Assembly (NCBI RefSeq): GCF_004138125.1
Contig: NZ_RXHS01000002.1
Location: 310,001-374,000, forward strand
From: Seramator thermalis
GTDB lineage: Bacteria > Bacteroidota > Bacteroidia > Bacteroidales > Dysgonomonadaceae
DNA length: 64,000 nucleotides
Direction: 5' to 3'
The position numbers were made by a program, and so were the translations under genes. Positions within the stretch are counted from its first letter, which is position 1, and every line of letters begins with the position of its first letter. Under the pieces are notes generated by a model. That model worked only from the letters and a program-made list of their open reading frames with translations, did not search any database and was not told the origin of the DNA. Below, piece after piece: positions 1-64,000 of this stretch.

Positions 1-717
1 AGTACAGGGTATGCATTACGAAAGGGTGGTTCATTTTATCAGAATCAGTGTGGAAATGGACAGTCTTATACAGGCTCAATTACTTTTAGAGCCGTTGAAG
101 CTTTGTTAAATTATATTGAAGCTTGCTATGAAAAAAACGGAACCATTGATTCTAAAGCTGATGAATATTGGAGAGCAATTCGTACTCGAGCTGGAGTGGA
201 TCCCGATTATAGCAAGACTATCACTGCAACAGATATGAGCAAAGAAGCACTCAACGATTGGGGGGCTTATTCAAAAGGGGTTTTATTAAACCCGACTTTA
301 TATAACATTAGGAGGGAACGCCGCAATGAGCTTATGGCAGAAGGGCTCAGATATATGGATTTGCGTCGTTGGAGAGCGATGGATCAAATGATCAATAATC
401 CTTATCATATAGAAGGAATAAAGATTTGGGGTGAAATGCAAAATTGGTATAAAAATGATGATGGTTCATCTCAGTTGATTTACGGGACAGATAAAGCTAA
501 TGTTTCATCTCCCGAAAGGAGTATGTATTTACGACCATATGAAAAAGTATCTACTTCGTTGGTATACAATGGATATAAATGGTCTATGGCACATTATTTG
601 CGACCTATTGCTGTTCAGCATTTCCTTATTACTGCATCGGATGGGAAAACAGTATCGACTTCACCGATTTATCAAAATCCGGGTTGGCCTACAGTTGCAG
701 GAGAAGGTGCAAAATGA
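1..717 (+). CDS. SusD/RagB-family outer-membrane nutrient-binding lipoprotein, C-terminal part
   Basis: The reading frame is open from the first base, so only about the last 238 residues are present; the lipoprotein signal and N-terminal TPR part lie outside the window. SusD proteins are surface lipoproteins that hold a glycan over a SusC TonB-dependent channel. Visible hallmarks are FRAVEALLNYIEA (the helix usually read as RyaEvlLnyAEA), the segment RRERRNELMAEGLRYMDLRRW, and a C-terminus with YLRPI and a final NPGWP. It leads the enzyme genes that follow on the same strand, the usual order after susC-susD in a utilisation locus. The family call is firm; the glycan it binds can only be guessed from the enzymes. 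Confidence 0.93.
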   Translation, partial: STGYALRKGGSFYQNQCGNGQSYTGSITFRAVEALLNYIEACYEKNGTIDSKADEYWRAIRTRAGVDPDYSKTITATDMSKEALNDWGAYSKGVLLNPTLYNIRRERRNELMAEGLRYMDLRRWRAMDQMINNPYHIEGIKIWGEMQNWYKNDDGSSQLIYGTDKANVSSPERSMYLRPYEKVSTSLVYNGYKWSMAHYLRPIAVQHFLITASDGKTVSTSPIYQNPGWPTVAGEGAK

Positions 718-745
718 TTTTAACAAGAATAAGTCATAATAATTA

Positions 746-2008
746 ATGTTTCGACGAAATTTTATTAAGGCAATGGGAATGACGGCAGCAGCAGGTATGC
801 TGCCGTCATATGCTCATGCCGCAAATGAAGGAAAGGAAAAGATTTTTTCAACGCATGTTCCCGGATCGGATCGTGAATATTTGTGGAAATTGCTCGCCGC
901 TATGGCGACACCGGTACTGGAAAGTATGTCGAAAGGCGAACTTCACAAGAAAATGCAGGTTGAGGTGAGCCCCACATGGGATGGCAGGGATAAGAAGGTG
1001 GCTTACCTGGAGTGTTTCGGTCGGCTGATGGATGGTCTTGCTCCATGGTTGACATTACCCGATGACGATTCCGAGGAAGGGAAAGTCCGAGAAAAACTTC
1101 GCGAACAGGCCTTAATGAGCTATGTTCATGCGGTGGATCCGAAAAGTCCCGATTATTTGCTTTGGAGAAAAGAAGGGCAGCCGCTGGTGGATTCGGCTTT
1201 CTTTTCGAGTGCGCTGCTAAGGGCACCGAAACACTTGTGGGAACCGTTGGACAAAACCACAAAAGAGCGAATCGTGACGGAATTGAAATTGTTACGTCGC
1301 GTGAAACCGCCGTATTCAAACTGGTTGCTTTTTGCAGCCATGAATGAGGTTTTTTTGTTGTCGGTGGGCGAAGATTATGATCCGATGCGTGTGGATTTGG
1401 CAGTAAAGAAAATCAACGAATGGTATGTTGGCGACGGTTGGTATGCAGACGGGGAAAGATTCCATTTCGATTATTACAATTCGTTTGTAATACAGCCCAT
1501 GTTGCTGAAGGTGACCGAAGTAATGGCTCAGACAAACCAATCGGGGAAAGGGGTATATGAGCAGGCATTGAGAAGGATACAGCGGTATTGTGAACACTTG
1601 GAGCGTCTTGTTTCGCCTGAGGGAACGTTTCCACCTATCGGCCGATCGTTGACCTATCGTACCGGTGCTTTTCAGCCATTGGCATTGCTTGCTTTACGAA
1701 AGCAATTGCCCGAGAAATTGTCGGAAGGGCAGGTAAGAGCTGCGTTGGTTGCTGTGCATCAACGTATTTTCAGTAATCCTACCAATTTCAACGAAGATGG
1801 ATTCCTGACGATCGGTTTTGCCGGACATCAGCCTGAATTGGGTGACAGCTACAGCAACAACGGGAGCATGTATCTCACTTCGGAAAGTTTTTTACCGTTG
1901 GGTTTGCCCGTCAATGATGTTTTTTGGACGGCAAAGACTGAAGATTGGACAGCGAAAAAGGCTTACAGGAACGACAAATTCAACAAAGATTATCCCGTAA
2001 ATTACTAG
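746..2008 (+). CDS. DUF2264 (GH154-type) secreted protein, possible exo-beta-glucuronidase
   Basis: 420 residues. The N-terminus FRRNFIKAMGMTAAAG followed by AHA is an exported signal with a twin-arginine look. The body, from about residue 38, reads as a DUF2264 all-alpha barrel, with Trp/Tyr-rich stretches such as WLLFAAMNE, GDGWYADGERFHFDYYNSFV and NGSMYLTSESFLPLGLP. From general knowledge DUF2264 corresponds to CAZy family GH154, which includes a Bacteroides beta-glucuronidase acting on arabinogalactan. It starts 28 nt after susD and ends 7 nt before the GH16-GH43 gene, so it is co-transcribed. Family assignment is good; the activity is inferred from family and neighbours. Confidence 0.8.
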   Translation: MFRRNFIKAMGMTAAAGMLPSYAHAANEGKEKIFSTHVPGSDREYLWKLLAAMATPVLESMSKGELHKKMQVEVSPTWDGRDKKVAYLECFGRLMDGLAPWLTLPDDDSEEGKVREKLREQALMSYVHAVDPKSPDYLLWRKEGQPLVDSAFFSSALLRAPKHLWEPLDKTTKERIVTELKLLRRVKPPYSNWLLFAAMNEVFLLSVGEDYDPMRVDLAVKKINEWYVGDGWYADGERFHFDYYNSFVIQPMLLKVTEVMAQTNQSGKGVYEQALRRIQRYCEHLERLVSPEGTFPPIGRSLTYRTGAFQPLALLALRKQLPEKLSEGQVRAALVAVHQRIFSNPTNFNEDGFLTIGFAGHQPELGDSYSNNGSMYLTSESFLPLGLPVNDVFWTAKTEDWTAKKAYRNDKFNKDYPVNY

Positions 2009-2015
2009 AAAGAAA

Positions 2016-3935
2016 ATGAAAAAAGATATATTGAAGTTCCCGATAAGTGTCTTGCTGTGTAATTTCGTTTTTTTATCTTTTTCGATAAGCCTTATCGCAC
2101 AAGAATATACCTTGGTGTGGAGTGATGAGTTTGACGAAGACGGGAAACCGAATCCTGCTTATTGGAGTTTCGAAAACGGGTTTGTGCGTAATCAGGAATT
2201 GCAATGGTATCAGGATGATAATGCGTATTGCAAAGACGGGATGCTGATTATTGAAGGGAGGCGCGAAAAAAAGCCCAATCCTCTTTATGTAAAGGGCAGC
2301 AATACCGATTGGAGAAGGTCGCGACCGTTTATCGAATATACTTCCTCTTCGTTGAAAACGGCAGGTAAAAAGGAGTTTTTGTATGGCCGTTTTGAAATAC
2401 GGGCACGAATACCGTTGGAAAGTGGTTCGTGGCCGGCCATTTGGACGTTGGGTACAACAATGGAGTGGCCTTCGTGTGGCGAAATCGACATTATGGAATA
2501 TTACCGAATAAACAATGAACCTCATCTTCTCGCCAATGTGGCATGGGGAACGGATGAACGGTATAAAGCGGAGTGGAGAACCCAAGCTGTTCCCTTTCGT
2601 CATTTTCTCGAGAAAAACAGCAATTGGGGAAAAGAATTTCATGTTTGGAGGATGGATTGGGAGGAAAATTCCATAAAATTGTATCTCGATGACGAATTGC
2701 TGAATGAAGTGTCGTTGAACAAAACCGTAAACGGTGCGTGGAGCAATTATACCCATCCGTTTAAACAACCGCATTACCTTTTGCTGAATTTGGCGTTGGG
2801 GGCCAATGGAGGTGAGCCTGATGTGTTGGCTTTTCCGATGAAATACGAAATCGATTATGTGAGGGTCTATCAGAAGAAAGAACAAGTGGTTCGTCCGGGT
2901 AGGCTTTGGTTGGACGACCGAGGCGAGCATATCAATGCCCACGGAGGAGGCGTGCTTTATCATGAGGGCAGCTATTATTGGTTTGGTGAGCACAAGAGCG
3001 AAAATAGTAATGCGGCGCTGGTCGGGATTAATTGTTATTCTTCCAATGATTTGGTGAATTGGAAATACGAGGGAGTGGCATTGCCGGTTTCGGATGATCC
3101 GAAAAGTGAGATTACAAAAGGATGTGTAATGGAGCGGCCAAAGGTGATTTACAATGAAAAAACCGGCAAGTTTGTGATGTGGTTTCATCTGGAGTTGAAG
3201 GGACAGGGATATAAGGCTGCACGTTCGGCATTGGCGGTGAGCGATAATGTGACGGGACCATATACTTTTGTTCGGTCCGAACGCATTAATAAAGGGTTTT
3301 ATCCGTTCGATATGCCGGAAGATATCCGAAAATTGCAATTCGACCCCGAGAAATATTCGACTTGGTGGACGCCGTCGTGGTATAAAGCGGTGGAGAACGG
3401 GTTGTTTTTGAAGAGAGATCTTGAGGAAGGTCAAATGGCCAGAGACATGACCCTCTTTGTGGACGATGACGGCAAGGCCTATCATATTTATGCTTCAGAA
3501 GAAAATCTTACATTGCATATAGCGGAACTTACAGAGGATTATACCGGTCATACCGGAAAATATATTCGCGTGGCGCCGGGAGGACACAATGAAGCACCAA
3601 CCATTTTTAAAAGAAAAGGTACCTACTGGATGATTACGTCGGGTTGCACGGGTTGGGAACCCAATGCAGCGAGGTTGTTTTCTGCTCCATCGATTTGGGG
3701 ACCGTGGAAGCAGCATTCCAATCCGTGCCGAGGAGAAAAATCGGAAATTACTTTCGGAGGACAGGGTACTTTTGTTCAGCAGGTTTACGGCAAGAAAGAT
3801 GCTTATGTTTTTATGGCGGATATGTGGAGGCCGAAATTTCCTATCGATGGACGGTATATGTGGCTTCCTGTAAAGTTTGAAAAGGATATTCCTTACCTGG
3901 AATGGATGGATGAGTGGGATTTGGATTTTTTGTAA
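2016..3935 (+). CDS. Bimodular GH16 - GH43 secreted glycoside hydrolase
   Basis: 639 residues with a signal peptide ending near residue 28. Residues about 30-288 form a GH16 jelly-roll lectin-fold enzyme; the active-site strand CGEIDIMEYY gives nucleophile E156, helper D158 and acid/base E161. From about residue 295 a five-bladed GH43 propeller follows, opening with INAHGGGVLYHEGSYYWFGE, a signature of the GH43 branch that includes exo-beta-1,3-galactanases, and continuing with a VMERPKVIYN strand. GH16 members cut beta-1,3/1,4-glucans or galactans internally, so the fusion would pair an endo-cutter with an exo-trimmer. The start is a clean ATG 7 nt after the previous stop. No break separates the modules, so this is one protein. 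Both families are clear; the exact linkage is inferred. Confidence 0.9.
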   Translation: MKKDILKFPISVLLCNFVFLSFSISLIAQEYTLVWSDEFDEDGKPNPAYWSFENGFVRNQELQWYQDDNAYCKDGMLIIEGRREKKPNPLYVKGSNTDWRRSRPFIEYTSSSLKTAGKKEFLYGRFEIRARIPLESGSWPAIWTLGTTMEWPSCGEIDIMEYYRINNEPHLLANVAWGTDERYKAEWRTQAVPFRHFLEKNSNWGKEFHVWRMDWEENSIKLYLDDELLNEVSLNKTVNGAWSNYTHPFKQPHYLLLNLALGANGGEPDVLAFPMKYEIDYVRVYQKKEQVVRPGRLWLDDRGEHINAHGGGVLYHEGSYYWFGEHKSENSNAALVGINCYSSNDLVNWKYEGVALPVSDDPKSEITKGCVMERPKVIYNEKTGKFVMWFHLELKGQGYKAARSALAVSDNVTGPYTFVRSERINKGFYPFDMPEDIRKLQFDPEKYSTWWTPSWYKAVENGLFLKRDLEEGQMARDMTLFVDDDGKAYHIYASEENLTLHIAELTEDYTGHTGKYIRVAPGGHNEAPTIFKRKGTYWMITSGCTGWEPNAARLFSAPSIWGPWKQHSNPCRGEKSEITFGGQGTFVQQVYGKKDAYVFMADMWRPKFPIDGRYMWLPVKFEKDIPYLEWMDEWDLDFL

Positions 3936-3975
3936 TTAATCGTGTCAATATACTTAATACTTATAAAAGGATTTA

Positions 3976-5271
3976 ATGCGACGTACTCTTCTTTTTTTGT
4001 TTTTGTTTTTGATCGGCGTGACCGGATATCCTCAAAAGTTGGTTCCTGCAGGAAAACGGGGATACAGTCAAACTTCTGTTAATACAGCAATTTTTCGTAA
4101 AAATTCGATCGTTACCCATAACGGTATTCAATATATTGCTTTTTATGATGAAAACGGGTATTTAACATTGGGGAAGAGAGAACTTGGGAATACCCAATGG
4201 ACATTTTATCTTTCGCAGTATAAAGGCAATTGCGAGGATGCGCATAATGTGATCAGTATCATGGTGGATGGCGAGGGTTTTTTGCATGTGGCTTTTAATC
4301 ATCACGGAAGTTCGCTAAACTATTGTAGAAGCCTCAGACCGGGATCATTGATACTTGGGAATAAGGAAATTATGGTAGGAAGAGATGAAACAGAAGTGAC
4401 TTATCCCGAATTTTATCGGCTGACGAACGGCGATTTGATTTTTGTTTACCGATCGGGTGGCTCAGGTCGGGGAAACCTGATTATGAACCGGTACGAAGCG
4501 AAGACAAAAACATGGCAGCGGGTGCAGAATGTGTTGATTGACGGAGAAAATGAGCGGAATGCATATTGGCAATTGTATGTGGATAATGTCAACACGATTC
4601 ATCTCTCATGGGTATGGCGCGAGACGCCGGATGTGGCTACCAATCACGATTTGTGTTATGCGCGATCGCGCGATGGCGGTGTGACGTGGGAAAAATCGGA
4701 CGGAGAAAAATACCGGCTTCCCATTACTGCCGAGAATGCCGAATATGTATGGCATATTCCGCAAGACAGCGAGCTGATCAATCAGACCGGCATGTGTGCC
4801 GATAAGAACGGCAATCCCTATATAGCTACCTATTGGCGCGATCGAGAAAGTACTGTTCCGCAATATCGCTTGGTATGGTTCGATGGAGAAACATGGCATA
4901 TGCAGCAGGTCTTCGAGCGGAAAACCTCTTTTACGTTGAAGGGAGGGGGAACCAAGAGAATTCCCATATCGCGACCTCAACTTGTTATTGATAATGAGCG
5001 CGGAAAGAATAACCTCTATTATATTTTCAGGGATGAGGAACGGGGAGATAAAGTTTCATTGGCATCGACTCGGGATCTTGAAAAAGGGATTTGGGAAACG
5101 CGGGATTTGACCGATTTTTCGGTTGGTGCCTGGGAACCGACCTATGATACGGAATTGTGGAGAGAAGAACATAAGCTGCATCTATTTGTACAACATACTG
5201 ACCAAGGAGACGGTGAAAAGACCGGCTTATTGTCACCCCAACCTGTATATATTTTAGAAGTAGAAAAGTAA
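3976..5271 (+). CDS. BNR_4 seven-bladed beta-propeller enzyme (PL24/PL25/GH145-like)
   Basis: 431 residues with a signal peptide (about 1-20). The body shows BNR_4-type repeats: NCEDAHNVISIMVDGEGFLH (residues 85-104), AYWQLYVDNVNTIHLSW, and WRETPDVATNHDLCYARS (214-231) followed by the sialidase-type Asp box SRDGGVTW. His90 and His109/110 are candidate catalytic residues by position in the family. Known relatives are ulvan lyases of PL24 and PL25 and the L-rhamnose-alpha-1,4-glucuronate hydrolase of GH145. The next gene encodes GH105, which removes the unsaturated uronic acid a lyase would leave, favouring a lyase or a rhamnosyl-glucuronate role. It cannot be decided from sequence alone whether it acts as lyase or hydrolase. 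Confidence 0.75.
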   Translation: MRRTLLFLFLFLIGVTGYPQKLVPAGKRGYSQTSVNTAIFRKNSIVTHNGIQYIAFYDENGYLTLGKRELGNTQWTFYLSQYKGNCEDAHNVISIMVDGEGFLHVAFNHHGSSLNYCRSLRPGSLILGNKEIMVGRDETEVTYPEFYRLTNGDLIFVYRSGGSGRGNLIMNRYEAKTKTWQRVQNVLIDGENERNAYWQLYVDNVNTIHLSWVWRETPDVATNHDLCYARSRDGGVTWEKSDGEKYRLPITAENAEYVWHIPQDSELINQTGMCADKNGNPYIATYWRDRESTVPQYRLVWFDGETWHMQQVFERKTSFTLKGGGTKRIPISRPQLVIDNERGKNNLYYIFRDEERGDKVSLASTRDLEKGIWETRDLTDFSVGAWEPTYDTELWREEHKLHLFVQHTDQGDGEKTGLLSPQPVYILEVEK

Positions 5272-5283
5272 AAGCAATGCAAT

Positions 5284-6414
5284 ATGAGAAGATTAAGTGT
5301 TACAATTTCGGTTTTATTTTTCATTTTTTTATCCACTTATAGTCAATCTCAAACGGAAGCGGATGAAGTGTTGAAAATCATGAGGAAAGTTAATGATTAT
5401 TGGCAAAAAAACTATTCGCCCACGGTGAATGCTTTTTGGGATAATGCTACTTATCATATAGGAAACATGGAAGCTTATTTTTTGACTAAAAATCCTGCTT
5501 ATCTCGATTATTCTTTAAAATGGGCCGAATACAACGAATGGAAGGGGGCCAAATCGGACGATAAAGAGGCATGGAAATATACCTATGGTGAAACAGACGA
5601 ATATGTGCTTTTTGGCGATCATCAGGCGTGTTTTCAGGTCTATATCGATCTCTATCGGATGGATCCGAAACCGTATAAAATTGCACGAGCTCGCGAGGTG
5701 ATGGAGTATCAGATGAGTACCGACAGAAGGAATTACTGGTGGTGGGCTGACGGTTTGTATATGGTGATGCCGGTGATGACCAAGTTGCATGTGGTTACCG
5801 GTAATCCGCTTTATCTGGAAAAATTGTACGAATATTGGAGTTATGCCGACAGCCTGATGTATGACAAAGAAGAAAGATTGTATTATCGTGATGCCAAATA
5901 TGTGTACCCGAAGCATAAAACGGTTAACGGGAAAAAAGATTTTTGGTCGCGTGGAAACGGTTGGGTTTTTGCGGCTTTTGCCAGGGTCTTACAGGATTTA
6001 CCAAAGACCGATCCGCATCGCGCTGTGTATATCGAACGCTTTCGCTCGATGGCTGAAGCATTGGCTGCTTGCCAACAGCCTCAAGGGTATTGGACACGCA
6101 GTTTGCTTGATCCCGAACATGCACCGGGACCGGAAACGAGTGGTACGGCTTTTTTCACGTATGGTTTTTTGTGGGGAATGAATAATGGTTATTTGGATAT
6201 GGGGAAATATGAACCCGTAATAAAAAAATCGTGGAATTATCTGCAGAATACGGCGCTTCAGCCCGATGGAAGAGTAGGGTATGTGCAACCAATTGGAGAG
6301 AAAGCCATTCCGGGTCAGGTGGTTGATGCCCATTCGACGGCCAATTTCGGTGTCGGGGCTTTTCTCTTGGCATCTTGCGAGATGGTGCGTTACCTGCAAA
6401 GCAAAAATAAATAA
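5284..6414 (+). CDS. GH105 unsaturated uronyl hydrolase
   Basis: 376 residues, signal peptide about 1-22, then an alpha/alpha six-hairpin barrel. Family marks are YWWWADGLYMVMPVMTKL with the likely catalytic Asp156, FWSRGNGWVFAAFARVL (220-236), and ETSGTAFFTYGFLWGMNNGYL. GH105 hydrates and releases a 4,5-unsaturated glucuronyl or galacturonyl unit from the non-reducing end of lyase products. It lies 12 nt after the BNR_4 gene, which supports a two-step lyase/hydrolase pair. In arabinogalactan breakdown a GH105 enzyme removes unsaturated glucuronate from galactose. Family is certain; the aglycone is inferred. Confidence 0.92.
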   Translation: MRRLSVTISVLFFIFLSTYSQSQTEADEVLKIMRKVNDYWQKNYSPTVNAFWDNATYHIGNMEAYFLTKNPAYLDYSLKWAEYNEWKGAKSDDKEAWKYTYGETDEYVLFGDHQACFQVYIDLYRMDPKPYKIARAREVMEYQMSTDRRNYWWWADGLYMVMPVMTKLHVVTGNPLYLEKLYEYWSYADSLMYDKEERLYYRDAKYVYPKHKTVNGKKDFWSRGNGWVFAAFARVLQDLPKTDPHRAVYIERFRSMAEALAACQQPQGYWTRSLLDPEHAPGPETSGTAFFTYGFLWGMNNGYLDMGKYEPVIKKSWNYLQNTALQPDGRVGYVQPIGEKAIPGQVVDAHSTANFGVGAFLLASCEMVRYLQSKNK

Positions 6415-6447
6415 ACAAGTTAAACGAAATACGAAATACGAAATAAT

Positions 6448-8961
6448 ATGAAGCATATGATAAAAATCAAGCATTTCTTTTTTCTGTCTTTTTTGTTTTT
6501 ATACGTTGTGAACTCTGCGGCTCAATGCGGATTTGGCAAAGCCGAGAAAATAAATGAGAATTGGAAATTTATTTTAAATGATCTCCCTGAAGCTAAGGAA
6601 GATAATTTTAATGACGAGAGATGGCAGAGGGTCGATTTGCCGCATGACTGGAGCATCCGCCAGCCTTTAAGTCCCACTCATGCCAGTTGTATGGGGTATC
6701 TTCCGGGAGGGATCGGCTGGTACCGCAAAAACATGCCTATTCCTGCCGAGAAGTCGGGTGAGAAAGTTTATCTCTATTTTGAAGGCATTTACAACCGAAG
6801 TGAGGTGTACCTTAACGGTCACCTGCTGGGTAAACGCCCAAACGGATATATTTCTTTTTTGTATGATGCTACACCTTATATTAAATATGGTCAGGACAAT
6901 GTTGTTGCGGTGCGGGTAGATCACAGTCGTACGGCGGATTCGAGGTGGTATACCGGTTCGGGTATCTATCGCAACGTGTGGCTGGTTTATGCAAATCCGG
7001 TACACATTGCTCAGTGGGGCGTGTATGCTTATCCTTCGGAAGCCAATGGTAAAAAAGGAATTTTACAAGTCGAAGTCGAGGTGACCAACGGAGGGGAAAA
7101 CACCGAGAATTTGACGGTCGTGAACGAACTGTTCGACGATCAGGGTAAAATCGTAACTGTACGGAAGAACAAATTATCGGTTGCGGCGGGTGAAAATTCA
7201 ACGCTTTCGACCGCTCTTTCCGTTTCCAAGCCCTATTTGTGGAGTATTGACCGACCGTATCTGTATACGCTTAAAACCACCTTACTGAAAAATGGCAAAG
7301 AAATCGATTCTTCGGTTACCAAAACAGGTTTCAGAAGTTATACTTTCGATCCGAACAAGGGATTTGCGCTTAATGGAGAGTGGATGAAAGTGAAAGGGGT
7401 ATGCCTGCATCATGACGCCGGCGTGTTGGGAGCGGCAGTCCCTAAGGACGTTTGGCGGCAACGTTTGTCAAGGCTGAAAGAGATCGGCTGTAATGCCATA
7501 CGCACCAGTCATAATCCGCAGTCTCCCGATTTATACGATTTATGTGATGAAATGGGTTTTTTGGTGATGGATGAAGCGTTTGACGAATGGGAATTTCCCA
7601 AACGCAAATGGATTGAAGGATGGAATGTGGGGACACCGGGATTTGACGGATCGTATGATTTTTTTGAGGAATGGGGTGAACGCGATTTGGCCGATATGGT
7701 GCGTCGTGATCGAAACCATATTTCGACTTTTGCCTGGAGTATCGGCAATGAAGTCGATTATCCCAACGATCCGTATTCGCATCTGGTGCTTGACGGAGGT
7801 GCCGATACCGGTTTCACTCAGCCGATTTTCGGCGGATACAAAAAAGATGCCCCCGATGCACGGCGATTGGGCGAGATTGCCAAACGGTTGGTGGCAGTGG
7901 TGAAAAGATATGATGCCACGCGTCCTACTACTGCCGGTTTGGCGGGTGTGGCCATGTCGAATGAAACCGAATATCCCTTTGTTTTGGACATAACGGGGTA
8001 CAATTATACGGAGAGCATGTATGATTCGGATCACAAGAAATATCCCGACAGAGTGATATTCGGCAGTGAAAACCGACACGATATGAGTGCATGGAAAGCG
8101 GTTCGCGACAAGGAATTCATTTTTGGTCAATTCCTCTGGACAGGCATCGATTATTTGGGCGAATCGGGACCTTGGCCTTCACGGGGATTTTATTCCGGAT
8201 TGATCGATTTTGGCGGGTCTATCAAGCCAAGGGGATATTTTCGTCAATCGCTTTGGTCGGATAAACCGATGGCTTATCTGGGCACCTATCCTACTCCCGG
8301 TAAAGGTGGAAAAAATCGGCTGTTTGATGTTTGGTCTCAGCTTGAAGCAGAGAAAAACGCAGATTTTGCAGAGAAAACGCCATCGATGGATGCATGGCCG
8401 ATTTGGAATTATCGGGAAGGGCAAATGATACGTGTGGTATGCTATACCAATGCCGCAAAAGCCAAACTGTTGCTTAACGACAGAGAGATTGGTGCGGTGC
8501 AAGATTATAACGATGAAACGGGCATTATCTATTGGGATATTCCTTATGAACCGGGTGTATTGAAAGTTATTGGTATGGATGCCGATGATAACGAAATAAG
8601 CACTTATGAGATCCGTACTTCGAAGAGACCTTACGCGTTGAAAATTATTCAGGAAGAGCAGCGGGTGGATCGGGAAGAAGGCGTTGCCCGAATTGCTCTT
8701 CAAGTGGTTGATGAAGACGGGATTCCGGTGATGATTTCGGACGATGAGATTACGTGTCATCTTTCCGGAAATGCGCGTCTGTTAGGGTTGGAGGCGAGCA
8801 ATAATTCGGATATGAGCGATTATACCGATAATGTGCATCGCGTATATCATGGACGGATAGTGGCATTTGTAAAATTGATAGATAAAAATTCGGACGAAAT
8901 AAAGGTGAAATTTACAGCCCCGTGGCTGCAACCGACCGAAATGGTTATCGAGGTGCGATAA
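6448..8961 (+). CDS. GH2 beta-galactosidase or beta-glucuronidase, secreted
   Basis: 837 residues, signal peptide about 1-25 (a second in-frame ATG lies 9 nt in). Order: N-terminal sugar-binding jelly roll (about 30-190, with LPHDW and GIGWYRK), Ig-like domain (about 195-305), TIM barrel (about 308-600) and Ig-like C-terminal domains. The acid/base is Glu435 in WSIGNEVDYP and the nucleophile Glu541 in FGSENRHDM. The HHD at the barrel start and IRTSHNPQSPDLYDLCDEMG are GH2 hallmarks. It is the last gene of the locus, with a strong terminator 25 nt on. Beta-galactosidase fits a galactan locus, but GH2 sequences of this type also include beta-glucuronidases. Confidence 0.93.
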   Translation: MKHMIKIKHFFFLSFLFLYVVNSAAQCGFGKAEKINENWKFILNDLPEAKEDNFNDERWQRVDLPHDWSIRQPLSPTHASCMGYLPGGIGWYRKNMPIPAEKSGEKVYLYFEGIYNRSEVYLNGHLLGKRPNGYISFLYDATPYIKYGQDNVVAVRVDHSRTADSRWYTGSGIYRNVWLVYANPVHIAQWGVYAYPSEANGKKGILQVEVEVTNGGENTENLTVVNELFDDQGKIVTVRKNKLSVAAGENSTLSTALSVSKPYLWSIDRPYLYTLKTTLLKNGKEIDSSVTKTGFRSYTFDPNKGFALNGEWMKVKGVCLHHDAGVLGAAVPKDVWRQRLSRLKEIGCNAIRTSHNPQSPDLYDLCDEMGFLVMDEAFDEWEFPKRKWIEGWNVGTPGFDGSYDFFEEWGERDLADMVRRDRNHISTFAWSIGNEVDYPNDPYSHLVLDGGADTGFTQPIFGGYKKDAPDARRLGEIAKRLVAVVKRYDATRPTTAGLAGVAMSNETEYPFVLDITGYNYTESMYDSDHKKYPDRVIFGSENRHDMSAWKAVRDKEFIFGQFLWTGIDYLGESGPWPSRGFYSGLIDFGGSIKPRGYFRQSLWSDKPMAYLGTYPTPGKGGKNRLFDVWSQLEAEKNADFAEKTPSMDAWPIWNYREGQMIRVVCYTNAAKAKLLLNDREIGAVQDYNDETGIIYWDIPYEPGVLKVIGMDADDNEISTYEIRTSKRPYALKIIQEEQRVDREEGVARIALQVVDEDGIPVMISDDEITCHLSGNARLLGLEASNNSDMSDYTDNVHRVYHGRIVAFVKLIDKNSDEIKVKFTAPWLQPTEMVIEVR

Positions 8962-8983
8962 AGCATGTAAATCGTACGAAATA

Positions 8984-9026
8984 AAAAAGGAATTCAGTAG
9001 TCGAGATAACATCTGAATTCCTTTTT
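8984..9026. terminator. Bidirectional intrinsic terminator between the GH2 gene and tRNA-Ala
   Basis: Inverted repeat AAAAAGGAATTCAG / CTGAATTCCTTTTT around a 15-nt loop. The A and T tracts at the two ends make it usable from both sides: it closes the utilisation operon on the plus strand and the tRNA on the minus strand. Confidence 0.85.
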
Positions 9027-9030
9027 ATTG

Positions 9031-9104
9031 TGGAGATTACCGGACTCGAACCGGTTACCTCAACACTGCCAGTGTTGCGCTCTAGCCAGATGAGCTAAAC
9101 CCCC
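9031..9104 (-). tRNA. tRNA-Ala (anticodon GGC)
   Basis: Read on the minus strand, the 74 nt fold into a full cloverleaf: acceptor GGGGGTT/AATCTCC, D arm GCTC/GAGC, anticodon stem CAACA/TGTTG with loop CTGGCAG, and T arm ACCGG-TTCGAGT-CCGGT. The anticodon is GGC (codon GCC). Acceptor pair 3-70 is G-U, the classic alanine identity element. CCA is not encoded. Transcription runs into the terminator at 8984-9026. Confidence 0.95.
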
Positions 9105-9239
9105 GGGTGAAATGTGATGCAAAGTTACAAGAAAATTTTTAATTTATACACAGATCCATAAAAATTCGTTTTTATCATTCGGTCAGAAAAAAATGCTCTG
9201 TCATGAAGCAAATCATTTAATAGAATGTGGCATGCGATG

Positions 9240-11477
9240 TCATTCATAAAAATTATCCTGCGACGGAGGAGCATCCTGTGGCGCACTTCCCCAAGTGAGG
9301 TTGGCTCTGTTGCTCATAGTCAATTCGAGAACTCCTCCGTTCTTAATATCATCGTGACCAAACCAAGGTTTTGTCCATTTTTTGCCGTTTAAAGTCGCCG
9401 ATTGGATATACTTGTTGTCTTCATTGCAATTGTGAGCAATAATTTTCAAATCCTTGCCGTTGGCAAGTTTCAAGGTAATCGACTCGAAAAAGGGGCTACC
9501 GATATTATATGCCGGAATGCCGGGCGTGACAGGATAAAAACCCATTTGCGAAAAAACGACAAATGCCGACATACCGCCTCCATCTTCATCTCCCGGGACG
9601 CCCATCAAATCGTTTCTGAACCATTCGTGAATCAACTGTCGGATTCGTTTCTGTGTTTTCCAGGGCTGGCCGGCATAATTATAAAGATAAGGGATGTGAA
9701 GCGAAGGCTCGTTCGCCATAGAGAATTGGCCTACGTTGCCGGTTTGATCGGGAAGCTGAGCATAAAAATCGTATTTACTTTTTCCGAGAGGCTCACGAAA
9801 TGTTTGATCGAGATTCCGTACAAACTGTTCTCTACCTCCCATCAAGCGAATGAGATCGGCCACATTATGCTGAACATCCCAACGATAAGTCCACCCGTTG
9901 TTTTCATCGTAATATTGACGAGCACCCATTCCGCCGGAAAACCTATAATCAAACGGTTCGATAAAATTTCCATCTTTATCCTTGGGATGGAAAAAGCCGG
10001 TTGCGGGATTAAACAAATTGCGATAATTATACGATTTATCGAGGAAATAACGATAATCGGCTTCATTCCCAATTTCTTTGGCAATCTGAGCGAGGCACCA
10101 TTCGTCATAGGAAGTGCCGAGTGTAACGGCAACAGGCTGACGTTTTTCGAAAGGATGAACTTCGGGAAAGGGTTCTTTCTCACCTTCTTTCAAAGCAGGA
10201 ATATAGCCGTGTTCGTGATAAAACCGATCGAGTTCGCCGGCGGGTTTTGCCGACCAGGGTGCCAATGTTTTTTCCATGACGGCATTGCGCGTTGCCGGGT
10301 ATATTTTTTTCAAATCGATATTTGGCACGCCTTTTCGATAGGCATCGAGGACAGCAGCAATCCCGTGATTGGAATTCATGAGACGCGCATCGCCCGTAAC
10401 CTGAGGAAATGTTGGCCACCAAAAATTTGACATCTGTTCGGACATGCGCAAAAACGAACGCAGGATATTACTTTCGGTTTGGGGATCGATAAGCACACGC
10501 AAGGGATGAGCGGCACGATATGTGTCCCATATCCAATCGTCGGTGAAGAAAGGAACGCCCTCGTCGTTGTGCACTTTACCATCGAAAGCACTGAAATAAC
10601 GGCCATCCTCCGAAATGCAAACCGGTCGTTCGTAAACTCTGTACAAAGAAGTATAGAACACCACCTTATCGTCGTACGAACCACCATTCACCTGAATCTT
10701 GCCCAGTGCATCGTTCCAAATTTTTCGACCTTTTTCGGCAACAGCCGACAGATTGAAATCGGCGATTTCGCGATTTAGATTTTTCTTTGCCTGATCGGCA
10801 TCGATAAACGAAATGCCATATCTGACCCTAATCGACTTAGCCGTAGCCGGATAATGCAAAACAATGCAGGCATCTTTATTGGAATTTCTGGCATTATCCA
10901 CATGCTGCGGAGCAATATCGGGCTCCAGGTAAACAAAAACTTTGGTATTGTTTGCGAGTTCTTCGTAACCTGAAACGGCTTTGCCATCCCATTTCAAGTC
11001 ACCGTTTTTCGCACTCACGATCAGAAACGAGGGCTTATTGCGTTCGAAACCGAATTGATAGATGGCCGATTGATGCGATACGGCATATTTAACATCGATT
11101 TGTTGTTCGTCCAAATATACCGAATACTCGTAGGGCTTTATTTTTTCGAGGTCGTAACTGTAAGCCATCACGGGTTTTATTTCCGATTCGTCGCCCTGAA
11201 AAGGGCTGATGCAAAATGCGGAGGCTCCGCGGTGTGTGGTTAATATGACAGGCAGGCCATTCAACAAATCGCCGGTATAATCGGCACGATTGGGATAAAC
11301 ACGCATCATGCTGTTTGGCAAATGCACAGTGGGATAGGTAGGCACAAGCAGATGACTGATATTGCCCATGCAGGGATTCACAAAATCAACCCAATTAACG
11401 GAAGATTTCCCTTGCGAAAAAACAGAAAACGAAAAAACCAGACTGAGAAAGAGGAAGAAAAATCTAACTTTTTTCAT
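9240..11477 (-). CDS. GH92 family alpha-mannosidase-like exo-enzyme
   Basis: About 745 residues. An upstream in-frame start at 11501 would add 8 residues before the signal peptide, so MKKVRFFFLFLSLV at 11477 is preferred. GH92 marks: VNPCMGNISHLLVPTYPTVH, the long VWDTYRA-like segment DDWIWDTYRAAHP, the SMANEPSLHIPYLYNY strand carrying the presumed acid, and GDEDGGGMSAFVVFSQMGFYPVTPG with the Ca-proximal acidic residues. GH92 enzymes are calcium-dependent, inverting and mostly act on alpha-mannosides. The GDEDGGGMSA wording differs from the common GNEDCGQMSA, pointing to a less-studied branch, so substrate is uncertain. It is transcribed alone toward the tRNA. Confidence 0.9.
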   Translation of the reverse strand: MKKVRFFFLFLSLVFSFSVFSQGKSSVNWVDFVNPCMGNISHLLVPTYPTVHLPNSMMRVYPNRADYTGDLLNGLPVILTTHRGASAFCISPFQGDESEIKPVMAYSYDLEKIKPYEYSVYLDEQQIDVKYAVSHQSAIYQFGFERNKPSFLIVSAKNGDLKWDGKAVSGYEELANNTKVFVYLEPDIAPQHVDNARNSNKDACIVLHYPATAKSIRVRYGISFIDADQAKKNLNREIADFNLSAVAEKGRKIWNDALGKIQVNGGSYDDKVVFYTSLYRVYERPVCISEDGRYFSAFDGKVHNDEGVPFFTDDWIWDTYRAAHPLRVLIDPQTESNILRSFLRMSEQMSNFWWPTFPQVTGDARLMNSNHGIAAVLDAYRKGVPNIDLKKIYPATRNAVMEKTLAPWSAKPAGELDRFYHEHGYIPALKEGEKEPFPEVHPFEKRQPVAVTLGTSYDEWCLAQIAKEIGNEADYRYFLDKSYNYRNLFNPATGFFHPKDKDGNFIEPFDYRFSGGMGARQYYDENNGWTYRWDVQHNVADLIRLMGGREQFVRNLDQTFREPLGKSKYDFYAQLPDQTGNVGQFSMANEPSLHIPYLYNYAGQPWKTQKRIRQLIHEWFRNDLMGVPGDEDGGGMSAFVVFSQMGFYPVTPGIPAYNIGSPFFESITLKLANGKDLKIIAHNCNEDNKYIQSATLNGKKWTKPWFGHDDIKNGGVLELTMSNRANLTWGSAPQDAPPSQDNFYE

Positions 11478-11498
11478 GACATATTTAATTTGGAGTAC

Positions 11499-11506
11499 CA
11501 AATTTA
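11499..11506 (-). promoter_or_regulatory. Bacteroidetes -7 element for the GH92 gene
   Basis: On the minus strand this reads TAAATTTG, a match to TAnnTTTG, 21 nt before the preferred GH92 start. A TTTG lies 23 nt further up (11530-11533), slightly beyond the usual 19-21 spacing. If real, transcription starts just upstream of 11477 and excludes the upstream alternative start. Confidence 0.5.
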
Positions 11507-11570
11507 CGATAAATTGTCGGAAAATGTTTCAAATCTGCTTCCAAAATCAAATTTCATATAAAAGGCCATA

Positions 11571-11600
11571 AAAAAAACCCGCCGTATAAGGGCAGGGTTT
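11571..11600 (-). terminator. Intrinsic terminator after rpsP
   Basis: On the minus strand ACCCTGCC / GGCGGGT with a short loop is followed by a run of seven T, about 24 nt past the rpsP stop. Confidence 0.75.
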
Positions 11601-11623
11601 TATGGGTATGTGAATAAAAAACT

Positions 11624-12175
11624 TTATTCGGCAGATTCTTCTTTAGCCGGTTCTTCGGCGGCAGCTGTCGGTTCTTGGGCAGCCGGCTCTTCAGCAGGAG
11701 CATTAGCAGCTTCCTGTTCGGCTTTTTTCTTGGCTACTTCCTGAGCTTTTGCTTTGTTAGCCTCAATTTCGGCCTCGTGACGAGCTTTTTCTTCAGCACG
11801 TTGCTGTTCTTCAACTTTGCTCTTCTGCGAATGAGTAACTTGAAGTTTCCGGTTTTTCCAATCCTCGAAACGTTTTTCGGCTTCCTCAAGTGTGAAAGCG
11901 CCTTTTTTAACACCTCCCAACAAGTGTTTTTTCATCAGAACTCCTTCGTCCGAAAGAATGTTACGAACGGTATCGGTGGGTTGGGCACCTACTTGCAGCC
12001 AATACAAAGCCCTATCGAAATCTAAAGTGATAGTAGCAGGATTAGTGTTCGGGTTGTAAGAACCTATCCTTTCAATATACTTTCCATCTCGTGGAGCCCT
12101 GCTATCTGCAACAACGATTTGATAGAACGCATAATGTTTGCGTCCGCGTCTTTGTAAACGTAATTTTGTTGCCAT
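11624..12175 (-). CDS. rpsP: 30S ribosomal protein S16 with extended acidic tail
   Basis: 183 residues, about twice the length of E. coli S16. Residues 1-80 are canonical S16 ([35 protein letters not shown] cut here to its start [18 protein letters not shown], then IGSYNPNT). From about residue 100 a Lys/Glu/Ala-rich helical tail follows, ending in [21 protein letters not shown]. Such tails are usual in Bacteroidetes S16. The protein binds 16S rRNA in the small-subunit body. It has its own likely promoter (12226-12233) and terminator, with no trmD or rimM beside it, unlike the proteobacterial arrangement. Confidence 0.97.
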
Positions 12176-12225
12176 TTAGTAGTACTTTTTATTGGTTTGC
12201 ATTTACATGATTGTATTTGCGCGTG

Positions 12226-12233
12226 CAAAAGTA
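12226..12233 (-). promoter_or_regulatory. Probable -7 element for rpsP
   Basis: Minus strand reads TACTTTTG (TAnnTTTG), about 50 nt before the rpsP ATG. No clear TTTG sits 19-21 nt upstream, so only the -7 part is supported. Confidence 0.45.
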
Positions 12234-12323
12234 TGTAAAATTTTCGAATCCGGAAAGTAATTTGGTGATAATTTGTTCGAAAGCTCCCGGAATATTCCCC
12301 AAAAAGAAAGATATTATTTTCTT

Positions 12324-13733
12324 CTATCCAAACATGAGAAAGGTTGCAGCGCCGGCTATGTAACCAATCAGAGCAAGGGGCGTAAAACGCTTCAGATAGT
12401 ACCCGAAACTTATTTTTTCCATTCCCATCACGGTAACACCTGTTGCCGACCCGATGATTAGAATGCTACCGCCTGTGACGGCACAATAGGCCAGAAATGT
12501 CCAAAAACCTCCGTCTGCGACAAAAGCCAACAAATCAGGAGTTATGGCAGATGATGCCTCTACTACCGGATACATGCCCATGGTGGCGGCGACCAATGCG
12601 ACGTTATCTACTACTGACGAAATCATTCCGATCAGAAAACTGATCAAATAGGGTTCTTGTATATTGGTGCTCAGAACATTTGCAAACAACCTCAACTGAC
12701 CTCCGGTTTCGAGTGCGGCTACCGACATCAGAATTCCCAGGAAGAAGAAGATTGTCGGCAGATCTACCGTTTTAAATAATCGAGAGATACTTAATTTGTC
12801 TTCATCTTCAATTTGGTGTAAATTTCCATACATGGCATCCGTGTAGATCCACAAGAAAACCAAGCCCAGCAATACACACATAAATGCAGGCAGATGTGTG
12901 ATCGATTGAAAAACAGGAACAAGAGCCAGCGATAAAAATCCGATCCAGAAGATGATCACTCGTGATTTTACGGGAATCATCTCAACATATTCGTCTTCGG
13001 GGGTCAATGTACTCGAAATGCGCAATTTAGAACCTTTTTTAAACAACCAGAAATGAGCTATTGTCATGGGCACCAACAGATTGACAAGAGCGGGCACAAA
13101 AACGTGTATAATCTGATGCCATGCTCCGATATTCCCTCCTGTCCAAAGCAGAAGGGTAGTTACGTCGCCAATTGGAGACCACGATCCGCCGGCATTGGCC
13201 GAAATAACAATCATCGATGCATATTTCATTCTGTCGGTATGATCAGGTACCAGTTTGTGAAGAATGGCTATAAGAACAATAGCAGCTGCCAGATTATCCA
13301 GCATGGCAGAGAAGAAAAACGACGAAAAACCAATATACCACAACAGTTTGCGTTTGTCTTCAGTTTTAAGATAGTTTGCCACCGCCGCAAATCCTCCATG
13401 CTTATCGACGATGCTGACGATCAACATGGAACACATTACAAAAAACAACGTTTCGGAAACATCTCCCAAGTGCGAAACAAAAGCATGATCGATTAAGAAT
13501 TGGGTTAGTTGTTCTTTTAGTGGAAGATTTTGTAAGTGATTGTTTTCAAGAAATTGTAAAAAAGCAGGATTTCCTCTTTCAAACAAAATGGATTGTGAGT
13601 TAAACATCAATATTCCCCACAAGATAACACACATCAAAATCGCACTGGCCGATTTGTTGACTTTTATCTTGTCTTCCAGAGCAATGGCAACAATGCCCAG
13701 CAGGAAGATAATCGGCATGATATAATACATCAT
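12324..13733 (-). CDS. nhaD: NhaD-family Na+/H+ antiporter
   Basis: 469 residues and about a dozen hydrophobic segments. It matches the NhaD group of the ion-transporter superfamily: an early ALEDKIKVNKSASAILM, then MLDNLAAAIVLIAILHKLVPD and SANAGGSWSPIGDVTTLLLW, where the buried Asn/Asp and Gly-Ser residues form the ion path, repeated as SSVVDNVALVAATMGMYP and TGGSILIIGSATGV in the second half. It exchanges Na+ or Li+ for H+ across the inner membrane. It starts 9 nt after the nfo stop, so the two are probably co-transcribed. Two adjacent ATG codons begin the frame; either may be used. Confidence 0.93.
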   Translation of the reverse strand: MMYYIMPIIFLLGIVAIALEDKIKVNKSASAILMCVILWGILMFNSQSILFERGNPAFLQFLENNHLQNLPLKEQLTQFLIDHAFVSHLGDVSETLFFVMCSMLIVSIVDKHGGFAAVANYLKTEDKRKLLWYIGFSSFFFSAMLDNLAAAIVLIAILHKLVPDHTDRMKYASMIVISANAGGSWSPIGDVTTLLLWTGGNIGAWHQIIHVFVPALVNLLVPMTIAHFWLFKKGSKLRISSTLTPEDEYVEMIPVKSRVIIFWIGFLSLALVPVFQSITHLPAFMCVLLGLVFLWIYTDAMYGNLHQIEDEDKLSISRLFKTVDLPTIFFFLGILMSVAALETGGQLRLFANVLSTNIQEPYLISFLIGMISSVVDNVALVAATMGMYPVVEASSAITPDLLAFVADGGFWTFLAYCAVTGGSILIIGSATGVTVMGMEKISFGYYLKRFTPLALIGYIAGAATFLMFG

Positions 13734-13742
13734 AAATCTGAT

Positions 13743-14588
13743 TTATTGAGAAATTAGCGAGTACAAAGTTGCGATTTCCTCTGCCCATAACAATTCGTCG
13801 GGTGTTTCGAGGATGAGGGGCATATTTTCAAAGCGGGGATCATTCATGATGAACGAAAACATGTCCATATTCATCACGCCTTTGCCTATGCTGTCGTGGC
13901 GATCGACGCGCGATGCGAGTTCTTTTTTCGAATCATTGATATGCATCCCTTTCAGATAATGAAATCCTACAATTCGGTCGAATTTCGAAAACGTTTCGTC
14001 AAATGCGTCTCTTGTGCGGATTTCGTATCCTGAGGCCAAAGTGTGAGCTGTGTCTATGCAAACTCCCACACGGCTTTTATCTTCAACTTTATCGATGATT
14101 TGAGCAAGTTGTTCGAATGTGTGTCCGAGATTTGTGCCTTGTCCGGCTGTGTTTTCGATGACGGCCGTAACGCCGCTTGTTTTGTCGAGAGCCAGGTTGA
14201 TGGATTCGGCAATGCGATTGAGACATTCGTCAATCGAAATTTGGTTGAGATGACTGCCCGGATGGAAATTAAAACGGTTTAAGCCCAATTGTTCGCAACG
14301 TTTCATCTCGTCGAAAAATGCGTTTCGCGATTGCTCGAGTCCTTCTTTTTGAGGATGCCCGAGGTTTATCAGGTAACTATCATGTGGCAAAATCTGATCG
14401 GGTGAATAGCCGAACGATTGGCAACGCTCTTTAAAAAGGTCGATATTTTTTTCGGTATAAGGTGCAGCTACCCACTGTCGCTGGTTTTTTGTGAAAAAAG
14501 CGAAGGCTTTGGCTCCAATTTTGTGTGCATTCAAAGGTGCATTTTCCACACCTCCCGAAGCGCTTACGTGTGCTCCTACATATTTCAT
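13743..14588 (-). CDS. nfo: Endonuclease IV (apurinic/apyrimidinic endonuclease)
   Basis: 281 residues, close to the 285 of E. coli Nfo. It is a TIM-barrel zinc enzyme with all expected landmarks: [79 protein letters not shown] and the LETP near the C-terminus; the His, Glu and Asp residues in these motifs are the three-zinc ligands. It cuts 5' of abasic sites in base excision repair. A TAnnTTTG-type element (TATCTTTG on the minus strand, 14624-14631) lies about 36 nt upstream and probably drives nfo-nhaD. Confidence 0.96.
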
Positions 14589-14725
14589 TTGTCGAAAAAT
14601 TTACGGGTTCGTAATTGTCTAAACAAAGATAACCATTCCGAATCAAAACGAACTCAGAATTCGAAAATATTAAACCCCCGATGTTTCGAACGAGAAAATT
14701 TTTTATGCTCGGTTTCTCCCGAAAG

Positions 14726-16480
14726 CTATTCGTATTTTGTTTTTGGCAATGTGATCAAAAACGACAAACCGCCTTCGGGCCTGTTTTTAGCCACAATGCT
14801 GCCATGATGAAACAATATCGCATTTTTTACAATTGCAAGTCCCAAACCCGAACCGCCGCCTGTATTTCGTGTACGGCCTTCGTTCACTCGGTAAAATCGC
14901 TCGAATATGCGCACCAAGTGTTTGTCTTCCACACCCGGACCGGTGTCGTAAAATTCAAAGAATAGAGTGTCGTCGGTGTCGGCATAACATCTGACCGATA
15001 TTTCAACCCCGTTGCCCGCATAATTCAACGAATTTTCGATCAGATTCCTAAAGATGGTGTATAGTAATGTCCTGCTGCCGGTTACACAAATTCGATCATC
15101 TACCTCGACGGTAAAGGTATCGTTCTTTTCGGTCAGTTTATCTTCTACGTCCGATTTTAATTCTTCGAGTAGTTCTTTCATTTTCACCTCTTCGCGAGCA
15201 AATCTGTCCGGAGCATCTTCAATCTTTGTCAACATGCCGATATCCTGAATCAATTCCGACAATCGAATGGTTTGGGCGTAAGCTCTTTCCAAAAAAATGT
15301 TTCTACGCGATGCATCGTCTTCGTCAAGATTCAAAATGGTTTCCAGATAGCCACGAATACTCGTTACCGGCGTTCGCAACTCATGTGCGATATTGTTGGT
15401 CATTTCCTGTTTTAGAAGACGTGTTTTCTCCTGTTTGGTAATATCCCCAATATAAAGTTCAAAACTTTCGTCGTCGAAAATAATAACTCTTATATTGAAG
15501 CGCTTGCCGTTTTTTTTGATTCGCGTCGTAAAAATATTTTCTTTTTCGGGATGATCCAGAAAATACTGTATCTCCGCAAACGCCGGATCGGTGAACACGA
15601 CTTCTTCCCGAAGGGTCGGTCGATCGATAATCAGATTGAGATATTGAAGAAAATGAGAATTGGCATAGATCTTCGAGCGTTCTTTCGAAAAAATGGCAAT
15701 CCCCTCTTCCGAAAAGTGAAAATGCTGAAGCAGTTTTTCACGTTCGGCGGACAACTGTTTGCGATTTTCCTGCAAAAGTTTATAATTTTCCACTATATCG
15801 GCACTGATGGCGCCTACTTCATCGTCGGGAAATTCGTTGAAAAAAATGTCGGGATTGCCTCCCGTTTTCAACTGTTGCGAAAAGTTTCGCAATTGCTGAA
15901 TGGACCTGGTAAACTGATTTGCAAAATAATTCATCATGACTACGCAAACCAGAAAAAACAGAATGATGAAATAGATAAAACTGTTACGGGCATCCAAAAA
16001 CGATTGCAATTTCAAGTCGTAGGGCATGGCTATCCTCACATAATATCCGTCACCGAATTTACGTGCAAAATACAGATATTCGACTTCGTTGCTTGCCGAA
16101 ATGCGAATATTGCTACCCGACCCATGCGAGGCTGCTTCCTGCACTTCGGGACGATGAAGATGGTTCTCCAGTTTTTCGGTATCTACTCTGTTGTCATACA
16201 ATACCGTCCCAAGCGAGTCGATAATACTGATGCGAATGTCATCGGGAAAATAAATCGAAATTCTGCCTATTGACTCCAAACTGTCCGACGTCAACAAATT
16301 GTTGTCGTTGATATATGTATGAATAGTTTCGGCATAAATATTCAATCGGCTTTGCAAACTGTTGTGCCGTTCGCGTTTAATTTGTTGTTGTTCAAAAAAA
16401 ACGATACCGACTGTGAAAACAAATATGATTGCAGAAAAATAAAGAAATATTTTTCGTCGGTACGACAAATTAAATTTCAT
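14726..16480 (-). CDS. PhoR-type membrane sensor histidine kinase
   Basis: 584 residues. TM1 about 10-29, a periplasmic domain about 30-165, TM2 about 168-187, a HAMP-like linker, a PAS-like region about 250-350, then HisKA with phospho-acceptor His366 in NNIAHELRTPVTS and HATPase with N-box NLIENSLNY (479-487), DTGPGV (512-517), the FERFYRV F-box and GGGSGLGLAIV (541-551). Its ATG overlaps the stop of the response regulator by 4 nt, so the pair is translationally coupled. The layout resembles PhoR, but no phosphate genes are nearby, so the signal is unknown. Confidence 0.93.
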   Translation of the reverse strand: MKFNLSYRRKIFLYFSAIIFVFTVGIVFFEQQQIKRERHNSLQSRLNIYAETIHTYINDNNLLTSDSLESIGRISIYFPDDIRISIIDSLGTVLYDNRVDTEKLENHLHRPEVQEAASHGSGSNIRISASNEVEYLYFARKFGDGYYVRIAMPYDLKLQSFLDARNSFIYFIILFFLVCVVMMNYFANQFTRSIQQLRNFSQQLKTGGNPDIFFNEFPDDEVGAISADIVENYKLLQENRKQLSAEREKLLQHFHFSEEGIAIFSKERSKIYANSHFLQYLNLIIDRPTLREEVVFTDPAFAEIQYFLDHPEKENIFTTRIKKNGKRFNIRVIIFDDESFELYIGDITKQEKTRLLKQEMTNNIAHELRTPVTSIRGYLETILNLDEDDASRRNIFLERAYAQTIRLSELIQDIGMLTKIEDAPDRFAREEVKMKELLEELKSDVEDKLTEKNDTFTVEVDDRICVTGSRTLLYTIFRNLIENSLNYAGNGVEISVRCYADTDDTLFFEFYDTGPGVEDKHLVRIFERFYRVNEGRTRNTGGGSGLGLAIVKNAILFHHGSIVAKNRPEGGLSFLITLPKTKYE

Positions 16481-17169
16481 GATTCTCTTTTTGCTTCCAA
16501 GTTAAGGTAATATCCAAAACCTGAACGATTGACAATGATGGACGAATATTCACCCAACTTTTTTCTGAGCCGTGTGATGTGCACATCTACCGTACGATCG
16601 AGCACAAATTCGTCGTCGCTCCACACCCGATTCAGAATTTCGGAACGCGTAAGCATTTGAGGTGCCGACTGAGCCAATAGTAACAATATTTCGAACTCCT
16701 TTTTGGTGAGCGAAATTTCTTCGCCGTGAATGGTAACCCGATTGAAATTGGCATCTATAACGAGATCGTCTATTATCCATTTTCTGACGTTGTTCACCTG
16801 AGTATTGCTGCGTTTCAGAATTGCCTTTACGCGAGCCAGCAATTCTTTTACCGAAAATGGTTTCGGCAAGTAATCGTCGCCACCCAGCGAAAATCCGGTC
16901 AGAAGATCATTCTCGGAATTCTTGGCAGTTAAAAATATGATCGGAATGGGATTATTCGATTTCCGGATTGTTTCGGCAACGGTGAATCCCGAGATGCCGC
17001 TCATCATAACATCGAGAATGATGAGACTATGCTGCGGATCGAGTTTATCCAACGCTTCTTCTCCCGAATAAGCTACATCAACTATGTAGCCATCGTTTTC
17101 GAGGTTGAATTGGAGGATATCACATATATCCTTTTCGTCGTCCACCACTAAAATTCGCTGTCTTGTCAT
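16477..17169 (-). CDS. OmpR/PhoB-family response regulator
   Basis: 230 residues from the ATG at 17169, where the conserved MTRQRILVVDDEKDICDILQ begins; longer in-frame starts at 17220 and 17280 would add unlikely N-terminal residues. Receiver: acidic pair D10-D11, phospho-acceptor Asp53 in LIILDVMMSG, Thr81 and Lys103 in PKPF. The C-terminal winged helix carries NRVTIHGEEISLTKKEFEILLLLA and RTVDVHITRLRKKLG, typical of the OmpR/PhoB class. It is the first gene of the two-component operon. A TACATTTG element (17222-17229, minus strand) lies just upstream of 17220, arguing for a start downstream of it. Confidence 0.94.
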   Translation of the reverse strand: MTRQRILVVDDEKDICDILQFNLENDGYIVDVAYSGEEALDKLDPQHSLIILDVMMSGISGFTVAETIRKSNNPIPIIFLTAKNSENDLLTGFSLGGDDYLPKPFSVKELLARVKAILKRSNTQVNNVRKWIIDDLVIDANFNRVTIHGEEISLTKKEFEILLLLAQSAPQMLTRSEILNRVWSDDEFVLDRTVDVHITRLRKKLGEYSSIIVNRSGFGYYLNLEAKRES

Positions 17170-17221
17170 TGCCGATTTCGAAGAATTCCGTTTGTGTTTT
17201 ATTTCCAATAATTCGCGCATA

Positions 17222-17229
17222 CAAATGTA
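17222..17229 (-). promoter_or_regulatory. Probable -7 element for the two-component operon
   Basis: Minus strand reads TACATTTG, matching TAnnTTTG. Its position, 53-60 nt before the chosen start of the response regulator, makes the two longer start choices unlikely. No clear -33 TTTG is seen. Confidence 0.4.
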
Positions 17230-17507
17230 ATATGTTTTTTTTAATGGAGCGATGATTGCTATTTGTGCATCGATTGTCATTCGATACTAGTAATTCTGCC
17301 CGTCGCAAAGTTAGCAATCTGTTGTTGCGGCTCTGTTACGAAAATGCTACAAATTTGTTAAGATACTATTTCATTTCAATGTAAAATGGGTTTAACCTGT
17401 TTTTGTGCGAAAAACTTTTTTAAAATTAAAAGAACTCGTGAATATTCGAAAACAAAATGTTTACTTTTACAGAAACAAAACAGTACATCTTAAAACAAAC
17501 CTATACA

Positions 17508-19034
17508 ATGAAACAATTTCTTCTCATTTTCTGCCTTTTTTGTGGCATTATTTCGTTTGCTTTTTCGCAAAAAGTGAATATTGTTTTTATCGGAAACAGT
17601 ATTACCCAAGGAGTTCAGTTGAGCGATCCGCAACGAAATTCGCCGCCGGCTCAAACGGCTTCATGGCTCGAAAAGCAAAATATCGGAACAATAGCCATCC
17701 GCAATTGCGGTGTGAGTGGCAAAACTACCGTCGATTTTTTGCCGGCATCAAATACCTATTTCCCGAAAGTGAAGGCTGCCGCCGACGAATTGACAAAATC
17801 CGATGGAACACTCGTTTTTTCGATCATGCTGGGCACAAACGACAGTGCTCAGCGGGGAACCGCCAAATCGAGATTACAGCCACAGCAGTACTTCACCAAT
17901 ATGAAAGCAATTGTAGATGAATTGTTGCGATTGTATCCCAATTGCAAGGTCGTTCTCAACCGTCCCATTTGGTACAGCCCAACCACACACAACAGCTCTA
18001 CTTATCTGCAGGAAGGTCTTGATGTGCTAAAATCGTATTTTCCCGAACTGAAAAAACTGGAAGATCATTATTGGAAAACTGTTCCCGGTCAGGTTTTTTT
18101 GGGTGATACGGCTGCCTTCAACTATTTCGAGAACAATACCGAACTATTTATCGCCGAAAACGGAAATTCAGGCATATTCTATCTTCATCCCAGTCCTGAA
18201 GGAGCACGCCGGTTGGGTGAATTTTGGGGTAAAGCCATTCTGTATGCCATAAATTGGCAACCTGCTTTCACGGAGTATCCGATGCCAACGGTTGCACAAA
18301 CTCCACCCATGAGTAGTGACTCGTTGCTCGGAATGACGGCGCCCTCCTTGCGCGTTTACCTGCCCGATCCCGAGACTGCTACGGGACGGATGGTGATTGC
18401 TCTGCCGGGAGGTGGCTATCAACATTTGGCCGTATTTCACGAAGGATACGACTGGGCTCCCTTTTTCCTGAGTAAGGGGATTGCTTTTGCCGTGCTCAAA
18501 TATCGGATGCCGAACGGCAATCGCGATATTCCCTTTGCCGATGTACGGGCGGCTTTCGCATTCGTCAGGCAGCATGCTGCCGAATGGAAGGTCGATCCTT
18601 CGAATATCGGCATCATGGGATCATCGGCAGGAGGTCATTTGGCTTCAACTTTTGCCACGCATGCAACTGCTCCCGAATCGCCGGCTTTTCAGATTTTGCT
18701 TTATCCGGTCATTACGATGGATCCGACATTCACGCATGCCGGTTCTCGAAAAAATCTATTGGGAGACAATCCGTCCCGGGAGATTGCCGATCTTTATTCA
18801 AACGAAAAACAGGTAACCGCTCAAACGCCACGAGCTTTTATTATTTTTGCGGCCGACGACCAAATTGTCCCGCCTTCCAACGGATTCCGATATGCCGAAG
18901 CGTTGCAAAAGAATAAGGTTGCATTGACATTTCTCCTTTATCCGAAAGGTGGACACGGATTCGGAAATCGCGATTCGTTTGCCTATAAGCAGCAGTTTAT
19001 GTGCGAATTGAGTAAATGGCTCGGAAGTTTTTAA
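17508..19034 (+). CDS. Two-domain secreted esterase: SGNH hydrolase + alpha/beta hydrolase
   Basis: 508 residues from MKQFLLIFCLFCG; an in-frame start at 17457 would place 17 residues before the signal peptide and is rejected. Residues about 22-250 are an SGNH/GDSL hydrolase: Ser31 in FIGNSITQG, GTND (109-112) and His227 in YLHPSPEGARR. Residues about 275-508 are an alpha/beta-hydrolase of the acetyl-xylan-esterase type: PGGGYQHL oxyanion loop, nucleophile Ser373 in GSSAGG, Asp451 and His483 in GGHGF. Both likely remove ester groups (for example acetyl) from plant polysaccharides outside the cytoplasm. In the SGNH half the residue three before His227 is Phe rather than the usual Asp. It stands alone between the two-component operon and repeat-rich DNA. 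Confidence 0.88.
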   Translation: MKQFLLIFCLFCGIISFAFSQKVNIVFIGNSITQGVQLSDPQRNSPPAQTASWLEKQNIGTIAIRNCGVSGKTTVDFLPASNTYFPKVKAAADELTKSDGTLVFSIMLGTNDSAQRGTAKSRLQPQQYFTNMKAIVDELLRLYPNCKVVLNRPIWYSPTTHNSSTYLQEGLDVLKSYFPELKKLEDHYWKTVPGQVFLGDTAAFNYFENNTELFIAENGNSGIFYLHPSPEGARRLGEFWGKAILYAINWQPAFTEYPMPTVAQTPPMSSDSLLGMTAPSLRVYLPDPETATGRMVIALPGGGYQHLAVFHEGYDWAPFFLSKGIAFAVLKYRMPNGNRDIPFADVRAAFAFVRQHAAEWKVDPSNIGIMGSSAGGHLASTFATHATAPESPAFQILLYPVITMDPTFTHAGSRKNLLGDNPSREIADLYSNEKQVTAQTPRAFIIFAADDQIVPPSNGFRYAEALQKNKVALTFLLYPKGGHGFGNRDSFAYKQQFMCELSKWLGSF

Positions 19035-19652
19035 ATTCGGTCTGGCTTTTTGGTGATTGATTTTGATGATTTATTGATTTGCTGATGAGGAAATTGGCGA
19101 TGGTTGAGTTATCCGGACTCGTTCAAGTTCGGAAACTTGCGCTATTAAGGAAGAAGTGAAGAAGTCGGAAGTGGAGGAATATCATAACCCTTGTGCTGCC
19201 CGGATAGTTGTATATAGAATTCATCGGTAAATCAATAAATCATCGAATTGGTAAATTATCGACTAATTCCAACCCCCAATCTCCAACCATGTTCACATTC
19301 TTTCACTTTCGAAATTGTGATGTTTTGTTAATAAAATCGGGCAAATTCCTTTCATAAGCTTTCAGTATGACATTAATATATGTATATCAGCAGATTATTT
19401 GTATGTTTCTGAAGTAAAAATTCATCGATTCGGCAACAAAATTGCCCCGTCAGAAATGTAGAAAACGCGTTTGACTCCGACGGACCTGTTTTCTACTTTG
19501 TAGAAACCACGTTCGACTTAAAGAATGTTATATCTACTTTGTAGATTTCGCAAATGTGAATGAAAACGTCCAATCTTGTTAACATTCTATAGGGATTCGG
19601 CGCCAAATTGCCCAATCTTGAAGTGCAGAAAGTACAACTTTGTCCGACGATC
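19035..19652. repeat. Non-coding repeat-rich DNA left of the IS66 element
   Basis: No credible gene. Two copies of a roughly 75-bp intergenic unit lie at about 19412-19483 and 19578-19652 (shared GATTCGGC, CAAATTGCCC-like and GTAGAAA/GCAGAAA blocks, and an ending CGACG). Palindromic TCTACTTTGTAGA-like pieces occur near 19490 and 19532, and an AATCAATAAATCATC stretch near 19230. The right-hand copy is interrupted by the insertion at 19653. Confidence 0.7.
19645..19652. repeat. Left 8-bp target-site duplication of the IS66 element
   Basis: CGACGATC directly abuts the left end (GTAAGC...). The same eight bases follow the right end at 22266-22273. Eight base pairs is the size known for IS66 insertions. 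Confidence 0.92.
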
Positions 19653-19752
19653 GTAAGCATTCGGTGAAGTCCGTATTTGATTTCAAGTTTCTTTATTTTC
19701 TGAAAGAAAACTTTCAAAAACTTGGAAAACATTCGGAGTCGATTTGGAGTTT

Positions 19753-21402
19753 TTAGAAGTTTCTCTTAACCCGGTTTGAAGGAAGTAGTTCTGCCAGATC
19801 TATTGTATAATCTTCGTCGTAATCGTGGATATGACTCAACACGTAAACCATCCAGTCGCGGAAGTTCACATCTGCAGCCTTGCAGCAACCAAGTAAAGAG
19901 TAGATAACTGCAGCATCTTCCGCAGCATCATGGTTACCGCAAAACAGGTAATTTTTTCTGCCAAGCGCTAAGCCTCTCAGGCTGTTTTCGGCCAGATTGT
20001 TATCTATACGATACCTGCCATCCAGGTGATACCGGCTTAATCGGTGATAGATGTCATAAGTGTATTTTATGGCCTTGCCAATCGGACTCTTTGGTAATAC
20101 TTTTTTGTATTCATTCACCAGCCACTTTTCAAAGACAACTATGATCGGGTAGGCGTGACTCTCTCGGAGATTGGCCCTTTCATCATAGGATAGGTTACTG
20201 TCATCAGCTTCTCTTTCTACCTCGTAGAGAAGGCCGATTTGTTCAAGAGCATATTCTGCCCTGCGCCTGTCATTTTTCAGGGACTCTTCAAATTTTCTTC
20301 TCGCGTGAGCCCAACAACCCAGGGGTAATACCCCTTTCTTGTACTCGTACATCTTGTATACACCATACCCGTCTGTCTGCATAGCACCACGGAAGTCTTT
20401 CAACAGGGATAATGCAACATTCTGTGCCCTTGAGCCATGGTCATAATGAAAGAAGAGTTGTTTGTCCATGACGGAACGTACCATCCACATGTATCCATTG
20501 ACAGTTTTATGCTTCTCATTATTTATAACAGGCACAGTGGTTTCATCCACCTGGATATAATCGGTGGCAAGAACCAGTTCTTTGAGTCGGTAGTAAAGTG
20601 GCCTCAGTAAATCGGCTGTATCCTTAAACCAACCATTCACCGTTGGTGGCGGGAGATTGATTTTCATCTGCTTCAACATCTGTATCTGACGGTAAAATGG
20701 CAGATGATTAACATACTTGTTTATCATAAGTTCTGCCAAAAGTGATGCTCCGGCATAACTGCGTGCTATAGGCCGGTATGTTGTAGGAAGCGAAGCTGTA
20801 ACAATAGGAGAAGACTCTTTTTGAGACTCCTGTGAAGTTTTGTTCTTTAACACATACTTATGACGCACAATCCTCCTGACGTAGCATTTCGCCGGTTCAT
20901 ACTCCAGCACTTCGGTTATCTCCGGTTCGAGCTCAGTCCATGCATCCATGTCACCTGATACTTCCTCCGGGTAGAAATGCTCTTCAACGCGGGGCAGATC
21001 TTCAGGCAAGGGTCTGCGGACAGGTTTTCTTTTTTCACGTTGCTTTACACGCCTTTCCCTGAAAGACTCTATTTCAGCTTTCGCTTCTTCTGCCTGCTCT
21101 TGTTCTGCAGGCAACAGGTCCAAGCCATCGAAGTCGATACGGCGCTGACGCGGGTCTTCTTTAATAAAGCGTTCACTGGATTTACCCCATATACGCCGCC
21201 TGAGATAAGCAACCTCATCCTCCAGCTTGAGGATTTTTTCATCTTTCAAGGATATGGTATGCTCATATGAGGATTTTAATGCATCAACATCCGTATGATC
21301 TTCCAGCTTACCTTTCAGGAGTTGAATCTCCTGATACTGGTGGTCACATTTCTCCAGCAGAAGTTCTAAAAGCTCGTTCGGATTTTCTTTGATTTCTTGC
21401 AT
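19753..21402 (-). CDS. tnpC: IS66 family transposase TnpC
   Basis: 549 residues. N-terminal leucine-rich coiled coil (about 10-70), the basic RRIWGKSSERF motif, a Cys/His-poor linker, then the DDE_Tnp_IS66 domain with Asp286 (DYIQVDETTVPV), Asp344 (MQTDGYGVY) and Glu472 (NNLAENSLRGLALGRKNYLF), and the C-terminal IS66_C segment ending near LLPS. All catalytic residues are present, so the enzyme should be functional. It catalyses cut-and-join transposition of the surrounding element. Confidence 0.96.
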   Translation of the reverse strand: MQEIKENPNELLELLLEKCDHQYQEIQLLKGKLEDHTDVDALKSSYEHTISLKDEKILKLEDEVAYLRRRIWGKSSERFIKEDPRQRRIDFDGLDLLPAEQEQAEEAKAEIESFRERRVKQREKRKPVRRPLPEDLPRVEEHFYPEEVSGDMDAWTELEPEITEVLEYEPAKCYVRRIVRHKYVLKNKTSQESQKESSPIVTASLPTTYRPIARSYAGASLLAELMINKYVNHLPFYRQIQMLKQMKINLPPPTVNGWFKDTADLLRPLYYRLKELVLATDYIQVDETTVPVINNEKHKTVNGYMWMVRSVMDKQLFFHYDHGSRAQNVALSLLKDFRGAMQTDGYGVYKMYEYKKGVLPLGCWAHARRKFEESLKNDRRRAEYALEQIGLLYEVEREADDSNLSYDERANLRESHAYPIIVVFEKWLVNEYKKVLPKSPIGKAIKYTYDIYHRLSRYHLDGRYRIDNNLAENSLRGLALGRKNYLFCGNHDAAEDAAVIYSLLGCCKAADVNFRDWMVYVLSHIHDYDEDYTIDLAELLPSNRVKRNF

Positions 21403-21484
21403 CTTTTCCCCTTGTCAGATAACGAGAGTAAAGATACAAAAACAGCATTACATATGCAAGAAAAAAGAGGCTAAAATCGTCTGT

Positions 21485-21835
21485 TTACGAGACTTTCAAG
21501 CGTTTTTTATATTTACATTTCCCGGTGTCAATTCCCTGTACCATCAGCATGAGTTTTTGCCAGGAAAAAGGGTGGAATTTTTCGTTTTCATCAAAAGAGG
21601 GTAATAAAAAATTCCCTTTTTCAAGCTTCATGTAATAAATGACCAACCCTCCATGTTCCATGTGCAGGATTTTCATACTTGTGCAATGACGATTCAGAAA
21701 GATAAACACATCTCCACTGCTAACTTCCTTTCCCATCTGATCTGTGACTAATCCGCTTAAAGTGTAAAAACCTTTGCGCATATCCGTTGGAAAAGGATAA
21801 AGCCAGTAACGCATAGAGTCGTTTAGGTTAAACAT
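21485..21835 (-). CDS. tnpB: IS66 accessory protein TnpB
   Basis: 116 residues. It carries the TnpB (Orf2) signature YPFPTDMRKGFYTLSGLV, then VFIFLNRHCTSMKILHME and a FSWQKLMLMVQGI end. TnpB is needed with TnpA and TnpC for IS66 transposition, but its biochemical role is unsettled. The tnpA stop lies 3 nt before its start, so the genes are likely coupled. Confidence 0.95.
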   Translation of the reverse strand: MFNLNDSMRYWLYPFPTDMRKGFYTLSGLVTDQMGKEVSSGDVFIFLNRHCTSMKILHMEHGGLVIYYMKLEKGNFLLPSFDENEKFHPFSWQKLMLMVQGIDTGKCKYKKRLKVS

Positions 21836-21838
21836 GGC

Positions 21839-22198
21839 TTATTGGGTTAAAAGTATTAAAGATCGAAGTTGGGTCAGATCAGCTTCAATGGGAACACGTA
21901 ATTTTACACCGTTGGGATAAACAATCTCGAAAACATTGCCACCCGATGGGTGCATATGCTCCGGATTGGATTGTTGCTGAACTACCTTTTTTGCCGTTAA
22001 CTGTTGATTTGCATCGGTAAAAACTATTGGCACAAAACCGGGAGGTTGTTCCTTTCGCTGGTTGTGTTCACGTAATCTCCTTTGCCAGTAATAAAATTTG
22101 GATTCCAGAATGCGCTCATTCCAGCAGAACTCCTTTACACGAAGGCCGCCGGATTGGTAACGATCATAAACTGTTTCAAATTGCTTTAATGTCCACAT
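21839..22198 (-). CDS. tnpA: IS66 accessory protein TnpA
   Basis: 119 residues, first gene of the element in transcription order. The N-terminal half has the TnpA helix-turn-helix pattern WTLKQFETVYDRYQSGG / RVKEFCWNERILESKFYYWQ; the C-terminal half contains the VFEIVYPNGVKLRVP strand common to this group. It probably binds the ends of the element. It starts 67 nt inside the right end, which must contain the promoter. Confidence 0.92.
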   Translation of the reverse strand: MWTLKQFETVYDRYQSGGLRVKEFCWNERILESKFYYWQRRLREHNQRKEQPPGFVPIVFTDANQQLTAKKVVQQQSNPEHMHPSGGNVFEIVYPNGVKLRVPIEADLTQLRSLILLTQ

Positions 22199-22265
22199 AA
22201 TTTTTTGTGGGCAAATATAGCAAGGTTGAAAAGTTAATTTAAGACGGGGAAGACCGAATGCTTAC

Positions 22266-22273
22266 CGACGATC
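22266..22273. repeat. Right 8-bp target-site duplication of the IS66 element
   Basis: CGACGATC immediately follows the right terminal repeat ending GCTTAC; identical to 19645-19652. Confidence 0.92.
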
Positions 22274-22726
22274 ATACTTTCTACAAAGTAGACGGAGCAA
22301 TTTTGTCTGCCGATTGCCTCGTCTATACTTCTGAAAGGTACATTTTCGAGCCAAATGGCCTTTTCTGTTAACATGCTATAAGTATTTTTTTGCTAAAACA
22401 TGTAATCTGCAGTGTAGAAACCATGACTTTTTGCGACGGACATGCTTTCTTCACTCCAAGATGACAGGTCACGACAAGACAATCGTGTCATTTCGAAGTG
22501 AAAACGGGGGATCATTCCTCGCCGAACGTGTCATCTTTGGGTGAAGATGATGGAATTTGAGTAACAGGAGTGTTAAATCAGCCCCATTATTTAACGATTT
22601 TCTACGGATTTACATCATCACGAAGTGTAGAAACCACAACTTTTTCGTCTGATGTAGTTTTCCGCGAGTGCGGACGATGGGTTTTTCTCCGAAAATAGGG
22701 TCGGTAGTGGGCGATACCGGTAACTC

Positions 22727-22762
22727 CTTTTCCGCTGACAGCTATAGCTGTCAGCGGAAAAG
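22727..22762. repeat. 36-bp perfect palindrome
   Basis: Each 18-nt half, CTTTTCCGCTGACAGCTA and its exact complement, meet with no spacer. No T tract follows, so it is not a standard terminator, and no gene ends just before it. Confidence 0.9.
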
Positions 22763-22997
22763 CTCAATTGATTATCCATTATCAATTGTTTTGTGTTTGT
22801 AGCAGAAGTTCGCAAACTTACGCTACTTGGGGGGAAATAAACCGAAATAGATCTTTTCAAAGAAAACTATAGAATATTGTTTAGGTTGAAAACCCACTTA
22901 GATGGTACAAAGAATAGGGAGTATTAAACAAGTTTCCGGAACCTATTCAGTCCTTTTTTCACCCAATTGGATATGAAAAATCAAAAGGAAGCAATAA

Positions 22998-23286
22998 GTT
23001 CTGCCTTTCAGGCAGCAATTGTTATTGTTTCTTTGTCCATAGGTCTTCGACCTGCGGTTATGAAATCTTTGCCCTTCAGGCAACATCTTTCTCTTTTGTA
23101 TTGAAATTCGCTTTCTTTATCAGCAAATCGATAACTTACGATTATTAGATGCTAATGCCATTCACACAAGTGTGTTTACTGTAAGAAGTATTTTGGCATT
23201 CCGGCTTGAAAAGCCGAATTTTCATAACCGTAGAATTCATTCTGCGGCATGGATCAGCAGCTATCTTTCTGCCTGAAAGGCAGAAC
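22998..23286. repeat. Inverted pair of three-hairpin intergenic elements
   Basis: Left copy: CTGCCTTTCAGGCAG (23001-23015), AGGTCTTCGACCT (23041-23053), GGTTATGAAA, TTGCCCTTCAGGCAA (23069-23083). Right copy on the opposite strand: the same first hairpin (23269-23283), CCAT, a second hairpin with TTCTACGG, GGTTATGAAA, and a CGGCTT/AAGCCG hairpin (23202-23216). The order and the GGTTATGAAA block are shared, while hairpin stems vary with pairing kept. Confidence 0.75.
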
Positions 23287-23524
23287 AAACTTTCATTCAT
23301 AATAACATATCATCTATCATGGAAACTATATGATTGGGATGCGGCTAAGGGATTCAGTCCTAACAGATTTTCGAAACCTGAAAGTTTTCTCCTATTTCCA
23401 CCATCAACGAATCGTTAAATCGATAAATCGTCAAATCATTTCTTCATTTCCTCCGCATTATCCGTCATTATGTTTATTTAATAAAAGTTTTACTTCAAAT
23501 TGTGGATAACTTTTTAACGAAAAA

Positions 23525-23556
23525 TTTGCTGTTAATTTAAAAACATTATAACTTTG
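23525..23556 (+). promoter_or_regulatory. Consensus Bacteroidetes promoter of the DUF6261 gene
   Basis: TTTG (23525-23528), 20-nt spacer, TAACTTTG (23549-23556): both boxes and spacing match the known TTTG-N19-21-TAnnTTTG pattern. The ATG is 69 nt downstream. Confidence 0.75.
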
Positions 23557-23624
23557 TTAACGAAGTAAGGTTATCTGTCTCTCGCCTGGTAATCCAGGAA
23601 CTTCAAGAACTTAATTTTTAAAAT

Positions 23625-24428
23625 ATGACAAATGATTTTACTACAGGGTGGCTCGTTTTGCTACACAATGATGAGCATCCCGTCCTTTTCGAACAGATAT
23701 GTTTCGTAATGGACAAATACAAGCTCGATGACGAGCGCGTGAATGAAGCAGCGGCAAGAGTGAAATCGCACCTCGAACCGTTGAAACAAGTGAAAGTGCG
23801 ATCTTTGAGGCACGAATTGACTCCGGCGATACGGGAGTTGCACACGCAACGAAGGCAATCGCTGATGTCGCTGCAAGGGCAGATCCACTCGTTGACGCTC
23901 TCCACCGTTACTGAAGAACGACAAGCGGCCAATGTGCTGAATATCTGGCTGGGCAAGCACCGGGGACAACTGCTCTCGTTGGGTTACACCCCATTGACGG
24001 AGCGTATCAACGAGATTGTTGCCGATGCCGAAACCGATGTGAATGTGAGCGGAGCACTTGCGGCGCTGTCACTAATGCCCATCGTCGAAAGGCTGAAGGC
24101 AATAAACGAGGAGTTTAAAAACCTGTCGGTGCAGCGCCGCGACGAACTTTCGCAAACAGATAAAGTAGATGCGAGAGCCATTCGTCAGGCAGCGGACAAG
24201 GACTTGCGACTGATGCTCGGGTTGATTGAGGCAAATGCCCGGATCACCGGCAACGAAGCATACCTGCCGTTGATTCAGGCCTTAAAAAAGTTTCTCGATT
24301 ACTACCGCATTCTTGTGCAAAGCAGGAAAACGCGGAGAGCAACCGAGAAAAATGCTAAAACAAATGTTTTAATTGTTTCGAAACAGGAAGCGGCTATTCA
24401 AACCGACCCTGTGACGGAAAGCGCATAG
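23625..24428 (+). CDS. DUF6261-like family protein of unknown function
   Basis: 267 residues, soluble, no signal peptide or membrane segment, predicted almost wholly alpha-helical. It resembles the Bacteroidales DUF6261 group: N-terminal VNEAAARVKSHLEPLKQV, central VLNIWLGKHRGQLLSLGYTPLTERI and C-terminal YLPLIQALKKFLDYYRILVQSRKTRR. Members of this group are typically found singly or in copies next to mobile or repeat DNA and have no known activity. Here it lies at the edge of the repeat block and has a full consensus promoter. Its base composition is richer in G and C than the flanking DNA. I am moderately sure of the family name and make no functional claim. Confidence 0.65.
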   Translation: MTNDFTTGWLVLLHNDEHPVLFEQICFVMDKYKLDDERVNEAAARVKSHLEPLKQVKVRSLRHELTPAIRELHTQRRQSLMSLQGQIHSLTLSTVTEERQAANVLNIWLGKHRGQLLSLGYTPLTERINEIVADAETDVNVSGALAALSLMPIVERLKAINEEFKNLSVQRRDELSQTDKVDARAIRQAADKDLRLMLGLIEANARITGNEAYLPLIQALKKFLDYYRILVQSRKTRRATEKNAKTNVLIVSKQEAAIQTDPVTESA

Positions 24429-25041
24429 TAGGAGCGGCAACTCCTAATATGCGAAAATGACGAGGGTTACGAGCGAGAGCGTAATCTTCGTTTTTTTGTA
24501 TATCTACCAACGAATGTTGTGTGATGTGTGCACCAGTCATTTTTGTATCCCTATCCATACACTGGCAAATTGAAATGTATTCGCGAATTGGAACGTTCAT
24601 CATAAAAAATGCCGGAAATACAATCGATGCCCTGTAATTGAATGTTTTAATAGAATTTTTTTTCATAAATCGCCACACCAGGAAGCGAATATTGGGAGGC
24701 ATTTGGATCGGCGTGCTGTCGTGCTGTTTTAACTGTCAGGATAGAATGATTTTAATAATAAAGCTCTTTCTGCCTCCTATAGCCCAATTATGTCTTTTGC
24801 TTCTTTATTACCCTATATATATAACACATTATCCATAAATTTCAATGTTTGTAACCATGTTATATATCAAACGGAATGTAAAGTTACCAAATAAATAGAT
24901 ATTACCAAATAAATATCGATATAAATCAGCATCACAATTTTAAAAAGCATTTTGGCCATTCTTTTCAAATATATGCCTTCTTGGTGGTCGATTGATTTTC
25001 CGAACTACTTTCGATCACATGAAAGGGAAATCGATCTCTCC
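24429..25041. other. Intergenic stretch without a recognised gene
   Basis: About 610 nt, AT-rich toward the right. A 102-codon minus-strand frame (24394-24702) overlaps the end of the DUF6261-like gene and shows no recognisable family, so it is not called. Two direct copies of TTACCAAATAAATA lie 18 nt apart (24884-24897, 24902-24915). Confidence 0.5.
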
Positions 25042-25074
25042 TTTGTGTCGATTGAAAATTATCGTGTAACTTTG
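25042..25074 (+). promoter_or_regulatory. Consensus promoter of queC-queF
   Basis: TTTG (25042-25045), 21-nt spacer, TAACTTTG (25067-25074), 39 nt before the queC ATG. Both boxes match the Bacteroidetes primary-sigma pattern. The 39-nt leader is too short for a preQ1 riboswitch. Confidence 0.75.
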
Positions 25075-25113
25075 TCGGAAAATAGATGACAACATCTTAA
25101 ATTGTAGATTTCG

Positions 25114-25779
25114 ATGAACGAATATAAAAACGAAGACGCCCTTGTACTTTTTTCGGGAGGACAGGATTCTACGACCTGCCTCTTTTGGGCAAAACAAAAT
25201 TTTAGAAACGTACATACACTGTGTTTCTCTTATGGTCAACGACACTCGCAGGAGGTGAAAAATGCCGAGCGCATTGCCTCGATGGCCAATGTGTCCTTCC
25301 AAGTGTTGGATGCTACCATTATATCGCACCTGGCCCCAAATTCGCTTACCGACAGCAGTATGATGATGGACGAAGAAAAGCCGGCGGATTCCTATCCCAA
25401 TACCTTTGTTCCGGGACGCAACATGCTTTTTTTGACTTTTGCAGCTACCATAGCCTATGCACAAAATATTCGACATTTGGTAACAGGCGTTTCCGAAGCC
25501 GACTACAGCGGCTATCCCGATTGCCGCGATACTTTTATCAAATCGGCGAATGCTACGCTCAATTTGGCAATGGACCGACAATTTCTGATACACACCCCCC
25601 TGATGTGGCGAAACAAAAAACAGGTTTGGCAGCTTGCCGACGAGTTGGGCGTTTTCGATTTGGTGCGAAACGAAACGCTGACATGCTACAACGGCATCAT
25701 TGCCGACGGTTGCGGACATTGTCCGGCTTGCAAACTGCGCAACAAGGGTCTGCAGGAATACCTTGCCGAGAGAAAATAA
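25114..25779 (+). CDS. queC: 7-cyano-7-deazaguanine synthase
   Basis: 221 residues. An ATP-pyrophosphatase-fold enzyme with the PP-loop [15 protein letters not shown] (residues about 9-23), [33 protein letters not shown] and the zinc site [15 protein letters not shown] near the C-terminus. It converts 7-carboxy-7-deazaguanine to preQ0 using ATP and ammonia, a step in queuosine synthesis. It lies 40 nt upstream of queF, the next enzyme of the pathway, and has its own consensus promoter. queD and queE are not in the window. Confidence 0.97.
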
Positions 25780-25819
25780 CAATCGAATTATCCGGATCAT
25801 TAACCACCATTATATATAT

Positions 25820-26296
25820 ATGGAATTGAAATCAGATCATTTGGAAGAATTGAGCCACCTGGGACACAAAACCGAATACAAAATGGATTATGCTCCCGAA
25901 ATGCTCGAAACCTTCGTCAACAAACATCAGGACAACGACTATTGGGTAACGTTCAACTGTCCCGAATTCACCAGTCTTTGCCCGATTACCGGGCAGCCCG
26001 ATTTTGCAACCATTCGCATCGATTATATTCCGGATGTGAAAATGGTTGAGAGCAAAAGTTTGAAACTCTATCTGTTCAGTTTTCGCAATCATGGCGCATT
26101 TCACGAGGACTGTGTCAATATTATCATGAAAGACTTGATTCGACTGATGGAGCCGAAGTATATCGAAGTAACGGGAATATTTACGCCACGCGGCGGAATC
26201 AGCATCTATCCTTATGCCAACTACGGGAAAAAGGGGACTAAATATGAGCAATTGGCCGAAACGCGCCTTTTCAACCATTCGTTCCCGCTGCCTTAA
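25820..26296 (+). CDS. queF: NADPH-dependent preQ0 reductase
   Basis: 158 residues from the ATG at 25820; the frame is open further up but that would read through the queC end. It is a type I (short, unimodular) QueF of the tunnel fold. Cys54 in [13 protein letters not shown] is the nucleophile that attacks the nitrile, Asp61 the proton donor; [20 protein letters not shown] is the QueF substrate-binding motif. It reduces preQ0 to preQ1. The 40-nt gap to queC suggests one transcript. Confidence 0.97.
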
Positions 26297-26404
26297 TCGA
26301 CACGGGAAATAGGATGGAATATGCTAAAAGATGAGTTGATGGGAAGATCCCATCGCCGAAAAAGAAAAACGGAAGATTTACTTTCAAATGCCCGCTATTT
26401 TATG

Positions 26405-26412
26405 TAATTTTG
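26405..26412 (+). promoter_or_regulatory. Probable -7 element for the DUF1846 gene
   Basis: TAATTTTG (TAnnTTTG), with a one-mismatch -33 box TTTC 19 nt upstream (26382-26385). The ATG follows 33 nt later. Confidence 0.5.
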
Positions 26413-26445
26413 AGCCCGAGTTTTTTTTAACACAAAATTCGGAAA

Positions 26446-27972
26446 ATGGAAAATATCAATCGTATCGGGTTTGACAATGAGAAATATTTGCAGGAACAGA
26501 GTAAAGCCATCTTGGAGCGAGTAAATCAATTCGACGGGAAACTTTATCTCGAATTTGGCGGTAAAATCCTATACGATTATCATGCTGCACGCGTGCTTCC
26601 CGGGTTTGCGCCCAATGTCAAGATGCAGCTGCTGCAAAGCCTGAAGGACAAAGTGGATGTCATCATGTGCATTTATGCCGGCGACATCGAACGCAACAAA
26701 ATCCGCGCCGATTTCGGCATTACCTATGATGTGGATGTACTCAAGAGCATCGACGATCTCAAGTGGTACGGCATTGATGTAACGGCGGTAGTCATCACCC
26801 GGTTCACCGGTCAGCCAGCAGCAATGGCCTTCAAGAACAAACTCGAACTTCGCGGCATAAAAGTTTATCTTCACTATCCCACAAAAGGTTATCCTAAAAA
26901 TGTAGATCTGATTGTGAGCGACGAAGGTTATGGTGCCAATGCCTATATCGAAACCGATAAGCCGATTGTCGTGGTCACAGGGCCGGGCCCCGGAAGCGGC
27001 AAACTTGCCACTGCCTTGGGAAATCTCTATCACGAATATCGAAAAGGCAACAGAGCAGGTTATGCCAAATTCGAAACTTTTCCGGTGTGGGATTTGCCGC
27101 TCGATCATTTGGTAAATACCGCTTACGAGGCTGCTACGGCAGATTTGCGTGATGTGAACATGATCGACCCTTATCACCTGAAAGCATACGGTAAAATTGT
27201 CGTTAACTACAACCGCGATATCGAAGCATTCGGTTTGCTGAAAAAGATTTTGGAAAAAATCACCGAAGGTGCTTCCGTTTACCAATCACCTACCGATATG
27301 GGTGTTAATCGCATCAGTGCAGGTATTATCGACGACGAAGTGTGCCAAAAAGCAGCTTACCAGGAAATTATTCGTCGTCATTTACAAAGTTTTGTCGAAT
27401 ATGCTATGGGACGAACAGGTAAGGATACGGTGGAACGTACAACGGAAATCATGCGCAAAGTGGGGGCAAAAGACGAAGACCGGCGGGTTGTTGAACCGGC
27501 ACGAAATGCGGCCAAAGAAGCCGAAAGGTGTGGCAAAGGTTATGCAGGCATTTATTGTGGCGCGGCCATCGAATTGCACGACGGAACCATCGTAACCGGT
27601 AAAAACTCGCCGCTGCTGCATGCATCTTCGAGCATGATTCTGAATGCGACAAAGTATCTTGCAGGACTGCCGGACAACATGATACTTTTGCCCGAAAACA
27701 TTATCGATTCGGTTACTCATCTCAAAAAAGATATTTTGAACGGGAAGAATGTCAGTCTGGATGTAGAAGAAACGCTCATCGCTCTATCGATCAGTGCCAT
27801 TTCGAATCCTGCGGCACAAATGGCTTTGCAAAAACTCACCGAACTGCACAACTGCGAAATGCACTCCACGCACATACCTACTCCGGGTGACGAGGCGGGA
27901 CTTCGAAAACTGAAAGTGAACGTTACGTGCGATCCGGTTTTTTCGAGTAAAAGACTTTTCGTGAGTGAATAA
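26446..27972 (+). CDS. DUF1846 (UPF0371) family protein
   Basis: 508 residues, soluble. The whole length matches the DUF1846 family: GFDNEKYLQEQSKAILERV, LYLEFGGKILYDYHAARVLPGF, GPGPGSGKLATALGNLYHE (a phosphate-loop-like glycine segment), TDMGVNRISAGI, and HASSSMILNATKYLAGLP. Crystal structures in this family show a nucleotide-binding-like fold, but no activity is established. It is a single-gene unit between queF and the convergent DUF6496 gene. Confidence 0.9.
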   Translation: MENINRIGFDNEKYLQEQSKAILERVNQFDGKLYLEFGGKILYDYHAARVLPGFAPNVKMQLLQSLKDKVDVIMCIYAGDIERNKIRADFGITYDVDVLKSIDDLKWYGIDVTAVVITRFTGQPAAMAFKNKLELRGIKVYLHYPTKGYPKNVDLIVSDEGYGANAYIETDKPIVVVTGPGPGSGKLATALGNLYHEYRKGNRAGYAKFETFPVWDLPLDHLVNTAYEAATADLRDVNMIDPYHLKAYGKIVVNYNRDIEAFGLLKKILEKITEGASVYQSPTDMGVNRISAGIIDDEVCQKAAYQEIIRRHLQSFVEYAMGRTGKDTVERTTEIMRKVGAKDEDRRVVEPARNAAKEAERCGKGYAGIYCGAAIELHDGTIVTGKNSPLLHASSSMILNATKYLAGLPDNMILLPENIIDSVTHLKKDILNGKNVSLDVEETLIALSISAISNPAAQMALQKLTELHNCEMHSTHIPTPGDEAGLRKLKVNVTCDPVFSSKRLFVSE

Positions 27973-28023
27973 TTGTTGCAATCATTTCCCAATTCGAATG
28001 GATTGGAAGTGTATCGACAAAGA

Positions 28024-28233
28024 TTATTTCGTTTTTTTATCTTTTGTCTTTTTAGATTTTGAAGGCTTTTTCGGCACTTTATAGCCTTCTTGTTCGGCTT
28101 CCGATATTCCGATGGCAATGGCCTGATCGCGGTCGCTTACTTTTTTCCCCGATGAAGTTTTGAGTTTGCCTTTCTTGAATTCGTGCATCACTTCGCCGAT
28201 TTTTTGCTGTGCTTTTTTCGAATACTTTGCCAT
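28024..28233 (-). CDS. Small basic DUF6496 protein
   Basis: 69 residues, about a third Lys/Arg. MAKYSKKAQQKIGEVMHEFK, then the LKTSSGKKVSDRDQAIAIGISEAEQEG segment typical of DUF6496, then a Lys/Ser-rich tail. Related proteins are small, basic and possibly DNA-binding, but no function is known. It converges on the DUF1846 gene with about 50 nt between the stops. Confidence 0.8.
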   Translation of the reverse strand: MAKYSKKAQQKIGEVMHEFKKGKLKTSSGKKVSDRDQAIAIGISEAEQEGYKVPKKPSKSKKTKDKKTK

Positions 28234-28437
28234 AACGATTTTATTTTGTTCATAAATTCATCTTATTTTAAGAACGTTCCATCGAATAAAATGTTTCGAT
28301 ACGTCTATCTGTAATCCTTATCGATTGTTAAACAGGATAATTATGACTTTCAGGCTATGGAAAATTTGAATAAATTTCAACTTTGCTCCACGGAATCTGT
28401 TAGATAATACAGCTTCATCTTATTAGAACCTTGCATT

Positions 28438-28860
28438 ATGAATTCTCAAAAAATAGAACCGGCGAAAATCCTTCTGGCTAAAAATATAAAACCGACGCCC
28501 ATCAGACTGAAAGTGTTGGAGACTCTTCTTTCGCAAACGCATGCCATGCGACTTTATGATATCGAAAATATTTTGGATGGAGTGGAAAGGACGTCGATCT
28601 TCAGGGCTATTAAGAATTTCGAGAAAAACAATTTAGTGCACGAGATCGATGACGGTTCCGGCGCTACAAAGTTTGCTTTATGTGAAGATCGATGTGAATG
28701 TAATTTGGAAGATCTGCATGTTCACTTCTTTTGTAAGATTTGCGAACAAACTTTTTGTTTGCAACAATTGCAGATTCCTTCGATGGAACTGCCTCCGGAA
28801 TTTGTTGTGGAATCGGCAAATTTTGTGATCAAAGGTATTTGTGCCAATTGCAATACTTGA
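28438..28860 (+). CDS. Fur-family metal-responsive repressor
   Basis: 140 residues. The N-terminal winged helix (about 12-80) contains PTPIRLKVLETLLSQTHAM and a VERTSIFRAIKNFEKNNLVH recognition region. The dimerisation half has HVHFFCKICEQTFCL and the terminal CANC pair, a structural Zn site. It lacks the long HHH-rich loop of classic Fur, suggesting a Zur-like or other metal specificity, which I cannot fix. The next gene is a cation transporter, and a perfect 7-1-7 inverted repeat (28864-28878) sits between them, an expected operator size for this family. Confidence 0.88.
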   Translation: MNSQKIEPAKILLAKNIKPTPIRLKVLETLLSQTHAMRLYDIENILDGVERTSIFRAIKNFEKNNLVHEIDDGSGATKFALCEDRCECNLEDLHVHFFCKICEQTFCLQQLQIPSMELPPEFVVESANFVIKGICANCNT

Positions 28861-28863
28861 TTT

Positions 28864-28878
28864 TGCAACACTGTTGCA
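28864..28878. promoter_or_regulatory. Putative operator for the Fur-family regulator
   Basis: TGCAACA-C-TGTTGCA, a perfect 7-1-7 inverted repeat. It begins 4 nt after the regulator's stop and ends 14 nt before the -7 element TATTTTTG (28892-28899) of the transporter gene. A repressor here would cover the promoter's upstream half. The 7-1-7 design is the pattern known for Fur, Zur and PerR boxes. Confidence 0.6.
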
Positions 28879-28891
28879 TCACATTTCAGCT

Positions 28892-28899
28892 TATTTTTG
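28892..28899 (+). promoter_or_regulatory. -7 element of the cation transporter gene
   Basis: TATTTTTG (TAnnTTTG), 23 nt before the ATG at 28922 and just downstream of the candidate operator. No TTTG at ideal spacing. Confidence 0.5.
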
Positions 28900-28921
28900 T
28901 TTGCGATTTTACAGCCAGAAT

Positions 28922-29554
28922 ATGATGGAAAACGAACAAAAACTGTATCGAAAAGCTTTATCATTGAGCTTATTTACAATTTTCTACAATATTGTCGAGG
29001 GCATTGTTTCTTTGTTTTTCGGGTATCGGGACGAAACCTTGGCCCTTTTCGGTTTTGGCCTCGATAGTTTTATAGAGGTGTTGTCGGGAGTCGGAATATT
29101 TACGATGATTCTCCGAATTCGCAAAAACCAAACGATGGAAAAGAGCAAATTTGAACATGCTGCTCTCAAAATCACCGGAACCGCTTTTTATCTTCTCTCA
29201 CTCGGATTGGTTGTTGGAAGTGTCATGAATATAATTACCCGACATAAACCGGAGACCACCCGATGGGGCATCATCATTTCTGTCCTATCGATTTTGATTA
29301 TGTATTGGTTGATGAGATCAAAACAAAAAGTGGGCAGGGAACTTGATTCGGAGCCTATAATGGCCGATGCTAATTGTACCAAAATATGTATTTACATGTC
29401 GGTTGTTCTCCTTTTGTCGAGTCTCATCTATGAAGTTACGGGGTTTGCTTATGCGGATGTCATCGGATCGATAGGATTGATTTATTTTTCCGTTTCGGAA
29501 GGGAAAGAAGCTTTTGAAAAATCGCAGGGAAAAGAGTGTTCCTGCGATTCGTAA
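28922..29554 (+). CDS. CDF-type cation transporter, short form
   Basis: 211 residues from the first of two adjacent ATG codons (28922 or 28925); a longer frame upstream would overlap the regulator. Five or six membrane segments are visible: LSLFTIFYNIVEGIVSLFFG, LALFGFGLDSFIEVLSGVG (with the metal-site pattern FGLDSFIE), the AFYLLSLGLVVGSV segment, IIISVLSILIMYWLM, MADANCTKICIYMSVVLLLSS and YADVIGSIGLIYFSV. Pairs of D/E/H in transmembrane helices 2 and 5 are the metal sites of this family. It ends in CSCDS, a short Cys pair. The cytoplasmic C-terminal domain of larger CDF pumps is absent. Its partner is probably the Fur-like regulator. Confidence 0.82.
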   Translation: MMENEQKLYRKALSLSLFTIFYNIVEGIVSLFFGYRDETLALFGFGLDSFIEVLSGVGIFTMILRIRKNQTMEKSKFEHAALKITGTAFYLLSLGLVVGSVMNIITRHKPETTRWGIIISVLSILIMYWLMRSKQKVGRELDSEPIMADANCTKICIYMSVVLLLSSLIYEVTGFAYADVIGSIGLIYFSVSEGKEAFEKSQGKECSCDS

Positions 29555-29575
29555 AGCTTCATGCAAATCTCGCGT

Positions 29576-30151
29576 TCATGATAATTGCGATCGGAGTTTT
29601 GTTAAGCTTCGATGGATTAAATTTCGGAGCGATTGGTAATTTATATCCATAAGCGTGCAAATTTCGTCATATTTCTTTTCTTCGATAAAATAAAGAGTAA
29701 TGGCTTCACGCTGCCTGTGTGAGAGTTTTGTCATGAAGAAAGCTACTTTCACGTTGTCGTAATCTTCTTTTTCTTTCAGAAGATATTCTTTTTCCACGTT
29801 TTCAGAAGATGCAACTTGATAGCTTTCAATTTCTTTTTCGGTAAAATAAGCTTTTCTCCTTATTTCGTCTAAAATTTTGTTTCTTAATGTACTAAACAAA
29901 TAAGATTTGATATCTTGGATATCGGATAAATCTTGACGTTTATTGTATATTTTAATAAATACATCGTGAATGCAGTCTTTCAGCAATTCCTTATCGCTAG
30001 TGATTTTGCTGCCAAAATGGTAGAGAACGTTCACATACGTATCGTAGAAATGTGAAAATGCATCCATATCTCCCTTTAGAAATTCTTGAAACAGAGTTGT
30101 GTCGTCTTGATGATTGGCCTCGTTAATGGCCGATTTGTGTTTGGTTTGCAT
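29576..30151 (-). CDS. RNA polymerase ECF-type sigma factor
   Basis: 191 residues. Sigma region 2: LFQEFLKGDMDAFSHFYDTY, then LKDCIHDVFIKIYNKRQDL and IKSYLFSTLRNKILDEIRRK. Region 4: LSHRQREAITLYFIEEKKYDEICTLM followed by the NYQSLRNLIHRSLTKLR recognition helix. Bacteroidetes sigma factors of this class usually sit beside an FecR-type anti-sigma and a SusC/SusD pair, but none is adjacent here. A TAAGTTTG element (30197-30204, minus strand) lies 46 nt upstream of its start. Confidence 0.9.
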   Translation of the reverse strand: MQTKHKSAINEANHQDDTTLFQEFLKGDMDAFSHFYDTYVNVLYHFGSKITSDKELLKDCIHDVFIKIYNKRQDLSDIQDIKSYLFSTLRNKILDEIRRKAYFTEKEIESYQVASSENVEKEYLLKEKEDYDNVKVAFFMTKLSHRQREAITLYFIEEKKYDEICTLMDINYQSLRNLIHRSLTKLRSQLS

Positions 30152-30297
30152 CTTGGAATTAAAAATTTAAAAATATTTGTTTTTCGTAACCGGATGCAAA
30201 CTTAGGGTTGTAACACAACTTTGGGTGGTAAATTTTGGTTTTTTAATGGAAAAAATCGGTATGTGTGTTATAAAACACGTTTTGTTTTCAAAAAAAT

Positions 30298-30322
30298 ATC
30301 CCTTGTCTTTTCTGAAAGGGAT
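30298..30322 (-). terminator. Intrinsic terminator after the GH43 gene
   Basis: ATCCCTT / AAGGGAT stem, followed on the minus strand by a T tract (the A run at 30289-30296). It lies about 90 nt past the GH43 stop and before the sigma factor gene. Confidence 0.7.
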
Positions 30323-30412
30323 GAGTGAGGGTGTATTTTAATAGAAATACGCCCCCATTTTTACGAATAATGCAATTGTGATTTATATGGGCATGGCGTG
30401 GATATGGGGATT

Positions 30413-31381
30413 TCAATTTAACGGACGTGCATCAACTCCATCGTTGGTAATAGCAATGGGAACAATTTGTCCATTGACATCGAATTGCATTTTTTCAATG
30501 CACGTAACGCGCGAGTTTCCATCTGACTCGGACAATGGGCGACGATGATAGACGATGTACCATTCGTCGGTGTTTGGTATGTTTATCACCGAATTATGTC
30601 CTGCGCCGGTTGCAATATTCGTATTTTGCTCTAAAACGATGCCAATCCGCTCGAAAGGGCCTAAAGGTGAATCGGCTATGGCATAAGCCACTCGATAGTC
30701 GGGGCCGGTCCAGCCGCCTTCCGACCACATGAAGTAATATTTTCCGTTTCGATAAAACATCACCGGTCCTTCAACATAACCCTCAGGGGTAATTTCTTTG
30801 AAAATTGTTCCATCTTCGAAAGGAAGAAAGTCGGTAAAATCGTTATTAAGTCGGGTAATGTTGCAATGGCGCCATCCTCCGTATATCATGTAGTATTGGC
30901 CATCGATATCTCTGAAAACGAATTGATCGATCGGTTGAGCACCATTGTGAAATTTGTCGAGCAAGGGTTTTCCCAAATAATCGCGATACGGCCCTTCGGG
31001 TTGTTTCGCAACGGCTATTCCAATCCCTCCTTCGCTTTGGTTGTCTTGAATATCGTTGGCTGCAAAAAATAAAAAATATTGACCCTCTTTTTCTACAATT
31101 GCAGGAGCCCACATCGCTTTATGAGCCCATTTTACACTTGCAGTGTCGAGGATATTGCCGTGTTTTGTCCAGCGTACCAAATCGGGAGAAGAAAAAGCAT
31201 CCATGAAAACCTGTTTTTCATAAGGCGCCGAATAGGTTGGGAAAATCCAATAGCGGTTGTTAAAAATTGCTGCTTCGGGGTCGGCATACCAACCCGGAAA
31301 GAGAGGATTCCCCGATTTTTGGGAAAAAGATTCGCCACTAAAGAGGATCGTCAGCGAAATAAATACAAGAAACTTGTTCAT
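30413..31381 (-). CDS. GH43 secreted exo-glycosidase (arabinofuranosidase/xylosidase-like)
   Basis: 322 residues from MNKFLVFISLTILF; four residues upstream in the open frame are ignored. Signal peptide about 1-20. The five-bladed propeller shows the three acids of GH43: Asp34 in WYADPEAAIF (base), Asp152 in PIDQFVFRD (pKa modulator) and Glu204 in YVEGPVMFYRNGKYYFMWSEGG (acid). Most relatives release alpha-L-arabinofuranose or beta-D-xylose. It is solitary, with no SusC/SusD nearby, so it probably serves as an accessory enzyme. A TATCTTTG -7 element lies at 31542-31549 (minus strand). Confidence 0.9.
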   Translation of the reverse strand: MNKFLVFISLTILFSGESFSQKSGNPLFPGWYADPEAAIFNNRYWIFPTYSAPYEKQVFMDAFSSPDLVRWTKHGNILDTASVKWAHKAMWAPAIVEKEGQYFLFFAANDIQDNQSEGGIGIAVAKQPEGPYRDYLGKPLLDKFHNGAQPIDQFVFRDIDGQYYMIYGGWRHCNITRLNNDFTDFLPFEDGTIFKEITPEGYVEGPVMFYRNGKYYFMWSEGGWTGPDYRVAYAIADSPLGPFERIGIVLEQNTNIATGAGHNSVINIPNTDEWYIVYHRRPLSESDGNSRVTCIEKMQFDVNGQIVPIAITNDGVDARPLN

Positions 31382-31737
31382 AGGGATATGCATATTGGAA
31401 TTGATCGAATAAAATTGTCGGATTTCTCTTTTTTAACTCGTTTGCAGGTGAGCTTCTATTGGGCTCTTTTTCATAAACAGGAGCATTCGTTTGGAATTGT
31501 TGCAAGTGTATTTTGTCATGACTATTTCATATATTCAGCTGCAAAGATAGCAGAAAATAGACAAAGCACCGTTAAGGTATATAAAAATAGAGTGAATCGA
31601 CAAATCATTTATTTTTATCGATGAAATAGAAATACGAAACGATCAATCTATGTTTTTCTCCTGTCAACGCTTTTAATAATATGAATAACAGTAGGATAAG
31701 AATCGTTAATAGATGAACATCGGATTAAACGTTTGCT
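31382..31737. other. Divergent intergenic region between GH43 and the small secreted protein
   Basis: About 355 nt, AT-rich, without a gene. It holds the minus-strand -7 element of the GH43 gene (31542-31549). The plus-strand -7 element of the next gene begins at its end. Confidence 0.5.
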
Positions 31738-31745
31738 TACTTTTG
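31738..31745 (+). promoter_or_regulatory. -7 element for the small secreted protein
   Basis: TACTTTTG, matching TAnnTTTG, 42 nt before the ATG at 31788. No clear -33 box. Confidence 0.4.
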
Positions 31746-31787
31746 AGAGTCAATATTACGATTTTTATGTAGAACCATTAAAATGAA

Positions 31788-32228
31788 ATGAAAATGAAAA
31801 AAATTGGTATTTTGGCGTTTGTCGCCCTGTTTACAATGAGTATTTCTGTTTCGGCACAAGATGCGACCCGACAGAAAACTACTCCCAGAGAAATGAAATG
31901 GACCGCCGCGCAACGTGCCGAACAAATGGCAAAACGATTGGAGCTGATGGCAGAGCAAAAGGCGCAGGTAGAAAAAGTGTTGGAAAAACAAGATGCGCAA
32001 CGTGCCGAACAAATGGCAAAAGCTCGAGAGATGCGAGAGAATCAGCAAGCTACTCGGGAAGAAATGAGAGCTGAAAGGCAAAAACAGATTGAAGCCAATG
32101 ATTCCGAATTGGAGCAAATCATTGGTAAGGAAAAAATGGATCAATGGAAAGCCATACGTGCCGAACGGATGAGGAATATGCGCAACGGAAATGGAATGAG
32201 GGGAAACAAACCTAAAGTCGGCAAATAA
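31788..32228 (+). CDS. Small secreted Gln/Glu/Met-rich helical protein (DUF4890/Spy-like)
   Basis: 146 residues (a second ATG lies 6 nt in). A clear signal peptide ends near VSAQ (about residue 24). The mature part is highly charged and helical, with repeats QRAEQMAKRLELMAEQK and QRAEQMAKAREMRENQ; a 27-nt stretch is copied exactly at 31908-31934 and 31995-32021. It ends in a Met/Arg/Asn-rich tail. Length, signal and composition resemble the Bacteroidales DUF4890 group and Spy/CpxP-like periplasmic proteins, but I cannot place it with certainty. It is a single-gene unit with its own terminator. Confidence 0.7.
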   Translation: MKMKKIGILAFVALFTMSISVSAQDATRQKTTPREMKWTAAQRAEQMAKRLELMAEQKAQVEKVLEKQDAQRAEQMAKAREMRENQQATREEMRAERQKQIEANDSELEQIIGKEKMDQWKAIRAERMRNMRNGNGMRGNKPKVGK

Positions 32229-32265
32229 ATTTGCATCCGAGAAAGCTAATTGTCACTTATCAAAA

Positions 32266-32306
32266 AAATCCTCCGAAAGAAAATGTAATTTGTTTCGGGG
32301 GATTTT
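32266..32306 (+). terminator. Intrinsic terminator after the small secreted protein
   Basis: AAATCCTCCGAAA (32266-32278) pairs with TTTCGGGGGATTT (32293-32305) with one G-T pair; a short T run follows. It is 38 nt past the stop. Confidence 0.75.
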
Positions 32307-32622
32307 ATTCGTGTGGCTTTTATCCAAATTAAAGATGAAAAATCCTGGTTGGTCGATGAAATCGAACAGTTAGTCTATTCGTTTTGGACGAAACAAACAG
32401 CAAACATATTTTTGTAACGAAAATCAGGTTAAATGGGTTAATAACTAAATTTTCATTCACAACATGTAAGTTGTATTTTCATGTTATTTAGAGAGCGGCA
32501 GGCTGTGATTTAGCCGGCCGCTTTTCGCATTCTTATAAAAAATGATTGCGGTACTAAATTGTATTTAAACAAAAGTGCTCATATAAACGTTCTTTGAGCA
32601 TTCGCATCGGATAATTTCTTTG
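32307..32622. other. Intergenic region before the MFS gene
   Basis: About 315 nt with no gene. A GGCAGGCTGTGATTTAGCCGGCCGC stretch near 32490-32520 is G/C-rich against the AT-rich flanks, but I do not recognise it. Confidence 0.4.
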
Positions 32623-33981
32623 ATGAAACGATTTTTCCCAATCCTGATAAATGTTGCAACTGCCAACACCAGCGCCTATTTTTTGTGGAGTGCATTTTCT
32701 TTTTGGATATATCTGGAAACCAAATCCGTACTGATCCTATCCATTCTGAGTGGAACCTATATGTTGCTGGTTACCTTGTCGAGCATGCTGTTCGGCACGA
32801 TTGTGGATAAATATAAAAAGAAACGAGTCATCACGTTGGCATCTGTTGTAACACTCGCTCTGCTGTGTGTATCGGGATGGGTAATGCACTTTGAACCGAA
32901 GTCTCAAATTTCACAATTATCGTCTCCGTCATTTTGGCTTTTTTCGATACCTTTATTGTTGGCAGCTCTCGCCTGCAATTTGCGCGGGATAGCATTGTCC
33001 ACTACGGTTTCTATTCTGGTAGAAAAAGAGAATTATGCACGTGCAAACGGATTAATCGGAATGGTGCAGGGGGTAGGGATGATTGCCAATACCGTTTTCA
33101 GTGGACTAATCATTGGGCAGTTAGGCCTGGACTGGGCAATGTATATTACCCTGATTGTGTCGGCAGTGATGCTTATTCATCTGTTTTTTGTGCCTATAGC
33201 CGAAGATCACATCGTTCACGATCCAAAATTGCAAAACAAAAGAATAGATTTTAGTGGAGCACTCCGAGCCATTCATGTTATTCCGGGACTGATGGGGCTT
33301 ATTATTTTTACCACTTTCAACAATTTTATAGGCGGAGTCATTATGGTTTTGCTTGATCCGTACGGGTTGTCGATTTTTCGCGTCGAAGTGTGGGGAGTCG
33401 TGCTCGGATTTACAGGATCGGGTTTCATTTTTGGCGGACTGATCATCAGTCGTCTCGGCTTGGGAAAACGGCCGGTAAAAACCCTTCTTTGGGGATATGT
33501 GATTACAAGTTTAATCTGTGTTGTCTTTACTCTTCGCGAATGGGCACCACTATTTGTACTGGGGATGTTTTTGTATATGATATCTGTTCCTTTTATCGAA
33601 GCTGCCGAACAAACAATTATTCAAACAATAGTGCCAAAACATACGCAAGGACGTGTTTTTGGATTTGCTCAAACGGTTGAATCTGCAGCAACTCCGATTT
33701 CTATTTTTATCATCGGCCCTTTCGCGCAATTTTCGCTTATCCCGTTTATGAACAGTGATTCGGGCAAAAAAGCGTTCGGATGGTTGCTGGGTGAAGGATC
33801 TACACGTGGAATAGCATTGACCTTTTTAATAGCGGGGATTTTGATGTTGATAATCTCGTTGGTTGCATTTCGTACCAGAGCTTATAGAATTTTGTCCGAT
33901 ACTTTCTCGAAAAAGTTGCAAATTGCAGAGACCGAAAAAATAAGTTCAGAAAAGGGGAACAGAATTCATATCGAAGATTAG
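32623..33981 (+). CDS. MFS transporter, drug-exporter-like
   Basis: 452 residues from the ATG at 32623 (a TTG codon 3 nt upstream is not needed). Twelve membrane segments. Loop 2-3 carries the MFS signature GTIVDKYKKKRVITL. Wording such as SAFSFWIYLETKSVLILS and ANGLIGMVQGVGMIANTVFSGLI places it with the MFS_3/MefA-EntS type of efflux carriers for drugs or siderophores. The C-terminus is a short charged cytoplasmic tail. It overlaps the end of the convergent HU/SPOR gene by 4 nt. The substrate is not predictable. Confidence 0.85.
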   Translation: MKRFFPILINVATANTSAYFLWSAFSFWIYLETKSVLILSILSGTYMLLVTLSSMLFGTIVDKYKKKRVITLASVVTLALLCVSGWVMHFEPKSQISQLSSPSFWLFSIPLLLAALACNLRGIALSTTVSILVEKENYARANGLIGMVQGVGMIANTVFSGLIIGQLGLDWAMYITLIVSAVMLIHLFFVPIAEDHIVHDPKLQNKRIDFSGALRAIHVIPGLMGLIIFTTFNNFIGGVIMVLLDPYGLSIFRVEVWGVVLGFTGSGFIFGGLIISRLGLGKRPVKTLLWGYVITSLICVVFTLREWAPLFVLGMFLYMISVPFIEAAEQTIIQTIVPKHTQGRVFGFAQTVESAATPISIFIIGPFAQFSLIPFMNSDSGKKAFGWLLGEGSTRGIALTFLIAGILMLIISLVAFRTRAYRILSDTFSKKLQIAETEKISSEKGNRIHIED

Positions 33982-34955
33982 TGAGCACGTTTCATAATCC
34001 AAGCATCGGAATGGTTGGGATATTGTTTGTGAAGTGTTCTCAAGTAATTTTCTGCTTCGGCGCGATCCGTGAAAACAGCCGTATATAAATCGATACGTCC
34101 GGGTCTTTCCAACCAATACACTTGTGAAAATCCTTCAGCCTTCAATGTTCGTTCGGTAAATTCAGCACCTGAACGAAGTTCGTAAACACCCAAAACGATA
34201 TAATACTTTGTTTCGGGTTTCACTTCCGTGTCCGATTCTTGGTTCGCCGATAATTTACCGGCATGAGGTTTGTTGTCGGATAAGGCAGGTGTTGAATTTT
34301 GTTTCCCCAAAACAGGTTGGGAAACAGGATCGCTGAAATTTTTCGATGAATTATTCATAAAAAGTGCACTTTCAGATAAAATATTTGCACTTTGTGAGGC
34401 AGGAACATTTTTATCGAAAGGCGTCATCAAAAAGATAAAAACGGCTATCACGGCCGCAACGCCGCTTGCAATGCCTATGTGTCGAAGAGGGGGTTGGAGG
34501 CGACGTGTTTTTTTTCGCGCACTTGGTGCAGATGGCTGCATCTGAATGATCGGTTTCAACGAAACTTGCGATAAACCAAAGTATTCGGGACGAATAAATT
34601 TATTGGGAGAGAACACATAATGTCCTTCGTCGTTAACCCGAAAACTACCCAAATCACCAAAGAGTAGCGATTCGCTGGATGACAAAGATATTTTCAGCTC
34701 CTCCACTTGTTTCTCGATGAGCCGATTAGCTTCTTCGAATGAAATATCATGCATTCGCATGAATGATTCGGTTAACAGGCCGTCGTTGTGTGAGAGTTCC
34801 TGGTTGAAGAGCAACTCATATTCAGGAGGTGCGAAAGAGGCTAATCCTATTTTTCGAGCAGGATTACAATTGAGCACGAATCCGCCAAAGTGAGGAACAA
34901 TGACGCACAGGTGTGTGTGTAATAGAAATTCGATATGTGAAACAAGCTCATTCAT
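33978..34955 (-). CDS. CCDC81-like HU-domain protein with membrane anchor and SPOR domain
   Basis: 325 residues. Residues about 1-60 and 65-135 match the two prokaryotic CCDC81-like HU domains of Bacteroidetes (CVIVPHFGGFVLNCNPA, then LLFGDLGSFRVNDEGHYVFSPN). One membrane segment follows at about 155-180 (IGIASGVAAVIAVFIFLM), then a Ser/Asn-rich linker, and a SPOR domain about 240-320 (KYYIVLGVYELRSGAEF, AENYLRTLHKQYPNHSDAWI). SPOR domains bind denuded septal glycan, so a link between DNA or the cell body and the division septum is plausible. Its start is 56 nt after the ruvC stop. Confidence 0.87.
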   Translation of the reverse strand: MNELVSHIEFLLHTHLCVIVPHFGGFVLNCNPARKIGLASFAPPEYELLFNQELSHNDGLLTESFMRMHDISFEEANRLIEKQVEELKISLSSSESLLFGDLGSFRVNDEGHYVFSPNKFIRPEYFGLSQVSLKPIIQMQPSAPSARKKTRRLQPPLRHIGIASGVAAVIAVFIFLMTPFDKNVPASQSANILSESALFMNNSSKNFSDPVSQPVLGKQNSTPALSDNKPHAGKLSANQESDTEVKPETKYYIVLGVYELRSGAEFTERTLKAEGFSQVYWLERPGRIDLYTAVFTDRAEAENYLRTLHKQYPNHSDAWIMKRAH

Positions 34956-35011
34956 AACGCAAAGATAAAAAGTTTTGTTAAATCACTTCTCGAAAGATTG
35001 AAAATTTATTG

Positions 35012-35572
35012 TCATTTTTTTATGCGTGAATCATTTTTTTCGGCAAAGTCTTTCCAATTTTTATATTCAGATTTTCCGTTTTCGACGCCCGACTGATAAA
35101 AGTGGCAAAGTGCAGCAGCCAATCCGTCGGTGGCATCGAGTTGTGGCAACATGTTTTCGTTGGGAATATGCAAGATTTGTTGAAGCATATAGGCAACTTG
35201 TTCCTTGGCTGCCCGCCCATTGCCGGTGATAGCCATTTTAATTTTCAAAGGTGCGTATTCGTAAATCGGAATATCTCTCGAAATGGCTGCGGCCATCGCT
35301 ACGCCCTGCGCCCGCCCAAGTTTGAGCATACTTTGCACATTTTTGCCAAAAAATGGCGATTCGATGGCAAGCTCGTCGGGGAGGTATTCTTCGATGAGGC
35401 CGATTACACGTGCGTAGATTTTAGCAAGTTTCAGATAATGATCTTCGTACTTGCTTAATTGCATGATGCCCATAGCTTCGAGGGCGGGTTTGTTGTCAAC
35501 GATTCGCAGAATGCCATATCCCATCACTTGAGTTCCGGGATCGATTCCCATAATGATTCGTTCTTTTGGCAT
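35012..35572 (-). CDS. ruvC: Crossover junction endodeoxyribonuclease RuvC
   Basis: 186 residues from [20 protein letters not shown]. The frame stays open far upstream (to 35884), but that part overlaps the DUF4286 gene in another frame, and the conserved RuvC N-terminus defines the start. Catalytic acids: Asp in GIDPGT, Glu in [12 protein letters not shown], and the pair in [13 protein letters not shown]. It resolves Holliday junctions with RuvAB. It begins 1 nt after the DUF4286 stop, so the two are coupled. ruvA and ruvB are not in the window. Confidence 0.96.
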
Positions 35573-35573
35573 A

Positions 35574-35888
35574 TCAGTATTCGATGGTTTGCAAAATGGT
35601 GGAAAATCCTGCAATTTTATCTCGGAACTTTTCGATGAGCGGAGCATGAATCGAATAGCTCTCTTCATTGTTCCATTTTTCGAGTGTAAACAAATCTTTT
35701 GTGGTGAACTCAATTGCAAAGGAAGCTCCTTCGCCTTCATCTTCGTCAGTCCCAAATACCCGCGCGAGTCGGGGAGACGTAAGCAATCCGCTTTTGGTGC
35801 AGGCGGGGATAAACTTTTGCAGTAGGTATTCCACAAATTCTTCCTGAATATCGGTGTCAACCTGAAAGGTGGTATTGTAAACAATCAT
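35574..35888 (-). CDS. DUF4286 family protein
   Basis: 104 residues, soluble, alpha/beta. [22 protein letters not shown], the [12 protein letters not shown] segment and a C-terminal [22 protein letters not shown] fit DUF4286, a ferredoxin-like-fold group commonly found just upstream of ruvC in Bacteroidetes. No activity is known. It is the first gene of the DUF4286-ruvC(-HU/SPOR) unit. Confidence 0.88.
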
Positions 35889-36052
35889 CTGAATGATATA
35901 TGAGAATTAAACACATGAAAGCTATTCGTACAAATCATACAAAGATGCAAAAAAACTTTGTGAATGTTGGCATCATTCTGTAATTTTCGATTCGATGTTT
36001 TTTCAAGGTGGTGAGAGTGGCATCGGGTAAAAATAAACTTGTTGGTAAAAAC

Positions 36053-36089
36053 GAAAGGCACTTCCGCTTTTTTAGCGGTTGTGCCTTTC
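36053..36089 (-). terminator. Intrinsic terminator after btuG
   Basis: GAAAGGCAC / GTGCCTTTC with an inner CCGCT / AGCGG stem and TT/TT internal loop. On the minus strand a GTTTTTA tract follows. It lies about 77 nt past the btuG stop. Confidence 0.75.
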
Positions 36090-36165
36090 TTCCCAAAATA
36101 AATAACTAAAAGTAGAGATGCAGAGAGATTAAGAGTTTTTCCTGCACTTTTATTGTTTATCCAAT

Positions 36166-37242
36166 TTAATTGAGGAAAATCACTTTGTTGGGACCCAATC
36201 CAACACCTGACAGTTCGAAATTGAGTTTCCCGGTTTTATCGAAGCAAAATACATTTCCAAAAGTAAAATAGTCGGAAGTCGTTACATACACTTCTCCGCT
36301 GTATGCGTCGGCCGATATTTTATATCCGTTGGAAATTGAGATTCCATCCGTTACGAAATTTTCTGTCACAACTTTTTCGGTACTGCAGTCGAATACTTTT
36401 ATTGTGCTTGGGTTTCCCCATTCGTTGTATAGAATGTATGCCTTGTCGTTGACGATGGTAAATTCCGAGACCTGCACATTATTGATGGCGGTTACCTCGT
36501 AATTGGGGCTGATTTTTTTGAATGCAGGTGCGATATCCACATAATTTCCACGTGTTGTTACATAAACATCCCCTTCGCTGTCGGCGAAAACCTGATAAGG
36601 ATTTGTACCCACTTCAATTGTTTTTTCCACCGTGAAGTTCTGCCGGCCAATGATTGAGACGGTGGTGTCATAATTTCCCGTACCATAATCGAGTCCGCCG
36701 GAATTTGCGACATAGATTTTGTTGTTTTTGATGCAGATTCCTTCGGGATCGCGACCTACCTTCACCGACCCATCTATAGCGAGTGTAGCAGTATCGATGC
36801 GGGTAACCGTATCGTCGAAGGAGGTTACGTACACCTTTCCTCCATAAGCGGCTGCATAGCGTGGTTGTTTTGATTCACCTGTGGATGTTTTCATATCGAT
36901 GTTTTTGATTGATACACCCGATTTGGCATCCAACACTTCAATCGAACCGGATACGTTGACCACGATATATATTTTCGAGCCATATTTCAGTATATCATTG
37001 GCCGTATCGCCCAACCCCCGACCGTTGACGGTATTGAAAAAATCTTTATCGATATTTTTGGTCGATAAATCATAATAAGCCAGTGTGCTGTTGTTGCCAT
37101 TGAAACTCCCTTCGCAAAGAATCATTAGCTTATTGGTTTGCGAGGGTGGAACTTCGGTAGGATCAACGATTTTGTCGGTGTCGTCGCAAGCAGTAAAAAA
37201 TGCTGCCAAAAACATGAGCAGTAAATACAGATTTTTTCTCAT
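36166..37242 (-). CDS. btuG: BtuG-like surface cobalamin-binding lipoprotein
   Basis: 358 residues. The N-terminus has a lipobox FFTACDD with Cys19, so it is lipid-anchored. The rest is a YncE/DUF5074-type beta-propeller with repeating strands such as GSKIYIVVNVSGSIEVLDAKSG, KVYVTSFDDTVTRIDTATLAIDGSV and NKIYVANSGGLDYG. It lies 19 nt after a TonB receptor under a cobalamin riboswitch. In Bacteroides, BtuG is a surface propeller that captures B12 and hands it to BtuB. Propeller, lipobox and location all fit; binding itself is inferred. Confidence 0.85.
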   Translation of the reverse strand: MRKNLYLLLMFLAAFFTACDDTDKIVDPTEVPPSQTNKLMILCEGSFNGNNSTLAYYDLSTKNIDKDFFNTVNGRGLGDTANDILKYGSKIYIVVNVSGSIEVLDAKSGVSIKNIDMKTSTGESKQPRYAAAYGGKVYVTSFDDTVTRIDTATLAIDGSVKVGRDPEGICIKNNKIYVANSGGLDYGTGNYDTTVSIIGRQNFTVEKTIEVGTNPYQVFADSEGDVYVTTRGNYVDIAPAFKKISPNYEVTAINNVQVSEFTIVNDKAYILYNEWGNPSTIKVFDCSTEKVVTENFVTDGISISNGYKISADAYSGEVYVTTSDYFTFGNVFCFDKTGKLNFELSGVGLGPNKVIFLN

Positions 37243-37261
37243 TTCAAAATAATTTTATGGT

Positions 37262-39283
37262 TTAAAAATAAATAGATAGTGTTCCTCTGAAAGAGCGTCC
37301 CGGCATCGGAAAATAGCGGACGATCTCGTAATTTTTATTGCTGATATTGAGTGCTTCTACGCTCAGTCGCATGTTACCTAATCGGGTTTTCTTTTCTTTC
37401 GAAATCGAAATGCTGTGATCGGTATATCCCGATACTTCATTCTGCTTGACATTTTGTGCCCCGGCATACTGAATTCCCGACCACAACAACGAGTAGGACA
37501 AATCGAGCAGAGTCGTTTGCAGTGTGGCGTGCGCCCCACCTGAATGACGAGGCGTATAAGGAAGTTGATTTTTGTAGGCCGACGATTTGGGATCTGTCAT
37601 GTTCAATGCTTTTTGATAGGTAAAATTGCTGCCGGCAAGCAATCCGATTTTTTCGGAAAAACGAATGATTGTTTCCAGTGAAAGATCAATGCCCGATATT
37701 TCTACTTTTCCGTAATTCATCATCGACCATTCGAACACATTTTTCACCGGATAAGCCACGATTTTGTTTTTTACGTTATTGCGAAAACCATCTGCCGTGA
37801 ATGTCAGTAGCGGAACGATAGTTCCGAAGGAAGTACTGTATGTTGCACCCAGATTAAACTGATCGGTATCTTCCGGTTTCAATGTTCGTTTGCCGATAGC
37901 CGTGTAATACAAGTCGTTGAAAGTCGGCATTCGAAAAATGTTTTTGTAGAACGCGCGCAAACGCAAATCGTGATTCTCAAACGGTTTCACAGAAACGCTA
38001 ATGTACGGTGACCATCGGTTCTGGTTGTTGGCAGGATCTCCGACTTTCACTGATTCGAACGTTTGGGTGAAAAGGAGGCTTGAAGTGGCAAGGATGCGAT
38101 CGGAAACGTATTTTGCGGCAACCACACTTTGCCAGGTCAGGCGAGTAGGGTAGGCAAAGTTATAGAAATTAGCATCGAGCGTTTGTCGGGTAAGATCGGA
38201 AGACGCCGAAAAGGAAAGATGTTGGAAGGCTTTAAACAATGCAGCCAATGATCCATACTGTTCTTTTTGTGTGTATTTGTTTTCCAATTTACCTTCCGAT
38301 CCCAGGTAAGTCGGGTCGAGATAATGCACATAACCCCGATTATATTTGGCGTTGGCTTGAATGCTCCATAGCTGCGAAAGCGTGTTCTCGTAATGTGCCT
38401 GCACGAAAAAAGTGTTCTCGTCGAGTCTCTGTTTCGAAAAACCATCAGTGTTGTAGAAGATGGTTGCACCCGGAAGCCCACGATCCGATCGATAATAGTA
38501 GAGTCGGATGTCGGCAGACGATTTTTCTGATATTTTCCCGAAGAGTGCACCTTCGAGACGGAGATTTTGTACGTCCGTATTTTTTCTTTCTTCCCACGAA
38601 GTACTGTCTCCTTTGGCATTTCCGTATCGGAGGAGATACGGATATTTGCCGTTTGCCGAAAGCCATTCGCCGTTGACTGTGGCCGCTAACCGATTTGAGA
38701 ACTGTTTAGCGAGGTAGAATGAAGGATTGAATAATCCGAACGAGCCGCCTTTAATAGATGCTTTACCCGAAAATTGCCTGTTATTTTCGAAGGAAGGCAA
38801 AGTCGTGCGAATATCGAGAGCAGAGGCTGAGGCAAATAAGCGTGCCGGCATAAAGATCTGATCGTTTTGTCCCAAGCTGAGGGTAAGCGCTTCAACATTA
38901 TCGAGCGAAAATTTGCCGATGTCGATTTGGCCGGTCTGTGCATCGGACAAAGGAATTCCGTTATAACTCACCGACGTGTGAGCCGCTCCCAAACTGCGCA
39001 CCGATACGGTTTTCAAACCACCTATTCCCCCGTAGTCCTTTACATTGACTCCCGAAAAAAATTTGACGGCATCGGACACCTGCAACACGTTCAGATTCTG
39101 AAGGGTTTGTTTGGTTAGGATTTGCAAGGGAGCCGACGAACGAATTTCGCGATCGTCATATTTTTCCGTAATCACCACTTCCGGCAGTTGGTGAAGGCTG
39201 TCGGCCACGTTCTGTGCCGCAAGATTTGTACCAGCCCAGAGCATAGAAATGCCCACAATAGATACTGCTTTGTAAAATTTCAT
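37262..39283 (-). CDS. btuB: TonB-dependent cobalamin receptor
   Basis: 673 residues. Signal peptide about 1-23, plug domain about 35-150 (PEVVITEKYDDREIRSSAPLQ, VLQVSDAVKFFSGVNVKDYGGIGGLKTVSVRS), then a 22-strand barrel ending in GTLSIYF with the terminal Phe of outer-membrane barrels. No carboxypeptidase-like extension or STN domain. The preceding minus-strand leader is a cobalamin riboswitch, which identifies the ligand class. It is followed by the btuG-like gene in one operon. No BtuF/BtuC/BtuD genes lie in the window. Confidence 0.92.
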   Translation of the reverse strand: MKFYKAVSIVGISMLWAGTNLAAQNVADSLHQLPEVVITEKYDDREIRSSAPLQILTKQTLQNLNVLQVSDAVKFFSGVNVKDYGGIGGLKTVSVRSLGAAHTSVSYNGIPLSDAQTGQIDIGKFSLDNVEALTLSLGQNDQIFMPARLFASASALDIRTTLPSFENNRQFSGKASIKGGSFGLFNPSFYLAKQFSNRLAATVNGEWLSANGKYPYLLRYGNAKGDSTSWEERKNTDVQNLRLEGALFGKISEKSSADIRLYYYRSDRGLPGATIFYNTDGFSKQRLDENTFFVQAHYENTLSQLWSIQANAKYNRGYVHYLDPTYLGSEGKLENKYTQKEQYGSLAALFKAFQHLSFSASSDLTRQTLDANFYNFAYPTRLTWQSVVAAKYVSDRILATSSLLFTQTFESVKVGDPANNQNRWSPYISVSVKPFENHDLRLRAFYKNIFRMPTFNDLYYTAIGKRTLKPEDTDQFNLGATYSTSFGTIVPLLTFTADGFRNNVKNKIVAYPVKNVFEWSMMNYGKVEISGIDLSLETIIRFSEKIGLLAGSNFTYQKALNMTDPKSSAYKNQLPYTPRHSGGAHATLQTTLLDLSYSLLWSGIQYAGAQNVKQNEVSGYTDHSISISKEKKTRLGNMRLSVEALNISNKNYEIVRYFPMPGRSFRGTLSIYF

Positions 39284-39395
39284 CTGTACCGAATTTTTTA
39301 TTTCGGTAAAGCATACTGAAAATGAGGCGCGTAAATAAAAAAAGTTCGCGAGTCGTTTTCAAGCTTTATTCCCCGAAAGCTATACAACTTGATGA

Positions 39396-39606
39396 AATTG
39401 TGGCAGGTCTTCTGACTTGCTCCCGTGATTTGAACGCCTTCCCAATCATTTGATATCGCCTAAGGCGAAATATAAAGCCGATTAGTGGCAAAGAGTAATG
39501 TTCAACACGTAAGCGGAGCTTACAGCAGCGGGTCTGTTCAGGATTTTCACCTGATTCCCTTTTCATTACACATTTCGAAGATGAATTTGAAATGTGTAAC
39601 ACCAAC
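39396..39606 (-). promoter_or_regulatory. Cobalamin riboswitch controlling btuB-btuG
   Basis: On the minus strand the leader contains the conserved core AGGTGAAAATCCTG, then ACAGACCCGCTGCTGTAAG, GCCACT, a variable GC-rich arm, and the B12 box AGTCAGAAGACCTGCC (near 39400-39418). A TTACACATTTC / GAAATGTGTAA hairpin lies at the 5' side. It ends about 110 nt before the btuB ATG. Adenosylcobalamin binding would shut off expression. A TATCTTTG -7 element lies just upstream (39617-39624, minus strand). Confidence 0.93.
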
Positions 39607-39616
39607 AATTCGGAGG

Positions 39617-39624
39617 CAAAGATA
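39617..39624 (-). promoter_or_regulatory. -7 element of the btuB riboswitch transcript
   Basis: Minus strand reads TATCTTTG (TAnnTTTG), placing the transcript start close to the first base of the riboswitch. No exact TTTG lies at ideal spacing. Confidence 0.55.
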
Positions 39625-40098
39625 GAAAATATTTTTTAAAATTGCCGGTCAGATTCATTGCAAAAATAATTCTTCGGTTTTTTCTCCGATATTTTCAAAA
39701 CAAGATAGGAGTTTGTGGTAATGAAGAAAGAACTAGTTTCCGCAGAATGTTAAAGAACCTTTCGTCGCTATCATGAAAGAGCAAAAAAAATGATTTGGAT
39801 TTCATTCGAACCAAGTACGACGGAAGTACGACGCAAATACGACGGAAACCCCTCACGAAGAAGAAGGAGGAAATAGTCAAAAATATGGCTTAAAAGTGTA
39901 AATTTATATTAACTATTATTGATTCTACTTTTGTGGATACGCGAAATCGGAATTACGATGAACGCCATAGTTTTTTTGTCATGTCCTAAACGTGTTCGAT
40001 TAATTGCTGCTTATGGGAAGTGCAAAAATGTTTGTTGAAGTAACATCCGATATTTTTATGCTAAAAACTAATGGCAATATTTTTGAAAAGGTGCTAAC
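39625..40098. repeat. Intergenic region with a triple 11-bp tandem repeat
   Basis: No gene is supported. Three tandem copies of AAGTACGACGG-type units lie at 39813-39845 (the second ends in C, the third begins AAAT). TAnnTTTG-like elements occur at 39926-39933 and 40078-40085; the latter could serve the next gene. Confidence 0.5.
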
Positions 40099-40126
40099 TT
40101 GCAGGCAAATTTAATCCATTATCGAA

Positions 40127-40369
40127 ATGAATATTCAATTTTGGTGCGATGTAACGGGCTATCTTGCCATGACATTACTGGTAATTTCCTTTTTGCCGAA
40201 GAAGTTAACAGCAGTAAGAATGATAAACTTGGTGGCTTGTCTGTTCTTTGTCGTTTATGGCATACTGCTCGGGTGGGCGTGGCCGATTATTATTTCCAAT
40301 ACGGCAGTCTGTCTGGTGCAGGCATATCATTTGCTCGTTAACAGGTTGAAAATGAGGAAATATGAATAA
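40127..40369 (+). CDS. Small YgjV-like inner-membrane protein
   Basis: 80 residues and three hydrophobic segments: VTGYLAMTLLVISFLPK, MINLVACLFFVVYGILLGWAW and PIIISNTAVCLVQAYHLL. Half the length of E. coli YgjV and close to a single repeat of that fold, with the FLPKK...LRxxNLxaclxFvxyG pattern of this group. Function unknown. A TATTTTTG element lies 42 nt upstream. It is isolated between the btuB promoter and the convergent GH20 gene. Confidence 0.7.
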   Translation: MNIQFWCDVTGYLAMTLLVISFLPKKLTAVRMINLVACLFFVVYGILLGWAWPIIISNTAVCLVQAYHLLVNRLKMRKYE

Positions 40370-40384
40370 AGTTAATCAACCGGG

Positions 40385-40419
40385 GAAAAAAGAAAGCCGC
40401 CAAGCGCTTGGCAGCTTTC
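40385..40419 (-). terminator. Intrinsic terminator after the GH20 gene
   Basis: GAAAGC-C-GCCAAGC / GCTTGGC-A-GCTTTC hairpin (40392-40419), with six T following on the minus strand. It also lies 22 nt beyond the YgjV-like gene and may serve both directions. Confidence 0.75.
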
Positions 40420-40447
40420 CCGAATTTATTTACGTATTTCTATTGGT

Positions 40448-42772
40448 TCAATTCAAAACAATTTCGTCCACGAATATATAAGCACGATTTCCCTTGCCGG
40501 GATGCCAATCAGGCATAACAGATGGTTGAACAGTAACTCTGAAATATCGGGCTGTAACGGGGTCGAACTGCATAGTGTGAGTTACGATTTCGCTATAGTT
40601 GTCCGAATGGCTATCGTTATATTTTTCGGATTTCACAGGGGTAAAGTTGGTGCCGTCATTCGATGATTCGATCCTAATTCCGGAAGCATCAAAAATCCAG
40701 TCGCCGGTTACGACGTTTGTTCTGATTTGTGCTTTCGAAATGGAAGTCGGATGAAGCAAATCGATTACGGCAATTAAATCGTTTTTCTGGAAGCCAAGCC
40801 ATTTTCCGGTGCGATAATTTTCGTTGCCAAATAATCCATCCACCAGCATAGATGCACCGGTGAACGAATAATTGTTTGCAGGTGTCGTAAGCAATTGAAT
40901 CGGCTTGAAAGTTGAAGTGTTCACTACAATTTTTTCCTGAAGCATTTTACTGTTTATACTTCCCGAGCGAACGGCAATTGCCTTGAGTTCGGTATTATTC
41001 TTAATCGAGATTTTGCCGGTATATTTTGTTGATGCCGTTGTAGGATTCGATCCGTCGAGTGTATAGTAGATGTCGGCATGATCGATGGTTGAAAGTGTTA
41101 CGTCGAGCGTATTGGTATCGAAATTCGGTACCATTTTGGCCTGAATATCAAATACATGTGTTGCGTAGTTGTATCCCAACTTGTCGTAAAGGGCGAGCAA
41201 TTGCGGAAGCCTTTTCAAAAACGAATCGAAATTCTTTTTTTCGGGCTGCATCCACTGTACTTCACTCAAAGCAGCCATGCGCGGCAACACCATATATTCT
41301 ACATGTTCGGGCGTTGCAATGTATTCTGTCCACAAGTTTGCCTGCGCCCCAAGAATATGTTTTTGCTGTTCGGGTGTCAGTTCTGACGGAACGGGTTCGA
41401 AGCTGTAAACCTTTTCAACGGGCACATAGCCACCGATAGCAAAAGGTTCGTTTTGGGTGTCCTGAGTCTGATAATAATCAAAATAGCAATACGAATTGGG
41501 AGCCATGATCACGTCATGATTCAATTTGGCAGCTTCCAATCCGCCTTCCATTCCACGCCACGACATGACGGTGGCGTTAGGAGCCAACTCGCCTTCGAGG
41601 ATTTCGTCCCAACCGATGATGTTTCTTCCGTGATTGTTCAGAAATTTTTCGATGCGTGCGGTTACATAACTTTGCAGATAAAATTCTTTTTTGTGTTTGC
41701 CGTCTTTCAATCCCAATTCTTTGATGCGTCGTTGACAATCCGGACATTTTTCCCACCGAACTTTCGGACATTCGTCGCCTCCGATGTGGATATATTCTGA
41801 AGGAAATAAATCCATAACCTCTGTGAGAACATTTTCCAGAAAAACAAATGTAGTGTCTTTGCCAGGGCAGAGTACATCGGGAAAAATACCCCATGTAGTC
41901 GCTACTTCATACGGGCCGCCGGTGCACCCCAACTCGGGATAAGCTGCCAATGCAGCCAACATGTGACCGGGAAGATCGATTTCGGGAATGACCGTAATGT
42001 GTCGATCGGCAGCATAGTTTACGATTTCCTTAATTTGATCCTGTGTGTAAAATCCCGAATGTTCTTTGCCGTCGTATTTCCCGGTATTTTTGCCGATGAC
42101 GGTTTGCTTGCGAACAGAGCCGATTTGTGTGAGTTTGGGATATTTTTTTATTTCGATTCGCCAACCCTGATCGTCGGTCAGATGCCAATGAAACCGGTTG
42201 ATGTTATGCAAAGCGAGGATATCGATATAGGTTTTAACGAAATCCACCGGCATGAAATGGCGCGCTACATCAAGCATCATTCCCCGATAAGCGAAGCGGG
42301 GTTGGTCGCTGATGGTCACGGCAGGGTACAGAACGGTAATATTCTCGCCGATAGGAGTGGCTTTGCGAAGCGTTTGAATGCCATAGAAAACGCCGGCTTC
42401 ACTTGCCCCTTTGATGGTGATTTCCTTGTCGTTGACAGTAATTTGATAGGCTTCGGGATTCTTGTTTTCAAGCCCAAGAGACAAAATGACAGCATTTTTT
42501 GCAGTGTTGCTCGTAACTTCGGGTTTAATTCCAACGGATGTTTGAAGGTATTTGGACAGAAACTCGGCGTTTTTCTTCATCTTGTCGTTTCCATTAGGAA
42601 ATACGATTTTGGTAGAAGACGATAATACAAAAGGCTTTTCTGCAGTTACCGTAATTTCCGAAGGAAGCGGAATTACTTCATAATTGGCTTGTTTCGATTC
42701 TTTTTTTGCATTGCAGGAGAAAAAAAATCCTGTTGCAAAAATCGTTAAAGTTAAAAGATTGATCTTGTTCAT
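40448..42772 (-). CDS. GH20 beta-N-acetylhexosaminidase, lipoprotein
   Basis: 774 residues. Lipobox FFFSC with Cys20. Domains: GH20b (about 30-150), catalytic TIM barrel (about 158-500) with the Asp333-Glu334 pair in YIHIGGDECPKVRW and GWDEI, a chitobiase-type C-terminal domain (about 545-620, DIYYTLDGSNPT), and an F5/8-type carbohydrate-binding domain (about 640-774). It releases terminal GlcNAc or GalNAc by substrate-assisted catalysis, probably at the cell surface or in the periplasm. It lies 39 nt after cutC in the same orientation. Confidence 0.95.
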   Translation of the reverse strand: MNKINLLTLTIFATGFFFSCNAKKESKQANYEVIPLPSEITVTAEKPFVLSSSTKIVFPNGNDKMKKNAEFLSKYLQTSVGIKPEVTSNTAKNAVILSLGLENKNPEAYQITVNDKEITIKGASEAGVFYGIQTLRKATPIGENITVLYPAVTISDQPRFAYRGMMLDVARHFMPVDFVKTYIDILALHNINRFHWHLTDDQGWRIEIKKYPKLTQIGSVRKQTVIGKNTGKYDGKEHSGFYTQDQIKEIVNYAADRHITVIPEIDLPGHMLAALAAYPELGCTGGPYEVATTWGIFPDVLCPGKDTTFVFLENVLTEVMDLFPSEYIHIGGDECPKVRWEKCPDCQRRIKELGLKDGKHKKEFYLQSYVTARIEKFLNNHGRNIIGWDEILEGELAPNATVMSWRGMEGGLEAAKLNHDVIMAPNSYCYFDYYQTQDTQNEPFAIGGYVPVEKVYSFEPVPSELTPEQQKHILGAQANLWTEYIATPEHVEYMVLPRMAALSEVQWMQPEKKNFDSFLKRLPQLLALYDKLGYNYATHVFDIQAKMVPNFDTNTLDVTLSTIDHADIYYTLDGSNPTTASTKYTGKISIKNNTELKAIAVRSGSINSKMLQEKIVVNTSTFKPIQLLTTPANNYSFTGASMLVDGLFGNENYRTGKWLGFQKNDLIAVIDLLHPTSISKAQIRTNVVTGDWIFDASGIRIESSNDGTNFTPVKSEKYNDSHSDNYSEIVTHTMQFDPVTARYFRVTVQPSVMPDWHPGKGNRAYIFVDEIVLN

Positions 42773-42811
42773 GTATCGGATATTATTAAAATGAATAGAA
42801 AAAATGAGACA

Positions 42812-43561
42812 CTAATCAGAAAGAACAGCAAGTGCTTGTGATACACGATGGGCATCGGTAATATCTTGTCGATACTCATCAATTGTAATGTTGGTTCCCC
42901 CCATCGAAACCCAAGGATTTCGATAGATCATTTTGCTGGAAACTTTGTTGCGTAAGGAAAGATGAAACTCCTGAGCTCCGGTTTCCAAAGCAATTTTTCG
43001 AATATTATTCTCGTTGATGCCGCAGCCGGGCATGATGATAATACGATTGTTTGCCTGTTTGATTAATTTTTTGATAAGAGGGATGCCTTGTTCGGCAGTA
43101 GGTTGTTGACCTGAAGTCAATATTCTGCTGCATCCGAGAGCGATGATGTTTTCCAAACTCTCAAAAGGATCGCGACACATGTCGAACGCTCTGTGAAATG
43201 TTACACTCATTTCTCCGGCTGCATCGATCAATTTTTTGTTGAGCTCCATATCCACATCGCCTTGAGGTGTGAGACAACCAATTACGATGCCATCCACGCC
43301 CGACTTTCTGCACAATTCGATATCTTTCAGCATGATTTCCCGGTCGATTTCGCCGTAAAGAAAATCGCCACTTCGCGGACGGATAATTACATGCAGTTTG
43401 GTTTCGTGAAGTTTTTCGCGTGCCGTCAGGATAGAACCATACGATGGTGTTGTTCCACCTTCGGGAATAGCCGCACACAGTTCTACACGGAAAGCGCCTC
43501 CGCGCTGTGCTTCGATGCAACTTTCTACAGAGTTGGCGCAAATTTCGAGTTTGTAGTTCAT
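42812..43561 (-). CDS. cutC: CutC family protein (copper homeostasis)
   Basis: 249 residues, a TIM-barrel family: LEICANSVESCIEAQRGGAFRVELCAA, TPSYGSILTARE, VIIRPRSGDFLYG, GIVIGCLTPQGDVD, VTFHRAFDM and ILTSGQQPTAEQGIPL. CutC is named for copper tolerance, but the biochemical activity is unclear and the barrel may be metabolic. Co-transcribed with the GH20 gene from a consensus promoter (43600-43631). Confidence 0.95.
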   Translation of the reverse strand: MNYKLEICANSVESCIEAQRGGAFRVELCAAIPEGGTTPSYGSILTAREKLHETKLHVIIRPRSGDFLYGEIDREIMLKDIELCRKSGVDGIVIGCLTPQGDVDMELNKKLIDAAGEMSVTFHRAFDMCRDPFESLENIIALGCSRILTSGQQPTAEQGIPLIKKLIKQANNRIIIMPGCGINENNIRKIALETGAQEFHLSLRNKVSSKMIYRNPWVSMGGTNITIDEYRQDITDAHRVSQALAVLSD

Positions 43562-43599
43562 CCTAAAATGATGCTTCTCTATTTTTGGCAGTTATTGCA

Positions 43600-43631
43600 C
43601 AAAGATAGTCAAACCTTATTGTTTCGCCAAA
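43600..43631 (-). promoter_or_regulatory. Consensus promoter of cutC-GH20
   Basis: On the minus strand TTTG (43628-43631), a 20-nt spacer and TATCTTTG (43600-43607): both boxes and the spacing match the Bacteroidetes primary-sigma pattern. The cutC ATG is 39 nt downstream. Confidence 0.78.
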
Positions 43632-43846
43632 AATTGACGTATGAGAATAATTTTCTCCGTTTAACATTTTGTTCAAAAACATTTCCATACATTTGTCATC
43701 GATGTGTTTTCGATTGGATTTTTAACTCTATATCGCATTATTGGTTTACAAAATGTTATTTGTGAAGAAATTCCGTAAAAACACTCGAATTTGAATGTGT
43801 TTTTCCACAAACATATACCGAATGCCTCTAAATAGTACTTCGAACA

Positions 43847-45838
43847 ATGAAAATAACCTTATCATCCCAGTTGCCGCCTTATCCCGAATTTAAGGATGGC
43901 ATTCGTCGCGCGCCGGATCGCGGTTTTCGCCTGACGCCCTCACAAACCGAAATTGCATTGAAAAACGCTTTGCGTTACATTCCCACCGAATTTCACCGAC
44001 AGTTGGCTCCCGAATTTCTCGACGAGTTAAAAACGCGTGGCCGCATCTATGGGTATCGCTATCGTCCCGAAGGGGATCTGAAAGCCAAACCCATCGACGA
44101 ATACAAGGGGAAATGCGTCGAAGGAAAAGCTTTTCAGGTGATGATCGACAATAACCTCTGCTTCGATATTGCGCTTTATCCCTACGAGCTGGTTACCTAC
44201 GGCGAAACCGGTCAAGTTTGTCAAAACTGGATGCAATACCGCCTCATCAAAGCTTATCTCGAAGAACTGACGCAAGACCAAACACTCGTCGTCGAAAGCG
44301 GACATCCGCTCGGTTTGTTCAAATCGAAACCCGACGCGCCACGTGTAATTATCACCAACTCGATGATGGTCGGGCAGTTCGACAATCAAAACGATTGGGA
44401 AATAGCCGCTCAAATGGGTGTGGCAAATTATGGTCAGATGACTGCCGGCGGCTGGATGTACATTGGCCCGCAAGGCATTGTGCATGGCACTTTCAACACA
44501 CTGCTCAATGCCGGTCGCATGAAATTGGGCATTCCACCCGATGGCGACTTGCGTGGACATCTGTTCGTCTCGTCGGGATTGGGCGGAATGAGCGGAGCGC
44601 AACCGAAAGCAGCCGATATAGCCGGTGCCGCATCCATCATTGCCGAAGTGGATTTATCGCGCATTCAAACGCGCTATTCGCAAGGGTGGGTACACCGGAT
44701 AACCGATGGCAAAGAAGAAGCTTTTCGGCTCGCACAAGCGGCCATGATGCGCAAAGAACCTCTTTCGATTGCCTATCACGGCAACATTGTAGATTTGTTG
44801 GAATATGCCGAAAGCAACCATATCCATATCGAGTTGCTTAGCGATCAGACTTCGTGCCACGAAGTGTATACCGGTGGTTATTGTCCGGCAGGCATCACTT
44901 ACGAAGAACGTACGCGTCTGTTGAAAGAAGACCGACAGCATTTCCGCGAATTGGTAGATGCTTCGTTGCGTCGTCATTACGAAGTCATAAAAAAACTTGT
45001 TGCGCGTGGCACATATTTTTTCGATTACGGTAATTCGTTCATGAAAGCGATTTACGATAGTGGGGTGAAAGAAATTTCGAAAAACGGAATCGACGACAAG
45101 GATGGATTCATCTTTCCTTCGTATGTGGAAGACATCATGGGTCCGCAACTCTTCGATTATGGTTACGGACCTTTTCGATGGGTTTGTCTGAGCGGGAAAC
45201 ATGAAGATCTGATCAAAACCGATCGTGCAGCTATGGACTGCATCGATCCCAACAGACGCAGTCAGGATAAGGATAACTGGATTTGGATCCGCGATGCCGA
45301 AAAAAACCGGCTTGTGGTGGGTACTCAAGCGCGTATTCTCTATCAGGACGGGCCGGGTCGTTTGAAAATAGCACTGAAATTCAACGAAATGGTTCGACAT
45401 GGAGAAATAGGTCCCGTGATGATTGGACGCGACCATCACGACGTGAGCGGCGCCGATTCTCCTTTCCGCGAAACGGCAAACATCAAAGACGGGAGTAATG
45501 TGATGGCCGATATGGCCGTGCAATGTTTCGCCGGAAACTGTGCTCGCGGCATGAGCCTCGTAACGTTGCACAACGGTGGCGGCGTAGGCATTGGCAAAGC
45601 CATCAATGGAGGCTTCGGCATGGTATGCGACGGCAGCGAACGTGCGGATGAAATCCTTCGCTCTGCGATGCTTTGGGACGTGATGGGCGGCGTGGCGCGT
45701 CGGTCGTGGGCACGAAACCCGAATGCAATGGGTGTCGTATCGGAATTCAACCGGTCGCATGCCGATGAATATCATATCACTGAGCCTTATTTGGTGGACG
45801 AAAAATTGCTTGCCGAAGTGCTCTCTCAATCTCGTTGA
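43847..45838 (+). CDS. hutU: Urocanate hydratase
   Basis: 663 residues, the longer form usual in Bacteroidetes. NAD-binding segments are visible: SGLGGMSGAQPKAADIAGA, YHGNIVDLLEY, and GGVGIGKAINGGFGMVCDG; the active-site segments are GGYCPAGITYEE and FRWVCLSGKHEDL. It hydrates urocanate to 4-imidazolone-5-propionate with tightly bound NAD+ as electrophile. It opens the histidine cluster and is separated from ftcD by 174 nt. Confidence 0.97.
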   Translation: MKITLSSQLPPYPEFKDGIRRAPDRGFRLTPSQTEIALKNALRYIPTEFHRQLAPEFLDELKTRGRIYGYRYRPEGDLKAKPIDEYKGKCVEGKAFQVMIDNNLCFDIALYPYELVTYGETGQVCQNWMQYRLIKAYLEELTQDQTLVVESGHPLGLFKSKPDAPRVIITNSMMVGQFDNQNDWEIAAQMGVANYGQMTAGGWMYIGPQGIVHGTFNTLLNAGRMKLGIPPDGDLRGHLFVSSGLGGMSGAQPKAADIAGAASIIAEVDLSRIQTRYSQGWVHRITDGKEEAFRLAQAAMMRKEPLSIAYHGNIVDLLEYAESNHIHIELLSDQTSCHEVYTGGYCPAGITYEERTRLLKEDRQHFRELVDASLRRHYEVIKKLVARGTYFFDYGNSFMKAIYDSGVKEISKNGIDDKDGFIFPSYVEDIMGPQLFDYGYGPFRWVCLSGKHEDLIKTDRAAMDCIDPNRRSQDKDNWIWIRDAEKNRLVVGTQARILYQDGPGRLKIALKFNEMVRHGEIGPVMIGRDHHDVSGADSPFRETANIKDGSNVMADMAVQCFAGNCARGMSLVTLHNGGGVGIGKAINGGFGMVCDGSERADEILRSAMLWDVMGGVARRSWARNPNAMGVVSEFNRSHADEYHITEPYLVDEKLLAEVLSQSR

Positions 45839-45891
45839 AAGCAATTTCAAAGATATCTTTCATTTATAATGGAAAAACATCTATTTTTGCG

Positions 45892-45899
45892 ATTGACAA
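45892..45899 (+). promoter_or_regulatory. Possible internal -7 element before ftcD
   Basis: TATTTTTG lies in the 174-nt gap between hutU and ftcD, 114 nt before ftcD. A TTTC near 45867-45870 is a poor -33 match, so an internal promoter is possible but weakly supported. Confidence 0.35.
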
Positions 45900-46012
45900 A
45901 AGATTGTCCATCCTTGATGTAAGTATTTTGATCGATGAATTGCAATGAATAACTTTTATCGGAGTTACAACTAAAAATTCAACGAAGACCTCTTAAATTT
46001 CTATAATCTGTT

Positions 46013-46912
46013 ATGAACAAAATCATCGAATGCGTTCCTAATTTCAGTGAGGGACGCGATAGACAAAAAATCGAAGCGATTGTCGATTCGTTTCGAGGGA
46101 AACACAACGTGAAGTTGCTCGATTACAGTAACGATGAAGATCACAATCGGCTGGTAGTTACTGTGGTTGGCGAACCCGAAGAAGTGAAAGATGCAGTAAT
46201 TGAAGCGGTGGGTAAAGCCGTCGAGCTGATTGATATGACCAAACATCAGGGTCAACATCCACGAATGGGTGCAGTGGACGTTGTTCCGTTTATTCCCATA
46301 CGCAACGTTACGCAGGACGAAGCCGTAACTCTTTCGAAAGAAGTCGCACACATAGTTGCCGAGCTATATCACTTGCCCGTTTTTTTGTATGAAAAATCGG
46401 CGTCGGCGCCACATCGCGAAAACCTGGCAGCTATCCGCAAGGGTGAGTTCGAAGGCATGGCAGAGAAGATCAAACAAGATGAATGGAAGCCCGATTTTGG
46501 TCCATCGGAAAGGCATCCAACGGCCGGTGTTGTAGCCATTGGCGCACGTATGCCACTGGTTGCCTATAATGTGAATTTGGGAACTTCCAATTTGGAAATA
46601 GCAAATTCGATTGCCAAAAAAGTTCGCCACATCGGTGGAGGATTACGTTATTGCAAGGCAATGGGAGTTGCGCTCGAAGATCGGGGCATTACTCAGGTCT
46701 CGATGAACTTGACTGATTACACTAAAACAGCCATTTATCGGGCACATGAGTTAGTGCGCATCGAAGCCAATCGTTATGGAGTGCCGATCGTTGGAGCAGA
46801 AGTCGTCGGATTGGTGCCGATGGAAGCGCTCGTGGACACGGCGGCATATTATCTCGGCCTCGAAAACTTCAGCATGAATCAGGTGCTTGAAACCCGCATC
46901 ATGGAAGAATGA
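46013..46912 (+). CDS. ftcD: Glutamate formimidoyltransferase
   Basis: 299 residues, the transferase domain alone; the cyclodeaminase half found fused in mammals is a separate gene here (fchA, 48855). Landmarks: IIECVPNFSEGRDRQKIEAIV, DEDHNRLVVTVVG, HQGQHPRMGAVDVVPFIP, GARMPLVAYNVNLGTSNLEIA and YCKAMGVALEDRGITQVSMNLTDY. It transfers the formimino group of N-formimino-glutamate to tetrahydrofolate, freeing glutamate. It is 36 nt upstream of the pnuC-type gene. Confidence 0.96.
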   Translation: MNKIIECVPNFSEGRDRQKIEAIVDSFRGKHNVKLLDYSNDEDHNRLVVTVVGEPEEVKDAVIEAVGKAVELIDMTKHQGQHPRMGAVDVVPFIPIRNVTQDEAVTLSKEVAHIVAELYHLPVFLYEKSASAPHRENLAAIRKGEFEGMAEKIKQDEWKPDFGPSERHPTAGVVAIGARMPLVAYNVNLGTSNLEIANSIAKKVRHIGGGLRYCKAMGVALEDRGITQVSMNLTDYTKTAIYRAHELVRIEANRYGVPIVGAEVVGLVPMEALVDTAAYYLGLENFSMNQVLETRIMEE

Positions 46913-46948
46913 ATTATGCCGAAAGGCATTGAAAATTAATAATTGCAG

Positions 46949-47557
46949 ATGAATTGGATTGAAATGTTTGCCGCCCTGCTGGGCATTATCAGCGTCTGGT
47001 ATGCGCGAAAGGAAAATATTCTCGTTTTTCCTTTCGGAATTGCCAATGTCTTAATTTACATCTATATTTGTTTCACGGCGCGATTGTATGCCAATGCCGG
47101 TATCAATGCAGTTTATCTCATTTCGAACATCTACGGCTGGTACATGTGGGCTCGCAAGGACGAAAACAATGAGTCGCTCCAAATTACGCGAAACACATCT
47201 AAACAAAATGTTTGGTCGTGGGTATCGGTCGTAGTTGTATATGTGGCTGCATTTTTCGTTCTGCGCGAAGCAAACAAAACCGATCCCGATTATCTGCACT
47301 CCTATCTTCCTTACATCGATTCGTTCAATACTTCCTTTTTTCTGGTAGCAACCATTTTGATGGCTGTCAAGAAAGCCGAAAACTGGGTGTTTTGGATTAT
47401 CGGCGACCTGGTTTCCATCCCGATATTCATTTCGCAAGGACTTTACTTTACGGGTATCCAATACACGGTTTTCCTCGTCTTGGCCATTTTGGGATGGATA
47501 GAGTGGAAGAAGAAAGTGGAGTTTTCCGACATCAAATCCGAAAAATTGATCGAATGA
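46949..47557 (+). CDS. PnuC-family vitamin/nucleoside transporter inside the hut operon
   Basis: 202 residues from the ATG at 46949 (a TTG 6 nt upstream is ignored). About seven membrane segments: WIEMFAALLGIISVWYARK, ENILVFPFGIANVLIYIYI, INAVYLISNIYGWYMW, WVSVVVVYVAAFFVL, FFLVATILMAVKKAENWVFWIIGDL and YTVFLVLAILGWIEWKK. PnuC proteins carry nicotinamide riboside, and relatives thiamine (PnuT) or riboflavin (PnuX). The GWxxW-type motifs fit the family. Its stop overlaps the hutI ATG by 4 nt, so it is translated with the histidine genes. The substrate is unknown; HutU needs NAD+, which makes a nicotinamide riboside role attractive but unproven. Confidence 0.88.
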   Translation: MNWIEMFAALLGIISVWYARKENILVFPFGIANVLIYIYICFTARLYANAGINAVYLISNIYGWYMWARKDENNESLQITRNTSKQNVWSWVSVVVVYVAAFFVLREANKTDPDYLHSYLPYIDSFNTSFFLVATILMAVKKAENWVFWIIGDLVSIPIFISQGLYFTGIQYTVFLVLAILGWIEWKKKVEFSDIKSEKLIE

Positions 47558-48798
47558 ACAACCTTATCATAAAAGACGCATCGCAGGTGGTAACTTGCAG
47601 CGGATTTGCCGGAAAGCGGGGCGAGGAAATGTCTGACTTGCACATCATCGAAAACGGTACCGTCGTTGTTACCGATGGAAGGATTACGCACGTTTTGAGA
47701 CAGAGTGAACCTATCCCTGTAAATGAAAGCGAATATCAAATCATTCATGCCGAAGGCAAAGCAGTACTGCCCGGTTTTGTGGATTCACACACACACTTCG
47801 TATTTGGCGGCTATCGCGAAGAAGAATTTTCGTGGCGCATGCGCGGCGACAGTTACATGGAAATCATGCAGCGAGGTGGCGGCATCATCAATACGACAAA
47901 AGCGACTCGCGCCGCTTCGGAAGAAGAGCTTTTCGATTTGGGAATGCAAAGACTCGATGCCATGATGAAACTCGGAATCACCACGGTGGAAGGGAAAAGC
48001 GGCTATGGGCTCGACAGAGAAACGGAACTTAAACAACTTCGCGTGATGCGTCGTTTGCAGCAGACTCATCCGATGGATATTGTCGCCACTTATCTTGGTG
48101 CACACGCCGTTCCTCCCGAATGGAAAGGCAAAGAAGACGATTTCATCGATTTCCAAATTCTCGAAATGTTGCCGCATGTTGCCAAAGAAAAATTGGCCGA
48201 ATGTGCGGATGTTTTCTGCGAAAAGAATGTTTTTACGGTCGAACAATCGCGACGATATCTGAACGCTGCCAAAGAACAGGGATTTCGGTTGAAAATACAT
48301 GCCGACGAAATGACTTCGTTAGGTGGCGCCGAATTAGCAGCCGAACTTCGTTGCCTTTCGGCTGATCATCTTCTGCAAGTATCGGATCACGGAATTCGTG
48401 CATTGGTTGATGCCGGCGTTGTTGCTACATTGCTTCCACTGACAGCGTTTTCGCTTCGCGAGCCTTATGCACGTGCCCGCACTATGATCGATGCAGGGTG
48501 CATCGTTGCATTGGCTACCGATTTCAATCCGGGAAGTTCTTTCTCGGCCTCCGTTCCGCTTCTTTTTGCGCTCGCGTGCATTTACATGCAACTTTCGCCT
48601 GAAGAAGCAGTCACGGCCTTCACCATCAACGGTGCTGCTGCAATTGGTCGTGCCAATTGGATTGGGAGCATCGATGTCGGGAAACAAGGCGATCTGATTC
48701 TATTACAATTTCCTTCCTACAAATTTTTACCTTATCATGTGGGTATGAATATTGTGGATACCGTGATTAAACAAGGGAAACAAATAGTGAAAAACTAA
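47554..48798 (+). CDS. hutI: Imidazolonepropionase
   Basis: 414 residues from the ATG at 47554; the frame is open upstream but that would run through the pnuC-type gene. Amidohydrolase-fold metalloenzyme: metal ligands His79 and His81 in GFVDSHTHFVFGG, the RGGGIINTTKATR loop, TVEGKSGYGLD, KIHADEMTSLGGAELAAEL and ALATDFNPGSSFS. It hydrolyses 4-imidazolone-5-propionate to N-formimino-glutamate. Translationally coupled to the previous gene (ATGA overlap). Confidence 0.97.
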   Translation: MNNLIIKDASQVVTCSGFAGKRGEEMSDLHIIENGTVVVTDGRITHVLRQSEPIPVNESEYQIIHAEGKAVLPGFVDSHTHFVFGGYREEEFSWRMRGDSYMEIMQRGGGIINTTKATRAASEEELFDLGMQRLDAMMKLGITTVEGKSGYGLDRETELKQLRVMRRLQQTHPMDIVATYLGAHAVPPEWKGKEDDFIDFQILEMLPHVAKEKLAECADVFCEKNVFTVEQSRRYLNAAKEQGFRLKIHADEMTSLGGAELAAELRCLSADHLLQVSDHGIRALVDAGVVATLLPLTAFSLREPYARARTMIDAGCIVALATDFNPGSSFSASVPLLFALACIYMQLSPEEAVTAFTINGAAAIGRANWIGSIDVGKQGDLILLQFPSYKFLPYHVGMNIVDTVIKQGKQIVKN

Positions 48799-48850
48799 AA
48801 ACAAATAGTGAAAAATAAAAAATCCATTTTCACTTTTCACTTATAAATAA
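48779..48850. repeat. Short direct and inverted repeats in the hutI-fchA gap
   Basis: AACAAATAGTGAAAAACTAA, which contains the hutI stop, is followed by a near copy AACAAATAGTGAAAAATAAA. AGTGAAAA then pairs with TTTTCACTTTTCACT after ATCCA. It could form a weak hairpin between the cistrons. Confidence 0.6.
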
Positions 48851-48854
48851 CAGT

Positions 48855-49493
48855 ATGAATTTACAGGACTTAACCCTTAAACAATTTCTCGAAAAAACCG
48901 CCAATAATGAACCTGTTCCCGGCGGAGGAAGCATATCGGCGCTTCATGGTGCTGTAGCAGCGGCATTGACCGAAATGCTTGCAAACATTACTATCGGAAA
49001 GAAAAACTATTCAGCCGTCGAAGAAACAATGAAACTCAACGCCACAAAAGCGTCGGCTCTTCGAACCGAATTTTTGACCGATATCGATCGGGATGCTGAA
49101 GCCTACAACCTTGTTTTTCAAGCTTTCAGGTTGCCAAAAGACACCGACGAGCAAAAGGTGCTTCGCAGTGAAAAAATTCAGGAGGCCACAAAAGTAGCGG
49201 CAATGGTGCCGATGGAAGTTGCAGAGCGCGCATTTGAATTGCTCGATCTGATCGGCGAAACTACTCGAAAAGGCAATAAAAATGCCATAACTGATGGTTG
49301 TGTAGCCATGATGACTTGCCGAACGGCCGTGTTGGGCGCTTTGCTCAACGTTCGAATAAATCTTGCTTCCATCAAAGATGAACGTTTTGTGAAAGAGCTT
49401 TCCGAAAAATGCAATCGCATCGAAAAAGAAACACTTCGTAAGGAACAAGAGTTGATGGAATTTGTGAGAGGAGAAGTGAGAAGTGAGAAATGA
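48855..49493 (+). CDS. fchA: Formimidotetrahydrofolate cyclodeaminase
   Basis: 212 residues, all-helical FTCD_C fold: TLKQFLEKTANNEPVPGGGS, ISALHGAVAAALTEMLANITIG, and KNAITDGCVAMMTCRTAVLGALLNVRINL. It cyclises 5-formimino-THF to 5,10-methenyl-THF with release of ammonia, completing the FtcD step. Its last codons (EVRSEK) are read from a GTGAGAAGTGAGAAATGAGAAA-like simple repeat that continues into the gap before hutH. Confidence 0.95.
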   Translation: MNLQDLTLKQFLEKTANNEPVPGGGSISALHGAVAAALTEMLANITIGKKNYSAVEETMKLNATKASALRTEFLTDIDRDAEAYNLVFQAFRLPKDTDEQKVLRSEKIQEATKVAAMVPMEVAERAFELLDLIGETTRKGNKNAITDGCVAMMTCRTAVLGALLNVRINLASIKDERFVKELSEKCNRIEKETLRKEQELMEFVRGEVRSEK

Positions 49494-49511
49494 GAAATAA
49501 GAAGTGAGAAA
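49470..49511. repeat. AGTGAGAA-type simple repeat at the end of fchA
   Basis: About five imperfect 7-8 nt copies of (G)AAGTGAGAA run from inside the fchA end into the fchA-hutH gap. It is purine-only on the plus strand. Confidence 0.75.
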
Positions 49512-49554
49512 ATCACCGGAAAGGCTGATAACAATTTCAATATACGGAAATTCT

Positions 49555-51054
49555 ATGAAAAATATTTATTATATCGGCAAGGAAGATTTGTCGTTCGAAG
49601 CATTGGAATGGATTTTGAACGAAAACATCAAAGTAGAGCTTTCGTCCGAAGCAAAAGAGCGAATTCAAAAATGTCGCGATTACCTTGATCGGAAGATGGA
49701 AAATCAGACCGAACCTATTTACGGCATCACAACCGGATTTGGTTCATTGTGCGATCGAACAATTTCGAACACCGATCTGAGTACATTACAGGAAAATTTG
49801 GTGAAATCGCACGCTTGCAGCGTGGGAGAAGAAGTGAAACCGGTCATCGTCAAGTTAATGTTTTTGCTTAAAGCCCATGCCTTGTCACTCGGATATAGCG
49901 GCGTGCAGGTGGAGACCGTGCAGCGCATGCTCGATTTGTTCAACAACGACATCCTGCCTGTCGTTTACGACAAAGGTTCGCTTGGAGCATCCGGTGATTT
50001 GGCGCCATTGGCAAACCTCTTTCTGCCCCTGATCGGCGTTGGCGACGTATATTACAAAGGCCAAAAACGGGATATCGGCAGCGTACTCGACGAATTTGGA
50101 TGGGAACCTATCAAATTGAAAAGCAAAGAAGGATTGGCATTGCTCAATGGCACTCAGTTTATGTCGGCTCATGGCGTGTACGCTATTATGAAAGCTCAAC
50201 GGCTATCGAAACGTGCCGACCTTATTGCTGCTATTTCGCTCGATGCTTACGACGGCCATTTGGAACCTTTTGATGAACGATTACATCTGATCCGCCCGCA
50301 CACCGGACAGATAGAAACCGGTCAGAATATCCGCAAATTTTTGGAAGGGAGCGAACTTATTTCGCGCGAAAAAAAACATGTGCAAGATCCCTATTCGTTT
50401 CGATGCATTCCTCAAGTGCATGGTGCGGCCAAAGATGCAATCGCTTATGTTAAATCGGTAGTGCTCACAGAGATTAATTCCGTTACCGACAATCCAACCA
50501 TTTTTCCTGACGATGATTGCATCATTTCGGGTGGGAACTTTCACGGCGAGCCTCTCGCCATTGTTTACGACTATCTGGCTATTGCACTTGCCGAACTCGG
50601 CAATATTTCGGAACGAAGGACAGCACAATTGATTTTGGGACAACGCGGATTGCCCGAATTTTTGGTTGCCAATCCCGGATTAAATTCCGGCTTCATGATC
50701 CCGCAATATGTGGCGGCATCGGTTGTCAGTCAGAACAAGATGTATTGCTATGCCGCCAGCAGCGATTCCATCGTTTCGTCTAACGGGCAGGAAGATCATG
50801 TGAGTATGGGAGCCACTTCGGCCATTAAACTGAACAAAATCATGGACAATCTCGATATCATTCTCTCCATCGAATTGATGAATGCCGCTCAAGCAATGGA
50901 ATTTCGTCGTCCGCTTCGTTCATCACCCCTTATCGAAAAAGTGATAAAAGACTATCGCAAGGAAGTTCCGTTTGTGGACGAAGATATCGTCATGTATAAA
51001 GAAATCCGCAAAACAGTATCATTCCTCAATCGCTTGCAGGTGGATGCGTTGTAA
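49555..51054 (+). CDS. hutH: Histidine ammonia-lyase
   Basis: 499 residues from MKNIYYIGKED; a longer in-frame start at 49504 lies in the purine repeat and is rejected. The MIO prosthetic group would form from Ala145-Ser146-Gly147 in GSLGASGDLAPLANL. Other marks are YGITTGFG (Tyr and Gly of the lyase active site), LLNGTQFMSAHGVYA, VQDPYSFRCIPQVHGA, TDNPTIF and SSNGQEDHVSMGATSA. It deaminates histidine to urocanate, the first step of the cluster. Confidence 0.97.
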   Translation: MKNIYYIGKEDLSFEALEWILNENIKVELSSEAKERIQKCRDYLDRKMENQTEPIYGITTGFGSLCDRTISNTDLSTLQENLVKSHACSVGEEVKPVIVKLMFLLKAHALSLGYSGVQVETVQRMLDLFNNDILPVVYDKGSLGASGDLAPLANLFLPLIGVGDVYYKGQKRDIGSVLDEFGWEPIKLKSKEGLALLNGTQFMSAHGVYAIMKAQRLSKRADLIAAISLDAYDGHLEPFDERLHLIRPHTGQIETGQNIRKFLEGSELISREKKHVQDPYSFRCIPQVHGAAKDAIAYVKSVVLTEINSVTDNPTIFPDDDCIISGGNFHGEPLAIVYDYLAIALAELGNISERRTAQLILGQRGLPEFLVANPGLNSGFMIPQYVAASVVSQNKMYCYAASSDSIVSSNGQEDHVSMGATSAIKLNKIMDNLDIILSIELMNAAQAMEFRRPLRSSPLIEKVIKDYRKEVPFVDEDIVMYKEIRKTVSFLNRLQVDAL

Positions 51055-51093
51055 TTAATGTTTGTCAATTAACTCATAATTCGTCATTATTTG

Positions 51094-51101
51094 TACCTTT
51101 G
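51094..51101 (+). promoter_or_regulatory. -7 element of the MFS gene after hutH
   Basis: TACCTTTG (TAnnTTTG), 41 nt before the ATG at 51142. A TTTG at 51061-51064 is too far (29 nt) for a consensus -33. Suggests the MFS gene can also be transcribed apart from hut. Confidence 0.45.
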
Positions 51102-51141
51102 CGCGAATCATTCTAAAAATAAATCAAAAACAGTATAAAAA

Positions 51142-52545
51142 ATGGTAGAACAGATTAGAAAGACACTTCGGGATTCAGCGGCGGCACGTTGGTCGGCACT
51201 TTTTATTGTCTCGTTTACGATGATGTGCGGATATTTTTTAACCGACATCATGGCTCCACTGGCCGGATTACTCGAAGGACAGCTTGGCTGGTCGCGTGCC
51301 GAGTATGGCACTTTCACCAGCTCTTATGGGTGGTTTAATGTATTTCTGTTGATGCTAATCTTCGGTGGAATCATCCTCGACAAGTTAGGGGTGCGCATCA
51401 CGGGAGTGGGAGCGGCGGCAGTGATGGTGTTGGGCGCTGCAATAAAATATTGGGCTGTTTCCAACGTTGCTCTGAGGGGGCAGATGCTTTTCGGACTTGA
51501 CGCACAGGTATTCTGGGCAAGTATTGGTTTTGCCACCTTTGCTGTGGGTGTTGAGGTTGCCGGTATTACCGTCTCAAAAATTATTGTGAAATGGTTCAAA
51601 GGGAAAGAATTGGCTACGGCTATGGGATTACAGGTCGCTGTGGCCAGAATAGGTACTGCGTTGGCACTGGGTTTCTCCGTACCGATTGCCAAAGCTATGG
51701 GAGTTATTGATGTTTCTCGTCCATTATTGGTTGCACTGATTGGACTCTGCATCGGTTTGATTGCTTTCTTTATGTATGTGGTCATGGATAAAAAGCTCGA
51801 TGCTTCCGAAGCTTTTGAAGCCGTAGAGACAGTAAATCCGGAAGATGAATTCAAAATATCGGATATCGGCAAGATTTTAAAAAACAGAGGCTGGTGGTAT
51901 ATTGCTATTTTGTGCGTGCTGTTTTACTCTGCCGTATTTCCCTTTCTGAAATATGCGACCGATCTGATGGTAAATAAATTTGGTGTTGAAGAAGATGTGG
52001 CCGGTTTGATTCCCATGTTGTTGCCGTTTGGAAATATTCTGCTCACTCCTCTTTTCGGCGGCATTTATGACAAAAAAGGGAAAGGGGCAACCATTATGAT
52101 CATCGGTGCCAGTCTGTTGATCATCGTCCATGCATTGTTTTCTATACGCGGACTGGATAGTTGGATCTTCGCTATGGTGCTCGTCGTATTCCTCGGGATT
52201 GCTTTTTCTTTGGTTCCTTCGGCCATGTGGCCCTCCGTACCCAAGATTATACCCGAAAAACGACTGGGTACGGCTTACTCGTTAATCTTTTGGGTTCAAA
52301 ATTGGGGATTGATGGGCGTTCCTGCTTTAATCGGGTGGGTGCTCGACAAATATTGCATCACGGGACAAACCGTACGCGACGGACTGACAGTAAATACTTA
52401 TGATTATACACTTCCGATGCTTATCTTTACCAGTTTCGGGGTACTGGCTCTTTTATTTGCCTTTCTACTTAAAGCAGAAGACAAACGAAAAGGGTATGGT
52501 CTGGAAATGCCTAATATTGTCGCCGATGAAATAGCCGAAAAATAA
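51142..52545 (+). CDS. MFS transporter at the end of the hut cluster
   Basis: 467 residues and about twelve membrane segments (for example WSALFIVSFTMMCGYFLTDIM, IGFATFAVGVEVAGITVSKII, LLALIFSF-like end ALLFAFLLKAED). The loop LLMLIFGGIILDKLGVRITG is the MFS signature. Wording resembles MFSD1/MFS_1-type carriers, some of which move peptides or amino acids. Position 88 nt behind hutH suggests uptake of histidine, urocanate or a peptide, but the substrate is not shown by sequence. A strong terminator follows at 52573. Confidence 0.85.
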   Translation: MVEQIRKTLRDSAAARWSALFIVSFTMMCGYFLTDIMAPLAGLLEGQLGWSRAEYGTFTSSYGWFNVFLLMLIFGGIILDKLGVRITGVGAAAVMVLGAAIKYWAVSNVALRGQMLFGLDAQVFWASIGFATFAVGVEVAGITVSKIIVKWFKGKELATAMGLQVAVARIGTALALGFSVPIAKAMGVIDVSRPLLVALIGLCIGLIAFFMYVVMDKKLDASEAFEAVETVNPEDEFKISDIGKILKNRGWWYIAILCVLFYSAVFPFLKYATDLMVNKFGVEEDVAGLIPMLLPFGNILLTPLFGGIYDKKGKGATIMIIGASLLIIVHALFSIRGLDSWIFAMVLVVFLGIAFSLVPSAMWPSVPKIIPEKRLGTAYSLIFWVQNWGLMGVPALIGWVLDKYCITGQTVRDGLTVNTYDYTLPMLIFTSFGVLALLFAFLLKAEDKRKGYGLEMPNIVADEIAEK

Positions 52546-52572
52546 AGATTGTCTTCGATTTCAAAATTGTAC

Positions 52573-52617
52573 ACAAACAAAACGACCATCTTTCTTCAGG
52601 ATGGTCGTTTTGTTTGT
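52573..52617. terminator. Strong intrinsic terminator after the hut/MFS region
   Basis: ACAAACAAAACGACCATC (52573-52590) and its exact complement (52600-52617) form an 18-bp stem with a 9-nt loop. It separates the plus-strand hut/MFS genes from the minus-strand sigma-factor pair and can work from both sides. Confidence 0.85.
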
Positions 52618-52641
52618 TGGAAGTGGCTATGAATGTGAAAA

Positions 52642-53517
52642 TTACAAATTGATTTGTAACGTCACTCTCCGATTGGTTTTCGACCATATTGGCGATCCAA
52701 GAAGCAACCTTTTTATTTCAGTAGCCATTTCCGGACAATTGTTTTCTGTAATAGCGATGTTGCCCGGATGACCGGTGGGACTGACATAAAAATTTACCAC
52801 AAACGAAATTGTTTGTCCCTCACACAAGCTTCTATCATAATTTCGCTTGAAATAGGAAATAAATTCATTTTCTCCAAACGTAGAAGATGTATGGGTTATT
52901 TGAGTTTTGTTTGCTTGAGACTCCGAAGGATTTTTCGACTCAATCGTTTGATTTACAGTAGTATCAGGTGTTTTTTCTTGCAATTCCGGAGATTTGGCGA
53001 TATTGGATTCCTCACTCTCTTCAGAAGTTAAAGTTGGAGGGATAAAGATAGCTTTTTTTTGATCAGATTTCTCCGGAATCGATAAAGGAGACGATTTTTC
53101 TTCCTTGTAAGGCAACGAATCACTTTGCGAAGTGGATTCTTCATTCACAAAATGATCGGTATGTAAAGCCGAATCTCTTGAAACAGGTATGTTTTCGTTA
53201 ATCGACAAATTCTGATTCGAATGCTTTTGACCGGCATTTTCGATAGTTTGGCGAATCGTTTTCCACAAAAAAGGCGAAGCAGCAAGCAAAGCCGCGATCA
53301 AAACAACAATCCAAATCCATGGGCCGGGTTTGCTCGGTTTTTTTTCTTTTTTCCCTCCTATTTGTTCTTCAAGTTTACGAATTGCCGAAAGATGATTTCC
53401 TTCGACGGAATCAAATCCGTCAATAGCATCGCGAAGAAAAGGGTCATTCATCGATCGACGTTCCAATTGATTAGCCTCTTCACCTTCGCGATTCGATATG
53501 TAATCTTTCAACTCCAA
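52642..53517 (-). CDS. Anti-sigma-like membrane protein with TonB-like C-terminal domain
   Basis: 291 residues. Cytoplasmic part about 1-65 with the pattern DYISNREGEEANQLERRSMNDPFLRDAIDGF, seen in Bacteroidetes anti-sigma/TonB hybrids; one TM about 67-85 (WIWIVVLIAALLAASPFLW); a long Ser/Glu/Lys-rich periplasmic linker; and a TonB-C-like domain about 215-291 (TISFVVNFYVSPTGHPGNIAI, MATEIKRLLLGSPIW). It follows the sigma-factor gene by 21 nt. The likely job is to hold the sigma factor at the membrane and sense an envelope signal. Confidence 0.75.
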   Translation of the reverse strand: MELKDYISNREGEEANQLERRSMNDPFLRDAIDGFDSVEGNHLSAIRKLEEQIGGKKEKKPSKPGPWIWIVVLIAALLAASPFLWKTIRQTIENAGQKHSNQNLSINENIPVSRDSALHTDHFVNEESTSQSDSLPYKEEKSSPLSIPEKSDQKKAIFIPPTLTSEESEESNIAKSPELQEKTPDTTVNQTIESKNPSESQANKTQITHTSSTFGENEFISYFKRNYDRSLCEGQTISFVVNFYVSPTGHPGNIAITENNCPEMATEIKRLLLGSPIWSKTNRRVTLQINL

Positions 53518-53538
53518 CGCTATAACTTTTTCTGTAAT

Positions 53539-54150
53539 TTATTGTTGTTCAAAATGCTCTTTTTCAGCTTTTTTCAATTCTTTGGCAATACATCTTTCCA
53601 GATTGCGTCTTCCTGTAAATATGTAGCTTTTCACTTTTGAGAGTGTATTTCCTGTCGTCGCAACAATCTCAGCATACGACCTATGATCATTGTAAAAATA
53701 TTCAAGACATTTTCGTTGGTTTTCATTCAACTTTTTCAAACAAACAGCCAGCGCTTTTTCTTCCTCTGACGACAGGTTGTCATCGAAAAAAGTAAATTCC
53801 TTTTCAAAATTCACCTTATCATCCACTAATTCTACAAACCGACGACTGTTGCTTTTACGCATCTCGTGCAGACAATGATTTTTAGCAAAAGTATAGAGCC
53901 AATCATGAAAATTTTTGATGATATAGAGTGAATGATTTGTGCTCACTTCTCCGTAAATTTCCATTACTGCATTTTTTGCTTCTTCGGTATTCTTTAAATA
54001 TTTGAGGCATAACCCATAAAGCAACGGAATGTATCTTTTGTATAGTTCATCAAAATATATTTTTTTGTCTTCTGTTTGGAATCGTTCCAACAGTTGATCG
54101 TTTGTAAGTTGTTGTATGTGAGTTTTATTGTTTTCCACTTTCGCCATCAT
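53539..54150 (-). CDS. Sigma-70 family RNA polymerase sigma factor
   Basis: 203 residues from the first of two adjacent ATG codons. Region 2: FDELYKRYIPLLYGLCLKYL, then AKNAVMEIYGEV and FHDWLYTFAKNHCLHEMRKS. Region 4: LNENQRKCLEYFYNDHRSYAEIVATTGNTLSKVKSYIFTGRRNLE. It is the first gene of the pair with the anti-sigma/TonB-like protein. A TATATTTG element (54171-54178, minus strand) lies 20 nt upstream. Confidence 0.9.
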   Translation of the reverse strand: MMAKVENNKTHIQQLTNDQLLERFQTEDKKIYFDELYKRYIPLLYGLCLKYLKNTEEAKNAVMEIYGEVSTNHSLYIIKNFHDWLYTFAKNHCLHEMRKSNSRRFVELVDDKVNFEKEFTFFDDNLSSEEEKALAVCLKKLNENQRKCLEYFYNDHRSYAEIVATTGNTLSKVKSYIFTGRRNLERCIAKELKKAEKEHFEQQ

Positions 54151-54409
54151 TCAAAAATATCCTCAATCGGCAAATATATAAATTTTAGAATGTATATCTC
54201 CTTTTTTTGATCAATTTATATTGATTTAAAGTAATTTATTCTTACGATTTACGATTTTCCTTTCTTTTTAATTTGTAAGAGAAAGCTGTCAAAAAGTCAT
54301 ATTTATTTGTTTGGCAAACATTTTGAGAACAATAGGATGTAAGAAGCAAGTAATTCGAATTGGCTTTTAGTCTATTTGGAGCATGAAAATCTCGATTCTT
54401 ACTTATCTA

Positions 54410-54417
54410 TAAATTTG
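54410..54417 (+). promoter_or_regulatory. -7 element of clpB
   Basis: TAAATTTG (TAnnTTTG), 19 nt before the ATG, with no clear -33. No CIRCE-type inverted repeat is visible in the clpB leader. Confidence 0.45.
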
Positions 54418-54436
54418 CTAATAAATCGATTAAAAT

Positions 54437-57025
54437 ATGAACTTCAATAATTTTACTATCAAAGCACAGGAAGCCGTTCAAAAAGCCATCGATTTGGCTC
54501 AGGCAAACGGACAACAAATGATCGAACCCGGTCATGTGCTCAAAGGTGTGATGCTGGTTGGCGAAAATGTTACGAATTATCTATTCCAAAAATTAGAGGT
54601 TAACATTCGCTTACTTGAATCCGGATTAGACAAACAAATTGAAAGTTATCCGCGAGTTTCGGGCGGCGATCCGATGTTGAGTCGCGAGACCAATTCCGTG
54701 TTCCAAAAAGCTAACGATTCCGCCTCCAAGATGGGAGATCAGTACGTTTCGCTCGAGCATCTGTTATTGGCGCTTGTAAGCGAAAAAAGTGCCACCTCAG
54801 ACTTGATGAAAGCGCAAGGAATATCGCAAAACGAGTTAGAAAAGGCTATTAAGGAACTGCGAAAAGGAGAAAAAGTAACCAGTCAGTCCGCCGAGGACAC
54901 CTATCAGGCATTGAGCAAATACGCCATTAATCTGACGGACAGAGCTCGTAACGGCAAACTCGATCCTGTGATCGGTCGTGACGAAGAAATACGCCGCGTA
55001 CTACAAATTTTGAGTCGTCGTACGAAAAACAATCCTATTCTTATTGGTGAACCCGGAACCGGTAAAACGGCTATCGCCGAAGGTTTGGCTCATCGTATCG
55101 TTCGAGGCGATGTGCCCGAAAACCTGAAAAGCAAACAAATATTCTCGCTCGACATGGGGGCATTGATTGCCGGCGCCAAATACAAAGGCGAGTTTGAAGA
55201 ACGATTGAAATCGGTTGTAAATGAAGTCATTAAATCCGATGGCGAAATTATTCTCTTCATCGACGAGATTCACACGTTGGTGGGTGCCGGCAAAAGCGAA
55301 GGCGCTATGGATGCTGCCAACATCCTGAAACCTGCATTGGCACGGGGCGAACTTCGAGCTATCGGTGCGACGACACTCGACGAATATCAGAAATATTTCG
55401 AAAAGGATAAGGCGCTCGAACGTCGTTTCCAAAGCGTGATGGTGGACGAACCAAGTGAAGCCGATTCTATCTCTATTCTTCGAGGATTGAAAGAGAAATA
55501 CGAAAATCATCACAAGGTACGTATCAAAGACGAAGCCATTATTGCCGCCGTGCAATTGTCGCATCGCTATATCACCGATCGCTTCTTGCCCGACAAGGCC
55601 ATCGACCTGATGGATGAAGCTGCCGCCAAACTGCGTATGGAGGTGGATTCCGTTCCCGAGGAACTGGATGAAATCATGCGAAAAATCAAACAACTCGAAA
55701 TTGAGCGCGAAGCCATTCGTCGCGAAAACGATGTACAAAAAGAGCAGCAGCTCACCAAGCAAATCGAAGATTTGAAAGCCGAAGAAGCGGAATATAAAGC
55801 TAAATGGCAAGCCGAAAAGGAATTAATCAACAAAATACAGCAGGCAAAAATAGAAATCGAGGATGCCAAGTTCCAAGCCGAAAGAGCCGAACGCGAAGGC
55901 GATTACGGGAAAGTTGCAGAACTCCGATATGGAAAAATTCGTGATTTGGAAAAACAAATCGAAATGCTTCAACAAGAGTTGCACGAGCGTCAGGGCGGAC
56001 GAGCCATGATTAAGGAAGAAGTCGATGCCGAAGATATTGCAGATGTGGTTTCACGATGGACAGGAATCCCGGTCAGCAAAATGATGCAGAGCGAACGCGA
56101 AAAACTGCTTCATTTGGAAGATGAACTTCACAAACGTGTGGTTGGTCAGGATGAAGCTATTACGGCCGTAGCCGATGCCATCAGACGCAATCGTGCAGGA
56201 TTGAGCGATCCAAAGCGACCCATCGGTTCGTTTATCTTCCTTGGTACAACCGGCGTAGGAAAGACCGAATTAGCCAAAGCTTTGGCCGATTATCTGTTCG
56301 ACGACGAAAACATGATGACGCGCATCGATATGAGCGAATATCAGGAAAAATTCAGTGCGACACGATTGATCGGTGCACCTCCCGGATACGTCGGCTACGA
56401 TGAAGGTGGTCAATTGACCGAAGCCATTCGACGTAAACCTTATTCGGTTGTGTTATTCGACGAAATAGAAAAAGCACATCCCGACGTGTTCAATATCCTG
56501 TTGCAAGTACTCGATGACGGGCGTCTAACGGACAATAAGGGAAGAGTAGTGAACTTTAAGAACACCATTATCATCATGACTTCGAACCTCGGTTCGAATC
56601 TGATTCGGGAAAATTTCGAAAAGATCACGCCAAAAAATAGGGAAGAGATCATCGAAGACACCAAAAATCAGGTGATGGGTATGTTGAAAACAACTATTCG
56701 TCCCGAATTTTTGAACAGAATTGACGATATCATTGTATTTGCTCCGTTGAAAGAAGAAGAGATCGAACAAATTGTTCGTTTACAGCTTGACGGAGTAAGC
56801 AAAATGCTTGCAGAAAATGGCATCACATTAACCTACACCGAAGAGGCGGTTAAAAGTATAGCTCAGTCGGGATATGATCCCGAATTCGGTGCTCGTCCCG
56901 TTAAACGTGTTATTCAACGTAAGGTGCTTAACAAATTGTCGAAAGATATACTTGCCGGAACGGTGGACAAATCGAAGCCGATTATTATCGATGCCATTGA
57001 TGATGCGGTATTCTTTAAAAATTAA
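54437..57025 (+). CDS. clpB: ClpB protein disaggregase
   Basis: 862 residues, the usual ClpB length. Clp_N (about 1-145); AAA1 with Walker A GEPGTGKT (204-211) and [11 protein letters not shown]; the ClpB-specific coiled-coil middle domain (about 400-525, [20 protein letters not shown]); AAA2 with Walker A GTTGVGKT (603-610) and the [16 protein letters not shown] Walker B; and the C-terminal D2-small region ([14 protein letters not shown]). It is a hexameric ATPase that threads aggregated proteins with DnaK. The gene stands alone and ends at a terminator. Confidence 0.98.
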
Positions 57026-57059
57026 AAACAATTTGTTGAAGGTTATTCACACTGATACG

Positions 57060-57097
57060 AATAGGAGGAAAAATGATAAGTTCCTCCTATTTTTTTT
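57060..57097 (+). terminator. Intrinsic terminator after clpB
   Basis: AATAGGAGGAA / TTCCTCCTATT 11-bp stem, 10-nt loop, followed by a T run. Confidence 0.85.
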
Positions 57098-57148
57098 ATA
57101 TTCTTTTGTGCGAGTGCAACATTTCTAAAAAAACTGTATTACAATATT

Positions 57149-58486
57149 TTAATTGAATAAGGTTTCGATATTTTTTATTGATTTCGACAGAAAAAATACT
57201 ACTACCTGGTCGTAGGGTTCTATTTGAGTCTCGCCGTCAATAAGGATGGGCTCTCCGTTTCTTATCAGCGCTCCAAAAGTCATATCGGGCGGGAGATTGA
57301 GGTTTTTGATCAGTTTTTTGGTAACTTTCGAATTAGGCTTGGCCGTGATTTCGCCCACATTTGCATTTGCAAAAGTCAAACATTTGATATTCGAAACATC
57401 CGCTTTGAGGAGCAGTTCATATATCTTGCTGGCAGCAATCATTTTTTTATTAATCACCGAACCAATATCGAATCGTTCGGCCATATTAATGTAATCGAGA
57501 TTTTCTACTTCGGCAATGGTTTTCTTCACGCCATATTGTTTAGCTACCAAACATGCCAGAATGTTAGCCTCGGAGTTGCCTGTCAGGGCAATGAAAGCAT
57601 CCGACTCCGTAATTCCTTCGTTTTGAAGTAAGTCGGCATCGCGCCCATCACCAAGCAATATGGTAACATTTGAGGGTACTTTTTCGAGCAGCATTTCTGC
57701 ACGTTCCCTGTTTTGTTCTATGATTTTGATTTTCATATTTTGAGGGAGATATTGCACTGTGCGCATGCTAATGCGGCTTCCCCCCATGATGAAAACATTT
57801 TTGGTTTCGAATGATTTTTTTCCGAGCATGGGAGGCATTTCGTCCAAATACTTGCGCAAAGTAGTGAAATACAATATATCGCCCGGGATTATTTGGTCGG
57901 CTCCTTTAGGAATAATGGTTTGGGTGTTGCGTTTAATGGCAACGATGTGAAATTTTTTGTTATCCTGAATTAGTTCATATAGATATTTATTGGCTATTGG
58001 CGCATTTTCTCTTATTTTGGCTCCGGTCAGAATAACCGATCCATTCGATAGCTCCCACCATACGCGCGTCCAAGGAGTTTTAAGTGCCTGCACAATTTCT
58101 TTTGCTGCCATCATTTCGGGATAAATCATCGAATTGATACCCAGACGTTCGAAGAATTCGATATTTTTTGGCAGTAAATATTCGAAATTGTCAATTCTGG
58201 CAAGAGTTTTCTTTGCTCCAAGGTTGGAGGCCAGCATGCAAGCCGTGATATTTCGTGATTCTTCGGGTGTAACACCAATAAAAAGATCGGCATCTTTAAT
58301 GCCCGCAGCATTCAGGTCGTTCAATGATGTACATTTGCCTACAACAGGCATCAGTTCGACATTATCCTTTATTTTATTGAGTCGATCTCTGTTTTCGTCC
58401 ATCAACGTAATATCGTGATTTTCTTGCCCGAGTAAACGTGCTAAGTGCGTTCCAACTTCACCTGCACCGGCTATAACAATTTTCAT
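57149..58486 (-). CDS. trkA: Trk-type potassium uptake regulator TrkA
   Basis: 445 residues with two TrkA_N Rossmann folds (MKIVIAGAGEVGTHLARLLGQE at 1-22, and NVFIMGGSRISMRTVQYL at about 230) each followed by a TrkA_C domain. It binds NAD(H)/ATP and gates a TrkH/KtrB channel at the inner membrane. It is last in the recQ-dxs-trkA order, 33 nt after dxs. The channel gene trkH, usually next to it, does not follow; clpB converges instead. Confidence 0.93.
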   Translation of the reverse strand: MKIVIAGAGEVGTHLARLLGQENHDITLMDENRDRLNKIKDNVELMPVVGKCTSLNDLNAAGIKDADLFIGVTPEESRNITACMLASNLGAKKTLARIDNFEYLLPKNIEFFERLGINSMIYPEMMAAKEIVQALKTPWTRVWWELSNGSVILTGAKIRENAPIANKYLYELIQDNKKFHIVAIKRNTQTIIPKGADQIIPGDILYFTTLRKYLDEMPPMLGKKSFETKNVFIMGGSRISMRTVQYLPQNMKIKIIEQNRERAEMLLEKVPSNVTILLGDGRDADLLQNEGITESDAFIALTGNSEANILACLVAKQYGVKKTIAEVENLDYINMAERFDIGSVINKKMIAASKIYELLLKADVSNIKCLTFANANVGEITAKPNSKVTKKLIKNLNLPPDMTFGALIRNGEPILIDGETQIEPYDQVVVFFLSKSIKNIETLFN

Positions 58487-58519
58487 TTGTGAAGATAAAT
58501 TAAAAAAAAATAGATGGAG

Positions 58520-60487
58520 TTATCGAGCGGAAGTATCGTGTTTGCCTCTCGGTGAGTTTATTTGATATGGATTTAGTCGAATGATGGTGGAATTTTTAAA
58601 CCGCTTATCAACTTCCCGGATCGTATTCAAAATGCCTTCTTCATCGATTTTGCATAAATGTTTGAGCTCTTGGATAGATCCGTGCGTAATAAATTGATCT
58701 TTGATTCCGAGACGAGTAACCTCGATGTTGGTGTAATGGTGTGCTGCCAAAAATTCAAGAACCGCATCTCCCATTCCTCCTGTAATAACGCCATTTTCGA
58801 CAGTAATGATGTGGCGATAATTTTCGGCCACTTCTGTGAGCAGATCTTCGTCGATCGGTTTCAGGAAAAGCAAATCGTAATGTCCTGCTTCAATGCCGAA
58901 AGCTTTTGCCGCATCGATGGCTTTGGCTGTATCGTTCCCGATCTGACCAATAGAGATCAGCGCAATGTTTTTTCCTTCTCTCAATTTTCTGCCTTTACCG
59001 ATTGGAAGAATTTTCATTTCGTTTTGCCAGTTGGCTATTTCTCCCTGTCCCCGAGGATAGCGAATTACGAATGGCCCGTCGTTACCATAGACAGCTGTAA
59101 ACATGAGATTTCGCAGATCATGTTCGTTGAGTGGGGCTGAAATAACAAGATTCGGAATGCAGCGCATATAAGCCAGATCGAACACTCCGTGATGCGTAGC
59201 ACCATCTTCGCCAACCAAACCGGCTCTGTCGAGGCAAAATATCACTTTCAACTTTTGTAAAGCCACATCATGAATTACTTGATCGTAGGCTCGCTGCATA
59301 AACGACGAGTAGATATTGCAAAACGGGATCAACCCTTCTTTTGCCATTCCGGCTGAGAAAGTTACGGCATGTGCCTCGGCAATTCCAACGTCGAATGAAC
59401 GTTCCGGAAATTTCTTCATCAAAAACGACATGGAGCACCCGGTGGGCATGGCTGGTGTTACTCCGACAATTTGCTCATTTTTTTCAGCCAGTTCGACAAG
59501 CGTGTGTCCAAACACGTCCTGATACAGTTGAGGCTGGTTCGTCTTTATTTTAACAATGCGTTCGCCTGTTTCCTTATTGAAAATGCCGGGAGCGTGCCAA
59601 ACGGTAGCAGCCTTTTCTGCGGGAGCAAATCCTTTTCCCTTTACTGTTTTCACATGCAACAGTTTTGGGCCTTTCATATCTTTGATGTTATGGAGCACTC
59701 TGATCAATTCGGGGAGGTTGTGTCCATCCACAGGTCCAAAATATCGAATATTGAAACCTTCGAAAAGATTTTGCTGTTTAGTCAGTAGTGATTTAATGCT
59801 GTTGTTGAATCTCAGTACGAAGTATTTTTTATCGTCGTCAATCAGGTTATTTCGTTTGAATTTTTGATAAACGCTGTTTCGAAGTTTATTGTATTTCGAC
59901 GATGTGGTGAGCCTTACCAAATAATCTTGCAAACCGCCTACGTTATTGTCGATGGACATATTATTGTCGTTCAAGATAATAAGCAGGTTATTGGGCTGGG
60001 AACAAACATTATTCAGTCCTTCGTATGCCAATCCTCCGGTCATCGCCCCATCGCCAATAACAGCTACAACGTGTCGGTCATCTTCATTTCGAAGGTTAGC
60101 AGCAACAGCCATCCCGAGCGCCGCCGAAATGGATGTGGAAGCATGCCCTGCTGCAAAAGTGTCGTATTCGCTTTCGGCCGGATTGGTAAATCCGGAAAGT
60201 CCTCCAAACTTTCGGTTGGTGTGAAATCTGTCTCTCCTGCCGGTAAGTATTTTATGGCTGTAGGCCTGATGCCCTACATCCCACACAATTCGGTCATAGG
60301 GAGTATTGTAGAGGTAATGTAGTGCAACAGTTAATTCCACAGTTCCTAAACTTGAAGCAAAATGCCCCGGATTATGAGACAATTGATCTATAATAAATTC
60401 ACGAAGCTCGGCACAAACTGTCGAGAGTTGATCAATGCTAAGTTTTTTTAAATCGTCGGGACTGTTTATATGCTGTAATAATTCCAT
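58520..60487 (-). CDS. dxs: 1-deoxy-D-xylulose-5-phosphate synthase
   Basis: 655 residues from [16 protein letters not shown]; an in-frame start 33 nt upstream adds an unlikely leader. ThDP motif [16 protein letters not shown]...N, the early [40 protein letters not shown], and the transketolase-type C-terminal half ([34 protein letters not shown]). It condenses pyruvate and glyceraldehyde-3-phosphate, the first step of the MEP isoprenoid pathway, and also feeds thiamine and pyridoxal synthesis. It is 63 nt downstream of recQ. Confidence 0.97.
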
Positions 60488-60550
60488 TTTTTCATAAATA
60501 ATGATTCGTTGTAATAACACAACGCAACCGGATATGTTTAGTATGAAATG

Positions 60551-62746
60551 TCAGTTTGCCATATCGGAGAAAAATTTGATGCGTACTAAGCGTATTTCTG
60601 TTTCGCTATAGTCCGGCAATTCTTCAATTGCTTTTTCAAGATCGTCGGTTTCGGCTTCTTGAAAATAGTCGTAAATATCTTGTAAAGTGTCTTGATCGAG
60701 CACTTCTTCGAGGAAGTAATCGATATTGATCTTTGTTCCGGAATATACAATGGCTTCAACTTCCGAAAGCATTTCGTCGAAATCAATTCCTTTCGATTCT
60801 GCCAAATCATCCAGAGCCACTTTCCTGTCAATTGCTTGAACGATAGAAACTTTAAGTTTCGATTTGTTAGCAACTGTTTTTACTCGAAGGTCTTCGGGAC
60901 GCTCGATTTCGTTTTCTTCGACATGCTTTTTAATCAATTCGATAAACTCTTTTCCGTAGCGTTTGGCTTTTCCGGGTCCCACGCCGGGCATATTTTGCAA
61001 TTCCTCAAGGGTAATCGGATAGGTAGTCGCCATAGCTTCGAGGGTGGCCGGCTGAAAAATCACATAGGGAGGAACGTTTAGTTTCTTCGACATTTTTTTC
61101 CGTAAGTCCTTCATCATGGCGAACAGAACAGGATCGACTGCCCCAAAACTACCCCCGCCGGTCGTTATTGCGCCATCGCCTTCAACTTCGAGCTCGTCAG
61201 GATTATCTTCTTCCTCTTTGGTTATTTTGAATGAAACAGGATTTTTTAAAAAATCTTTCCCTTTTTTTGTTATTTTGAGAAGTCCGTAATTTTCGATGTC
61301 TTTTTTTAAATAATTTTCCAACAAAGCATGACGAATAACGGATTCCCATGTACTTTCCTCTTCGTCGGAACCTGATCCAAATTCTTCTAACTGATCATGA
61401 CCGAATGTTTCGATTTCGGAGGTTTCTTTTCCGAGTAGAAAATTGATTACATAGTCGGTTTTGTGCTTTTCTTTGAGCGCTGTTATAGCTTCCAAAACCG
61501 TAATTAATAGATCTTTTGCTTCCACTTTAACTTTAGGATTTAAACAATTATCACAATTTTCGCAATTAGGTTCGTTGTATTCTTCGCCGAAGTAATGCAG
61601 AAGCATTTGTCTCCGACAAATGGATGTTTCGGCATAGGCAGCTGTTTCGAGTAGTAATTGTTTCCCGATTTCCTGTTCCGAAATAGGTTTCCCCTGCATG
61701 AAACGTTCCAATTTTTCGAGATCTTTTCGAGAATAAAATGCAATGCACTTGCCTTCGCCACCATCTCGACCCGCACGTCCGGTTTCTTGATAATATTCCT
61801 CGAGGCTTTTGGGTATATCGTAATGAATGACGTATCGCACATCAGGTTTGTCGATCCCCATGCCGAATGCGATTGTAGCAACAATAACATTGGTTTTTTC
61901 CATTAAGAAAGCGTCCTGGTTGGCGCTTCGGGTGGCAGCATCCATGCCGGCATGATAGGGTAGAGCCGCAATATTATTGGCTTGCAGGATTTCGGCGAAA
62001 TCATCCACTTTTTTCCTACTAAGGCAATATACAATTCCCGATTTGTTTTTCTGACCGAGTATGTATCGGATAATTTCCGCATCCACTTTTTCGGTTTTGG
62101 GCCTTACTTCGTAATATAGATTTGGTCTGTTGAAAGACGATTTGAAAACGGCTGCATCAATCATGTTCAGCGTTTTCTGTATATCGTGTTGAACTTTTGG
62201 CGTAGCCGTAGCCGTAAGGGCAATCACCGGACGGGGACCTATTACGTTGATGATGGGTCGGATGCGACGATATTCAGGACGAAAATCGTGCCCCCATTCC
62301 GATATACAATGAGCCTCATCTACGGCATAGAACGAAATGTTTATATTTTTAAGAAAATCGATATTTTCTTGCTTTGTGAGCGATTCGGGGGCAACGTATA
62401 GCAGCTTGGTTTTTTCTTCGATAACGTCTTTTTTCACTTTTTCGATTTCTGCTTTCGTAAGCGATGAATTTAGAAAGTGAGCGATACCATTGTCTTCGTG
62501 ATAATTACGGATAGCGTCAACTTGATTTTTCATCAAAGCTATAAGTGGCGAAATTACAATAGCCGTACCCTTCGATAATAGCGCCGGTAATTGATAGCAA
62601 AGAGATTTTCCGCCACCTGTCGGCATCAGAACAAAAGTATCCTTACCATCAAGGATACTTCGAATGATGGCCTCCTGGTTGCCCTTGAAGGTATCGAACC
62701 CGAAATATTTTTTTAGACCTTCGTACAGCGTGTCCTGTTTTTTCAT
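60551..62746 (-). CDS. recQ: ATP-dependent DNA helicase RecQ
   Basis: 731 residues, longer than the 609 of E. coli. Helicase core: TGGGKSLCYQLPALL (Walker A), VDEAHCISEWGHDFRPEYRR (DEAH box), ATATP, GIDKPDVRYVIHYDIPKSLEEYYQETGRAGRDG; then the zinc cluster (CRRQMLLHYFGE..CENCDNC), a winged helix, an HRDC domain (about 540-615, MPGVGPGKAKRYG) and an extra C-terminal helical part as seen in Bacteroidetes RecQ. It acts at replication forks and in recombination. It is the first gene of the recQ-dxs-trkA unit. Confidence 0.97.
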   Translation of the reverse strand: MKKQDTLYEGLKKYFGFDTFKGNQEAIIRSILDGKDTFVLMPTGGGKSLCYQLPALLSKGTAIVISPLIALMKNQVDAIRNYHEDNGIAHFLNSSLTKAEIEKVKKDVIEEKTKLLYVAPESLTKQENIDFLKNINISFYAVDEAHCISEWGHDFRPEYRRIRPIINVIGPRPVIALTATATPKVQHDIQKTLNMIDAAVFKSSFNRPNLYYEVRPKTEKVDAEIIRYILGQKNKSGIVYCLSRKKVDDFAEILQANNIAALPYHAGMDAATRSANQDAFLMEKTNVIVATIAFGMGIDKPDVRYVIHYDIPKSLEEYYQETGRAGRDGGEGKCIAFYSRKDLEKLERFMQGKPISEQEIGKQLLLETAAYAETSICRRQMLLHYFGEEYNEPNCENCDNCLNPKVKVEAKDLLITVLEAITALKEKHKTDYVINFLLGKETSEIETFGHDQLEEFGSGSDEEESTWESVIRHALLENYLKKDIENYGLLKITKKGKDFLKNPVSFKITKEEEDNPDELEVEGDGAITTGGGSFGAVDPVLFAMMKDLRKKMSKKLNVPPYVIFQPATLEAMATTYPITLEELQNMPGVGPGKAKRYGKEFIELIKKHVEENEIERPEDLRVKTVANKSKLKVSIVQAIDRKVALDDLAESKGIDFDEMLSEVEAIVYSGTKINIDYFLEEVLDQDTLQDIYDYFQEAETDDLEKAIEELPDYSETEIRLVRIKFFSDMAN

Positions 62747-62807
62747 AAACCCAATTCCCCAAATTTAGGGATTCATTTTCCCAATGCAATTTCTTTATTG
62801 GAAGAAA

Positions 62808-62838
62808 CAAATATAGTTGTATTTTTCAATACAACAAA
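62808..62838 (-). promoter_or_regulatory. Consensus promoter of recQ-dxs-trkA
   Basis: On the minus strand TTTG (62835-62838), a 19-nt spacer and TATATTTG (62808-62815). Both boxes and spacing fit. A second TAAATTTG at 62760-62767 lies nearer the start. Confidence 0.72.
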
Positions 62839-62971
62839 AAAATGTAGTTTGAAAACATAGTGGGCCGAATTTTTTTCGAGATGCTTTACAGAAATGAGTG
62901 AACAAGTTGCGCAAAGCACAATTAAAACAGTTGAAAATCCCTATATGTTAATAATTTACGAACGAAATATC

Positions 62972-63007
62972 AAAAAACAGGTCTGTTAAAGATTTTACAG
63001 ACCTGTT
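62972..63007 (-). terminator. Intrinsic terminator after clpX
   Basis: AACAGGTCTGT / ACAGACCTGTT 11-bp stem with 10-nt loop, followed on the minus strand by a T run. It lies 36 nt past the clpX stop. Confidence 0.82.
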
Positions 63008-63042
63008 AGTTAAATCTACCAGATGAGGGACAAAATTGCCTG

Positions 63043-64000
63043 TCAAGCAACTTTCAATCTGCCAAAATCCGATTTTTCGAGGTGCTCCTCGGCATACTCT
63101 CGTGTAATATGCAGTTTTTTTCGATTGGTTTCCGACGGCAACGCAAACATAGCGTCAATCATAATCGCTTCAACAATAGACCGCAATCCTCTTGCACCGA
63201 GTTTGAATTCGATAGCCTTATCGACGATAAATTCAAATGCGCTTTTATCGAAAGTCAATGCAATTCCATCCATCTCGAATAATTTTTCGTATTGCTTAAT
63301 GATAGAGTTGCGTGGTTCTACCAATATACGCATCAAGGCATCTCTATCTAATGGTTCAAGATAAGTAAGAATGGGTAATCGACCTATAATTTCGGGAATC
63401 AGTCCGAAGGCTTTCAAATCCATCGGAGTGATATATTGCATTAAATTTTCCCGATCGATACGGGCCGTTTCTTTGCTCGACGAATAACCCACCACATGCG
63501 TATTGAGACGTTGGGCAATCTTTCTCTCTATGCCATCAAAAGCTCCGCCACAGATAAACAGGATGTTTTTCGTGTTCACCGAAATCATGCGCTGCTCGGG
63601 ATGTTTCCTGCCTCCTTGTGGCGGCACATTCACCACCGAACCTTCCAACAATTTCAGCAAGCCTTGCTGCACGCCTTCGCCACTTACATCACGTGTGATG
63701 GACGGGTTATCTCCCTTACGGGCTATTTTGTCGATTTCGTCGATAAACACGATGCCTCGTTCGGCAGCGGCAACATCATAGTCGGCTACCTGCAAAAGCC
63801 TGGTCAAAATACTTTCAATATCTTCTCCAACATAGCCGGCTTCGGTGAGTACTGTGGCATCCACAATGGTGAAAGGAACTTGCAGCATTTTCGCAATGGT
63901 GCGTGCAAGAAGCGTTTTCCCCGTTCCGGTGGCCCCAACCATGATAATGTTCGATTTTTCGATTTCCACATCGTCTTTCATATTCTTTTGCAGAATACGT
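63043..64000 (-). CDS. clpX: ATP-dependent Clp protease ATP-binding subunit ClpX, C-terminal part
   Basis: The frame runs off the right edge of the window, so the N-terminal zinc domain and first residues are missing; about 318 residues are present. Walker A GATGTGKT and [10 protein letters not shown] Walker B, the pore-loop [15 protein letters not shown], the sensor segment [14 protein letters not shown] and the [10 protein letters not shown]-type region are all ClpX. It unfolds proteins for ClpP. clpP would be expected just beyond the edge. Confidence 0.97.

Follow-up and report, generated by a model that had tools for sequence, protein, structure and literature searches.

A compact SusC/D locus of a Seramator-like genome, probably for type II arabinogalactan capped with rhamnose and glucuronate

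Introduction

Loci for the use of rhamnose/glucuronate-capped arabinogalactan are already known. The arabinogalactan loci of Bacteroides thetaiotaomicron (BT3677, BT3683, BT3686, BT3687), whose extent we take to be BT3674-BT3687, encode a DUF2264/GH154 protein, a GH43_24, a GH145 and a GH105 enzyme, as does the locus described here, and the residue numbering of BT3683 implies a large module before its GH43_24, which is consistent with a GH16-GH43_24 fusion. GH145, GH105 and GH43_24 are likewise found in one SusC/D locus in the wine-arabinogalactan locus PUL5 of B. plebeius (PMC8406133). The B. plebeius GH145 has no posterior catalytic His, and the activity that it shows on wine arabinogalactan is that of a lyase (PMC8406133), whereas this residue (His48) is present here, and B. 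plebeius needs a sulfatase for the use of sulfated glycans (PMC8406133), whereas none adjoins the present locus. The PUL25 of B. caccae contains a DUF2264 dehydratase and an unsaturated uronyl hydrolase (BcGDH/BcGH88), the same kind of pair as here with 47% identity between the DUF2264 proteins, but has a different substrate, chondroitin, and different partners, GH88, PL35 and GH109 (PMC12269599). The enzymes listed for acacia gum are GH16, GH43, GH154/GH105, GH145/PL27 and GH27/GH97 (PMC11107946). Furthermore, B. oleiciplenus harbors a run Sensor-SusC-SusD-GH43_24-DUF2264-GH145-GH105 (L116, G001:C3:352001-371999) that contains neither GH16 nor GH2, and the GH145 of which has a Gln at position 48.

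The sequence-only reading of the DNA analysed here had proposed a comparison with known arabinogalactan loci, and a core common to those of B. thetaiotaomicron and B. plebeius is indeed found. The locus differs from its B. thetaiotaomicron counterparts in that its DUF2264 protein is of the short BcGDH/BD-beta-Gal type (420 aa), while BT3677 is a two-domain protein of 673 aa (PMC12269599), and in that arabinose catabolic genes adjoin it. To this core we add the dehydratase reading of the DUF2264 protein, the finding that the GH145 of a Seramator-like genome has both sites, the neighbouring arabinose genes and enzyme fusions in relatives. As a compact locus outside the well-studied gut Bacteroides, it allows GH154 as a dehydratase to be tested on a defined plant substrate.

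Results and Discussion

Organization of the locus and its neighbourhood

The window, i.e., the whole analysed stretch of 64,000 nucleotides (G000:C22:310001-374000), belongs to a genome of 2.98 Mb that is 99.97% complete, and the nearest named genome in a GH145 search is Seramator thermalis of the family Dysgonomonadaceae (95% identity). Positions 1-8961 contain the C-terminal part of SusD and the complete DUF2264, GH16-GH43, BNR_4, GH105 and GH2 reading frames (Table 1). The families of these six reading frames were assigned with Pfam and NCBIfam profiles, with matches far over the cut-offs. All six lie on one strand, with intergenic gaps from SusC to GH2 of 12, 28, 7, 40, 12, and 33 bp, so that the tightly spaced run from SusD to GH2 (gaps of 7-40 bp) described before is borne out. 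A SusC/SusD pair, co-directional carbohydrate enzymes and a sensor, as expected for a polysaccharide utilisation locus, are all present. Gene content, gene order, family membership, active-site residues and conservation in relatives are read directly from the DNA. A scan of the locus for promoters and terminators gave a signal close to the shuffle expectation. A GH92 glycosidase (window 9240-11501, minus strand; TIGR01180, 744 bits) is convergent with the locus and apparently a separate unit.

Table 1. Coordinates of the locus features; numbers without a prefix are window positions.
Feature	Position	Strand	Remarks
Hybrid two-component sensor, 1430 aa, divergent	L009:869-5161	-	Reg_prop, Y_Y_Y, HisKA, HATPase, response regulator, AraC-type HTH
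SusC	L009:5489-8698		12 bp ahead of SusD
Full SusD gene, 668 aa	L009:8711-10717		begins 1290 bp upstream of the window
SusD-like outer-membrane glycan-binding lipoprotein, C-terminal 238 aa	1..717	+	PF07980 (SusD_RagB) 1.7e-25
DUF2264 ("GH154") protein, probable beta-D-glucuronate dehydratase	746..2008	+	PF10022 1.4e-122
GH16-GH43_24 fusion, 639 aa	2016..3935	+	GH43 1.1e-19, GH16 1.7e-14
GH145, BT3686 type (BNR_4)	3976..5271	+	BNR_4 6.1e-96; NCBIfam AlphRhmnaseBT3686 751.8 bits
GH105, predicted unsaturated beta-glucuronyl hydrolase	5284..6414	+	PF07470 (Glyco_hydro_88) 3.5e-92
GH2 glycosidase, probably beta-galactosidase	6448..8961	+	Pfam N-terminal, central and C-terminal domains

An arabinose-type locus precedes the sensor (L010:246-19499) and consists of SusC/SusD, DUF3823, a GH43 with GH43_C, a sodium:solute symporter, GH127, GH97 and GH51. 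By inspection, three further genes in it were read as araD, araA and araB and are a probable araBAD set. The neighbouring locus with its GH43, GH127, GH97, GH51 and araBAD-like genes probably handles arabinose decorations. KduI and RhaA, which are needed for the use of the products, are both encoded in the genome.

The propeller protein is a GH145 of the BT3686 type

The BNR_4 protein, a relative of seven-bladed propellers which occurs once in the genome like the DUF2264 protein, reaches 751.8 bits with the NCBIfam equivalog of the alpha-L-rhamnosidase BT3686, for which the cut-off is 700 bits, and it matches the structures 5muk/5mul with 643 bits. In BT3686, the posterior His48 hydrolyses the Rha-alpha-1,4-GlcA linkage of gum arabic, whereas the anterior residues His90, Tyr143 and Arg333 provide a lyase activity on wine arabinogalactan (PMC8406133). 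All four residues (H48; H90, Y143, R333), and with them the rhamnosidase and the lyase site, are present here. We therefore infer an alpha-L-rhamnosidase/rhamnose-glucuronate lyase of the BT3686 type, and the earlier assumption of a propeller enzyme acting on rhamnosyl-glucuronate fits the equivalog score as well as the catalytic residues. Throughout 80 related GH145 loci the anterior triad is invariant, and His48 is found in 29/80.

GH145 is structurally related to the PL25 ulvan lyases and shares the triad with them (PMC8406133), and ulvan lyases match the BNR_4 protein weakly. Hence the locus might target ulvan or another sulfated rhamnose-glucuronate polysaccharide, with the propeller acting as a PL25-like lyase and GH105 removing the unsaturated uronate, but this is extremely improbable. 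The ulvan-lyase matches are very weak (E about 1e-5 versus 1e-192 for BT3686), and GH43_24 and the GH16 clade described below have no role on ulvan. Moreover, neither an ulvan lyase nor sulfatases, as an ulvan locus would hold, were seen: the locus and the sequence read upstream of it are free of sulfatases, and the six of the genome are all on other contigs. The sequence-only reading had taken the lack of a sulfatase in the visible part as evidence against ulvan and had named sulfatases or alginate-type enzymes in the missing 5' part as evidence against arabinogalactan. Only the sensor gene, SusC and the remaining portion of SusD lie in the recovered 5' part, so that the first argument holds and the second case does not occur.

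In B. oleiciplenus, a GH145 with Gln48 has a SASA esterase on one side and an alginate-lyase/beta-helix protein on the other (L126:8320-13178), neighbours which suggest that not all GH145 enzymes are for arabinogalactan. Candidates for PL27 in two B. oleiciplenus regions proved to be a GH115, a kelch-like protein and an alginate-lyase-like protein. The genome analysed here has one GH115 gene, located on another contig.

The DUF2264 protein is more likely a dehydratase than a glucuronidase

For a DUF2264 member of B. caccae, glucuronate dehydratase activity was shown in 2025 (JBC), which provides GH88 with a delta-4,5-unsaturated end, and BT3677, the founding member of GH154, has dehydratase activity, too (PMC12269599). 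In addition, DUF2264/GH154 genes co-occur with GH88/GH105, and the conserved active site contains no glycosidase-type acid/base or nucleophile (PMC12269599). The protein described here is 62% identical to its nearest structure, 8OI4, and 47% identical to BcGDH, and it has kept nine of the ten active-site residues that were mutated in BcGDH (E74, R78, N176, N177, W178, F181, Y229, R285, Y289, Y354); the exception is N176, replaced by Ser in the present protein and by Thr in 8OI4. The GH154 assignment of the sequence-only reading was to a glucuronidase. On the basis of these residues and of the recent literature (PMC12269599), the protein is more likely a glucuronate dehydratase, which would turn terminal GlcA into the unsaturated GlcA that GH105 acts on. 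With such a dehydratase GH105 would have a substrate even without a lyase.

As 8OI4 (BD-beta-Gal) is reported as a beta-1,6-galactosidase, we keep a second reading, in which the substrate is the same arabinogalactan, the DUF2264 protein is a true glycosidase (beta-1,6-galactosidase or beta-glucuronidase) and GH105 is fed by the lyase site of GH145. It is in line with the name of this closest structure, with the first report on BT3677 as an exo-beta-1,6-glucuronidase, as quoted in PMC12269599, and with the anterior lyase triad, which is intact here and invariant in the 80 loci; the product of the B. plebeius GH145 lyase is indeed cut by GH105 (PMC8406133). However, an active site without glycosidase acid/base or nucleophile (PMC12269599) and the nine kept residues, which are essential for dehydratase activity, make this reading rather unlikely. 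A LacZ contamination is suspected by the authors of PMC12269599 behind the beta-1,6-galactosidase-like activity in their own preparations. The N-terminus of the DUF2264 protein (window 746-830), MFRRNFIKAMGM, looks like a twin-arginine export signal.

The idea that a GH145 with His48 needs a dehydratase, whereas a lyase-only GH145 does not, was rejected, since no association between His48 and DUF2264 was found in the GH145 loci (10/20 versus 25/40 loci, P = 0.41); this outcome counts against the pathway proposed below.

GH105 and GH2

The GH105 protein matches PF07470 and is closely related to a member from an arabinogalactan locus, 5noa, its nearest PDB entry (610 bits), which argues for an unsaturated glucuronyl hydrolase. 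The nearest PDB entry of the GH2 protein is 5t9a (566 bits), and both the acid/base motif SIGNE and the nucleophile motif SEN are present, so it is probably a beta-galactosidase. A beta-glucuronidase is not favoured, as the N-x-K motif after the nucleophile is lacking.

The GH16-GH43_24 fusion and its relatives

In the fusion protein the GH16 module comprises about residues 30-288 and the GH43_24 module about residues 290-639. The latter shares 63% identity with BT3683 and has retained its O4-recognising Glu367, the unusual base Gln577, which replaces the usual Asp, Trp541 at subsite -1 and Cys538, while Asp490 is changed to Glu as in Ct1,3Gal43A (residues from PMC7939473). By these residues the module carries the signature of GH43 subfamily 24, i.e., of exo-beta-1,3-galactanases, and not a xylan-type active site, in agreement with the exo-beta-1,3-galactanase postulated before.

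The assignment of the GH16 module is less direct. It has kept the region of the three-Trp motif of subfamily 3, and most of its PDB matches are laminarinases. As the GH16 enzymes specific for galactan evolved from beta-glucanases (PMC7419316), the module might itself be a laminarinase and the locus might serve a mixed diet of plant or fungal glucan and galactan. However, the module forms a clade (99/98) with the GH16 of other GH145 loci, apart from the sampled laminarinases; its sister, on a long branch, is the mucin O-glycanase 6t2n. The tree was built on a small sample in which most sequences were picked for lying in GH145 loci. In almost every member of this clade, Ala or Cys takes the place of the His that follows the nucleophile motif in the sampled laminarinases and the O-glycanase, and this His is not present here. 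Moreover, in the GH145 loci seen, GH16 modules are either joined to GH145, GH105 or GH43_24 or lie close to them, and four other GH16 genes of the genome, with lipoprotein-like N-termini, could be laminarinases. Taken together, laminarin specificity is disfavoured and a laminarinase in this position is very unlikely. Laminarin- or xylan-active subfamilies of the two modules would have contradicted the sequence-only reading; its GH16 endo-galactanase is compatible with the separation from the sampled laminarinases, and the specificity as an endo-beta-1,3-galactanase we infer from gene context.

Fusions of these enzymes are also found in relatives. One 997-aa reading frame of a Bacteroidales genome (G084, L132:9980-12973, minus strand) joins GH105, GH16 and GH43_24, with 60-62% identity to the enzymes of the window, and lies beside a hybrid two-component sensor gene. 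Dysgonomonas capnocytophagoides has the reversed order GH43_24-GH16 (L124:5094-7043, minus strand), with a SusC/SusD pair and a sensor as neighbours, and a Dysgonomonadaceae assembly encodes a GH145-GH16 fusion of 710 aa (L077:1104-3233, plus strand), in which His48 is replaced by Tyr and the anterior triad is intact. GH16 is joined to three further enzymes that we place in one pathway, and the order varies, which is good evidence for one shared substrate. The fused enzymes are possible tools for dismantling arabinogalactan proteins. Two further loci look decayed: at L048:9959-11500 a GH145 is followed by a stop and a GH16 remnant, a relict of a GH145-GH16 fusion, and at L022:2481-3782 a GH43 has lost most of the preceding GH16 core. 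Both could be assembly errors.

Proposed pathway

In its sensor, SusC/D pair and six catalytic modules, the locus is most probably a complete one for type II arabinogalactan with beta-1,6-galactan side chains capped by rhamnose-alpha-1,4-glucuronate. The enzyme set matches the acacia gum list (PMC11107946) and supports the capped arabinogalactan proposed from the first reading. Each activity in the organism is deduced from gene family and residues, and the steps would be the following. SusC/D would import galactan fragments, and in the periplasm GH145 would remove the rhamnose cap, hydrolytically via His48, or alternatively act as a lyase through its anterior triad on modified caps. The DUF2264 protein would then dehydrate the exposed GlcA to unsaturated GlcA, which GH105 would cut off. 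GH2 would remove side-chain galactose, GH16 and GH43_24 would dismantle the beta-1,3-galactan, and the GH127, GH97, GH51 and GH43 of the neighbouring locus would deal with arabinose and related decorations. Among the enzymes of the locus no convincing lipobox was found (GH2 has a weak AAQC), and these steps are therefore probably periplasmic. A clear surface endo-enzyme was not seen in the locus, which counts against the arabinogalactan reading; other proteins or the neighbours may be responsible for cleavage at the surface.

More tentatively, and with the odds slightly against it, we propose that the caps are lost without any glucuronidase, in a relay from GH145 (His48) via DUF2264 to GH105, and that the fusions in relatives physically couple cap removal to backbone cleavage. 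If this relay is true, annotations of GH154 as "glucuronidase" in arabinogalactan loci are wrong.

Conservation and co-occurrence

Seramator thermalis (85-95% identity) and UBA1410 (80-97%) have the genes from SusC to GH2 in the same order, and in both GH51 adjoins the locus. Seramator thermalis shares the sensor, GH127, GH97 and araA as well and has an extra SusC/SusD pair. Among the 60 GH145 loci for which 18 kb or more of sequence was available, 35 carry DUF2264 and 28 a GH105 of the same type as here. At least one relative of DUF2264, GH105, GH43_24 or GH16 is present in 46/60, and the remaining 14/60 have none of these partner genes, thus GH145 alone is no proof of arabinogalactan. When 148 other Bacteroidales genomes were drawn evenly, the GH16 clade occurred in 8, GH43_24 of the same type as here in 12 and both together in 4, compared with 0.65 expected (P = 0.0015, with relatedness of the genomes ignored).
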